From Prochlorococcaceae cyanobacterium jk18x1bzbins.87 (GTDB lineage Bacteria; Cyanobacteriota; Cyanobacteriia; PCC-6307; Cyanobiaceae): DNA of 46,344 nt. A program made the translations under genes and the position numbers. The notes beneath the pieces are model-generated. The model was not told where the DNA came from. It was given only the letters and a program-made list of their open reading frames with translations, and made no database searches. This document shows, piece by piece, positions 1-46,344 of the stretch (the stretch's first letter is position 1; each line of letters starts with the position of its first letter). The stretch lies in assembly GCA_022826535.1 (NCBI GenBank), contig JAJDUS010000127.1, positions 1 to 46,344 on the forward strand. The letters run 5' to 3'.

Positions 1-402
1 CACCATCTCCTGGTCCCGCTGCCGGTCCTGGGTGATCCAGGTGAAGCCTTCCCCCAGGGCGTGCCACCGCAGTTGCTCTCCAAAGGTGGCCAGGGCCTTG
101 GCTTCTCCCGGACTCCATGCCCCTTTGATGAACTGCACCACCGCCACCCGCTCCCCGTGTCCCAGGGTGCGCAGCACCAGACCCAGCCCTGCGGTGGTTT
201 TCCCCTTCCCCTGGCCTGTGAACACCAGCCGTAATCCCTTCTCCCGTTGCCGGGCCTGGACCCGTTGTTGCTGCACCTGTTGGCGCCGTGCCATGCGGCG
301 GCGGTAGGCGGCTGCATCCTGCTCTGGGGCTGTGGCCCTGCCGGAGCCCAGATCCGCCGCAGCGGCGTCCAGGGGGTGCCCTTCTTCTTGGGGTGGGGTC
401 AT
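1..402 (-). CDS. cobO: Cob(I)alamin adenosyltransferase CobO, 3' end cut by window edge
   Basis: The enzyme transfers the adenosyl group of ATP to the corrin cobalt in cobalamin synthesis or salvage. The visible 134 residues begin with an Ala-rich, probably flexible stretch and an Arg/Gln-rich segment (about 34-52). A P-loop follows at about 62-69 (GQGKGKTT), then the family-typical VVQFIKGAW segment. The ATG at 402 overlaps the stop of the upstream methyltransferase (ATGA), so the two are probably translationally coupled. The C-terminal third lies outside the window. The P-loop together with the QFIKG motif makes the family assignment firm. Confidence 0.9.
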   Translation of the reverse strand, partial: MTPPQEEGHPLDAAAADLGSGRATAPEQDAAAYRRRMARRQQVQQQRVQARQREKGLRLVFTGQGKGKTTAGLGLVLRTLGHGERVAVVQFIKGAWSPGEAKALATFGEQLRWHALGEGFTWITQDRQRDQEMV

Positions 403-1049
403 GGGGCAGAAGGGGGGGAAGGTTTCCGGGCTGTCACCAACTGGAGAGAGCCCATGGCCAGGGTGTCCATAGCAACGGCTCCATAGCCCGTGGCAATCAG
501 GTCTGCCGCCAGGTTGGAGGTCAGGAAATCCACGGCGGTGTCCGTCTCAAAGAGGTGGATAAACCATTGCTGGGGCCACCCCAGCAGGCCGTGGGTGGGG
601 TGGAGGTCCAGGGCCGCAAACCAGCCGCCGGGCTGCAGCAGGCGCAACGCCGCCGCCAGCAGTGCCAGCCGGGCAGGACGATGAAACTCATGGAGTGCCA
701 GGCTGATCTGCACCCCTGCAAATTGCCCCGGCGCCAACGGCGGCTGCTCCGCCAACCCCTCCACTGTCACCAGACCGGGATGGGTGCGGGCCGCCCGCGC
801 CAGGGCTTGACGGGAACAGTCCAACCCCGTGACGGGGAAGCCACGGGCCAACAAGGGGGCACTGGCTGCCCCGTCCCCACAGCAGAGATCCAGCACCGGG
901 GCGTGGGGCGGCAGCCGTGGCGCCAGCCGTTGGGCGCAGAGCTGCCGCAACCGCTGGGGACCACCCACCGGCAGGGCACTGATTCCGGTCACCAGGTGGT
1001 AAAACCAGGGGTGGCCATAGGCGAAGGTGCGGAGGGGGCGCCGGCTCAT
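399..1049 (-). CDS. SAM-dependent class I methyltransferase
   Basis: A 216-residue protein with a Rossmann-type SAM site: motif I at about 72-79 (LDLCCGDG), an acidic residue after the second strand (GLDCS, about 94-98), and a motif near 136-145 (LQPGGWFAALDL) typical of UbiE/Methyltransf_11 proteins. The substrate cannot be read from the sequence. Start and stop overlap the neighbours by ATGA on both sides: the recombinase-like gene stops at its start, and cobO starts at its stop. It is therefore the middle gene of a three-gene transcript. Its place before cobO does not by itself prove a role in cobalamin synthesis. Confidence 0.8.
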   Translation of the reverse strand: MSRRPLRTFAYGHPWFYHLVTGISALPVGGPQRLRQLCAQRLAPRLPPHAPVLDLCCGDGAASAPLLARGFPVTGLDCSRQALARAARTHPGLVTVEGLAEQPPLAPGQFAGVQISLALHEFHRPARLALLAAALRLLQPGGWFAALDLHPTHGLLGWPQQWFIHLFETDTAVDFLTSNLAADLIATGYGAVAMDTLAMGSLQLVTARKPSPPSAP

Positions 1050-2227
1050 GGGGCGCTCACGGCGTGGCGCCGCGCCAGGGCAGTGTTCACCGCCTGTTGT
1101 TGATCACGGTGGGTGATCCAATGGTGGTAGGTGCGGGTATGGATGGCCACGGAATGGCCCATCATGCGGGCGGCCACGGTGTCGGGCAGTCCCAGATGGA
1201 TGGTGCGCACGGCCCAGGCGTGGCGCAGGTCATAGGGGCTGAAGCCCACCTCGTAGCGGCGGAACTGCTCCATCACCCGCCGCCCCACCTGTTGCAGACT
1301 CACCCGCTTCAGATCTGTGGTGATGGGTGGTCGACGCACCTCCGCCAGGGCAAGATGCTCCACCCATTCCGGCAGGAAGGGCCAAACCTGGTGTTCCCCT
1401 GTTTTGCTGGTGGCCAGGACCCGCACCACAGGGGAACCACCCCCATGGAGGGCTGAGTAGTCAGAGAAAAACACCTCATGGTTGCGGAGACCATAGGTGG
1501 CCATCACCCCCAACACCCAACGCCAGGCTGGGTTGGGGATTCTGTGCCATGCCGCCATGATCTGCTGGTCCGTAGGGAGTTGGCGATGGCCAGCCCGGTG
1601 CAGACCATAGCCCCCTGACCGTCTGGACCAGTCCTCAGGCAAGGGGATGCCCTCCTGGCGGGCCAGGGCCGCCAGAACCGTGGCGCACTGCTGCCGGCTG
1701 CGGCTGGCCAGTTGATAGCTCTCCAAGGTCTGGAGGAGCAACTCCTGGCCCAGGGAGGACTGGCGCTGCCCCTGAATCAGCGCCAGCCGCCGCAGATAGG
1801 GCCAATAGGCGGTGGCCCAGGTGCTGCGTCGCCCCGCTGGATTCCGGCTGCGTACAGGGTCGGCGTCAAACCCCTCTTGAAAGCGCCGCAAGGCGTGACT
1901 GAGGCCGTCAGTAGACCCCACTGGTTGCAGATGGCGCTGTTGTTGCCCCCCCCACTGGTTCCAGCAGAAGCGGCCACTGGCGAGATCCCCGCAAATCACT
2001 TGCAACTGCTGCACCGCCGCTGCCAAACCTGTGTCATCGGCCTTGAGGCCAAGGCTGAGGCGCTGCACCTGGAAGCCTGGTCCATCCCGCCGTGGTAGCC
2101 GGCCCCGCAATCCCAACCGCTGCCCACGCCGTTCAATGCGCAGGGGCAACCCCCCTGTGCGGAAGCCCTCGTTGAGGAGTTGCAGACGCAGGTCAAAGGG
2201 ATGGGCGGCCACAGGGGCCAGGGGCAA
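1046..2227 (-). CDS. Tyrosine recombinase/integrase-like protein
   Basis: A protein of up to 393 residues whose C-terminal half has the tyrosine recombinase pattern: Arg in ATYGLRNHEV, Lys in SKTGEH, Arg-His in YDLRHAWAVR, His in MMGHS and the candidate nucleophile Tyr in TRTYHHW. The box II residue that is usually His is Tyr here (YxxR). The N-terminal part is divergent. The start is uncertain: a stop codon lies directly upstream of the TTG at 2227, and a GTG at 2212 is an alternative. No att repeats, phage genes or tRNA lie beside it, and it is coupled by ATGA to the methyltransferase. From memory, an integrase-like gene beside cobO, hemH and ilvB is a stable feature of picocyanobacteria, so it is probably a resident gene and not a mobile-element marker. 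Confidence 0.8.
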   Translation of the reverse strand: MPLAPVAAHPFDLRLQLLNEGFRTGGLPLRIERRGQRLGLRGRLPRRDGPGFQVQRLSLGLKADDTGLAAAVQQLQVICGDLASGRFCWNQWGGQQQRHLQPVGSTDGLSHALRRFQEGFDADPVRSRNPAGRRSTWATAYWPYLRRLALIQGQRQSSLGQELLLQTLESYQLASRSRQQCATVLAALARQEGIPLPEDWSRRSGGYGLHRAGHRQLPTDQQIMAAWHRIPNPAWRWVLGVMATYGLRNHEVFFSDYSALHGGGSPVVRVLATSKTGEHQVWPFLPEWVEHLALAEVRRPPITTDLKRVSLQQVGRRVMEQFRRYEVGFSPYDLRHAWAVRTIHLGLPDTVAARMMGHSVAIHTRTYHHWITHRDQQQAVNTALARRHAVSAP

Positions 2228-2416
2228 TCACCACGAATTAGACCGCAAATCTTCCCCGCTGCAAGGACGTGGTTCATGGGCGCCCACAGCAGGCGGGGGC
2301 AATGAAGCAAGGCTTTACATCAAGGTGTTTCCAAGGTGATGACAGTCCGGCAAGGTTCCCGATGCCCCCCAGGACGGGTTAGGGTCCACACAACTCAACC
2401 CTCGCCCGCCCGGGAT

Positions 2417-3580
2417 ATGGCCCGTATTGGCGTTCTACTGCTGAATCTTGGTGGTCCCGAGCGGATCCAGGATGTGGGGCCGTTTCTCTATAACCTCTTC
2501 GCGGATCCGGAAATCATCCGCCTGCCCCTGCCGCAGCTGCAGAAGCCATTGGCCTGGCTGATCAGCAGTCTGCGGGCGCGGCGCTCCCAAAAGGCGTACC
2601 GCTCCATCGGTGGCGGTTCCCCCCTGCGGCGCATCACGGACCAGCAGGCCAAGGTGTTGCAGAGTGAGTTGCGCCAGCGTCACATTGACGCCACCACCTA
2701 TGTGGCCATGCGCTATTGGCATCCTTTTACGGAATCCGCCATGGCCGACATCAAGGCGGATGCCATGGATGAGGTGGTGGTGTTGCCCCTCTATCCTCAG
2801 TTCTCCATCAGTACCAGTGGCTCCAGCTTCCGCTTGCTGGAGCGGCTTCGCCAGGATGACCCTGCTTTTGCCCGCCTGCCCCTGCGCACCATTGGCTCCT
2901 GGTATGGGCATCCCCGCTACCTGCAAGCCATGGGGGAGCTCATCAGCGCCACCCTGGATCAGGCAAGCGCACCGGACAAGGCCCATGTGTTCTTTAGTGC
3001 CCATGGGGTGCCCAAGAGCTATGTGGAGGAGGCCGGGGACCCCTACCAGGAGCAGATTGAACGCTGCGCCAGCTTGATCATGGACACCATGCAGCGGGAG
3101 AACCCCTACACCTTGGCCTACCAAAGCCGTGTGGGCCCTGTGGAGTGGCTACAGCCCTACACGGAAGACGCACTCCATGGGTTGGGGAAGGCTGGTGTGA
3201 AGGAGTTGGTGGTGGTGCCCATCAGTTTCGTGAGCGAGCACATTGAAACCCTGGAGGAGATTGATATTGAGTACCGACACATTGCCACGGAGGTGGGCAT
3301 TGAGAACTTCCTCCGGGTTCCGGCACTGGGCACCCATCCCACCTTTATCCATGCCCTGGCGGATCTGGTGGAGACCAGCATGGCGGAGGAGCCTGTGGAC
3401 CTGGCCACCTTCACCCAACTGCCCCAGATGACCAAGCTTTACCCCCAGGAGAAATGGGAGTGGGGCTGGAACAACAGTTCGGAGGTGTGGAATGGCCGCC
3501 TGGCCATGGTGGGCTTCCTGGCCATCCTGCTGGAGGTGCTGAGCGGCCATGGTCCTCTCCATGCCCTGGGACTACTGTAA
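2417..3580 (+). CDS. hemH: Ferrochelatase with C-terminal chlorophyll-binding (HLIP-like) segment
   Basis: HemH inserts Fe2+ into protoporphyrin IX, the last step of haem synthesis. It also supplies the haem from which bilins are made. The chosen ATG at 2417 gives [14 protein letters not shown], the normal family N-terminus; in-frame sequence before it is not conserved-looking. The protein has 387 residues. The catalytic His is in [11 protein letters not shown] (about residue 196), and the conserved Glu region follows in [16 protein letters not shown]. Residues from about 355 carry [14 protein letters not shown], the ExxNGRxAMxGF pattern of light-harvesting-like helices found on cyanobacterial and plastid ferrochelatases. 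It is divergent from the recombinase-like gene across about 190 bp that should hold both promoters. Confidence 0.96.
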
Positions 3581-3694
3581 AAAAACATAAAAGCGCCAGG
3601 ATGATTCGCAAATTCCTACCTTCAACACCGATCATTCCGGGAACTTGGTCATATCCTGGACATTATTCCCAAGGCGGCTTCGACCCCGGCGCCC

Positions 3695-5551
3695 GTGACT
3701 GTCACCCCTGTCCGTACTGACTTCACCGCCCCCCACTCCCTGACGGGGACCCAGCATGTTTCCGGGGGATTTGCCCTCATGGACGCACTCCACCGCCATG
3801 GGGTCAAGCATATCTTCGGCTATCCCGGAGGTGCCATTCTGCCCATTTACGACGAACTCCATCAGGCGGAAAATCGCGGCTGGCTGCAGCACATCCTGGT
3901 GCGCCATGAGCAGGGAGCCGCCCACGCTGCCGATGGTTACGCCAGGGCTACGGGCCGTGTGGGCGTCTGTTTTGGCACCTCCGGCCCCGGCGCCACCAAT
4001 CTGGTGACCGGCATCGCCACGGCCCAGATGGACTCTGTGCCTTTACTGGTGATCACGGGTCAGGTGCCACGATCCGCCATTGGCACCGATGCCTTCCAGG
4101 AAACCGATATCTTTGGCATCACCCTCCCCATTGTGAAACACTCCTGGGTGGTGAGGGATCCCCGCCACATGGGCCGCATCGTGGCCCAGGCCTTTCATGT
4201 TGCCACCCATGGTCGTCCTGGTCCGGTGCTCATTGATGTGCCCAAAGACGTGGGGCAGGAATTGTTTCATTACACCCCAGTTGCGCCCGGAAGCTGTGTG
4301 CCCAGAGGGTTTACCCCGCCCCCCAGGGCAGCCGATGGGGCAATCCATAAAGCATTGGAAATGATGCGTGGATCCCAGCGGCCCCTTCTCTATGTGGGTG
4401 GCGGAGCGATTTCCGCAGGGGCCCAGGACCTGTTGGCGATCCTGGCCAGGCGCTTCCGCATCCCGGTCACCACCACCTTGATGGGCAAGGGGGCGTTTGA
4501 TGAGAACGATGAACTGTCCGTGGGCATGCTGGGGATGCATGGCACAGCCTATGCCAACTTCGCTGTCACCGAATGCGACCTGCTCATTGCTTGTGGCGCC
4601 CGCTTTGATGATCGGGTCACCGGCAAGCTGGACACCTTCGCTCCCCGGGCACAGGTCATCCACTTCGAGATTGATCCTGCGGAAGTCGCCAAAAACCGTC
4701 GGCCGGAACTGGCGGTGGTGGGGGATCTGAACAATAGTCTGGGGCGGCTTCTGGACTGCTGCCAGCCCAATGAACCTGCCCTCAGCACAGCCGCCTGGTT
4801 GCAGCGCATTGCGGACTGGAAACAGCGCTATCCCCTCATGACCCCGCCTGCTTCCGGGGAAATTTATCCCCAGGAGGTGCTCATCGCCGTGCGGGATTTG
4901 GCGCCCAACAGCTTCGTCACTACGGATGTGGGTCAGCACCAGATGTGGGCCGCCCAATATCTGCGCAATGGGCCGCGCCAGTGGATCAGCAGTTCGGGCT
5001 TGGGCACCATGGGTTTCGGGATGCCAGCTGCCATGGGGGTCTTGACTGCCCTGCCGGATCAGCAGGTGGTTTGCATTGCCGGCGACGCCAGCATCCTGAT
5101 GAATATCCAGGAACTGGGCACCTTGGCCCAGTATGGCTTGCCGGCCAAGGTCATCATCATCAACAACCAGTGGCAGGGAATGGTGCGCCAGTGGCAGGAA
5201 AGCTTCTACGAAGAGCGTTATTCCGCGTCCAATATGAACCATGGGATGCCGGATTTCATGGCATTGGCGGAAGCTTTTGGGGTGAAGGGCCTCTGTATTC
5301 GCGAGCGGGAGAAGCTCCACCCTGGCCTACAAGCCGCCTTGGACCATCATGGTCCAGTGCTGGTGGATGTGCGGGTGCGCCGCGGCGAAAACTGCTACCC
5401 CATGGTGCCGCCGGGCAAGAGCAATGCCCAAATGGTGGGCCTTCCCAGTCACCCGGAGTTGGCCGTGGCCAGCAGCAGGGATTGTCGCAAGTGTGGCCTC
5501 ACCACGGCTGTGGACCACCTGTTCTGCCCCAACTGTGGCGCCAAGCTCTAA
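3695..5551 (+). CDS. ilvB: Acetolactate synthase large subunit with C-terminal zinc ribbon
   Basis: This ThDP enzyme catalyses the first common step of branched-chain amino acid synthesis. It is 618 residues with a GTG start. The N-terminal ThDP domain has [16 protein letters not shown] and the catalytic Glu72 in [15 protein letters not shown]. The middle domain follows. The C-terminal ThDP/Mg site shows [12 protein letters not shown] with the downstream [12 protein letters not shown]. After the usual end, the last 22 residues carry a CxxC-x10-CxxC ribbon (Cys597, 600, 611, 614) that could bind zinc. The small subunit ilvN is not in the window. The tail is unlike the E. coli enzymes; it may be a lineage feature of cyanobacterial IlvB. 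Confidence 0.95.
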
Positions 5552-5604
5552 AGTCTTAGGGTAGAGATATTAGTCTTGGCGCAGTCCCGCTCCGCTCGAA
5601 CCAC

Positions 5605-5796
5605 ATGAGCAATCCCCTTGCCCGTGGTCTGGTGATGGTTCCAGCAGTTTTGCTGGGTGGTGTGTTTACGGCAACGGGACTGTTCTGGTCCCAGGAGGGA
5701 AGCATGGGCAACCGTGGCCTGGCCCTTGGCCTGGGGTTATTGCTCCTGGCGTCTGGTCTGCTGGTGGGCTTGCTGGCCCCACGTCCAGAGGCTTAA
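5605..5796 (+). CDS. Small two-helix membrane protein
   Basis: A 63-residue ORF of almost only hydrophobic and glycine residues, with two predicted membrane helices (about 8-27 and 37-58) separated by a short polar turn (SQEGSMGN). It starts with ATG 53 bp after ilvB and ends 2 bp before the convergent Tic22 gene. No family is recognised. Its compact fit between two solid genes and the clear membrane pattern support a real gene; function unknown. Confidence 0.55.
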   Translation: MSNPLARGLVMVPAVLLGGVFTATGLFWSQEGSMGNRGLALGLGLLLLASGLLVGLLAPRPEA

Positions 5797-5798
5797 AA

Positions 5799-6578
5799 TC
5801 ATTGGCCTGCTTCCTCCATCTCCTGCTGGGGTTGGGCCAATTGCTCCTCCTGCCCCCCCTGCTGGGCCTGGAAGGTGCTGATCATATCCTCCGTGGGCAG
5901 GAAGAAGTACTTGTCCTCTTCATCCTGAATCACAAAGTTAATGGCCTGGAACAAGTCCACCACCTTTTCTTCACCTGCAAAATCCGACACGGCCTGCTTT
6001 GCCTGCTGAAGCTGGCTGTAGTTAAAGAACAGGGCAATCTTGGCCTCTTCCATCCCCGGTGGCGTGATGGTGATGGGAGGATGAGTAAAGAAGACAGGAA
6101 CTTTGAGGTTCTGATTAATCGCTTCCTCGCTCTCCCCTTGGGCCAGCAAGATCTCCTTGGCTTTTTTCCAATCTGCCTGATCAGGCACCAGTGGCGTGGC
6201 CAGGGATTTGGTCTCGTCCTTTGCCTTGATCTCTTTCACCAGTTTGTCATTGCGCTCAAAGGCAATGTTCAGCGGGATGGAAACCACCTTGCTGCCTTCC
6301 GCATCCTGGCTTTCCTCCAATGTCTGCTGCGCCTTCCGGGCCTGTTCGGCTTTCATGAACATGGGGAGCACCAACTGATCCGGTGACTCCTCGTCCTGAT
6401 AAAAGGCAGGATGACCTTCTGCACTGAGCACCACATAGACGGCAACCGCCTCAAGCTTCTTGATGACATCAGCCTCGGGAATGGCCAGGGCGGGCATGGA
6501 CCCAAGGCAAAACATGAACAGGCCCACACCCCCACTGATCAAGCGCAGAGCAGGTTTGAGAAGAAACCGGAGCGACAT
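5799..6578 (-). CDS. Tic22-like periplasmic protein
   Basis: A 259-residue protein. The ATG at 6578 gives MSLRFLLKPALRL followed by a hydrophobic core and an ALA-I cleavage-like site (about 34-36), a typical signal peptide; the ORF extends further upstream but without signal-like sequence. The mature part (YVVLSAEGHPAFYQDE, IALFFNYSQLQQAKQAV, VIQDEEDKYFFLPTEDMI) fits the Tic22 family. In cyanobacteria this family is proposed to help outer-membrane biogenesis; in chloroplasts it acts in the intermembrane space in protein import. The C-terminus is Gln/Glu-rich and probably disordered. It is convergent with the small membrane gene, with a 2 bp gap. Confidence 0.8.
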   Translation of the reverse strand: MSLRFLLKPALRLISGGVGLFMFCLGSMPALAIPEADVIKKLEAVAVYVVLSAEGHPAFYQDEESPDQLVLPMFMKAEQARKAQQTLEESQDAEGSKVVSIPLNIAFERNDKLVKEIKAKDETKSLATPLVPDQADWKKAKEILLAQGESEEAINQNLKVPVFFTHPPITITPPGMEEAKIALFFNYSQLQQAKQAVSDFAGEEKVVDLFQAINFVIQDEEDKYFFLPTEDMISTFQAQQGGQEEQLAQPQQEMEEAGQ

Positions 6579-6776
6579 GGGAAAAAACTGCACACGAAAC
6601 CGATGGAAGGATGGCGTAAGCGTAGCGCTTAATCCCCTTTGGCCAGGCTCAGTTCCCACAAGACCTTGCGACCTCCAAAGGTTGTGTTGTGGTCAGGAGA
6701 GCCTGGGAATCCTCTTCAGGGGATCCATGGACTGGAAGGGGGATGGACTTGGGATCTGATTGAGGGGGGGAGTGCT

Positions 6777-7031
6777 TTAGGGGGCAGTGGTGGAAATTGA
6801 TTCATCGGAGGACTTTGGTGGAGCGGTGACAGGGGATTCTTCGGCGGAAGAGGCTGGCGCAGCGGGGGGTGCTGCATAGATGGAGGGCTCTGGCGGCTTG
6901 GAAAGTTCACGAACTGCTACGCCGAACACAAACAGCACAGGCAAGGCAAAGGCTCCTGAGACAACGACCGCCACCACCCTTGTCCCCTGGCGATAGCGCT
7001 GTGGCGATGTCCTGGAATCATCGGAGGGCAT
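6777..7031 (-). CDS. Small single-span membrane protein with Pro/Ser/Glu tail
   Basis: An 84-residue ORF with a basic N-terminus (QRYRQGTR), one membrane helix at about 19-41 and a C-terminal tail rich in Pro, Ala, Ser and Glu. This suggests an N-in anchor with an extended extracytoplasmic tail. It is divergent from the SPFH gene across about 140 bp. No family is recognised. The low-complexity tail lowers confidence. Confidence 0.5.
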   Translation of the reverse strand: MPSDDSRTSPQRYRQGTRVVAVVVSGAFALPVLFVFGVAVRELSKPPEPSIYAAPPAAPASSAEESPVTAPPKSSDESISTTAP

Positions 7032-7170
7032 GGGGAGACAAGGCGGGGAGCACTTGGTTCAAGTTTCAATCAACAGGTAGGAAGCTGGCAAGTCAGGCAA
7101 ATTGTCCAGTCACACACCCGCCCATTGGAACGTGGGAGGTTGCAGACTAGGTGGGCAACCTACCGGCCCC

Positions 7171-8010
7171 ATGCAGACGCCCATCCGCCCCATCAACAAC
7201 GACAATGGCAACGCCTTTTTACCCCTGCTGGGGTTTGTGGTTGCTGTTGTCCTGATCCTCCTGAGCCAAGTGCTGTTCATTGTGCCTGCAGGCAACGTTG
7301 CCGTTGTCACCACCCTGGGGAAAGTGACAGGTGAGCCACGGCCTGCGGGCCCCAACTTCAAGGTTCCCCTGATTCAGAACATTGCCATGTTCGACATCAA
7401 GACCCAGGTGCGGCCTGAAGAGTTCTCTTCCCTGACCAAGGATCTACAGGTGATTGAGGCCACTGCAACGATCAAATATGCGATCCGCTCCAATCAGGCT
7501 GGCCGCATCTTCCGGTCCATTGCTACCGCTAATCAGCAAGTCTATGGCCGCATCGTCCAGCCGTCTCTGCTCAAGGCCCTTAAGTCTGTCTTCTCCCAGT
7601 ACGAGTTGGTGACCATCGCCTCCGAGTGGAACAGTATTTCCGAGATTGTGCAGGAGAAGGTCTCCGAAGAACTCCGCAAGTTTGGCTATGTGGATGTTCA
7701 AGGGCTGGACCTGACCGGGCTACGCATTGCAGAGGAGTACCGGGCAGCCATTGAGCAGAAGCAAATTGCAGAACAGCGTCTGCTGAAGGCCCGCACGGAA
7801 GTGCGCATCGCCGATCAGGAAGCCAAGCGCTATGAAACCCTCAACAAAAGCCTCAATGACCAAGTGCTCTACAAACTCTTCCTCGACAAATGGGATGGCA
7901 CCACTACAGTGGTACCAGGCCTCCCTGGCAGCGGCCAGGCTCCCCCAGTGATTGTTCAAGGGAAGCGGAGGCCTGGCGGACTGATTAGCCGGTCTGGGGA
8001 ACCAGCGTAA
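7171..8010 (+). CDS. Prohibitin/SPFH-domain membrane protein
   Basis: A 279-residue protein starting at the ATG at 7171 (MQTPIRPINN). One N-terminal membrane helix (about 16-38) is followed by an SPFH/band-7 domain (VPAGNVAVVTTLGKV, then PLIQNIAMFDIKTQVRPEE). A long helical coiled-coil-like stretch follows (about 175-235, with EEYRAAIEQKQIAEQRLLKA). Members form ring-like membrane scaffolds and often modulate FtsH-type proteolysis or membrane microdomains. The Pro/Gly-rich C-terminus is probably disordered. The CYTH gene follows after 16 bp and may be cotranscribed. Confidence 0.88.
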   Translation: MQTPIRPINNDNGNAFLPLLGFVVAVVLILLSQVLFIVPAGNVAVVTTLGKVTGEPRPAGPNFKVPLIQNIAMFDIKTQVRPEEFSSLTKDLQVIEATATIKYAIRSNQAGRIFRSIATANQQVYGRIVQPSLLKALKSVFSQYELVTIASEWNSISEIVQEKVSEELRKFGYVDVQGLDLTGLRIAEEYRAAIEQKQIAEQRLLKARTEVRIADQEAKRYETLNKSLNDQVLYKLFLDKWDGTTTVVPGLPGSGQAPPVIVQGKRRPGGLISRSGEPA

Positions 8011-8026
8011 TGTCTCTCCATGTCCA

Positions 8027-8545
8027 ATGGGTCTGGAAATTGAGCGACGTTTCCTGGTGCGCACAACAGCCTGGCAAGGCCAAGTGCGCACCAGCATCCA
8101 TCTGAGCCAGGGCTACATCAGCATCAGCCCCCATGGCGTGACCACCCGTGTGCGCCATAACCGCCGCCAGGGCTGGCTCACCCTGAAAGCGCCCATCGCC
8201 ATAGGGGTAACAACCGCCACCGCCCCAATTCGGCGGTGGGAATTTGAGTATGCCATTCCCCTTGGGGATGCCCAGCGCCTCCTGGAACACTGCCCGCACC
8301 AGCTCAGTAAAGAGCGCCACATGCTCAATCTGGTGGGTGGGGACTGGGTGGTGGATTGCTTTGGCGGCGCCAATCGTGGGTTGGTGTTGGCGGAGGTGGA
8401 GCTGGAGCGGTCTGACGCCAGCCCTTGTCTCCCCCCTTGGCTCGGCCCAGAGGTGAGTGGCGACGGGCGACTGAGCAACGCAGCCTTGGCCCAGCGCCCT
8501 TGGAGCCAATGGCTGGAGAGGGAGAAGCAGGCGCTGTGGCCGTAG
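8027..8545 (+). CDS. CYTH-domain (triphosphate tunnel metalloenzyme) protein
   Basis: A 172-residue protein whose N-terminus MGLEIERRFLV matches the CYTH signature ExExK, with Arg in place of Lys. Alternating charged strands follow (TTRVRHNRRQGWLTLK, RRWEFEYAIP, GLVLAEVELE), as expected for a tunnel barrel with basic and acidic rims. Small bacterial members hydrolyse tripolyphosphate or related triphosphates with Mg2+ or Mn2+; the substrate here is not evident. It is the last intact gene before the IS-rich region. Confidence 0.85.
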   Translation: MGLEIERRFLVRTTAWQGQVRTSIHLSQGYISISPHGVTTRVRHNRRQGWLTLKAPIAIGVTTATAPIRRWEFEYAIPLGDAQRLLEHCPHQLSKERHMLNLVGGDWVVDCFGGANRGLVLAEVELERSDASPCLPPWLGPEVSGDGRLSNAALAQRPWSQWLEREKQALWP

Positions 8546-8582
8546 CGCCCCCCTCAAGCGTTCTGGTCAGATGCCCTGCTGA

Positions 8583-8606
8583 GCTCAGGATTCATCACCA
8601 GACAGG
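8583..8606. repeat. Solo terminal fragment of the first IS5-type element
   Basis: This 24-base stretch closely resembles the inside-out terminal sequence of the IS at 9762-10450 (reverse complement of its right end, GGTCAGGACTCATCACCAGA). I count two mismatches in the first 20 bases. No transposase sequence follows, so it is a residual end from an older insertion or a deletion. Confidence 0.5.
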
Positions 8607-8642
8607 GACCGGTAGGGTCTTAACCTCAACAATTTCTGGATA

Positions 8643-8662
8643 ACCTGAGTTCTGGGTAAGGA
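8643..8662. repeat. Solo terminal sequence resembling the IS982-type end near 36963
   Basis: AACCTGAGTTCTGGGTAAGG here matches, with two mismatches over 19 bases, the sequence at 36963-36981 that ends the IS982-family remnant. No transposase sequence is attached at this site. The stretch 8546-8755 otherwise contains no gene I can support. Confidence 0.4.
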
Positions 8663-8755
8663 GAGGCCAGAGAAGGGAAGCGCCTGTTGGAGAGTACTGT
8701 TCTGCTCCAGCAGGTTCCCCGGACCGGGACAAGGCAGTGTCCCCAGGTGCCCTAG

Positions 8756-9757
8756 GGTCAGGACTCATCACCACATTGCCCCTCACTCAGGTGGGGTCGC
8801 AGGGGGCCACCTTTGCTGTGGCAGACCCCATGGAGCGTGCTGGTCATGCCCCCCTTGTTGAGGCTGGACGCCCTGCGATGGGCTTTGATGTCAGTGGCGA
8901 ATCATCAGGACCTCTGGCTCTGGGGCATCAGGCGGCTCTGCGGCATCGGATGCTGACAACTCGGAAAAGATCAGATCAAAAACACCCTTGTCTGACCAGC
9001 CGCGGCAACGGTTGTAGAGGGGTTTGTGGGGACCATAGGCCGCCGGGGCATCCACCCGGCGAGCCCCTTCTGAATGACAGAGATGATGCCGCTCAGCACC
9101 TTCCTATCATCCACTCGCTTCACACCACGTTCCTTGGGACACAAGGGGCGAATGCGATCAACCTGCTCCTGCCTCAGCCAAAACAACTGGGCCATCACCA
9201 CAAGAGGACGGTGACGGCCAGGAGGATGGCAGAGCAGAAGACGTGGGCACAGCTTGGTCGTAGCAGGTTGCAAGACGCCGCCAGTCCTTCAGTCGGGAAA
9301 AGAGCGTCTCGATTTTGTGACCCCTGTGATCCAACCTCTTGCTGTAATGGACTGGTTTCTTGCGGCAGCGACGGGGCGGAATGCAAGGCGTGATGTCCTG
9401 CTGAGCCAGCATCTCACGGATTTTGTCCCTGTCATACCCTTGATCCCCGATCACCGCGGCAGCAGGCGGCAGGTCTTTGAGCACCACATCGGCACCGGTG
9501 AATTCACTGCATTGCCCCTCACGCAGGTGGAGCCGTCGGGGACCACCTTTGCTGTGGCAGACCCCATGGAGCGTGCGGTCATGCCCCGCTTGATGCGGCC
9601 CATCAGACGGGGTTCAGATCCCCCTTGTTGAGGCTGGACGCCGTGGGATGGGCTTTGAGATTAGTGGCATCAATCATCAGCACCTCTGGCGCTACGGCAT
9701 CGGATGGTTCTGTTGCATCGGATGCTGACAACTCAGATCAAAAACACCCTTGTCTGA
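8756..9757 (-). mobile_element. Chimeric, degenerate IS5-family element (two fused partial copies)
   Basis: Read on the minus strand, 9757-9195 encodes the C-terminal transposase part (GDQGYDRDKIREMLAQQ, then PPRRCRKKPVHYSKR and ETLFSRLKDWRRLAT). At 9195 a second copy begins in the same orientation with the OrfA N-terminus (MAQLFWLRQEQVDRIRPLCP, then VDDRKVLSGI). This second copy is frameshifted and internally deleted, but it keeps its right terminus at 8756 (GGTCAGGACTCAT as read on plus). The left end of the first copy is missing. The join lies at a GGTGATG shared by both copies. No functional transposase remains. Confidence 0.8.
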
Positions 9758-9761
9758 CTAG

Positions 9762-10450
9762 GGTCAGGACTCATAATATGAGGAATGACCCTCTCAGCAG
9801 AGAGGGAGCCCCAAGAGAGCACCAGGAGGAGATGGGTGATGGCCCAGTTGTTGGGGCTCAGCGCGGAGCAGGTTGATGGCATCCGCCGTTTGTTTCCCAA
9901 GGAACGTGGCGTTCAGACAAGGGTGTTTTTGATCTGATCTTTTTTGAGTTGTTAGCACCCGACTCCGCAGAGTCACCCAATGCCGCAGAGCCAGAGGTCC
10001 TGATGATTGACGCCACTGACGTCAAAGCCCATCGCAGGGCGTCCAGCCTCAACAAAGGGGGGCATGACCAGCAAGCTCCATGGGTTCTGTGACAGCAAAG
10101 GTGGTCCCCTGCGACTCCACCTGCGTGAGGGGCAATGCAGTGACTTCACCGGTGCTGATGTGGTGCGCAAGGACCTGCAGCCTGCGGCAACGATGATGGG
10201 GGATCAAGGGGATGACAGGGACAAAATCCGTAAGATGCTGGCCCAGCAGGGCATCACGCCCCGTCGCTGCCGCAAGAAACCAGTCCATTACAGCAAGAGG
10301 TTGCATCGCAAGGGTCATAAAATCGAGAATCTTTTTCCCGACTGAAAGACTGGCGGCCCAATTGCAACCCGCTACGACCGCTGCGCCCACGCCTTCCGTT
10401 CTGCCATCCTCCTGGCCGCCACTGTCCTCTTCTGGTGATGAGTCCTGACC
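9762..10450 (+). mobile_element. Degenerate IS5-family element, same type as the preceding block
   Basis: Both ends are present as inverted repeats (GGTCAGGACTCAT at 9762 and its complement ending at 10450) and both are flanked by CTAG. OrfA is internally deleted: sequence equivalent to MAQLL...FPKERG joins directly to QTRVFLI. The DDE part follows (EVLMIDATDVKAHRR; GDQGDDRDKIRKMLAQQG; RRCRKKPVHYSKRL) and is frameshifted before the final helix (ATRYDRCAHAFRSAILLAA in another frame). Opposite orientation to the block at 8756-9757. Confidence 0.85.
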
Positions 10451-10454
10451 CTAG

Positions 10455-11293
10455 GGCCTGAGGACAAAAGGATTCACCTTGAAGCAGGAAGGGCTGCCAC
10501 CAGGTTGTAGTGGGCGGCATGGTTGCTGTCGGTTTTGTCGTAGCGGGTGGCACTGCCCCGGTCCTCCTTGGTCCTGGCAAAGAAGTTCTCCATCAGGGGG
10601 CGCCACTTGCAGGCTTCCTTGGCGTAGGCCCTCCGGTGTTTGCGGCTGGCGGGATGCCTGCTGCTGCTCCACGGGCATCCAACACGGTGAGCAACCAGTC
10701 GGTGTCAAATGCTTTGCCCGCCAGCAGGGCGCCAAAAGGCACGCTGGTGATCCATGGTATTACTCCTTTGCTGTGGTGGGTCTGCCCCGAAAGCAGGGGT
10801 AAGCCAGTGAGAGCGCCCAGACCGTCCACCAATGCCACGGTCTTTGTGGTTACCCGTGCGGGATCGGCCAATGGACTGATGCTGAGTCCCCCTTTTGCGC
10901 CAGTGGCCCTCTGGTGAACCGAGACAATGGTGCCGTCGGATGAGCAACAGTCCAGATCGGGATGGCTGCTGAGGATCTGGAACAATCGCTGTAACATCCT
11001 GCTGTTTGCCCACCGTTGGAAGCGGCGGAGCTGGCTGTTCCATTTGCCAAAGCCAGGGGGTAGATCCTGCCAAACACCGGTCCCCACTCTCCAGAAAACG
11101 ACTTCGAAAAACAGACGGTTGTCCCGTGCTGTAAGGTCCCGATCCGTGGCCCTGCCCGGCAGCAGTGGGGCAATAAGCTGCCAGAGCCGATCACTGATGG
11201 CAAAGCGGTGAGCGGTGGTGGGTCATGCCCAACCCCCTTGGTCAAGATTCAAGCGCACCTTCACCTCCATGGCAAACCCTTTTGTCCATAGGC
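10455..11293 (-). mobile_element. Degenerate IS5-family element of a second type
   Basis: Terminal inverted repeats GGCCTGAGGACAAAAGGATT (10455) and the complement of GGCCTATGGACAAAAGGGTT (ending 11293) are flanked by CTAG on both sides. Minus-strand frames give an IS427-like transposase: SDRLWQLIAPLLPGRATDRD, VWQDLPPGFGKWNSQLRRFQ, then CSSDGTIVSVHQRATGAKGG with the first catalytic Asp, KAFDTDWLL, and a final NFFARTKEDRGSATRYDKTD. The pieces lie in different frames, so the gene is inactive. Its repeats differ from those of the two preceding blocks. Confidence 0.82.
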
Positions 11294-11382
11294 CCTAGAA
11301 GGGGTCTCCGCCGTTTGCCGTGGAGAGGAGGTCAGCCGTGGCGCTTGATCCCCATGCCCCCAGCATTTTGTTTGTGAAGTCC

Positions 11383-12195
11383 ATGCGCATCGCCACCTGG
11401 AACGTCAATTCCCTTCGCGCCCGGCTTGAGCAGGTGGTCAATTGGCTGGAGACACACCAGCCGGATGTGCTCTGTCTTCAGGAAACCAAGGTGGCCGATG
11501 AGCTGTTTCCCCATGACCCACTGAATGCCGTGGGCTACACTGCGGTCATTAGTGGTCAGAAGGCATACAACGGGGTGGCGCTCATCAGCCGTCATCCCCT
11601 GGAGGATGTGCGCATCGGCTTTGACGGGTTGCTGGGGGAGGACCGGGAGGCAGCGGTCCTGAGCGGGCAGAGGCGGGTGATCAGCGGGCGCTTGGGCCTT
11701 CTGCGCATTCTTAATGTTTACGTTCCCAATGGGGCATCCGTAGGTAGCGGGAGCTACGGCTACAAATTGGACTGGCTGGGCTGCCTGGGCCGGTATGTGG
11801 CCTCCGTGGTGGAGCAAGGGGAGCCCCTCTGCATGGCGGGGGATTTCAATATTGCCCCTGAAGACAGAGATTTGCATGATCCACAGCAGTTCAGGGGCCA
11901 CATCCTGGCCAGCGACCAGGAACGTGAAGCCCTACAGGTGGTGTTGGGACAGGAGTTGAAGGACGTGTTTCGCCGCTTTCACCCAGAAGGGGGCCACTGG
12001 AGTTGGTGGGACTACCGTAGTGGTAGCTGGCTGCGGAACCAGGGCTTGCGTTTGGACCACATTTACCTGACCCAAGACCTTCACGACACGGCTAAGGACT
12101 GCTGGATTGATCGCCAGCAGCGGGGCTTGGCGCGACCCAGTGACCATGCCCCTGTTGTTGTGGAGTTAATGGATGGCGCCACAATGGATCGTTAG
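11383..12195 (+). CDS. xth: Exodeoxyribonuclease III (AP endonuclease family)
   Basis: A 270-residue EEP-fold nuclease that cleaves at abasic sites and removes 3' blocks in base-excision repair. The ATG at 11383 gives the canonical MRIATWNVNSLRARL. Family motifs run in order: LCLQETK with the metal-binding Glu, NVYVPNG, the catalytic GDFNIAPEDRDL, LRLDHIYLT and the terminal SDHAPVVVEL with catalytic Asp/His. The in-frame extension back to 11320 lacks conservation. It follows the IS array by 90 bp and precedes hemL by 44 bp on the same strand. Confidence 0.95.
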   Translation: MRIATWNVNSLRARLEQVVNWLETHQPDVLCLQETKVADELFPHDPLNAVGYTAVISGQKAYNGVALISRHPLEDVRIGFDGLLGEDREAAVLSGQRRVISGRLGLLRILNVYVPNGASVGSGSYGYKLDWLGCLGRYVASVVEQGEPLCMAGDFNIAPEDRDLHDPQQFRGHILASDQEREALQVVLGQELKDVFRRFHPEGGHWSWWDYRSGSWLRNQGLRLDHIYLTQDLHDTAKDCWIDRQQRGLARPSDHAPVVVELMDGATMDR

Positions 12196-12239
12196 GGGTA
12201 TGGTTTTACCCTTAGGCTTAACCCATCTAACTCGACGAC

Positions 12240-13544
12240 GTGGCTCCAGCTTCTCCGCTGAATACGACCCGCTCTGAAGAGATCTTTGACGCAGCCCAGG
12301 CGTTGATGCCTGGGGGCGTGAATTCACCGGTTCGGGCGTTTCGCTCAGTCATCGGCAAACCCATTGTCTTTGACCACGTCAAAGGCTCTTCCGTGTGGGA
12401 CGTGGATGGCAACCGCTACATCGACTATGTAGGCAGTTGGGGACCAGCCATCTGTGGCCATGCCCGTGCCGAGGTGGTCAATGCTCTCCATGAAGCCCTG
12501 GATCGGGGCACCTCCTTTGGGGCCCCTTGCCTCCTGGAGAACACCTTGGCGGAGATGGTGATCGAGGCCATGCCTTCCGTGGAGAAGGTGCGCTTTGTGA
12601 ATTCCGGGACGGAGGCATGCATGGCGGCCCTGCGGCTGATTCGCTCCTTCACGGGTCGGGACAAGTTGATCAAATTTGAGGGCTGCTACCACGGCCATGC
12701 GGACATGTTCCTGGTGAAGGCAGGCTCCGGCGTGGCTACCCTTGGCTTGCCTGATTCCCCGGGCGTGCCCCGTTCAGCCACGGCCTCCACCCTGACGGCT
12801 CCCTACAACGATTTGGAAGCTGTCAAGGCGCTGTTTGCGGAGCATCAAGATGAAATTGCCGGCGTGATCCTGGAGCCTGTGGTGGGCAATGCCGGCTTTA
12901 TCCCCCCGGATGCCGGCTTTCTGGAGGGTCTGCGGGAACTCACCCAGGACCAGGGATCCCTGCTGGTGTTTGATGAGGTGATGACAGGCTTTCGCATTAG
13001 CTACGGCGGCGCCCAGGCCCGCTTTGGCGTCACTCCCGATCTCACCACCATGGGCAAGGTGATTGGTGGCGGGTTGCCGGTGGGGGCCTATGGGGGCCGG
13101 GAGGATGTGATGGCCATGGTGGCACCGGAAGGCCCCATGTATCAGGCTGGAACCCTCAGTGGCAATCCCCTGGCCATGACCGCCGGGATTGCCACCCTGG
13201 AACTGCTCAAGCGCCCTGGTGCCTATGACCACCTGGAGACCATCACCAAGCGGCTGGTGACAGGAATCCTGGAGGCAGGCCGGGAAGTGGGGCTCCCCAT
13301 CAGTGGCGGCAGCATCAGCGGCATGTTTGGCTTCTTCTTCCGTGACCAGCCCGTGCGCAACTTTGCCGATGCCAAAGAAGCGGACCATGGGCGGTTCAGC
13401 CGTCTCCATCGGGCCATGTTGGAGCGGGGCGTATACCTGGCGCCCAGTGGCTTTGAAGCAGGCTTCACCTCCCTCGCCCATAGCGATAACGACATCGACA
13501 CCACCTTGGAGGCGTTCCGGGAGTCCTTTGCGGAGATTGCCTGA
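12240..13544 (+). CDS. hemL: Glutamate-1-semialdehyde 2,1-aminomutase
   Basis: A PLP enzyme that converts glutamate-1-semialdehyde to 5-aminolevulinate in C5 tetrapyrrole synthesis. It is 434 residues from a GTG start, the usual family length. The PLP Lys lies at 273 in [18 protein letters not shown], preceded by [23 protein letters not shown] near the N-terminus and [13 protein letters not shown] are family signatures. It is probably expressed with or after xth on the same strand. No anomaly seen. Confidence 0.97.
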
Positions 13545-13550
13545 GCCCGA

Positions 13551-13649
13551 TCAGCGACGCCAGCGGGCAAGCAACGCCCCCAGCATCAGCAGCACCAGCA
13601 GGATGCTCCCCAGGTCAATCAATCCCCAAGTGGTCAGCCAGATGTCCAT
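13551..13649 (-). CDS. Possible 32-residue single-span membrane peptide
   Basis: ATG at 13649 encodes MDIWLTTWGLIDLGSILLVL followed by LMLGALLARWRR and a stop: one membrane helix with a basic C-terminal end. It is convergent with hemL (6 bp gap) and fills an otherwise empty stretch. The helix plus positive end looks like a genuine small membrane peptide, but no family is recognised and so short an ORF could occur by chance. Confidence 0.4.
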   Translation of the reverse strand: MDIWLTTWGLIDLGSILLVLLMLGALLARWRR

Positions 13650-13703
13650 GGCGCTTGGGAGAATGGGTGGATTCGGGGCAGGTCACCGGCGTGGTGACCG
13701 GGA

Positions 13704-14273
13704 TTAGTCAAAGTAGAGCACACTCACCAGCCGACATTGATCTTCTGCCATCTGGGCTGTTTCCAGTAACGTGTGGCTGTCGTGGAACACCATGCAGATG
13801 AGTTGATCGCAGCGCTCAATAATCTCCTTGTTGCAAAGACGGCTGGCCTCTTGCAGGGGAAGGTGATCGTGCTCGGGCTTTTCAATCAGGTGGAGCACCC
13901 CTTCCATCAGCTGGCGCGACTCCCTGTTTTGCCGTGAAAGGCTCTGGGGGAGCACCACTGTCAAGGCACTGGGTTTCACCGCCAGAACGCCACGGATGAC
14001 GGCGGCATTGGTTCCCAAGGCGCCAGACGTGAACAGACTGTGGCCTTCCCGCGCCAAGGCGCTGGCCAACAACTCCACCAGATGGGATGTGGTCATGGCC
14101 ACGTGCCGGGATCCAAGCATGGCAATGGACCGTTTGGCCTGACTGTTGAGCAGGGCCAACTCATGGGCCAGTGTATCAACCCGATCCACCGGGGACACAT
14201 CAAGGGATCTGGGCAAGGGCGCTGCAAAGCTCTCTGCAAGGTAGCAGCCATCCTGCTCCATGGGCGGCTTCAC
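13704..14273 (-). CDS. DprA/SLOG-like Rossmann-fold protein
   Basis: A 189-residue protein with a pattern like the nucleotide-binding core of DprA/SLOG proteins: SIAMLGSRHVAMTTSHLVEL, then GHSLFTSGALGTNAAVIRGV, then ALTVVLPQSLSRQNRES and a C-terminal CDQLICMVFHDS. The DNA-binding tail of true DprA is absent. It lies 26 bp downstream of the DRTGG-domain gene on the same strand, so the two are probably one transcript. The ligand and role are unknown; a nucleotide-derived ligand is inferred from the fold only. Confidence 0.65.
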   Translation of the reverse strand: MKPPMEQDGCYLAESFAAPLPRSLDVSPVDRVDTLAHELALLNSQAKRSIAMLGSRHVAMTTSHLVELLASALAREGHSLFTSGALGTNAAVIRGVLAVKPSALTVVLPQSLSRQNRESRQLMEGVLHLIEKPEHDHLPLQEASRLCNKEIIERCDQLICMVFHDSHTLLETAQMAEDQCRLVSVLYFD

Positions 14274-14299
14274 AACCGTTCCGGGATCGGGATTCAGGA

Positions 14300-15373
14300 T
14301 CAGGGGCGGGGCAGATGGAGTCGCTCCATCAAGGGGGTGAAGTCGCAGTTCTCCTGGATCAGACGCAAAGCGAAGCTGGCCTTAATGGGCTCATGGAGCC
14401 GCACGTTACCAAAGGCCCGCTCCACCAATGCCACTGTGTTCAAGGTATCCTTGCTCACCTTTAACAAGGGCACTTCCAACTCTCCAGCGCGATTGATCAG
14501 CTGCTGAAGGGGGGATGATGCTCCTGTGAGAATCAGGCACTGGGTGGAGGCTTCCAGGGCCGCCAGTTGGATATCGGTGCGGTCCGCGCCGGTAATGACA
14601 GCCATGTTGCGCCGCTGCCGGAAAACCTGCATGGCTGAATTGACACTCATGGCCCCAATGGAAAGGGTTTCCACAAGAAGATCCAGACGCTCCGGACAAC
14701 ACAGCACCTCCGCATCCAGCCGCTGACTCAGTTCACGGACACTCACACTGCGCAACAGGGGGCTGCGGGGCAAAATCCCCAGCAGTGGCAGGTTGAAACG
14801 CTTCAGCAAGGGTTCCAGGTCACGCCTCAAGGAGGGAATCACATCGGGATCCACGGCATTGAGCACCACCCCCATGGCCCGTCCCTTCAGGCGATGACAC
14901 GCATCAAAAAGGGGCTCCAGGCTGGTGCTACCCTGCCAGGGATGAATCAGCAGCACTGGAGCATCCAGACGGGCGGCCAGGGCAGGCAAGTGCAAGCCGA
15001 AGCAGCAGCCCTCGGCTAAAGAACCAGGGCTCTCCATGATGGTCACCTGGGCTGTGGAGACCTCCAACTCCTTCTGCAGAGCTGGAAAATAATCCCGCTC
15101 CATGGCCTGCCCCAGGTGGGCAAAATCAAGGTGTCCCGTGGACGGGGATGCCACAAGGGAGGGAATCAGATCTGTGGGGGCCAGTTGGAGCATTTCCCCA
15201 ATCAAGTGGGCATCATCATCAAAAAGATGGTCTGAGGGCTGGCGCTGGCGCTCCAGGCTGGTGGCCAGCGGTTTGCTGTAGCGAAAGCTGATTCCCTGGG
15301 ACTTCAGCCACTGGGCAACCCCCAAAACAAGGGCGGATTTGCCGCTGTAAGGCTCCGCCGAGCCGATCAACAT
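14300..15373 (-). CDS. P-loop (BioD/AAA_26-like) and DRTGG-domain protein
   Basis: A 357-residue protein starting at ATG 15373 (MLIGSAEPYSGKSALVLGVA). The N-terminal GSAEPYSGKS is a P-loop of the dethiobiotin synthetase/AAA_26 type. ESPGSLAEGC and VLNAVDPDVI fit that domain. The middle and C-terminal part (GAMSVNSAMQVFRQRRNMAV, ITGADRTDIQLAALEAS, CLILTGASSPLQQL) matches a DRTGG domain as seen at the N-terminus of some phosphotransacetylases. The catalytic Pta domain is missing. A TTG four codons upstream is an alternative start. Its function is unknown; it is paired with the DprA-like gene. Confidence 0.72.
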   Translation of the reverse strand: MLIGSAEPYSGKSALVLGVAQWLKSQGISFRYSKPLATSLERQRQPSDHLFDDDAHLIGEMLQLAPTDLIPSLVASPSTGHLDFAHLGQAMERDYFPALQKELEVSTAQVTIMESPGSLAEGCCFGLHLPALAARLDAPVLLIHPWQGSTSLEPLFDACHRLKGRAMGVVLNAVDPDVIPSLRRDLEPLLKRFNLPLLGILPRSPLLRSVSVRELSQRLDAEVLCCPERLDLLVETLSIGAMSVNSAMQVFRQRRNMAVITGADRTDIQLAALEASTQCLILTGASSPLQQLINRAGELEVPLLKVSKDTLNTVALVERAFGNVRLHEPIKASFALRLIQENCDFTPLMERLHLPRP

Positions 15374-15410
15374 GGTGATGGACAACGCCAGGCCAGGTGC
15401 TGGAGGCACT

Positions 15411-15872
15411 TTAAGCAGAAAACAGTTGTGTCCAGAAGGTCTGGGGCATGTCGGCAACCTGTTCACCAATGGGATGGCGTGCCCCGCTGCGACACACCTC
15501 CAGCAGCCAAACCACAGCTTGATAGCTGGGGACGGAAAATCGATAGCAGGCCCCTGGAATGGGGTCGATGGTCAAGGTGCAAGGGCACGGGTCCGTTGGA
15601 AGCTGGCCGGGCTGCCACCCCAGGGAAAACCCGATGGGCTGATCATCTTGAATCTGCCGTGCCCCCATGAGTTGTCCTTGGGAGAACAGGACCATGGCGT
15701 CCCTGAGGTGGTTGGATCCTGGCGCTGCCGCACAGTAGGGACGAAACAAAGACACCTGTTTCCGGCTTTGGCTAACCTGGTTGTGGACGGAGATCTCCAT
15801 GGGCTGTCGGTCTACGACGTCAGAGAGGATTCCCCCAGTAGAAGGGCCATGAAACACCTGGAAGAGCGCCAC
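15411..15872 (-). CDS. Conserved-looking hypothetical protein
   Basis: A 153-residue ORF with no recognised domain. It contains several Cys residues, a Gln/Pro-rich centre and a C-terminal aromatic stretch (MPQTFWTQLFSA). It lies 37 bp upstream of the DRTGG gene on the same strand. The ATG at 15872 makes it overlap the divergent SDR start by 24 bp; a later ATG at 15800 would avoid this. Little else competes for the stretch on the other strand. Confidence 0.55.
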   Translation of the reverse strand: MALFQVFHGPSTGGILSDVVDRQPMEISVHNQVSQSRKQVSLFRPYCAAAPGSNHLRDAMVLFSQGQLMGARQIQDDQPIGFSLGWQPGQLPTDPCPCTLTIDPIPGACYRFSVPSYQAVVWLLEVCRSGARHPIGEQVADMPQTFWTQLFSA

Positions 15873-16592
15873 AACCCCTGGTCAAGGCGCATTGCCATCA
15901 CAGGGGCCACCGGCTCCCTGGGCTCGGCGCTACGCAAGGGGCTGCAACGGCGAGGGGCCACGGTGATTGGCATCAGCCGGAAACCGGCCCCACAGGATGA
16001 TGGCCCCATCCAGGGCTGGCTGGTGTGGAACGGGCAGAGTGATCCTGCGCTGGAAGCCCTGCTTCTGGATGTGGATATCCTGGTGATTAACCACGGTGTG
16101 AATCCCCTGGGGCGCCGTGACCCCATGGCCATTGCCGAGACGCTGCAGGTCAACCTCATGGGCGCCCAGGCCTTGATTGGCATTTTTCTCCACCAAAGTC
16201 GCCACCTTCCAGAGCAGCGGCGGGTCCGACGTGAACTCTGGGTCAACACATCCGAAGCGGAGGTGGGCCCTGCCTTCAGCCCCATCTATGAGGTGAGCAA
16301 GCGCAGCCTGGGAACCCTGCTCACCCTGCAGAGTCTGGATGCGCCCTGTACCATCCGGCGTCTGGTTTTGGGACCGTTTCGCAGTGGCTTGAACCCCTAT
16401 GGCCTCATGTCTGCTGGTTTTGTGGCGGAGAGGATTCTGGATCTGGCGGCTTGGAACTTGCGATTGATCATTGTGAGCTTCAATCCCTGCACCTATCTCC
16501 TGGCCCCCCTGGCCCAATGGATGGATAGCTTCTATGGGCGGCTCTGCACCCGTCCAGCCTTGTCCAACACCGCGTTCAACGCCGATCCGTGA
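15849..16592 (+). CDS. Short-chain dehydrogenase/reductase family protein
   Basis: A 247-residue Rossmann protein. The ATG at 15849 gives [20 protein letters not shown], with the nucleotide loop [23 protein letters not shown] occupies the place of the usual [24 protein letters not shown] carries the catalytic-type YxxxK (Y-E-V-S-K), with upstream Ser in WVNTSEAE. The substrate is unknown. Earlier in-frame sequence is antisense to the neighbouring gene and is not credible coding sequence. Its 3' end overlaps the convergent map gene by 17 bp. Confidence 0.82.
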
Positions 16593-17418
16593 GGATGTCA
16601 CAGCCGTCCCGGGTGACCACCACCGTGTGCTCCCACTGGGCGGAAAGGGAGTGATCCACCGTCACCACGGTCCAGCCATCCCGCAAGGTTCGACAGGCCC
16701 TTCCGCCTGCATTCAGAATGGGCTCCACCGCCAGCGTCATGCCCGGGCGCAAGCGTACATTGGGCAGTTGATTGGTGCGGTAGTTGAAGACAGAGGGCTC
16801 CTCGTGAAGGTTGCGGCCAATGCCATGGCCTGTGTAGTCCTCCACCACGGCATAACCATGGGACTCCACGTGATCTTGCACAGCCCCGGCAATGTCCAGC
16901 AGCGTGTTCCCCGCCCGCACCTGTGCCAGACCACACATCAGGGCTTCCCGGGCCACATGGCTCAGATGCTGGGCAGCATCACTGGTTGAACCTACGGCGA
17001 TGGTGACGCAGCTATCCCCATGAAAGCCTTCAAAGTATGCGCCGGTATCCACCTTCAGCAAATCCCCATCCTGAATCACACGTTTACGGCTGGGAATGCC
17101 ATGGACGACTTCATGGTTGATGCTGGCGCAGATGGAAGCGGGGAAGCCCTGGTAGCCCTTAAAGCTGGGAATGGCGCCCATGTCCCGAATGCGCTGTTCC
17201 GCATGGGCATCCAGATCAGCGGTGGTTTGCCCCGGTTCCACCAGCGCCATGATTTCTTTCAAGACCGTGGCCACGATCCGGCTGGCTTGGCGCATCTTGG
17301 CAATCTCTTGGGCGGATTTGGTCTCAATGCCCCGTTTGCTCTGGCGAATGCGCGGGCCGCCAGTGCCTACGCTTTTGCTTTGAATCAGCAGGTCGGCAAA
17401 GAGCTTGTTCCTGTTCAC
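16576..17418 (-). CDS. map: Methionine aminopeptidase, type I
   Basis: It removes the initiator Met from new proteins with a two-metal site. The 280-residue protein has a 30-residue N-terminal extension before the catalytic domain. Metal and catalytic residues are in [10 protein letters not shown] (His), [18 protein letters not shown] (two Asp), [15 protein letters not shown] (His), LAVEPI (Glu) and [11 protein letters not shown] (Glu-His). The 3' end overlaps the convergent SDR gene by 17 bp. No anomaly. Confidence 0.96.
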
Positions 17419-17480
17419 GATGGAGCCTTGGCTTGGCTCCCTAACCTAGGGCAGACCCACTGACAAGGGAATCAGCCGCA

Positions 17481-17810
17481 ATGATAAAAGCGCTGAGCTG
17501 GCAGCAGACCGTTGGCCTGGTGCGTCGTTGCCATGCCCAGCTTGGGCCGGTGCTGCTGATTCCTTTGTTCAACAGTGCGGTGACGGGTGTGACCTATCGC
17601 CTGGCCAAGGACTGGCTGGGACTGGAACGGGCGCAGGTGCATTGGCTGATGGTGCTCCATGAGGGGGAGTGGCTGGGAACTCCAGGCAAAAGCCTGTATG
17701 TGCTCTCTGAAGCTGTGGGGGTGATTTGGCTGCTGGGCACGGGGAGTGTTCTGGCCTGGAATCGCTTCGGACCCAAGGCAATGGAGACAAAAGGGAAGCA
17801 GATCAGCTAA
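17481..17810 (+). CDS. Small membrane protein resembling PepSY-associated TM regions
   Basis: A 109-residue protein with two hydrophobic segments (about 22-36 and 74-92) joined by [20 protein letters not shown]. The spacing of the His, Gly and Tyr and the two flanking helices resemble PepSY-associated membrane helices of some iron-reductase-like proteins. It starts with ATG 62 bp from the divergent map gene and ends 34 bp before rplS. Confidence 0.6.
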
Positions 17811-17844
17811 AGTTCACCACTGTTCATTGAGAAGCAGAGGCGAC

Positions 17845-18309
17845 ATGAGCGCCCCGCCCCCCATCAGTCCGGATGCCCTGGACGAGCCATCAGCAGAGAT
17901 GGAGAACAATGCCGCCATCCCCAAGGCAGCCACCCCTCTCCTCAAGGGTCAGGCTCTGCTTGAGGCTTTTGAGCGTGAGCAGCTCAAGCCTTCAGACGCC
18001 CTGCCGGACATTTTCGTTGGCGACACCGTGAGAGTGGGCGTCAAAATCAGTGAGGGGGGCAAGGAACGGATTCAGCCCTACGAGGGGGTGGTGATTGCCA
18101 AGCGCCACAGCGGTCTTCACGAGACCATCACGGTACGCCGCATCTTTCAAGGCGTTGGCGTTGAGCGGGTCTTCATGCTTCACTCACCCCAGACGGCCTC
18201 CGTAAACGTGCGCCGCCGGGGTAAAGTGCGCCGCGCTAAGCTGTTTTACCTACGCAACCGCGTGGGCAAGGCCACCCGCGTCAAGCAGCGATTTGATCGG
18301 GACGTCTAA
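17845..18309 (+). CDS. rplS: Ribosomal protein L19
   Basis: A 154-residue 50S protein at the 30S/50S interface. The core ([20 protein letters not shown], then [16 protein letters not shown] and [12 protein letters not shown]) and the basic end ([20 protein letters not shown]) are typical. Starting at ATG 17845 the N-terminus has about 40 extra residues rich in Ala, Pro and Glu compared with E. coli L19, as in other cyanobacteria. tRNA-Trp lies 45 bp downstream on the same strand. Confidence 0.96.
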
Positions 18310-18354
18310 CGGCAACGTTAGGATGTTGCTGCCTGACGAGAGGCATCAGGGGTT

Positions 18355-18427
18355 GCGCCGTTAGTTCAGCTGGTAGAACGCAGGTCTCCAAAACCTGATG
18401 TCGGGGGTTCGAGTCCTCCACGGCGCG
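18355..18427 (+). tRNA. trnW: tRNA-Trp (CCA anticodon)
   Basis: A 73-nt cloverleaf: acceptor GCGCCGT pairs with ACGGCGC, discriminator G. The D arm is present, the anticodon loop is CTCCAAA (anticodon CCA), and the T arm contains GGTTCGAGTCC. CCA is not encoded. It sits between rplS and a small gene on the same strand. Confidence 0.95.
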
Positions 18428-18482
18428 TCTGACGCCTCTCCCCATCCCGATTTTTGAGGTTCATTTCAAGTAGAATTTTTCC

Positions 18483-18665
18483 ATGGATCTTCAGCCTGGT
18501 GATTTGGTCAAAGTGCTTGAATCTGCAGCCATGGGCTGGGTTCGGGCCCGCGTGATTCGCGTGAAGTCTGGGGGCCGGGTGGTGGTGCAAAGTGATCAGG
18601 GCCGTGAATTCACGGCAAGGGGAAACCAGGTGCGCTTGATCGAACCCGCGGGCTTCCGTCCTTGA
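18483..18665 (+). CDS. Small basic beta-rich protein
   Basis: A 60-residue protein (MDLQPGDLVKVLESAAMGWV at the start, then VIRVKSGGRVVVQSDQGREF). The alternation of short strands with Gly turns resembles an SH3/KOW-type small barrel. It ends 4 bp before the FMN reductase and probably shares its transcript. Function unknown. Confidence 0.6.
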   Translation: MDLQPGDLVKVLESAAMGWVRARVIRVKSGGRVVVQSDQGREFTARGNQVRLIEPAGFRP

Positions 18666-18669
18666 GTCC

Positions 18670-19179
18670 ATGCCCTCCTCTCCCCTCCTCATTCTCACGG
18701 CAAGCCACAATCGCAATCTCCAGTTGGCTGAGCGTGTCCTGGCAACCAGCCAAGCGGCCGGTTTGCCCGCAACCATCCTTGATCTCACCACCCTGGCATT
18801 GAATCTCTACACTTCCCGTGGAGAGGACCAAGGGCCAGGGGCTGATTTCCAGCAGCTTCATCAAGCCATGGCGCAGGCTGGGGGGCTGTGGATCTGTGCT
18901 CCGGAGTACAATGGGGGCATCCCCCCCAGCCTCACCAACGCCATTGCCTGGCTGTCCCGTGCCGCAGAGGACTTCCGCGCCCTGTTCAATGGCAAGCCCG
19001 TTGCCTTGGCCACCCACTCCGGTGGCGGCGGCCAGAAAATCCTCTCCGCCATGCGCATCCAGTTGAGCCACCTGGGCTGCACTGTGCTGGGCCGTGAGTT
19101 GTTGAGCCATGGGCAGAAACCAGCCAACCCGGACACCATCAACGCCATGGTCGCCCAAATGCAACGCCTGATGGGCTGA
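18670..19179 (+). CDS. NADPH-dependent FMN reductase family protein
   Basis: A 169-residue flavodoxin-fold protein. The N-terminal strand and loop [17 protein letters not shown] is the phosphate-binding site, [20 protein letters not shown] is the family hallmark around the flavin ring, and [20 protein letters not shown] follows. Such proteins reduce FMN or quinones with NAD(P)H. The exact substrate is not readable. It follows the small gene by 4 bp and precedes tRNA-Asp. Confidence 0.88.
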
Positions 19180-19232
19180 ATTGGGGGATTGACGCCTGCT
19201 GCTCCAGTCTGATAGACTGGCAAACTGCTTGT

Positions 19233-19306
19233 GGGACCGTAGTTCAACCGGTTAGAGCACCGCCCTGTCACGGCGGAAGTTGCGGGTTCGAATCCCGTCG
19301 GTCCCG
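19233..19306 (+). tRNA. trnD: tRNA-Asp (GTC anticodon)
   Basis: A 74-nt cloverleaf: acceptor GGGACCG pairs with CGGTCCC, discriminator G. The anticodon loop is CTGTCAC (GTC), and the T arm contains GGGTTCGAATCCC. It lies 36 bp upstream of gltX. CCA is not encoded. Confidence 0.95.
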
Positions 19307-19342
19307 TTGGTTAAATGGTTCAATCCATCCCACGATTACCAG

Positions 19343-20767
19343 GTGTCTGTTCGCGTTCGCATTGCGCCCAGCCCCACAGGAAAGCTCCACATGGGTACCG
19401 CCCGGACAGCGGTATTCAATTGGCTATTTGCCCGACGCCATGGCGGTCAGTTTCTTCTCCGCATTGAGGACACGGATCGGGAGCGTTCCCAAAAGGTTTT
19501 CACGGACAGCATTCTGACTGGTCTGCGTTGGCTGGGGCTGGACTGGGATGAGGATGTTGTGGTCCAGAGTCGGCGCAGCAGGGACCATCAGAAGGCCATT
19601 GCCGCCCTCTTGGCCAGTGGCCAGGCCTATCGGTGCTATGCCACCGAAGCGGAGTTGAACGCCATGCGGGAGGCCCAGCAGGCGGCCCAGCAGGCGCCCC
19701 GCCATGACAACCGCCACCGCAACCTCTCCCCTGAGCAGATTGCCGCCTTTCGCAAGGAGGGGCGCCACGCTGTGGTGCGTTTCCGCATTGATGACACGCA
19801 AGACATTGTCTGGCAGGACATGGTGCGTGGCCCCATGCGCTGGCAAGGGGCTGACCTGGGAGGTGACATGGTCATTGCCCGCCGTGCCCCTGCCCACCAG
19901 ATCGGGGATCCCCTTTACAACCTGGCTGTGGTGGTGGACGACATCGCCATGGGCATCACCCATGTGATCCGAGGGGAAGACCACATCGCCAACACCGCCA
20001 AGCAGTTGCTGCTCTACAACGCCCTCGGTGCTCCCCAGCCCTCCTTCGCCCACACCCCCCTCATCCTGAACAGGGAGGGTCGCAAGCTCTCCAAGCGGGA
20101 TGGGGTCACCTCCATTGATGACTTTCGAGCGCTGGGCTACGTCGCTTCCGCCATCAACAACTACATGTGCCTCCTGGGCTGGTCACCGCCAACCGAGTTG
20201 GGAGAGCGCTTTGACTTGGCGGAGGCCGCCGCTGTCTTTGGGTTTGACAGGGTCAACAAGGCGGGGGGGCGCTTTGACTGGGACAAGCTCAACTGGCTGA
20301 ATAGCCAGGCGCTCCATGCCATGGATGGGGCCACATTGCGGGATGCCCTGTTGCCGCGATGGCGTCAGGCCGGGCTCAACACCGACCAACCCCAGCCCTG
20401 GCAGGAGCAACTGGCGGCCCTGCTGGGGCCGTCTCTGGTGGTGCTCCAGGACGGCGTGGAGCAGGCGCGCCCATTCCTCAGCAGGCCGGAGTTGGATGAT
20501 GCCAGTTGCGCGCAGTTGCAAATCAAGGGCTGCCGGGCAGCCCTGCGCCATGTTCTCCAGCACCGACCCGAGACATTCACGCTGGCGGCAGCCAAGGAGC
20601 AACTCACAGCAGCAGCCCGGGCGGCAGGCGTTAAGAAAGGATTGGTGATGAAGGGGGTTCGAGCGGCCCTTTTGGGGTGTTTGCATGGTCCGGATTTACT
20701 CCTCTCTTGGGAGTTGCTCCATGGGGTAGGGGAGGATGGTCCACGGCTCCAGGCAGCCCTTCGTTGA
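19343..20767 (+). CDS. gltX: Glutamyl-tRNA synthetase
   Basis: It charges tRNA-Glu; Glu-tRNA also feeds tetrapyrrole synthesis in this organism through the C5 pathway. The GTG at 19343 gives [20 protein letters not shown], the standard N-terminus with the HIGH-type motif (HMGT, from residue 16). The longer ORF would run into tRNA-Asp and is rejected. The KMSKS-type motif is KLSKRDG at about 248. The length of 474 residues is typical. The last 137 bp overlap the convergent antiporter ORF. Confidence 0.96.
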
Positions 20768-21983
20768 GCTGCAGCCAGCGGGCCAGCAACGGTGCAATGA
20801 GGCCGTTAAGGATCACGGTGATCAGGATGGTGAGAAACACCAGTCCCTGCACCCGCCCCCCCCCCAGAATGCCCGCCTCCTCCAACCGCAAGGCAAACAG
20901 GCTGGCGGTGGAGGCGCTCACAATGCCCCGCGGTGCCATCCAGCCCAGGAAGATCTTCTGGGTCCAGGAGAGACCAGAGCCAACGCTGCCCAGGATCACG
21001 GCCAAGGGGCGCACCACCAGCATCAGGCTCAGCACACAGGCAATGCCCCTCCAGCCCAGGGGGCTGAGATCGGCCAAGGTCACGTCCGCGGCCAGGAGGG
21101 GAAACAGGAGGGTGACAGCCAACTGGGCCAGTTGACTGAGCTGGGCCTCCAGTTCCCCCAATCGGGATTCCAGAAGGCAGCCCACCACAAAGCCAGCCAC
21201 GGTTGCGGCAGGGAGCCCTGCTGCTGGACCAATCAACTGCTCACAACCCACCGACAGCAGCATCAAGGTGCCAAGACAAAGCTGCAACCGCACGGAATCC
21301 GTTGGCTCATCAGGCAGGTGCTGGAGCAGGAGAAACAACAATCCACCTGCCAGGGCCCCCAAGAGGGAACCCAGACCAAGGCGGCTCAGGAGATCCACCA
21401 CCAGAAGCCCGTAGCTGCTGGTGAACGGCTCCAGAATCCACTGGAGAACCACCAAGGCGCCCACGGCAGCAATGGGCTCCACCAGCAGTCCCTCCCCTTC
21501 CAGGATCTTGGCCAGGGGTCGCTGCAGCCCCATCTGGCGCACCAACGGTGCGATCACTGTGGGTCCTGTGGCGGAAACAACAGCGGAGAAAAGAGCTGCC
21601 AGCTCCCAACTCAACTGGGCCCAGTAGTGGGCCATCAGCAGCCCCCCCACCAGGGTCACCGGCAGGCCAAAAATCACCAGCTTGCGCAGGCGGCGCCCCA
21701 GAAGGGAGTCTGGCACCCGTAACCCCAGCCCCCCCTCAAACAGCACCAGGGCCACCAGGAGTTCCACGGCTGTTTCCAGTCCGGAACCCAACTCAAGGGG
21801 TTCGATCAGGCCCAGTCCTTGGCGCCCTGTGAGTAACCCGCCAACCAGCAGCAACACAACTGCTGGAATGGCCAGGAGGCGTGACGCAAGTCGCGCCATT
21901 GCCCCCACAGCAACAGCCACTGCCCAGAGCAAAGCCAACTGTTCGGAGGCACCCAACGGGGAAATCATGAGGGTGGCCGCCAT
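20631..21983 (-). CDS. Cation:proton antiporter family protein (CPA-type)
   Basis: A 450-residue protein with about 11-12 hydrophobic segments and NhaP/CPA-like features: VELLVALVLFEGGLGLR, LFSAVVSATGPTVIAPLVRQ, LEGEGLLVEPIAAVGALVVL and WMAPRGIVSASTASLFAL. It probably exchanges Na+ or K+ for H+. The usual TDP motif reads TGP (139-141), and the usual ND of the second half-site reads VE (168-169). Cation binding may therefore differ from model exchangers. The last ~44 residues are Pro/His-rich, soluble and antisense to gltX, perhaps a recent stop-loss extension. Confidence 0.82.
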   Translation of the reverse strand: MAATLMISPLGASEQLALLWAVAVAVGAMARLASRLLAIPAVVLLLVGGLLTGRQGLGLIEPLELGSGLETAVELLVALVLFEGGLGLRVPDSLLGRRLRKLVIFGLPVTLVGGLLMAHYWAQLSWELAALFSAVVSATGPTVIAPLVRQMGLQRPLAKILEGEGLLVEPIAAVGALVVLQWILEPFTSSYGLLVVDLLSRLGLGSLLGALAGGLLFLLLQHLPDEPTDSVRLQLCLGTLMLLSVGCEQLIGPAAGLPAATVAGFVVGCLLESRLGELEAQLSQLAQLAVTLLFPLLAADVTLADLSPLGWRGIACVLSLMLVVRPLAVILGSVGSGLSWTQKIFLGWMAPRGIVSASTASLFALRLEEAGILGGGRVQGLVFLTILITVILNGLIAPLLARWLQLNEGLPGAVDHPPLPHGATPKRGVNPDHANTPKGPLEPPSSPILS

Positions 21984-22022
21984 GAAGCGTAGAACCGGCT
22001 TCTTAGTGGATTTTGGGTCGCC

Positions 22023-22655
22023 TCACGGTTTTTGCCACTGACCCAGCCACTCTTCTCCACAACGTTCCTCCACGGAGTGGCGCGCCTGCTGGAGGGTCAC
22101 CAACCGCAGCCCGCTGCCAAAGCACAGTTTCAACTCTTGGGGCGTGGAGCCAAAGGGGGGGCCATCGGGGCGGGAATGGCACCAGAATAAGCCTAGAAAA
22201 TTCCCACCAGGTTGCAACAGGGTGGTCACCGCCTGGGCATAGGCTGGACGGCAGCGGGGTGGCACTGCACAGAAGCAAGTGTGCTCCAGCACCAGATCAA
22301 AGGTTCCCTGCCAAATCAGCGGTGGATTCAGAAGATCCCCGCAGCGCCATTGGGGACGCGGGTCCCGCTGCTGCGCCGCCGCCAGCGCTTCCGGAGCAAT
22401 GTCCAAACCCACCACGTCCCAGCCCAGGTCCTGCAGCAGAGAGACCTCATGGCCATGGCCGCAACCGGGAACAAGGGCCCGTCCCGACGGCCGCCAACTG
22501 CTGAGGACGGTCACCAGCTCTGGCGCCGCCTGGCCCAGATTCCAGGGGGTGTTTCCCTCCTGCCAGCGCTGGCGCCATGCGGCCACCTCCTCCGATTGCA
22601 GTAAACCTGGAGGATGGGAGGTGGTTGAATCCGTTGAATCCGCGGCAGGGGCCAT
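22023..22655 (-). CDS. Thiopurine methyltransferase (TPMT)-like SAM methyltransferase
   Basis: A 210-residue protein from ATG 22655. WRQRWQEGNTPWNLGQAAPE is the typical N-terminal TPMT motif. SAM motif I follows (RALVPGCGHGHEVSLLQDLG), with VVGLDIAPEAL and DLVLEHTCFCAVPPRCRPAY. In bacteria the family is linked to methylation of small nucleophiles such as tellurite, selenium or halide compounds; the substrate here is unknown. An ORF extension to 22772 exists but lacks family sequence. It precedes the antiporter by 39 bp on the same strand. Confidence 0.85.
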   Translation of the reverse strand: MAPAADSTDSTTSHPPGLLQSEEVAAWRQRWQEGNTPWNLGQAAPELVTVLSSWRPSGRALVPGCGHGHEVSLLQDLGWDVVGLDIAPEALAAAQQRDPRPQWRCGDLLNPPLIWQGTFDLVLEHTCFCAVPPRCRPAYAQAVTTLLQPGGNFLGLFWCHSRPDGPPFGSTPQELKLCFGSGLRLVTLQQARHSVEERCGEEWLGQWQKP

Positions 22656-22817
22656 GGGGTAAGGAATTGTCCTTGCTTCAGGACCGTAGCGAATGCCAGG
22701 ATGGAGCAACTGTGTCTCTCCTCCCAGGGCAGAGACACGCCAAACCGGTGAGATGTGAAGCAGTCCCCCCACTCCAGGATGGTAACGCGAGAGCCTGGAG
22801 AGACCAGCAGCTCAAGG

Positions 22818-23251
22818 ATGCGTTGGCGGATCCCGTGTTTTCCATGGATCGGCTTGGCGCTCACCACGGTGCTGCTACAGGAACAGTGGGAGCAGGTCCA
22901 ATCCGCCCTCTTTCTGGATGAACTGGCTGAGCCCGGGCGCCTGGAGGGGCCACGGGCCGGTCTTCCTGGTCTTCCACCCGAGGCCACCCCTGGGGAGATC
23001 GTGGCCGCCTTGCAGCAGATTGTCCTTCGGGATCTGAAGCAGGTGCAGCAGGCGCAGGAAAACCATTCCATACCTCCACACCAGGGGCGCGGGCAGGTTG
23101 GGGAGCACGGTTGTTCCGCCAGTTGCCCGCGGCGGTGCTGGTGGTGGGAGCAGCCATCATTGCTGGCGTTGCCTTGGCAGGCGCCGGGAACAAAACCCTC
23201 CGGCCAAAGACGACCAGCCAAGTGACTAGAATTAGCCTTCCATCATGTTGA
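22818..23251 (+). pseudogene. Frameshifted small membrane protein gene (real break or sequencing indel)
   Basis: ATG 22818 opens a frame with a short hydrophobic start (WRIPCFPWIGLALTTVLLQ). It continues as SALFLDELAEPGRLEGP and TPGEIVAALQQIVLRDLKQV to about 23060. A stretch of compatible coding sequence then lies in another frame: RLFRQLPAAVLVVGAAIIAG and VALAGAGNKTLRPKT, one membrane helix, stopping at 23251. The switch falls near GGAAAACC. One indel would restore a protein of about 144 residues that stops just before the DUF502 start. The order fits an operon with DUF502, nusB and ftsY. Without the indel the first frame ends in Trp/Cys-rich nonsense at 23225. Confidence 0.5.
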
Positions 23252-23271
23252 ATGAAGACCCTGGGAGGATT

Positions 23272-24006
23272 ATGGCGGAGTCCAGGAAAGACATGGGACC
23301 AGGACCGCTTGTCCGTCTGCGCAACGATTTGAAAAACGACCTGTTGACCGGCTTGGCGGTGGTGATCCCTCTGGCCACAACCCTTTGGCTGGCCACCGTT
23401 GTGGCGCAGTTGGCCGTGGGATTTCTCACCTCCATTCCCAAGCAGTTCAATCCCTTACAAACCCAGAACCCTTTGCTGCTAAGCCTCATCAACTTGATGG
23501 TGGGGTTGCTGGTGCCACTGCTGGCCATTTTGCTCATTGGCCTGATGGCGCGCATTGCTGTGGTGGGGCCCTTGCTTCAGTTTGGAGAAGATAGCCTGAT
23601 TCGCATCCCCCTCGCTGGAACGGTCTACAAAACCCTGAAGCAACTCTTGGAGACTTTGCTTCGGGACAACGCAAACCGGTTTCGTCGAGTGGTGTTGGTG
23701 GAATATCCCAGGGATGGCATCTTCGCCATCGCCTTTGTGACGGGTCCAGTGGGTCAGTCCCTGCAGCCCCTCTTCCCCGAGCCCATGATCAATATCTTCA
23801 TCCCCACCTCCCCCAACCCCACCACTGGTTGGTACGCCCTGGTGGCTGAGAAAGATGTGAAGACCCTTGATATCCCGGTAGATATGGCTTTCCGAACCAT
23901 CATCTCGGCTGGCATTCTCAATCCCGAGCAGAAGCCCTCCGGGCCTTCCGAGAGCCTGTACCCACAGGGGGAAACCATGTCCTATTCCCCTTCAGGCGGG
24001 GCCTGA
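23272..24006 (+). CDS. DUF502 family membrane protein
   Basis: A 244-residue protein. ATG 23272 is preceded by GGGAGGA at good spacing and is preferred to ATG 23245. Two membrane helices (about 24-50 and 68-95) follow a basic N-terminus. Then comes the characteristic RIPLAGTVYKTLKQLLETL, FRRVVLVEYPRDGIFAIAFV, and a C-terminal VFIPTSPNP-like segment (NIFIPTSPNPTTGWYALV). The family's function is not settled; plant relatives are vesicle/membrane proteins. It starts a tight run with nusB (4 bp gap) and ftsY. Confidence 0.85.
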   Translation: MAESRKDMGPGPLVRLRNDLKNDLLTGLAVVIPLATTLWLATVVAQLAVGFLTSIPKQFNPLQTQNPLLLSLINLMVGLLVPLLAILLIGLMARIAVVGPLLQFGEDSLIRIPLAGTVYKTLKQLLETLLRDNANRFRRVVLVEYPRDGIFAIAFVTGPVGQSLQPLFPEPMINIFIPTSPNPTTGWYALVAEKDVKTLDIPVDMAFRTIISAGILNPEQKPSGPSESLYPQGETMSYSPSGGA

Positions 24007-24010
24007 CGCC

Positions 24011-24640
24011 ATGGCCCAATCCAGCCGTTCCCTGGCTCGAGAGTTGGCCCTTCTCGTTCTGGGGCAGATCAGCGACAAGAAAAACCCCCATGATCTCACA
24101 CTGGAGGATCTGTTGCTTGCGGCCCTTGGTGCCTTGCATGGCCACATGCGGGACGCCTTGGAGCGCTCTGCCCAAGATCTCCACACGGCGCAACACCATG
24201 CTTTGGAGAGTGAATTGGGGTCCCGTGCGCTGGCCAATGCACGGGACAACTTGCGGATGGGATTGGAGAAGGCTGAGCAGGTGATCAACCGACTCTCTGG
24301 CGTATTGGATCTACCCCGGTTGCTGCTGGCGGCTGAACAGGAACAGGTGCGGAGCCATTGCCTGGAGTTGGCGGCCGCCGTGAGGGATCACCGCGCCACG
24401 CTGGATCAGCAACTGAATGACGTGATGGAGGGCTGGCGCTTGGCCCGGCTTCCCCAGGTGGACCGCAATATTTTACGCCTGGCGGCGGCGGAGTTGATGG
24501 TGTTGGACACTCCGGTGGCAGTGGTGTGCAATGAGGCTGTTGCCCTTGCCAACGCCTATAGCGATACGGAAGGACGACGGCGCATCAATGGCATCCTGCG
24601 ACGCTTGACAGCAGCGCAGTTGTCCCCCACTGGAGTCTGA
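24011..24640 (+). CDS. nusB: Transcription antitermination factor NusB
   Basis: A 209-residue helical RNA-binding protein that, with NusE, binds boxA in rRNA transcripts. MAQSSRSLARELALLVLGQI is the NusB N-terminus. PQVDRNILRLAAAELMVLDT and the C-terminal VALANAYSDTEGRRRINGIL are signature sequences. It is longer than E. coli NusB (139) because of a helical insertion at about 25-110, as in other cyanobacteria. It is flanked by DUF502 (4 bp) and ftsY (4 bp), a likely operon. Confidence 0.93.
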   Translation: MAQSSRSLARELALLVLGQISDKKNPHDLTLEDLLLAALGALHGHMRDALERSAQDLHTAQHHALESELGSRALANARDNLRMGLEKAEQVINRLSGVLDLPRLLLAAEQEQVRSHCLELAAAVRDHRATLDQQLNDVMEGWRLARLPQVDRNILRLAAAELMVLDTPVAVVCNEAVALANAYSDTEGRRRINGILRRLTAAQLSPTGV

Positions 24641-24644
24641 GGTC

Positions 24645-26294
24645 ATGGTGTTTGACTGGTTTAGACGCCGTCAGGTGAAGAAGCCCGCTGAAGAGACCAG
24701 GTCTCCAGAGGCCACGCCAGCCAGTCCAGCGGCTGAGCAGCCCCAACCCACGGCTGGCCCATCTGCAGAACGTGCGGGGGAGATTCCGGGGAAAGGGGGG
24801 CCATCATCGCCAGCGCCACCCACAACCCAACGCCCTCCTGTACCCTTACCCCCTGCAGAGCCCGTCAGCGCCACTGCGTCCGCCGAGGAGGATGTGGCTC
24901 CACAAGCCGGAGCTGGGGCCGGGGCGTCAGAACAGGACACCCTGGATTGGGCCAAGGCAGCCTATATGCGTCTGAAGGCTGAACAGATGGCCAAGGCTGC
25001 TGCGCAACAGGCGGCGGCAGCGCAACCCGCTCCACCGGTAAGTGGGGTCCCTTCCTTGCCACCATCATCACCCCGCCATGGGGGAGCCACTGCCCCGGAA
25101 GACGGGGCAGGAGCCCCTGAACAGCTCCCCTCCCCGCCAGCGGAAGCAGGGATGGGTCTGTTGGCCAGGGCAGCCGCTGAACGGGAGCAACGGCAGGCGG
25201 TGCTTGATGCGCAAGCCATCGGCCCGGAGTCTCCCCGCCAGCCCGATGGGGTGGCGGCACCTGAGGAGCCCGGTCTAGGCAGCTTTGATGAGGAGTTCAC
25301 CTGGTCGGCTGAGGTGCTCGCTGCCCAGGGTCGGCAGGTGGAGGAGGTGTCCCTGGAGGAAATCCACTGGCTGGGACGTCTGCGGCAGGGCATGGAGAAA
25401 ACCCGTCGCGGCCTGGTCACCCGGTTGCTGGACAGCATGGGAGATGATCCCCTCACCCCTGAAATCCTGGATGACCTGGAGGCGGTGTTGCTCCAGGCTG
25501 ATGTGGGCGTAGAAGCCACCGATGCAGTGCTGGATGCCCTGCGCCGCCGCATCAACGAGGAGGTGGTGGCCCCCGGTGAAGGCCTTCGCCTGCTGAAGGA
25601 CCAACTGCGGCAGCAGTTGGAGCGCCCCATTCGCGCCACAGACTGTGACCTCTTGGCCCCACAGCGGGAGCGGCTTAATGTTTGGCTGCTGGTGGGGGTC
25701 AATGGTGTGGGCAAGACCACAACTTTGGGCAAGCTGGCCAATCTGGCTGTGCGCAGTGGCTATAGCTGCATGGTGGCGGCCGCCGACACCTTCCGTGCTG
25801 CTGCGGTGGAGCAAGTGAGCATCTGGGCAGAGCGCAGCCAGGTGGAGGTGATCGCCAATCCTTCCGTCAATGCGGATCCGGCTGCCGTGGTGTTTGACGC
25901 CATTGGCGCGGCCCAGGCCAAGCAGGTGGAGTTGCTGCTGGTGGATACTGCGGGCCGCCTGCAAACCAAGCACAACTTGATGGAGGAGTTGGCCAAGATT
26001 CGCGCCATCATTGACCGTAAAGCTCCCGACGCGGTGGTGGAGTCCCTGTTGGTGCTGGATGCCAGTCAGGGGCAAAACGGCCTGCGTCAGGCCTTGGCGT
26101 TTGCCCAGGCTGCCCAGCTTACGGGCGTGGTGATGACCAAGCTGGACGGCAGTGCCAAAGGGGGCGTCGCTCTGGCTGTGGCCAGTGAGGCCAATCTCCC
26201 CATCCGCTTCATCGGCGCCGGGGAAGGTCTCCGTGATCTGCGCCCCTTCAACGGTTTCGAGTTTGTTGAGGCCCTGATGGCCAGTTCCCGTTGA
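24645..26294 (+). CDS. ftsY: Signal recognition particle receptor FtsY
   Basis: The SRP-GTPase docks SRP-ribosome complexes at the membrane. Of 549 residues the first ~215 are a low-complexity Ala/Pro/Glu/Gln-rich region. The N domain begins near 230 ([20 protein letters not shown]). The G domain has the P-loop [15 protein letters not shown] (~350), [21 protein letters not shown] (~433) and [10 protein letters not shown] (~497). It ends with the typical [12 protein letters not shown] segment. It follows nusB by 4 bp and is convergent with ispG. The N-terminal low-complexity part is longer than in E. coli but is the variable region of the family. Confidence 0.95.
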
Positions 26295-26322
26295 GCAAGG
26301 AAAGCCAGTGGAGGCGCTCCAG

Positions 26323-27576
26323 TCAGGGATCAATCCAGCGACCATCCTCCTTGATCAAGGCAATGAGAGCCTCCACCCCTTCAGATTCCGGCACCTTACG
26401 GATTGCTTCACGGCCCCGATAGAGACAAATGGTTCCTGGCCCCTTGCCCACATAGCCATAGTCTGCATCGGCCATTTCGCCGGGGCCATTGACAATGCAA
26501 CCCATCACTGCAATGTCCAATCCAGTTAAATGGCCTGTGGCGGAGCGCACCTGTTTCAGCACATCCTCCAGATTGAACAGGGTGCGTCCGCAACTGGGGC
26601 ATGCCACGTACTCCACCATGGTTTTCCGCAGCCCAAGGGCTTGCAGAATGGAGAAGCACACGGGAATTTCCCGCTCCGGCGCTTCCGTCAGGGACACACG
26701 GATGGTGTCCCCCAGCCCTTCTGCCAGCAGAGTGGCAATTCCTGCAGTGCTTTTGATGCGCCCATAGTCTCCATCCCCTGCCTCCGTGACGCCCAGGTGG
26801 AGGGGATAATTGAACCCTTCCGCATCCATGGCATCCGCCACGAGCCGATAGGAGGCCAGCATCACCGCTGCCCGGGACGCTTTCATGGACACCACAATGT
26901 TGTGGAAATCCATCTCGGCGCAGATGCGGATGAACTCCATGGCGGACTCCGCCATGCCCTGGGGCGTGTCGCCATAGGTAAAGACCATACGCTCCGCCAA
27001 GGAGCCATGGTTCACGCCGATGCGCAGGGCCTTGTTCTGCTCCTTCAGCAGTTTCACCAGGGGTCCCAAGGTGCTGCGGATCCGTTCCCCGGCTGCCGCA
27101 AATTCCGCGGCGCTGAAGCTTTGCCGATTGGGGTCTGGCTGATCAAACACAAACAGGCCGGGATTAATGCGCACCTTGTCCACATGTTGGGCCACGGCCA
27201 GGGCAATTTTGATGCCATTGTGATGCACATCGGCCACCAGGGGCACCGTGTAGCCCTCATCCCGCAACTGCTGACGGATGCGTCCCATGGCCTTGGCATG
27301 GGACAGGGAGGGGGTGGTGACCCGCACGATTTCGCAGCCCGCGTCAGCGAGGCGGCGGATCCCCGCCACAGCCGCCGGGATGTCCATGGTGTCCTCATTG
27401 ATCATGGACTGCACCACCACTGGATGGTTGCTGCCAATGGGCACATCTCCCACCATCACGGTGCGGGTGGCTCGCCGCCGGACTTGGGTGTCATAGCGCA
27501 GCAGGCTGCTGTCCACCTTGAGGGTGCCATGGCTGGTCTCCACCTGGGTGGATGGTCTGGGAAGGGTGGCGGTCAT
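26323..27576 (-). CDS. ispG: 4-hydroxy-3-methylbut-2-enyl diphosphate synthase
   Basis: IspG/GcpE converts MEcPP to HMBPP in the MEP isoprenoid pathway and, in cyanobacteria, uses ferredoxin as electron donor. It is 417 residues from ATG 27576. The N-terminal barrel starts with [20 protein letters not shown] and [12 protein letters not shown]. The [4Fe-4S] ligands are the two Cys of CPSCGRT and the Cys of [11 protein letters not shown]. Convergent with ftsY (28 bp gap). Part of its 5' region is duplicated downstream of the DUF1707 gene (28328-28496). Confidence 0.97.
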
Positions 27577-27691
27577 GGGATGGCAAGACTACAGCCGCCC
27601 CAGAGATTACCGTGAGATGGCGCCGCCGCGGCTTGCGCAAGCGATAACGCCAACTCTACAGTAATCAACCAATAACGAGGCAGCAGGTAGA

Positions 27692-28324
27692 ATGTCAGAA
27701 AATTTGCTAACTCCTGAGGAGCGGGAGACGGCAGTTGATCGGCTTGCGGCCCATTTTGCCCAGGGTCACCTCACCATTATGGAGTTGGAGCACCGGCTCG
27801 ACCTTCTGCACGCGGCCGACACCATGGCTCAGCTCACGCCACTGGAATGTGGTCTTCCAGCCCTTGCCACTGAAACCCATCCGCTGCCACCGTCAGTCCA
27901 CAACCTCATCGTCTCGATTTGGGGAGAGACGGCACGACGTGGCAGTTGGATGCCGGCTCGCACGACAACGGTGCTCACGATGATGGGGGCCACAGTCCTG
28001 GACTTCCGTGAAGCCTCCATTGAAACGAGCAAGATCGTCCTGCAGCTAATCGCTGCCATGGGTGGGGTGAAGATTATCGTTCCACCAGGTGTTCGCGTCC
28101 AATGGTCTGGCATTGCACTTATGGGTGGTGTGGAGGAGAGTGTGGGGCTGCTGGCGCCAGACAGTCCTGTCCTCTCAATCAGCGGCTTTTGCGTAATGGG
28201 CGGCGTGGAGATCATTGAATGCCTGCCGGGCGAAACGCCAAAACAAGCACGCCGCCGCCGTAAGAAGGCAAGGAAGGCACACCGTGCGGACAGGACTCAA
28301 TCGCCAGCCACCGACTGTGGCTAA
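27692..28324 (+). CDS. DUF1707 and LiaF-like domain protein
   Basis: A 210-residue protein. The first ~55 residues (ERETAVDRLAAHFAQGHLTI, MELEHRLDLLHAADT) match DUF1707, a short helical domain with possible SHOCT-like behaviour. The second half has the glycine-rich beta repeats of LiaF-like/DUF2154 domains (TTVLTMMGATVLDFREASI, LIAAMGGVKIIVPPGVRVQW, GFCVMGGVEIIECLPG). The tail is strongly basic (ARRRRKKARKAHR). DUF1707 proteins are common in actinobacteria and scattered elsewhere, so acquisition by transfer is possible. It is divergent from ispG across 115 bp. The function is unknown; family links are to cell-envelope stress sensing. Confidence 0.75.
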   Translation: MSENLLTPEERETAVDRLAAHFAQGHLTIMELEHRLDLLHAADTMAQLTPLECGLPALATETHPLPPSVHNLIVSIWGETARRGSWMPARTTTVLTMMGATVLDFREASIETSKIVLQLIAAMGGVKIIVPPGVRVQWSGIALMGGVEESVGLLAPDSPVLSISGFCVMGGVEIIECLPGETPKQARRRRKKARKAHRADRTQSPATDCG

Positions 28325-28327
28325 CGT

Positions 28328-28496
28328 CGGCCACCAGGGGCACCGTGCAGCCCTCGTCCCGCAGTTGCTGGCGGATGCGTCCCATGGCCTTGGCATGGGA
28401 CAGGGAGGGGGCATGACCCGCACCACTTCGCAGCCCGCATTGGCGAGGCGACGTTGATCATGGACTGCCCCACCACCGGGTGGTTGCTACCAATGG
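28328..28496 (-). pseudogene. Duplicated, deleted fragment of ispG
   Basis: The 169 bases align with the ispG interior at 27231-27440, starting with CGGCCACCAGGGGCACCGTG and including GGCGGATGCGTCCCATGGCC-like sequence. A gap of about 40 bases lies after GCGAGGCG, with scattered substitutions. It ends in CCAATGG, a heptamer also present at the matching point of ispG (27434-27440) and of the DUF1707 gene (28099-28105). It encodes no open frame of use. Confidence 0.85.
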
Positions 28497-28584
28497 TCCG
28501 CCATTGCACTCACGGGTGGTGCGGAGGAGAGTGTGGGATGCCGGCACCGGACAGTCCTGTCCTCTCAATCAACGGCCTTTGCGT
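28497..28584 (+). pseudogene. Duplicated fragment of the DUF1707 gene
   Basis: These 88 bases are a diverged copy of 28106-28194 in the intact gene (CATTGCACT..GGGTGGTG..GGAGGAGAGTGTGGG, then CAGTCCTGTCCTCTCAATCA). It follows the ispG fragment directly at the shared CCAATGG. The two relics therefore keep the original order ispG then DUF1707, with everything between deleted. It stops 12 bases before the stop of the convergent stress-protein gene. Confidence 0.85.
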
Positions 28585-28595
28585 CGCTCCAGGAC

Positions 28596-28979
28596 TCAAG
28601 GCACCACCAACACGGGGCAGGGGGCCAGGCGGATCAACTGGCTGGCCATGGTGGGATCCCTGTCGTCCACGGTGGTGTCCCGGCTGGCCACCACGATCAC
28701 ATCGGCACTCACTTCATCGGCCACATCGCAGATCACAAAGGCCGGGTTGCCCTGGCGCTCCACCACGTCACAGGTGACGCCAGCCTGTTGGAATCCTTTT
28801 TGCACCGTGTCTAGAAGCTGAGCCACAGCGGCTTCTGTGGCCATGGCGGGATTGCTGGGGTCCACCACGGACACCAGCACCAGCCGGCTCTTGTGCTCCT
28901 GCACCAGTTGCAAGGCCTTGCTGATGGAGTCGGCAGCCCCTTGGCTGCGATCAATGGGAAAAAGAACTGTGGAGAACAT
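28596..28979 (-). CDS. Universal stress protein (UspA family)
   Basis: A 127-residue alpha/beta protein. The ATG at 28979 gives [20 protein letters not shown], the UspA start with the nucleotide-binding Asp. The middle [20 protein letters not shown] and the end [13 protein letters not shown] with [14 protein letters not shown] follow the family. The ATP-binding GxxGx9GS loop is poorly preserved ([16 protein letters not shown]), so it may be a non-ATP-binding type. Divergent from pgk, 82 bp apart. Confidence 0.88.
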
Positions 28980-29061
28980 GAGGATCAGCCTCCTTGCTCT
29001 GTGCCAGGGCAGCCCTGGATGGAGCCAACAGGCTAACCTCCCCCCTGAATGGAGATTCTCC

Positions 29062-30270
29062 TTGGCCAAGCGCAGTCTCACCTCCCTGTCCAGCACCGAT
29101 ATGCATGGCAAGTCCGTGTTGGTGCGGGTTGATTTCAATGTTCCCCTGGATAAGAACGGCGTCATCACGGATGACACCCGCATCCGTGCTGCCTTGCCCA
29201 CCATTCGTGACCTGATGGGCAAGGGGGCAAAGGTGATCCTGGCGGCCCACTTCGGGCGTCCCAAGGGCCAGGTGGTGGACAATCTGCGCCTGACGCCTGT
29301 GGCGGCCCGCCTCAGTGAACTGCTGGGCCAACCCGTGGCCAAAACCAATAGCTGCATTGGCCCTGAAGCCGCGGCCCAGGCTGCTGCCCTCCAGCCAGGC
29401 CATGTGCTGCTGCTGGAAAACGTGCGGTTCTTCCAGGAAGAGGAAAAGAACGACCCCGCCTTTGCCCAGCAACTGGCCGCCATGGCTCAGGTCTATGTCA
29501 ATGACGCTTTCGGGGCGGCCCACCGGGCCCATGCCTCCACCGCCGGGGTCACAGCCCACTTGAGCCCCTGCGTGTCCGGCCTGCTGATGGAGAAGGAGTT
29601 GCAATATCTTCAGGGGGCCATTGAGCAGCCGCAACGGCCCCTGGCCGCCATTGTGGGGGGCTCCAAGGTGTCCAGCAAAATTGCCGTGCTGGCCAGCTTG
29701 ATGGAGAAATGCAATAAGGTGTTGATCGGTGGCGGCATGATCTTCACCTTCTACAAGGCTCGCGGTTTGGCCGTCGGCACCTCTTTGGTGGAGGACGACA
29801 AGCTGGAGCTGGCCAGGGAACTGGAAGCCACCGCCAAGGCCAGGGATGTGGAGTTACTGTTGCCCACCGACGTGGTGGTGGCGGACCGCTTTGCCGCCGA
29901 TGCCAACCACCAGACGGTTCCGGTTACCGCCATTCCTGAAGGCTGGATGGGTCTGGATATTGGCCCAGAATCTGTTGTCGCTTTCCAGAAGGCCCTGGGG
30001 GAGTGCCGCACCGTCATCTGGAATGGCCCCATGGGGGTCTTTGAGTTTGATGCCTTTGCTGCGGGCACCAACGGCATTGCCATGGTCCTGGCTGAACTCG
30101 GCAGCACTGGGGCCACCACCATCATTGGCGGCGGCGACTCTGTTGCCGCAGTGGAAAAGGCTGGCGTGGCCAACCGGATGTCCCATATTTCCACGGGGGG
30201 CGGCGCCAGTCTGGAACTCCTGGAGGGCAAGGTGTTGCCCGGTGTTGCTGCCCTTGATAACCTCGCCTGA
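29062..30270 (+). CDS. pgk: Phosphoglycerate kinase
   Basis: Pgk interconverts 1,3-bisphosphoglycerate and 3-phosphoglycerate in the Calvin cycle and glycolysis. It is 402 residues from a TTG at 29062 that follows GGAG, giving [20 protein letters not shown]. The signature [10 protein letters not shown] lies near residue 22. Substrate-binding AAHFGRPKG and [16 protein letters not shown] and the C-terminal [20 protein letters not shown] are present. The ORF extends further upstream, but that sequence overlaps the stress-gene promoter and is not conserved. Confidence 0.96.
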
Positions 30271-30293
30271 GGCGCCCACAGCCTGGGCTCAGG
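30266..30293. terminator. Possible bidirectional hairpin between pgk and the phycobilisome-like gene
   Basis: CCTGAG (30266-30271) pairs with CTCAGG (30288-30293), and inner CCCA pairs with TGGG around a 5-base loop. It spans the stops of two convergent genes. There is no U-run, so termination efficiency is doubtful. Confidence 0.35.
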
Positions 30294-30912
30294 TGAGGTT
30301 GCCCTGTTCCTGGTTGGCCCGAAAGCCTTGCAGGTTGATAATGAGGTGATCAAAGCAGGCCATGAGCGTGTCGGCAGGAGGCTGCTGTTGTTTGGAGCAA
30401 ACCGTCATGGTGTTGTGTTTGAGCAGCTCCAGGCCGCGCACCATGGCATCGAGGGGAACCTGCAGCTCCCGATAGAGCAACTCCAGGGCTTGAACCCCCC
30501 TTGGGGCGGTGAAGTCCACAATGCCCGAGGCGGCACCGTACAGTACACAGCGGAGAAATTGCCAAAGATCACGCCAGCAAGCCGCTGCACGGAAGGGGGG
30601 GTAAAGCCCCCCACCTGGCTGGATCAGTTCAGGGTGCTCCTCCAGAAGCTGGCTGCGGGCCTGGGCCACCAGGACTTCCGCATGGGGTTGCAGGGCCCCC
30701 ACCAGGTTGGCGGCGCTGTGGGGATTGCCGCGGAGGTGGTCCAGCTCACCGGGGTGAAGCTGACGACGCAACTCATCGGCATTGGCAAAGATATGGCGCT
30801 GGGTGGAACTCAGCCGTGGATCTCCAGGCAGACCAAGGATTCTTGCTTTGGGAATGAGGACCAGGGCACGGGCTGAAAGAGACGCCTCGGGTCTGGGGTT
30901 GGAGTCGTTCAT
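30289..30912 (-). CDS. Phycobilisome-like globin-fold protein, unknown role
   Basis: A 207-residue protein whose later part resembles phycobiliprotein helices: CWRDLWQFLRCVLYGAASGI, then VQALELLYRELQVPLDAMVR and GLELLKHNTM. It lacks the chromophore-Cys context (no CxRD-type motif at the bilin site apart from ACWRD). It may be an orphan phycobilisome-family protein similar to those near phycoerythrin genes in other picocyanobacteria. It could act in assembly, degradation or bilin binding. It is convergent with pgk. The small gene at 30963-31190 lies just upstream on the same strand. Confidence 0.65.
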   Translation of the reverse strand: MNDSNPRPEASLSARALVLIPKARILGLPGDPRLSSTQRHIFANADELRRQLHPGELDHLRGNPHSAANLVGALQPHAEVLVAQARSQLLEEHPELIQPGGGLYPPFRAAACWRDLWQFLRCVLYGAASGIVDFTAPRGVQALELLYRELQVPLDAMVRGLELLKHNTMTVCSKQQQPPADTLMACFDHLIINLQGFRANQEQGNLT

Positions 30913-30962
30913 GGCAAGATCGGGATGGGGTCGGCACGGGGCAAGGGGTTGGGATGAGATCC

Positions 30963-31190
30963 CTAGTTGTCCTTGTTTTTAATCTGTGCTTCCAACTGCC
31001 GCAACACCCCATCCAGACGGTTGAGCTCCTCGTGCTGGGCAATGTTCTGCTCCACCATGCGGCGAGGCAGTTTGAGCTTTTGGCCCATGGCCAGCACATC
31101 AGCAGCCAGGCGATCCCGATAGGCGCTCAACTCTTGGTAGGTGCTCTCCAACTCCTGGCGGGAGGGGGCAGCGTCTGGCTGGGTCATCAT
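30963..31190 (-). CDS. Small coiled-coil protein near phycoerythrin genes
   Basis: 75 residues from ATG 31190, which is preceded by GGAGG; a second ATG follows directly. The protein is mostly helical and charged (SRQELESTYQELSAYRDRLA, then VLRQLEAQIKNKDN), suggesting a coiled coil. It is divergent from cpeB across about 215 bp and lies 50 bp upstream of the phycobilisome-like gene, so those two may form a transcript. No family name is recognised. Confidence 0.6.
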   Translation of the reverse strand: MMTQPDAAPSRQELESTYQELSAYRDRLAADVLAMGQKLKLPRRMVEQNIAQHEELNRLDGVLRQLEAQIKNKDN

Positions 31191-31380
31191 GGTGGCCTCC
31201 AGTATCAGGGCCTGCAATGCAGGCCTCACGGTTTTCTTTAGCTTGCACCCTCGGGGGCTTCACGGGGCGTTTTTCTGTAAAGAAACCTTCCCAAAGGCCG
31301 GAGGCGTTGATGATTTCCGTGATCTTCACCCTTAGGGTCCTCCCTGACAGCTTGCGGTGTTCCCACCGCTGCTTCAGTAA

Positions 31381-32540
<1,160 letters not shown>

Positions 32541-32567
32541 ACAGGCTCTGATGACAAAAACCTGATC

Positions 32568-32594
32568 AAAGGGCGTCCTGGTGGCGCCTTTTTT
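32568..32594 (+). terminator. Rho-independent terminator after cpeBA
   Basis: AAAGGGCG pairs with CGCCTTT (one bulged G) around a loop of about nine bases, and the T-run TTTTTT follows. It lies 28 bp after the cpeA stop and before cpeZ. It could end most cpeBA transcripts or attenuate read-through into cpeZ. Confidence 0.7.
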
Positions 32595-32644
32595 GTTGCC
32601 TTGCAGGCGCCTATTCTGCCTTTCTCGACCCCTGGCCCATAGCT

Positions 32645-33238
32645 TTGGATGACCTTTTCGACCAACTCCGTCACCCCAATCCCAATATGCGGTCACGGGC
32701 CACGGTGGCCCTGGCCCAGAGTGATGATCCAACCGTGGTGTCCCGGTTGATGGCCATGCTCAGTGAGCCGGACATTCCCTTGCGCCGTTCCGCCGTGAAA
32801 GCCCTTGGCACAGTGGGAGAGCGGGCCGTGCATCCCCTGACGGAACGCCTGGCCGGCACCGACGATCTCACCATTGGCTCCAGTTGTTGCAAAGCCCTGG
32901 CCCAGGTTGCGGACCAGTGGGTGGGGCTGCAATTTCCTGATGCCACCTTGGATCTGCTGTGCCGCAAGGCCCTTGAACCCAATCCTGTGGTGCAGATCAC
33001 CGCTGTGATGGCTCTGGGGGAGATGGGTGAGTCCGCCCTGCCACGGCTGCAGAAGATTTTGCGGGAAGGAGATGTGGCGGTTCAAGTGGCCTGCATCAAC
33101 GCCTTGGCGGGATTGGGCCTGGATGCTGCCCAGGCGGATCTGCAAGCCCAGGCGGCCAATGGGACGGCTGATGCCTATGTGCGGGAATCTGCCACAGCCG
33201 CCCTGGCCCGCTGCTCCATGGCTAAGACCCGGTCCTGA
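32645..33238 (+). CDS. cpeZ: Phycoerythrobilin lyase/chaperone CpeZ (HEAT repeats)
   Basis: 197 residues of HEAT-like repeats. The start MDDLFDQLRHPNPNMRSRAT uses a TTG at 32645 with no clear ribosome-binding site. VKALGTVGERAVHPLTERLA, CKALAQVADQWVGLQFPD, VQITAVMALGEMGESALPRL and VRESATAALARC follow the CpeZ pattern and length. CpeZ works with CpeY and CpeF in attaching phycoerythrobilin to phycoerythrin subunits. It overlaps the convergent CpeF-like gene by 17 bp at its 3' end. Confidence 0.85.
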   Translation: MDDLFDQLRHPNPNMRSRATVALAQSDDPTVVSRLMAMLSEPDIPLRRSAVKALGTVGERAVHPLTERLAGTDDLTIGSSCCKALAQVADQWVGLQFPDATLDLLCRKALEPNPVVQITAVMALGEMGESALPRLQKILREGDVAVQVACINALAGLGLDAAQADLQAQAANGTADAYVRESATAALARCSMAKTRS

Positions 33239-34139
33239 TGTCATCTTCGGAGCCCGTCTCCAGACTGCGTCGCAACTGGGTGGTGGCCAGCGCCAACACG
33301 GCGGCCAGGGGACCATCCCCTTCCCGTCGCTGCGCCCTCTCCAAGGGGGGTAAACCAGCTCCATTGCGGCACTTCATGAGGGCCAGGGCGCCATTTTTGC
33401 GCACCTCCAAAGACGGGCTCTCCAAGCTGGCCGCCAACACGGGAATGAATCGGGGATGTTGCAGCTTGCCAAAGGCGGTGACAGCCTCTGCCTGCACCTC
33501 TTCCGATGGATCCTTGAGGGCTTGGTGAAGCAGGGTGAGGGCCTCCTGGTCATCGCTGTTTTGAATCTGGTCCCCCAATGCCCCCACAACGGCGCATCGC
33601 ACATCCACCAGGAGCGACTCCATGGCAGGCCGCAACTGCTCAGCCCCCCGCGCCCCAATGCTGGCCAAGGCCCAAGCCGCCAAGCCCTTACAAAAAGCAG
33701 TGTACTGAGGATCCTCCAAGATGCCCAGCAGCAGGGGCACGGCCCCGCCGCCCAACTCGGCTAAGGCGCCAGCAGCCGATCCCTGCACCACCGGATCCGG
33801 ATCTTCTGTCAAGGCCTCCCCCAATGTGGCCATGGACTTTGAATCCTTGATCAAGGTGAAGGTTTTGGCAGCGGCCCGCCGTACAGCCACGTTCTCGTGG
33901 TCCCGCAGGGCATGGCGCAAAAAGGGTGCGGCGGGCAGGCCAATGGCGGCAAGTCGTTCGGCAAAGCCAAACCGCACCAATCCCCGCTGATCCCCCAGGC
34001 CCTCCACCAGCCGGGCCAGGATTGTCCCGTCCTGGTCAGGGAACACCCCTGCCGCCAACTGGGCACTCACCGCAGCCAGCAACATGTCATTGTCTTCGGC
34101 GGAGAATGCCGTGCCCCCTGCCTGCCCTGTCCCTGCCAT
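33222..34139 (-). CDS. cpeF: HEAT-repeat bilin lyase, CpeF/MpeU-like
   Basis: 305 residues of HEAT-like repeats, such as GLVRFGFAERLAAIGLPAAP, FLRHALRDHENVAVRRAAAK, DPDPVVQGSAAGALAELGGG, DVRCAVVGALGDQI and DPSEEVQAEAVTAFGKL. The repeat number, length and position between cpeZ and cpeY fit the CpeF (MpeV)/MpeU branch of lyases, which attaches bilin to the beta subunit at Cys50/61. An NblB-like protein or another E/F-type lyase is possible, because HEAT lyases are hard to tell apart by eye. It is transcribed opposite to cpeZ and cpeY. Confidence 0.6.
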   Translation of the reverse strand: MAGTGQAGGTAFSAEDNDMLLAAVSAQLAAGVFPDQDGTILARLVEGLGDQRGLVRFGFAERLAAIGLPAAPFLRHALRDHENVAVRRAAAKTFTLIKDSKSMATLGEALTEDPDPVVQGSAAGALAELGGGAVPLLLGILEDPQYTAFCKGLAAWALASIGARGAEQLRPAMESLLVDVRCAVVGALGDQIQNSDDQEALTLLHQALKDPSEEVQAEAVTAFGKLQHPRFIPVLAASLESPSLEVRKNGALALMKCRNGAGLPPLERAQRREGDGPLAAVLALATTQLRRSLETGSEDDIRTGS

Positions 34140-34214
34140 TGCTCATCATGCCTGCCCCCAACATTGTGGCGCGCCTCCAGGCCCCAATGGGCAGCGGGAT
34201 CCGGGTAGGGGAGA

Positions 34215-35516
34215 ATGACCCCCTGCACCAGCATTACCGTGGACCCGACCCGTTTTCAGAACCTGTTTCCAGGCTTCAGCCAGGCAGAGGCTTTGGCCAC
34301 GCTGCGGAAGCCCCTGGAGGAGTTGGAGGATGTGAGCGACCGCTACCTGGCCGCTGCCCATCTGGTGAACTTTCCCGATGAGCAGACCATTGCGGCGCTG
34401 ATAACCTGCGCTGCTGATGGTCACCCTGCCCAGGCCCAGCGCATTGCCCGGCGTAAAGCGGTGGAAAGCTTGGCCCGCTTGGGGGCCCGGCAGGCGTTGC
34501 CCGTGATTCAAGACTGCCTGAGAAATGAAGACACCTATTTAGTGGAGAATGCCGTCTGGGCGCTGGCCGAGTTGCAGGCCCAGCCGGAAGCTGTCACGGA
34601 TGCCCTGCTGCAACTGTTACAGGATGGACGACAGAACCGCCGGGTGGTGGCCCAAACCGCTGCCCGTCTGGGAATTCAGGAGGCCATTGCTCCTCTGGAA
34701 GCGCTACGGCAGGAGAAAGATCCCCTCCTGGTTACAGCAGCCACCACCGCCGTGGCGCAACTGACCGGCAACAGGGAGGCCCTCCCCGCCCTGGAAGGCT
34801 ACCTGCGCCATCCGGATGTGACCGTACGCCGCGGGGTCATTCAGGATTTGATGGATGCCCAAGCTTTCGGGGCCTTGGCGGCCATTGCGGCGGCGCCGGT
34901 GTCACCGGTGTTTCGTTTGCGGGGTGTGCGTGCCCTGGCGGATCAACAATACCAGCGGGGCATTGTCCAAGCCGAGGGGCTGTTGCCGCTGGTGGATCAG
35001 GTCCTGCGGGATGATCCGGGCACCATCACCCTGGTGCATCGCTATGATGCCACGCCAAGCCTGGACTTTCTGGTGCAGGAACTCTATGGCACAGATTTCG
35101 GGCGTGTCTACCTGGCTGTGGCCACCCTCATGGCTTCCCCCAAGGCCGCCACGCTGGCGGCCTTGACCCGGAGCTTTGCGGATAAGGGGTGGAACGACTA
35201 CGGGGCCCACTACCACATGATCAAACTCTTTGGCTGGCTAGGGGATTCCCAACCTGTATCCCTGGTATGGGACGCCCTGGCCAATCGCCGCCCCCAGTTT
35301 CAAAAATCCCGTCCGGCGGCGGCCCTGACATTGGCCCGTCTGGACCCCCAGCAGGCGGGACCGGCACTGCAAGACGCCGCCTGTGAAGGGTCCTTCTGGG
35401 AGCTGCGCTACGCTGCCCTCATGGGCTTGGAACAGTTGGGGCTGCCGGTCCCGCTGGGCTCCCTGGCGGATGCGGATTGGCTGGTGGCCCTGCGGGCCAG
35501 ATCCCATGGGGAATGA
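34215..35516 (+). CDS. cpeY: Phycoerythrobilin lyase CpeY (HEAT repeats)
   Basis: A 433-residue HEAT-repeat protein of the CpeY length. The N-terminal FQNLFPGFSQAEALATLRKP and VSDRYLAAAHLVNFPDEQTI, repeated RRKAVESLARLGARQALPVI, and C-terminal GTDFGRVYLAVATLMASPKA with DYGAHYHMIKLFGWLGDSQP match CpeY/MpeY-type lyases. CpeY attaches phycoerythrobilin to Cys82 of the alpha subunit; close relatives can instead be lyase-isomerases. It is divergent from the CpeF-like gene across 75 bp, which should hold both promoters. Confidence 0.85.
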   Translation: MTPCTSITVDPTRFQNLFPGFSQAEALATLRKPLEELEDVSDRYLAAAHLVNFPDEQTIAALITCAADGHPAQAQRIARRKAVESLARLGARQALPVIQDCLRNEDTYLVENAVWALAELQAQPEAVTDALLQLLQDGRQNRRVVAQTAARLGIQEAIAPLEALRQEKDPLLVTAATTAVAQLTGNREALPALEGYLRHPDVTVRRGVIQDLMDAQAFGALAAIAAAPVSPVFRLRGVRALADQQYQRGIVQAEGLLPLVDQVLRDDPGTITLVHRYDATPSLDFLVQELYGTDFGRVYLAVATLMASPKAATLAALTRSFADKGWNDYGAHYHMIKLFGWLGDSQPVSLVWDALANRRPQFQKSRPAAALTLARLDPQQAGPALQDAACEGSFWELRYAALMGLEQLGLPVPLGSLADADWLVALRARSHGE

Positions 35517-35589
35517 ACAAGCACAAAACACGATTTCCGGGTCAGGGCAGGGGCTAACGGGCTGCCAAGGTCAAGAATGCCTCTTGCCA

Positions 35590-35690
35590 TCGGCCGGCTT
35601 TGCCCACGCCAGGTTCCCAAGGCTTGCGTGGGGGCAGGGCAGAACGGATAGGAACGGCTTCAAGCTTGCTTCACGGTAGTGATAGCCTCC
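35590..35690. repeat. Repeat copy 1, downstream of the coiled-coil gene
   Basis: A segment nearly identical to 36256-36345: CCGGCTTTGCCCACGCCAG, CAAGGCTTGCGTGGGGGCAG and GGCTTCAAGCTTGCTTCA occur in the same order and spacing. It lies immediately beyond the stop of the coiled-coil gene (minus strand). Read on the minus strand its end spells LLEAITTVKQA and a stop, equivalent to the C-terminus of the second copy. Confidence 0.85.
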
Positions 35691-35700
35691 AATAAACGGC

Positions 35701-36153
35701 CTATTTCTCCCCCAGGGCTCTGTTGTCAGTCCTCAGTGCTTTGACGTCAGCCCTGATCCCATCGATCCGCTGGGCCTGCCTGGCCTCGCTGGCCTTCAGC
35801 TCATCCCTGGTCCTGGCCTCACTAGTTCTGACCTCTTCCTTGACTTCATCAATGCGTTGGTTGATCTGTTCAGTGAGCCGAGTATCGGTGGCCCTGATCT
35901 CTTCATGAAGCTGGGCGTTGCCGACCTTGATCTGTTCACTGAGACGGGCATTGCCATCCCTGATGTCAGCCCTCAGAGACTCAAAAGACCCCATCCAGAC
36001 ATTGGCCACCAGGATCACGCCCCCCACCAGGAGGCTGACCACCACCGCCACAATCGGCTTCAACCATTCCCGCCACCAGGACCCTTGCTTGTGTCCACCA
36101 GGTGTCGCCTGGTCCTGGGGCTCAATCTTTGGCGTTGGCGTGCTGGAGGTCAT
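35701..36153 (-). CDS. Membrane-anchored coiled-coil protein
   Basis: A 150-residue protein from ATG 36153. A polar N-terminal stretch is followed by WWREWLKPIVAVVVSLLVGG and VILVANVWMGSF, one membrane helix (about 33-55). Then comes a long charged helix with regular R/E/Q spacing (RLSEQIKVGNAQLHEEI, TRLTEQINQRIDEVKEEV, DELKASEARQAQRIDGI), a probable coiled coil on the other side of the membrane. The C-terminus is RTDNRALGEK. A broken paralogue lies 170 bp upstream. The family is unknown to me; it recalls variable accessory proteins. Confidence 0.65.
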   Translation of the reverse strand: MTSSTPTPKIEPQDQATPGGHKQGSWWREWLKPIVAVVVSLLVGGVILVANVWMGSFESLRADIRDGNARLSEQIKVGNAQLHEEIRATDTRLTEQINQRIDEVKEEVRTSEARTRDELKASEARQAQRIDGIRADVKALRTDNRALGEK

Positions 36154-36255
36154 GGGGAGAAGTAACCCAAACGCATCTTAAGTCAGCCCCATCATTCCCA
36201 CCGCCTTCATCCCTCCCGCAACAGGGGAAATCCACCCCTCCCATCGGATTGGCAC

Positions 36256-36345
36256 AGGCCGGCTTTGCCCACGCCAGATCCCCAAGGCTTGCGTGGGGGC
36301 AGGGCAGAATGGTCGAACGGCTTCAAGCTTGCTTCAGGGTAGCAA
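36256..36345. repeat. Repeat copy 2, in the 3' end of the second coiled-coil copy
   Basis: The counterpart of 35590-35690 with a few substitutions. Here the terminal part is coding in the damaged copy (C-terminus EAIATLKQA), whereas in copy 1 it is beyond the stop codon. Together they show that the duplication covers the gene and about 70 bp downstream. Confidence 0.85.
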
Positions 36346-36605
36346 TGGCCTCCTGGGCCTGCCTGGCCTCGCTGGCCTTCAGCTCATCCCTGACCCTGGC
36401 CTCACCGGCTTTGATCTCTTCCTTGACTTCACCAATGGGCTGGTTGATCTCTTCAGCGAGCCGGGCAGTGCCATCCCTGGTGTCAGCCCTCAGAGACTCA
36501 AAAGACCCCATCCAGACATTGGCCACCAGGGTCATCCCCCCCCACCAGGAAGCTGACCACCGCCACCACCACAATCGGCTTCAACCATTCCAGCCACCAG
36601 GAGGG
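36323..36605 (-). pseudogene. Truncated, frameshifted copy of the coiled-coil gene
   Basis: Minus-strand frames give SWWLEWLKPIVVVAVVSFLVGG-like sequence, then after a frame change MTLVANVWMGSFESLRADTR, EEINQPIGEVKEEIKAGEAR and VRDELKASEARQAQEAIATL, ending KQA. The frame change sits in a run of eight G (C on plus, 36536-36543); seven would restore the frame. The first ~25 residues of the intact paralogue are missing and a TGA precedes the homology. It is a relic unless the run is a sequencing error and a non-standard start is used. Confidence 0.7.
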
Positions 36606-36698
36606 TCATATCTCAAAGGTGGTAGCAATAGGGGTGGCGTCACCTCCGGGTCACTCAAACCACCCACTGGTGGGTAGGAACGCCAAGGAGATCAGGTC

Positions 36699-36961
36699 AT
36701 GGGAGAGCTTACAGGAGAGGCAAGGCTATCCCTGCTTGCCTGTGAAGAGGGTTGCGATCCCATCAAGGACCGTCTGCGTGGGAGCATCCGCACCATAATC
36801 GAGGCGGTGTTTGAGGAGAAGCTGGACGCCGTGGCCATAGTCACCGCAGCGACAGGCCACCAGTAGCCTAGGTGCCACCAAGGTGAGTGTGCCTGGTGAC
36901 CGGCTGCTGGATGGGGAAGGCAGCAGGAGGGAATGGCGTTCCAAGGCTCTGGAATGCTACC
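36699..36961 (+). pseudogene. N-terminal remnant of an IS256/Mutator-family transposase
   Basis: From ATG 36699: MGELTGEARLSLLACEEGCD, then PIKDRLRGSIRTIIEAVFEE and KLDAV. After a frame change come VSVPGDRLLDGEGSRREWRS and KALECYQ. These match the N-terminal part of IS256-type transposases (IRxxIExxFEEELD, VSVPRxR, REWRSxALPxYQ). No catalytic domain remains. The sequence stops where the IS982-type end begins at 36962, so that element probably inserted into it. Confidence 0.75.
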
Positions 36962-37196
36962 AAACCTCAGTTCTGGATAAGGTCAGGGGAGAGTAGGGAT
37001 GTGGACGCTATGGACAAAGGCATTGATGGGGGGCCGGTGGTGGCTGTGCTCCAACCCCATGCCTGACTTCAGCTTTGCAAAGGGAGTTTCTAATGAAGGA
37101 TGGTTTTCTCAGCAGCAACTTGTCCAGCAGGGGCATAAGGGAGTTCTTCGTGGTGCGTCGAACGCCGGTGAGCAGGTGCAGACCCCGCTGCTGTCC
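36962..37196 (-). mobile_element. C-terminal remnant of an IS982-family element
   Basis: Read on the minus strand from about 37170: GLHLLTGVRRTTKNSLMPLL, then DKLLLRKPSFI, then in another frame ETPFAKLKSGMGLEHSHHRP and PINAFVHSVH. This follows the IS982 transposase end (LHLxTGIRRNMKNxLMPLxDKxLLRKR, then ETxxxxLKxxxxxEHSRHRS). The element's terminal sequence follows at 36963-36981 (CCTTATCCAGAACTGAGGT on minus). The 5' part is missing; csaB begins to read out directly beyond. Confidence 0.75.
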
Positions 37197-38261
37197 TCAC
37201 CCTAGAAACCGGTCCAGAAGCTGCTGATGGCAGCGGTTCTGCTGGCGGTGCCGGGTCAGATGGGCCGGAGAGAGGCGCCACCGCCTGGCCTGCTCCCATG
37301 CGCCTGGCAGGCCGGCGAGCCCGTTGGGATCCGCCAGGTTGATGGATGGAATGGCCATGGCGGTGACCGCGGCATCCACTTTGGGGTCATAGCTGAGGGC
37401 CAACAGGGGCCGATCCGCCATGGCCGCCAGGATCATCCCATGGAGCCGCATGGCCACCACCAAGCCCACAGGCGCGAGACCTGCCATAAAGTCCCAGGGG
37501 GTCCGGGGGCGCCAGAACCGGCACACCAGACCAGCCTCCTGGAGCCGCACCGCACACACCTTGAGCAAGGGAGTGTCCTGGTGGGCATGGAAAGGCGCCA
37601 GGTAGACGGGAGCCTGGTGGCGTCTGGCATCGTTAATCACCTGGTTCTCCAGTTGGCGCCAGCCAGCAGCACTCAGCAGGGGGGTGGGTCTCCAGCACAG
37701 GCAGATGGCACCTGCAGTGGGGCCATCGGTGAGGTCAGGGTTGTGCCGCCGGGGAAGGGACCACACCGGATCTCGACCCACAGGGGCGCGAATGCCCCAG
37801 GCAGCGGCCATGGCGGCTGATTGCTCATCACGCCATGTGATGCCCTGGACCAGATGGAGGCTCAATCGGACCAGGAGACGGCTGGTGCAGGCATTGAGCG
37901 GCCCCAGACCTTGGGCCCACAGCAGGACGGGGCGCCCCAGGAGACGGGCGGCCAGGATCAGGGCCATGTAATAGAGAAGGCTGCGCCGGCTGGTGCTGTC
38001 CTGCAGCAGACTCCCCCCTCCCAGCACCAACACCCGGACACGCACCAGGGCCAGCAGGAGGCTGATGGGCTTGCCCCGGGGGCAGGTGGCCACACCAAAT
38101 TGCTCCCGCACCTGTTGTTGGTCCCGTGCTGTGGCCACCACAGGGCAGGAGGGGGGCAGGAGGGCCAGCAGCGTGGCCAAGAGAGCATCATCCCCAAGGT
38201 TGTGCTCGCCGTAATAGCCGCAGAGGAGCACCCTGGAGCCAGGCTTGGTGGGCTTGGTCAT
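37197..38261 (-). CDS. csaB: Polysaccharide pyruvyl transferase CsaB
   Basis: A 354-residue enzyme that adds pyruvyl ketal groups to cell-surface polysaccharide; in other bacteria this anchors SLH-domain S-layer proteins. ATG 38261 gives MTKPTKPGSRVLLCGYYGEH, then NLGDDALLATLLALLP, the family start. VLVLGGGSLLQDSTSRRSLL, WRDEQSAAMAAAWGI, VVAMRLHGMILAAMADRPLL and LSYDPKVDAAV are the known conserved segments. The gene ends at the border with the IS982 remnant, but its C-terminus looks complete. Confidence 0.9.
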   Translation of the reverse strand: MTKPTKPGSRVLLCGYYGEHNLGDDALLATLLALLPPSCPVVATARDQQQVREQFGVATCPRGKPISLLLALVRVRVLVLGGGSLLQDSTSRRSLLYYMALILAARLLGRPVLLWAQGLGPLNACTSRLLVRLSLHLVQGITWRDEQSAAMAAAWGIRAPVGRDPVWSLPRRHNPDLTDGPTAGAICLCWRPTPLLSAAGWRQLENQVINDARRHQAPVYLAPFHAHQDTPLLKVCAVRLQEAGLVCRFWRPRTPWDFMAGLAPVGLVVAMRLHGMILAAMADRPLLALSYDPKVDAAVTAMAIPSINLADPNGLAGLPGAWEQARRWRLSPAHLTRHRQQNRCHQQLLDRFLG

Positions 38262-38323
38262 GGCTCCATGTCCCATGGTCCGGTTGCAGGGCACACCGGA
38301 CACATCATCATTTGGGCGGCCCA

Positions 38324-39286
38324 TCAGCAGGCCGTGAGCAGCTTGGCCATGAGTTCCGGTAGCCAGTGGTCATCGGCGGCGCTGGCTACCCCTTCCCCCA
38401 GCACCGCCACAATGGTGGGTCTGCAGTGGGGAGATTCCACATAGGCCACATCAGCCCGGGCAGTGCTCATCCAGCCAGCCTTGCTCCAGAGTTGACTGCC
38501 TTCAGGCAGGGCCGCCCCAAGAAAGCCATCCACCTGGTTTTCAGGATCCGCCAAGCGGGTTTCCGAATCCAGGGCACGCTCAAGTTGCTGACGCATGTGG
38601 GCGCTGGCCACCGGGGAGATCAGCTCACCTGCCATGATGGCATGGAGGAAGCGGGCCATGGCGTCACTGCTGAGGCGGTTGCGGTTATCCTGCTGGGGAC
38701 CATAGAATTGCTTTTCCCGTCCGTAGGGTCCCTCCTCCCAGGTTTTCTGGCAGCAGTTGCAGTGCTGCAACTCAGGCCAGCCTTGCTCTTGCAGCCACTG
38801 ATTCACCAGTTGCCGCTGCCGTTGCCACGTCATGTAGGCATCTCCAGAAAGCTCCGGGCCGCTGGTGGTGCCGCTAAGGGCATCTACCACATAGGATGTG
38901 GCATCGTTGCTGGAGTGACCAATCATGGCCACAGTGGCCCGCTCCAGCTCCACTGTGCGCCGTAGGAGACCCTGGGCATACCAGGCCTCCAGGGCTGCCA
39001 TATACACCAACTTCACCACACTGGCGGGGTAACAGGGAGTTCCGCCGGCGTGGCTGGCCCCTGCCACTGGCAAGGCCCAGAACTCCTGGCTGGAGAGTTG
39101 GGCCGCTTGATGGATCAGGCTCTGCCCATAGCGCAACCAAGTGATGGAAACTTGTCGCCTTAGCCATGGTCGATGCTGTTCCAGATCCTTCAGGCTGGCT
39201 TGCAGGTGCTCCTGCAATGCCCAATGGTTGGTATAGAAGGCCAAGGCTCCCGTTGAGCAAACTGGGTGGCAGCGTACCGACTCCAT
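38324..39286 (-). CDS. Class A beta-lactamase-like serine hydrolase
   Basis: About 320 residues from ATG 39286; a later TTG at 39244 is an alternative. The acyl-enzyme motif SxxK is SVVK (Ser89, in CYPASVVKLVYMAA). An SxN-type motif follows in GHSSNDATSYVVD, and a KxG motif near the end (SKAGWMST). No clear signal peptide is seen. The protein may act on peptidoglycan or a related substrate instead of conferring resistance. It is followed by csaB after 62 bp on the same strand, and is divergent from the NlpC/P60 gene with start codons only 8 bp apart. Confidence 0.75.
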   Translation of the reverse strand: MESVRCHPVCSTGALAFYTNHWALQEHLQASLKDLEQHRPWLRRQVSITWLRYGQSLIHQAAQLSSQEFWALPVAGASHAGGTPCYPASVVKLVYMAALEAWYAQGLLRRTVELERATVAMIGHSSNDATSYVVDALSGTTSGPELSGDAYMTWQRQRQLVNQWLQEQGWPELQHCNCCQKTWEEGPYGREKQFYGPQQDNRNRLSSDAMARFLHAIMAGELISPVASAHMRQQLERALDSETRLADPENQVDGFLGAALPEGSQLWSKAGWMSTARADVAYVESPHCRPTIVAVLGEGVASAADDHWLPELMAKLLTAC

Positions 39287-39294
39287 GGGCACGG

Positions 39295-40023
39295 ATGACG
39301 TCTACCCCATCTCTGGCAGCCTTCTCCACATGGCGCCTCACCTGCAATACCCCAGGCTATGCCCAGCGCCATGGTCCGGAGTTGGCCACCCAGGCTGCAG
39401 GGGGGCGCTTGGTGCTGCTGTTGGAGGCGGTTCCCCCTGACCCAGTGCCCGGCACACGCCAGCGGGTCCGCCTGGCGGAGGATGGCTATCCCTGTTTCAT
39501 GGACTGCCGCCATCTGTTGGACCAGCAGCTTCAGCCGGCCCGGTATCAGCCTTCGCTGCTGAGCACCGCCGCCATTCAGATGCGCCTGGGGGAGGTTCTG
39601 GAGTTTGCCCACCAGGCCATGGCCACTGAGAACTGCTATCTCTTGGGGGGCACCCACAGCCCCAACTACGATTGCTCAGGACTGATGCAGGCTGCGTTTG
39701 CCCATGTTGGCGTCTGGATTCCGCGGGATGGATACCAGCAGGAGCGGTTTTGCCAACCTGTGTCCACCAGGGCAGATGACTTCAGCCTGCTGCGACCTGG
39801 AGATCTCATCTTCTTTGGCACACTGAAAAAGTGTACCCATGTGGGGTTGCACCTGGGCCAGGGCCGTTACATGCACAGTTCTTCTTCCAGCCATGGTCAT
39901 GGGCGCATTGCCATTGATTCCATCCATCCTCGGGACGCCACCCCCGTGGCCAGCCACTACCGCCGTCACTTGCGGGGCGCTGGCCGGGTAGTGCGTTGCC
40001 ATGATGGTGCCACCCTCCCCTAA
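39295..40023 (+). CDS. NlpC/P60-family peptidase with N-terminal SH3-like region
   Basis: 242 residues from ATG 39295. The first ~85 residues (GGRLVLLLEAVPPDPVPGTR, then VRLAEDGYPCFMDC) look like a bacterial SH3-type substrate-binding region. The catalytic domain has Cys127 in NYDCSGLMQAAFAHVGVWIP and His182 in CTHVGLHLGQGRYMHSSS, the classic NlpC/P60 diad. Such enzymes cleave gamma-D-Glu-meso-DAP bonds in peptidoglycan. It lies between the beta-lactamase-like gene and a glycosyltransferase gene, so an envelope role is likely. Confidence 0.9.
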   Translation: MTSTPSLAAFSTWRLTCNTPGYAQRHGPELATQAAGGRLVLLLEAVPPDPVPGTRQRVRLAEDGYPCFMDCRHLLDQQLQPARYQPSLLSTAAIQMRLGEVLEFAHQAMATENCYLLGGTHSPNYDCSGLMQAAFAHVGVWIPRDGYQQERFCQPVSTRADDFSLLRPGDLIFFGTLKKCTHVGLHLGQGRYMHSSSSSHGHGRIAIDSIHPRDATPVASHYRRHLRGAGRVVRCHDGATLP

Positions 40024-40080
40024 GGCCTTCTCCAAAGCTTGACTCTTGTGGCTTCTCGACACTTGACCCCACACCGGCCA

Positions 40081-41073
40081 ATGACCACGGTTCAGCCCAG
40101 CATTTCCGTGGTGATTCCCCTCTACAACGAGGCCGATGGACTGAAGCTTCTGCTGGAACAGGTGCTGGGGGTGATGAGGCCCATGAAGGAGCCCTTTGAG
40201 GTGTTGCTCATTGACGATGGCTCCACCGATGGCACCCCTGAGCATCTACAGCAACTGGCCCGGGACACGCCGGAGTTGGTGGCTGTGCTGCTGCGCCGCA
40301 ACTATGGTCAGACCCCGGCCATGGCCGCCGGGTTTGATGTGTCCCGTGGGCATGTGATCGTGACCATGGATGGGGATCTGCAAAATGACCCCGACGACAT
40401 TCCCCGCATCATCAACCGCCTACGGGAGGGCTACGACCTGGTGAGTGGCTGGCGGCATCAGCGCCAGGACAAGACCCTGAGCCGCAAGCTGCCCTCCCGA
40501 GTGGCAAACCGGCTGATTGGCAATGTGACGGGGGTGCGGTTACATGACTATGGCTGCTCCCTCAAGGCCTACCGCCGCGAGTTGGTGGAGGACATGAACC
40601 TCTATGGCGAATTGCACCGCTTCCTGCCTGCTTTGGCCTCCATTGAAGGGGCCCGCATCGACGAGATCAAAGTCAACCACCGGCCCCGCCAGTTCGGCCA
40701 CAGCAAATATGGCATTGATCGCACCTTCCGGGTGTTGATGGACTTGCTCACCATCTGGTTCTTGCAACGCTTCCTGACCCAGCCCATGCATGTGTTCGGC
40801 TTTGCCGGACTCCTGGCCATCGCCACCGGCTCCCTGATGGGCCTTCACCTGCTGGTGGTGAAAATGATGGGGGAAGACATAGGCAGCCGTCCCTTGCTGA
40901 TGTTGTCAGTGGTGCTGGGACTGGCCGGAGTACAAATGTTCTGCCTGGGCTTGCTGGGAGAGCTGCTGATGCGCACCTACCATGAGAGTCAAAACCGCAG
41001 TGTCTACAGAGTTAGACATGTGGTGAGGGGTGGCGACCCCGTGGCCGATGGGAGCGCCGTGGAGGATGGTTGA
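40081..41073 (+). CDS. GT2 glycosyltransferase with two C-terminal membrane helices
   Basis: 330 residues from ATG 40081 (MTTVQPSISVVIPLYNEADG). The GT-A domain has VLLIDDGSTDGTPEHLQQ, VTMDGDLQNDPDDIPRII and RLHDYGCSLKAYRREL. Two hydrophobic segments (about 235-262 and 272-300) near the C-terminus match the dolichol/undecaprenyl-phosphate mannosyl- or glucosyltransferase (DPM1/GtrB) group, which transfers a sugar to a polyprenyl carrier at the membrane. The 3' end overlaps the convergent HEAT-like gene by 62 bp. Confidence 0.9.
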   Translation: MTTVQPSISVVIPLYNEADGLKLLLEQVLGVMRPMKEPFEVLLIDDGSTDGTPEHLQQLARDTPELVAVLLRRNYGQTPAMAAGFDVSRGHVIVTMDGDLQNDPDDIPRIINRLREGYDLVSGWRHQRQDKTLSRKLPSRVANRLIGNVTGVRLHDYGCSLKAYRRELVEDMNLYGELHRFLPALASIEGARIDEIKVNHRPRQFGHSKYGIDRTFRVLMDLLTIWFLQRFLTQPMHVFGFAGLLAIATGSLMGLHLLVVKMMGEDIGSRPLLMLSVVLGLAGVQMFCLGLLGELLMRTYHESQNRSVYRVRHVVRGGDPVADGSAVEDG

Positions 41074-41467
41074 GCCGCTGGCGCGGGCCACGGAAGCGCT
41101 CCAGGCCACGGGCCGCCAAGCCAACCACACGGAGGTCCGCATCCCGTAGACCCCGCCGCAGGAGAGGGAGACAGGCAGGGTGCCCCCAGGTCACCATCTC
41201 TTTCATGGCGGCCAGCCGGGCGTTTGGCCCCTGATTGTAGGCAGACTTCAAGTACCGCAGCATCTGCCGCCGCTGCTGTGGAACCATGGGTTGGGGTTGA
41301 TCCCCCCGCTGAACCGCCGCTGGTTGGCCAGGGGAAGGAGGAGAGTTCCCCTGAACAGGATCTGCAATGGCACGGGTCTGCTTCCTCAAGGGCCACCACC
41401 GCTGGTACAGCAGAACAGCTCCAATGAGAAAAACAATGCCAAGGCCAGCAAGCAGTAAGGTCTTCAT
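41012..41467 (-). CDS. Membrane-anchored protein with HEAT-like segment
   Basis: A 151-residue protein with an N-terminal membrane helix (MKTLLLAGLGIVFLIGAVLL), a Gln/Pro linker, and a helical stretch (LRYLKSAYNQGPNARLAAMK, then HPACLPLLRRGLRDADLRVV) like one or two HEAT repeats. The last ~20 residues, Arg/Pro/His-rich and antisense to the GT2 gene, may be a read-through extension. Function unknown. Confidence 0.6.
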   Translation of the reverse strand: MKTLLLAGLGIVFLIGAVLLYQRWWPLRKQTRAIADPVQGNSPPSPGQPAAVQRGDQPQPMVPQQRRQMLRYLKSAYNQGPNARLAAMKEMVTWGHPACLPLLRRGLRDADLRVVGLAARGLERFRGPRQRLNHPPRRSHRPRGRHPSPHV

Positions 41468-41645
41468 GGTGAAATCATAGTCTTCTCCCAGAATCCAGGG
41501 GTTGAACTTTTATGTCGCCCCCAGACTGTGGTCACTGCTGCCAAGCGCTGGCGCCTGTAGGTTTTGGAAGATCAATGTGGGCATGCTGTCCTGAGCTTGC
41601 TGGGACGCTGTCAGCCATTGAAGCAACCCTTTTGTTTTGTCCAGC

Positions 41646-41774
41646 ATGATTGTTGATTTCAACATTGGCGATTACGCCGCAGCGTGGATGCCATCCGTGT
41701 TCATTCCCCTTGTGCTCATCAGCGCTTTTGTGGCCATGGGGATCCTCTTCACGGTGGTTGAATCCACGGACTGA
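41646..41774 (+). CDS. psaI: Photosystem I subunit VIII (PsaI)
   Basis: A 42-residue single-span protein: MIVDFNIGDYAAAWMPSVFI, then PLVLISAFVAMGILFTVVES and TD. Length, the one membrane helix, the P-S-x-F-I-P-L-V pattern and the position 65 bp before psaL fit PsaI, which stabilises PsaL binding in PSI trimers. It is too short to appear in a usual ORF list. Confidence 0.85.
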   Translation: MIVDFNIGDYAAAWMPSVFIPLVLISAFVAMGILFTVVESTD

Positions 41775-41839
41775 CCCGGCATCTTCCCGGGGCGCTTCCT
41801 CATGCTGCACTTTGATTCTTAACGTCTCCCTCGCCAACC

Positions 41840-42331
41840 ATGACCGTCACCCCTGTTGCGGACCCCACCGTGGGGAACCTGGCCACCCCCTTCAACTCCA
41901 ATGCCTTCATCAAGGCCTTCCTGAACGCTCTACCGGCATACCGGCAAAACCTCTCCCCCAATCGCCGCGGTTTGGAAGTGGGCATGGCCCATGGCTTTTT
42001 TCTGTATGGTCCCCTGACCATCACAAGTGGCTTAAGGGCCACCGAGGCGGCCGCCACCGCTGGTCTGCTGGACACGGTGGCCATGGTCACCCTGCTCACC
42101 GTCGGGTTGTCCCTCTACGGGACCGCGGGCAGTCATCCCAAGGTGCAGCCCCCTTCCGTCACCATTCCCAATCCACCGGCTGACCTTTTCACCAAGGCCG
42201 GCTGGGAAGAGTTTGCCAGTGGCTGGTGGCTTGGGGGCTGCGGTGGCGCTGCCTTTGCCTGGTTCCTCTGTGGCACGGATCTGGTGCGTCCTCTGGTGGA
42301 GATGGCTGCCCATGTCTGGAGTGTGGGCTGA
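41840..42331 (+). CDS. psaL: Photosystem I subunit XI (PsaL)
   Basis: A 163-residue PSI subunit needed for trimer formation. Features: LATPFNSNAFIKAFLNALPA, YRQNLSPNRRGLEVGMAHGF, FLYGPLTITSGLR, a hydrophobic segment, and the late membrane helix GWWLGGCGGAAFAWFLCGTD. It forms a psaI-psaL pair and is followed by pgi after 100 bp. Confidence 0.95.
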   Translation: MTVTPVADPTVGNLATPFNSNAFIKAFLNALPAYRQNLSPNRRGLEVGMAHGFFLYGPLTITSGLRATEAAATAGLLDTVAMVTLLTVGLSLYGTAGSHPKVQPPSVTIPNPPADLFTKAGWEEFASGWWLGGCGGAAFAWFLCGTDLVRPLVEMAAHVWSVG

Positions 42332-42431
42332 TCCGGGCAGTTCTCTCCTGGGGGAGACCAAGCCATCCTCTCCGTCATCGGAGGCCAAGCGCTATATGGC
42401 TTAGCTTGGTGCAGACCAGCACAAGGCCTGG

Positions 42432-44072
42432 ATGAGCTCGGCTCCCCAACCCTCCTTCCCCCTCCTTGAGACCACCAACCACGAGAAGCTCTGGGAACGC
42501 TTCTGTGCGTTGCTCTGGCGCGATGAAGCATTGGGCTTTTGGCTGGACGCCAGCCGCATGGCCTTGAGCCCGGATGTGCTCACCAGCCTTCAGCCCCGCT
42601 TTGAGCAGGCATTTACAGCCATGGCAGCCCTTGAAAAAGGGAGCATTGCCAATGGTGATGAGCAGCGGCAGGTGGGCCATTACTGGCTACGGAACCCACA
42701 GTTGGCCCCTGATCCTGCCATCACTGAGGAGCTTCAACAGCAGCGTCAGGCCATGGCCGCCTTTGCCCAGGGCGTGCTGGAGGGGTCCGTCAGCACGGCC
42801 CCAGGACAGACCTTCACCGATGTGGTATGGATCGGGATTGGGGGGTCAGGGCTGGGACCCCTCCTCATCATTCACGCCCTGCAGCAGACTGGCGTTGGCC
42901 TGCGGTTTCACTTTATTGACAATGTGGATCCGGAGGGTATGGGCCACACCTATGGGACGCTGGGGGAGCGGCTCAAGACCAGCCTGGTAATTGTGGTGAG
43001 CAAGTCCGGCAGCACCCCGGAACCCCACATCGGCATGATGGAAACCCGCCGCCGTCTGGAGCAACTGGGGGGGCAGTGGCCATCCCAGGCAGTGGCCATT
43101 ACCGTCCCAGGCAGCAAGCTTGATCAGCAGGCCGCCTCAGAAGGCTGGTTACAGCGTTTTGCTCTGCATGACTGGGTGGGTGGGCGCACCAGCATCACCT
43201 CTGCCGTTGGTCTGCTGCCGGGTCTGCTGGCGGGTGTGCCGATGGACGACTTCCTTGCCGGAGCGGCCGCCATGGACGACGCCACCCGTCAGCCTGTGCT
43301 CCGCGGCAACCCTGCCGCCCTCATGGCCGCCAGTTGGTTCGTGGCCGGCTCAGGGCGGGGGATGCGGGACATGGTGGTGTTGCCCTATCGGGACCGCCTG
43401 GAGGTCTTCAGCCGCTACCTGCAGCAGCTGGTGATGGAATCCCTGGGCAAGCGCTGTGATCGGGATGGGGTGGTGGTTCATCAAGGCATGGCGGTCTACG
43501 GCAACAAGGGCAGCACCGACCAACACGCCTATGTGCAGCAGCTTCGGGATGGAATTGATAATTTTTTTGTCACCTTCATCCAAGTCCTCAAGGACCCCGC
43601 CACCAGTTCCACCGAGGACGAGGGGCATAGCCCTGGGGATGTGCTGGATGGATTTCTCCAAGGCACCCGCAGCGCCCTCACCGAGGGGGGGCGACAAAAC
43701 ATCACCATCACCATGGAACGCCTCGGGCCACGGGAGTTGGGAGCCTTGGTGGCCCTGTTTGAACGGGCAGTGGGCCTCTATGGGGAACTGGTGAATGTGA
43801 ACGCCTACCACCAGCCCGGCGTAGAAGCGGGCAAAAAAGCTGCCGCTGCTGTGCTCAGTCTGCAAAAGCAGGTGGTGGCCCTTCTGGATGCCACACCCCG
43901 CACTGTTGCAGAGATCGCCCAGGCCATGGGTGCCCCGGAACAGGTGGAGCGGGTGTTCTGGATTCTGCGCCACATGGCCTTCAATCAGTCCGGCATTCGG
44001 GTGGATGGCCCATGGGGAAATCCCCGGACACTGCGGTTTTCAAAGACTGATGCCCCTCTGCACCTCAGTTGA
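42432..44072 (+). CDS. pgi: Glucose-6-phosphate isomerase
   Basis: It interconverts glucose-6-P and fructose-6-P. 546 residues from ATG 42432. GIGGSGLGPLLIIHALQ, LVIVVSKSGSTPEPHIGMME (sugar-phosphate binding), QLVMESLGKRCDRDG and the C-terminal NVNAYHQPGVEAGKKAA (catalytic His/Lys region) are family motifs. The length fits the cyanobacterial type. No anomaly. Confidence 0.96.
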   Translation: MSSAPQPSFPLLETTNHEKLWERFCALLWRDEALGFWLDASRMALSPDVLTSLQPRFEQAFTAMAALEKGSIANGDEQRQVGHYWLRNPQLAPDPAITEELQQQRQAMAAFAQGVLEGSVSTAPGQTFTDVVWIGIGGSGLGPLLIIHALQQTGVGLRFHFIDNVDPEGMGHTYGTLGERLKTSLVIVVSKSGSTPEPHIGMMETRRRLEQLGGQWPSQAVAITVPGSKLDQQAASEGWLQRFALHDWVGGRTSITSAVGLLPGLLAGVPMDDFLAGAAAMDDATRQPVLRGNPAALMAASWFVAGSGRGMRDMVVLPYRDRLEVFSRYLQQLVMESLGKRCDRDGVVVHQGMAVYGNKGSTDQHAYVQQLRDGIDNFFVTFIQVLKDPATSSTEDEGHSPGDVLDGFLQGTRSALTEGGRQNITITMERLGPRELGALVALFERAVGLYGELVNVNAYHQPGVEAGKKAAAAVLSLQKQVVALLDATPRTVAEIAQAMGAPEQVERVFWILRHMAFNQSGIRVDGPWGNPRTLRFSKTDAPLHLS

Positions 44073-44091
44073 GGCCGGGGCTCAGAAGGAA

Positions 44092-44180
44092 CGGAGAGGG
44101 AGGGATTCGAACCCTCGACAGAAGTTGCCTCCTGTAACTCCTTAGCAGGGAGCCGCTTTCAACCACTCAGCCACCTCTCC
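44092..44180 (-). tRNA. trnS: tRNA-Ser (GCT anticodon)
   Basis: An 89-nt class II tRNA on the minus strand: acceptor GGAGAGG pairs with CCTCTCC, discriminator G. The anticodon loop CTGCTAA gives GCT, a long variable arm is present, and the T arm contains GGGTTCGAATCCC. It sits between convergent pgi and the downstream end of alr. Confidence 0.95.
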
Positions 44181-44197
44181 AGTGGCACTTCAGCCTA

Positions 44198-45421
44198 TCA
44201 GTTTATGGCCAGTTGGTCACCTTGCCGGATTGAATGCGCAGCATTTAGTCGGGGCAGACGGCTGGAGAAGCCGGAGAGGATGTCCCAGGGGATGGTGCCG
44301 CAGGCCTGGCTCCACTGGCACGGCCTGATGGACCTGGTTCCGTCGCTCCCCAGCACGGTAACCACCGCCCCCCCATGAAGCTGGGGGTGGTTGGTGGCGT
44401 CAACCATGAGTTGATCCATGGTGATGGTCCCCACTTGGGGCAGCCAGTGCCCCCGATGGAGCACACCCATACGGCCAGAGAGAAGCCGTGGCACGCCATC
44501 GGCATAACCAATGGCCACCACCGCCAGCCGGCTGGGGCGTTTTGTGTGATAGCGGTGGTCATAGCTGACGCCGGTGCCAGCGGGGACGGTTTTGAGGATG
44601 GCGACCCTTGCCCGCACCGCCATGGCGGGCCGCAGGGGCAGGATGCCCTCCAGATGTTCCGCCGGAGCATGGCCATAGAGGGCCAGTCCAACCCTCACCA
44701 TGTCGTAGTGGAGCCTGGAATCGGCCATGGTGGCGGCGGAATTGGCCAGGTGGCAGCACAGTCTTGTTGGTTGTCCGTTCGTGAGTGAAGCCAACACATG
44801 GTCGAAGCGTTGCTGCTGCCGCTGCGTCAGGCTGGGATCAACAGCATCGGCAGCCGCCAGGTGAGAGTAGATCCCCTCCACCTGGAGGCCGTCCAGGTTC
44901 CGGAGTGCCTGAATCAGGGCCACCCCCTCCTGCCAAGGGACCCCCAGGCGGGCCATGCCGGTGTCCAGATTCACGTGGACAGGCAAACAGGCGCCTGAAC
45001 GGCTCGCCACGGCATGGAACAACTGCCCCTGGTCCAGGGTGCTGATGGTGGGTAGAAAACGCCAGCGCAGACAGGCCTGGGCCTCATCAACCTGGCCCAT
45101 GTGGCCCAGCACCAGAATGGGCTCCTGCAACCCCTGGTGACGGAGGCCAATGGCTTCCGCCAGGCTGGCCACCGCAAAGGCATCGGCACCCCCTGCACGA
45201 GCAGCTTTAGCGGTGGCGCCGTCCCCATGGCCATAGCCATTGGCCTTGACCACAGCCATGAGTTTCACATGGGGACCAATCCTCTGGCGCAGTAGCCGGG
45301 TGTTGTGGGTGATGGCGCCTTCATCTACCTCGACCCAGGCCCTGCAGTCTTGAAGAAAGCCCAACGGGATCGCCTCCGGCTGAGTTTCAAAACGGAGCGG
45401 AGCCGTTGGGGCAGGTGGCAC
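44198..45421 (-). CDS. alr: Alanine racemase
   Basis: A PLP enzyme that makes D-Ala for peptidoglycan. 407 residues from a GTG at 45421. The PLP Lys59 is in LMAVVKANGYGHGDGATAKA, and the second catalytic Tyr287 is in GTGVSYDHRYHT. VNLDTGMARLG and TITMDQLMVDAT are conserved. The first ~25 residues are weakly conserved, so the start may lie a little downstream. It is the last supported gene before the lower-GC end of the window. Confidence 0.93.
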   Translation of the reverse strand: MPPAPTAPLRFETQPEAIPLGFLQDCRAWVEVDEGAITHNTRLLRQRIGPHVKLMAVVKANGYGHGDGATAKAARAGGADAFAVASLAEAIGLRHQGLQEPILVLGHMGQVDEAQACLRWRFLPTISTLDQGQLFHAVASRSGACLPVHVNLDTGMARLGVPWQEGVALIQALRNLDGLQVEGIYSHLAAADAVDPSLTQRQQQRFDHVLASLTNGQPTRLCCHLANSAATMADSRLHYDMVRVGLALYGHAPAEHLEGILPLRPAMAVRARVAILKTVPAGTGVSYDHRYHTKRPSRLAVVAIGYADGVPRLLSGRMGVLHRGHWLPQVGTITMDQLMVDATNHPQLHGGAVVTVLGSDGTRSIRPCQWSQACGTIPWDILSGFSSRLPRLNAAHSIRQGDQLAIN

Positions 45422-46066
45422 AACACGTCAACCATGGTCTGCCAACCATTCTACTGTGCAAGCAACCGCTGGCAAGAACGTGTCAATGGTGACCCATTGG
45501 CCACAAGGGCAAGTCACGCTCCTTTGACCATTTGTGTCCTGATGGCTGGGGCACAGCGGCCATGGATCCGCCACCCCGTAGCTTGATAGGGATAGTCTGC
45601 ATAGGGCGCCATGCCTGCTCAGACCTGAAGAACATCCACGGGGAGCCGCTACGCTGGTCTTGACAACGGAACTCTCAGCCCAGGCTGAAGAACAGATTAC
45701 AACAACAACCCTTGGCGAATCAGAAGCAAAATGTCATAGTTATTGAGCATGGGGTTTATGCAAGCCTAGGCTTGTATTCGTAGGCAATCACGGTCGTTAG
45801 CCTCAAATAATGGAAGGCTCTGTTGCGATCCAATGGGCTTACCTTGTAAGGGAGTCGCTGGAGAACCCTATCAACCAAAAGGGTAATCAGTGGAGCTGCT
45901 CTATTTTCTCTCTCAAGGAGCTTCTTGAAGGTCAAACCACTGTATATTGCTCTTGGGATGTCCCTTCTTGGGTTTGACAGAGGGACTACGTACCTATGGA
46001 ACCGCTGGGGAAGCTGGCAGTGTCTTAAGGGAGAGGTTAGACTAGTGAGGAATTGAATGAGAGGCT
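45422..46066. other. Gene-poor stretch with lower GC
   Basis: Beyond alr about 645 bp hold no gene I can support. The part from about 45700 on is visibly richer in A and T than the flanking genes. A 55-codon ORF at 45810-45977 (MEGSVAIQWAYLVRESLENP at its start) has no recognised motif and is treated as chance. The alr promoter should lie within the first ~150 bp. The rest may be decayed mobile DNA, since a transposase remnant begins at 46067. Confidence 0.5.
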
Positions 46067-46210
46067 ATGGCAAGCAAGGAGCGTCAGCTTGGCTTTGGGG
46101 ATTAGGAGCGCAGCTTTGTGAAGAATCAGACAAGGCGAGAGAGGTTTCTGGCAGAGATGGAGAAGGTCGTGCCCTTCTCGGAACTGCTTAGTATGCTAGG
46201 GAACTTCTGA
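46067..46210 (+). pseudogene. N-terminal remnant of an IS5-type transposase
   Basis: From ATG 46067: MASKERQLGFGD, an in-frame TAG (46103-46105), then ERSFVKNQTRRERFLAEMEK and VVPFSELLSMLGNF and a stop. QTRRERFLAEMExVVP is the conserved N-terminal motif of IS5-type transposases. The frame is cut by the inverted-repeat element that begins at 46200, inside the last codons. No DDE domain is present in the window. Confidence 0.75.
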
Positions 46211-46309
46211 ACAAGTCCCCTTGAGACCCTGAGAGCTTTTGGGAAGCCCAGTAGAGACAGGGGAAGCAGGAGCCTGATGGCGGACGACTCTGGCTTGTTC
46301 ACAGGTTCC
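46200..46309. repeat. MITE-like miniature element with terminal inverted repeats
   Basis: GGAACTTCTGAACAAGTCC (46200-46218) and GGCTTGTTCACAGGTTCC (46292-46309) are imperfect inverted repeats that enclose about 73 bases without coding content. The left flank is CTAG (46196-46199) and the right side continues as TAAG, which fits the YTAR-like targets of IS5-type elements. The terminal sequence resembles IS5-family ends, so a full-length relative could mobilise it. Confidence 0.65.
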
Positions 46310-46344
46310 TAAGCAGTTTTGAGATGAGGGAACCCATGAACTAG

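Follow-up and report, generated by a model that had tools for sequence, protein, structure and literature searches.

A probable hybrid, truncated gene in a family of small membrane-anchored coiled-coil proteins from one cyanobacterial genus

Introduction

In coiled coils, stretches of 7, 11, and 18 residues make up whole turns (2, 3, and 5, respectively), and the insertion of 4 residues converts a heptad to a hendecad (PMC4786415). Among the closest precedents for the genes considered here are the DUF16/UPF0134 (RepMP1) proteins of M. pneumoniae, which likewise form many paralogues in one lineage. Their coiled coil differs between strains by tandem units of 21 nt (7 amino acids), transmembrane segments are predicted in some of them, and a hybrid gene, mpn138/7, combines the 5' part of one gene with the 3' part of another as a result of recombination (PMC3472980). 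The Bdr proteins of Borrelia, another of the closest precedents, are multicopy proteins of unknown function with imperfect direct repeats, the number of which differs between otherwise near-identical orthologues, and their genes are located on plasmids or prophages (PMC3303823).

The window analyzed here is a stretch of 46,344 nt, contig C121 of a draft cyanobacterial genome (G000; 2.49 Mb in 145 contigs), and it contains two neighboring copies of a gene for a membrane-anchored coiled-coil protein. Copy 1 is best explained, at a probability that we put at about 0.75 for the explanation as a whole, as a hybrid of an anchor-I 5' half and an anchor-II 3' half that was joined within the coil and later truncated.

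Results

Copy 1 belongs to a large, previously undescribed family of small membrane-anchored coiled-coil proteins, found so far in one, probably sponge-dwelling, cyanobacterial genus only. To judge from its family, its genome size, and the phycoerythrin-type genes in the window, this genus may be Ca. Synechococcus spongiarum. Its members keep the anchor and usually the tip, and the coil between the two varies by whole units of 7 and 11 residues. Searches with anchor-I and anchor-II/III profiles found about 23 family places in G000 and matches in 10 of the 10 genus genomes examined; in the family-wide search, the anchor-I profile matched all 7 of 7 genus genomes. None of 144 genomes from 58 other genera of the same taxonomic family matched the anchor-I profile, and among 244 cyanobacteria across the phylum the anchor-II/III profile matched only the window's own genome (0 of 243 others). 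Copies are many in most genomes of the genus and few in the smallest ones and in G001, a 1.7-Mb genome (95% complete) that is nearly without the family (2 and 1 matches to the two profiles). Eight of the 23 places in G000 lie less than 500 bp from a contig end, where 5.8% would be expected (binomial P = 3e-5); the contigs with family places near their ends are C131, C120, C72, C45, C23, C134, and C36. This concentration implies that the family's repeats break the assembly, so copy number is uncertain.

A conserved neighborhood was sought around copy 1. The bilin-lyase-like gene (34215 to 35516) and the pyruvyltransferase-like gene (37197 to 38324) each occur in sister genomes where copy 1 is not their neighbor, and family members adjoin the pyruvyltransferase-like gene in G004 only. 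The adjoining region from 31393 to 35516 contains putative phycoerythrin-like subunit genes and HEAT-repeat lyase-like genes, as recognized by eye in the translations.

Copy 1 encodes 150 amino acids on the minus strand and ends in RIDGIRADVKALRTDNRALGEK (Table 1). It has the family's N-terminal hydrophobic anchor, followed by a coil of 7- and 11-residue units. The tip of the anchor-I/II class (DNRALxEKLDRLLE-LxAxK) is interrupted by a stop after DNRALGEK, and copy 1 is classed as a truncated family member because the tip is present only downstream, out of frame. The earlier note had described this open frame and, beyond its stop, LLEAITTVKQA and a further stop, matching the end of copy 2, and it was correct in this; past the TAG, the segment and its TGA are read in another frame. 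Copy 2 ends in EAIATLKQA and a TGA, and the two tails together with about 70 bp of 3' flank are 87% identical over 107 bp (E about 1e-33), far above chance. The account of copy 2 had to be revised on two points: it is a pseudogene, and its alignable part begins near 36602 rather than at 36605. Relative to copy 1, its 66-nt deletion amounts to two 33-nt coil units, and its 80-nt deletion took out RIDG..GEK plus the frameshift site. A G-run in the anchor (36530 to 36545), which could be a slippage tract, has eight G residues in copy 2 against six in copy 1 and shifts the frame of copy 2. Copy 1, copy 2, and a paralogue on C131 are 88 to 92% identical. A terminator or structured RNA was sought in the 3' flank of copy 1, where the predicted fold was no better than those of shuffled sequences.

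Table 1 Features of the two copies and of the hybrid, by position in the window
Feature	Position	Strand	Remarks and basis
Copy 1 CDS	35701..36153	-	Disordered N-tail followed by a single TM anchor and a coiled coil; the TAG at 35701-35703 is premature; ORF and AF2 model
Predicted TM segment, about residues 34-52, IVAVVVSLLVGGVILVANV	35998..36054	-	Best 19-residue Kyte-Doolittle window, mean 2.76
Frameshift site GAGAAATAG	35701..35709	-	One base fewer than GAGAAAATGGACC of a paralogue; likewise C131 GAGAAGTAGACC; DNA comparison
Out-of-frame ancestral C-terminal tip (..LLEAITTVKQA, TGA)	35660..35700	-	DNA comparison
3' flank of copy 1	35585..35659	-	Duplicated along with the gene; also 3' of two C86 anchor-II genes and of decayed tips at C138 and C125
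Copy 2 pseudogene, same hybrid type as copy 1	36323..36602	-	Start region missing, anchor frameshift, 66-nt and 80-nt deletions
3' flank of copy 2	36249..36322	-	87% identity to copy 1 3' flank
5' part of hybrid: upstream bases, N-tail, anchor, first coil residues	35925..36191	-	blastn 77% over 283 columns to anchor-I C136
Junction zone of the two parents, about 2 hendecad units of coil	35865..35924	-	C136 homology stops at 35925; anchor-II homology from 35864
3' part of hybrid: remaining coil, tip, 3' flank	35585..35864	-	blastn 67-77% to anchor-II C86, C72, C47, C120

In the AF2 model of copy 1 (monomer only; mean pLDDT, 78.9; pTM, 0.37), residues 1 to 25 are unstructured and residues 26 to 149 form one continuous helix. 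The hydrophobic segments and their flanking charges point weakly to a position outside the cytoplasmic side for anchor-I coils and, more strongly, to an inside position for anchor-III coils. Family proteins would be membrane-fixed oligomeric rods, the reach of which would be determined by the count of 7- and 11-residue units and the tip of which would make contacts; a function as membrane-anchored coiled-coil rods of evolvable length is what we infer.

Coding sense is preserved among other, related family members, nine pairs of which gave dN/dS values of 0.07 to 0.35; the comparison of copy 1 with C131 gave 0.59 (bootstrap interval, 0.32 to 1.17). This truncated pair appears less constrained, and relaxation is only suggested because its value overlaps those of some intact pairs. 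The pair may be in the process of losing function, and loss of the tip in copy 1 would probably weaken the role of the tip, whatever that is. It is conceivable, if rather less than an even chance, that both copies are functionless decaying duplicates and that repeat recombination produced the hybrid incidentally: the dN/dS interval includes 1, copy 2 is broken, and the locus is absent from sister genomes, but copy 1 remains open over 150 codons with its anchor and coil intact. The frames of copy 1 and C131 are intact despite 12 to 14% nucleotide divergence, so the short form could still work, which counts against an explanation by a hybrid followed by decay.

Changes in coil length follow the periodicity of the coil. 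In 37 disjoint related pairs, 37 of the 38 indels of 5 to 25 amino acids after the anchor have lengths of the form 7i+11j, which is the form of a third of all the lengths in that range (P = 6e-17); among the shorter indels, length 4 (11-7) is the commonest. L053 and L066, which are probably orthologues, differ by -11 and +21 residues and are otherwise 92% identical. A subfamily consisting of L045 (C139), L168, L170, and L210, with the anchor RPWLEPAVVVAVIG and the tip VYQLLLPK, is composed of RMDTLG/RIDALG heptads and hendecads.

In a table of anchor against tip kinds based on regular expressions, a sketch in which 33 fragments carry no anchor call, the two are tightly linked in most kinds: among classified members, anchor I occurs with tip class c only, Ib with d, III with a2, and VI with a; three tip classes occur with anchor IV and two with anchor V. 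Two anchor-IV genes, L127 of G009 and L125 of G004, are 93.5% identical over 185 nt (upstream region and anchor), unalike for about 110 nt, and similar once more (90% and 84%) across the final codons and a 3' flank of 280 nt, which by alignment is a real C-terminal replacement on one anchor. The anchors and 3' flanks of L127, L197, and L198 (G009) and L125 (G004) are closely alike, with three different segments ahead of the shared last residues QPVTPER. The earlier suggestion of a family that diversifies its coiled coil through variable ends on a constant anchor is therefore retained in part: the coil does vary, mainly in how many 7- and 11-residue units separate an unchanging anchor from a tip that is usually constant, and true tip replacement occurs in a sister subfamily. 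A bolder and doubtful reading, for which the window gene and the sister-species anchor-IV genes would be the examples of new anchor-tip combinations, sees, across the genus, a combinatorial repertoire of about ten anchor kinds, few tip kinds, and unit-adjustable rods that recombines in the coil and varies host-interface structures.

The two halves of copy 1 have different relatives. Its 5' part, including 37 bases 5' of the ATG, matches the anchor-I gene C136 and has no blastn match in anchor-II genes; its 3' part matches anchor-II genes and has no blastn match in C136. Anchor-II homology covers everything beyond about residue 96, and the switch lies inside the coil; the simplest reading of this pattern is that an anchor-I and an anchor-II gene recombined there. 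The exchanged C-terminus proposed in the earlier note thus has a counterpart, located further upstream, in the junction zone, where the remaining coil, tip, and 3' flank would have been swapped together. In a tree of the last 105 nt, copy 1 and C131 are nested in the anchor-II clade (support, 98/91); an AU test of the alternative in which all anchor-I 3' ends form a single clade was borderline (p = 0.054; 108 columns).

That no exchange occurred, the 3' halves of anchor-I and anchor-II genes being alike by common descent or genome-wide gene conversion and C136 being the gene that changed, is unlikely. The class c tips are all distantly alike and the AU value is compatible with this history; however, copy 1 has a tip that most resembles anchor-II tips, whereas C136, with an anchor related to that of copy 1, retains the tip LDRVLETLLAARA, as in sister-species anchor-I genes, the tips of which are its closest relatives. 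Moreover, the 3' flank accompanies the anchor-II type, and gene conversion spanning the 3' half would amount to an exchange. The draft state of G000 (145 contigs), in which repeats may have been misassembled, counts against the hybrid explanation.

The tail beyond the stop is accounted for by a deletion of one base. In paralogues of this genome, a single frame spans both pieces (C-terminal ends: C86, LRADNRALGEKMDRLLEVLVTVKQT; C47, LRADNRAIGEKMDHLLDTLATVKQT; C72, LRADNKVLGEKIDRLVEIFATVKPA), and a paralogue C-terminus containing both RIDG..DNRALGEK and LLEAITTVKQA reads ..DNRALGEKMDRLLEVLVTVKQT; RIDG..GEK and LLEAITTVKQA are therefore one C-terminus, cut in copy 1 by a 1-nt deletion. The same deletion, at the same place, is observed in its closest paralogue, C131, and yields the stop; the DNA around the site is GAGAAAATGGACCATTTATTGG in C47, GAGAAATAGGCCGTTTATTGG in copy 1, and GAGAAGTAGACCATTTATTGG in C131. 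Judged by these comparisons, the tail is the gene's own former end, not one displaced by a new segment. Continued production of the tip by a programmed -1 frameshift at AAA/AAG-TAG is very improbable: such a shift in copy 1 would restore K-I-G-R-LLEAITTVKQA, and the arrangement is preserved in two genes (copy 1 and C131), but an X_XXY_YYZ slippery heptamer is absent at the site in both copies, C131 has AAG in place of AAA, and most family members need no shift. The claim of the earlier note that copy 1 had gained a new C-terminal segment ahead of an old end, now a fossil, has the match of the out-of-frame tail to the end of copy 2 on its side and next to no likelihood, being contradicted by C47, C86, and C72, which carry both pieces in one frame and in the same order, and by the clean deletion through which copy 2 lost the middle piece.

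Discussion

If copy 1 is a hybrid, recombination in the repetitive coil, with the coil repeats as possible mediators, would have joined an anchor-I 5' half to an anchor-II 3' half comprising the coil end, tip, and flank. The hybrid would then have been duplicated, giving rise to C131 and the tandem copy 2, a 1-nt deletion common to copy 1 and C131 would have cut off the conserved tip of 14 to 15 residues, and copy 2 would have decayed.

The genes represent an undescribed family, not found in relatives, that is multicopy in most genomes of a single cyanobacterial genus and in which two kinds of change can be read directly: coils longer or shorter by 7 or 11 residues at a time, and hybrid genes with their junction in the coil. 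Should the proteins act where the cells meet a host, they would offer a candidate, open to testing, for symbiosis-specific variation; otherwise, they would still provide a clean natural series on how a coiled coil changes length without loss of register. Were the combinatorial reading true, the family would give these cyanobacteria a means of varying host-interface structures.

Searches of Pfam, PHROGs, and NCBIfam gave generic coiled-coil likenesses only, with no curated family above its cut-off among the matches listed, and none of the papers covered by a literature search mentioned Ca. Synechococcus spongiarum together with coiled coils. The CCDC90-like family (PF07798) resembles the present one as a membrane-anchored coiled-coil stalk with a weak profile match (copy 1, 18.9 bits; Pfam gathering cut-off, 33.5); its anchor is at the opposite end. 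The best match to Apolipoprotein A1/A4/E (PF01442), by A3 member 1, reached 35.1 bits against a gathering cut-off of 90 and reflects a chance resemblance between 11-residue amphipathic helices. Neither copy 1 nor copy 2 matched the DUF16 profile of Pfam at E values up to 1, and the sole match on the DUF16 side was a weak coiled-coil likeness to MPN010 (E = 0.0024), with no family-level match.

The membrane segment of Borrelia Bdr proteins is at the opposite end from that of the family described here. Bdr, compared solely through its description in the literature, resembles the family in its variation of repeat number (PMC3303823). With DUF16/RepMP1, the family shares a coil that changes by whole units as well as hybrid genes. 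Its units are of 7 and 11 amino acids and vary between species and paralogues, whereas those of DUF16 are of 7 amino acids and vary between strains, and, unlike DUF16, it has a conserved tip and several kinds of N-terminal membrane anchor. It is a lineage-specific coiled-coil family that changes by units and by recombination, as is already known from DUF16/RepMP1.
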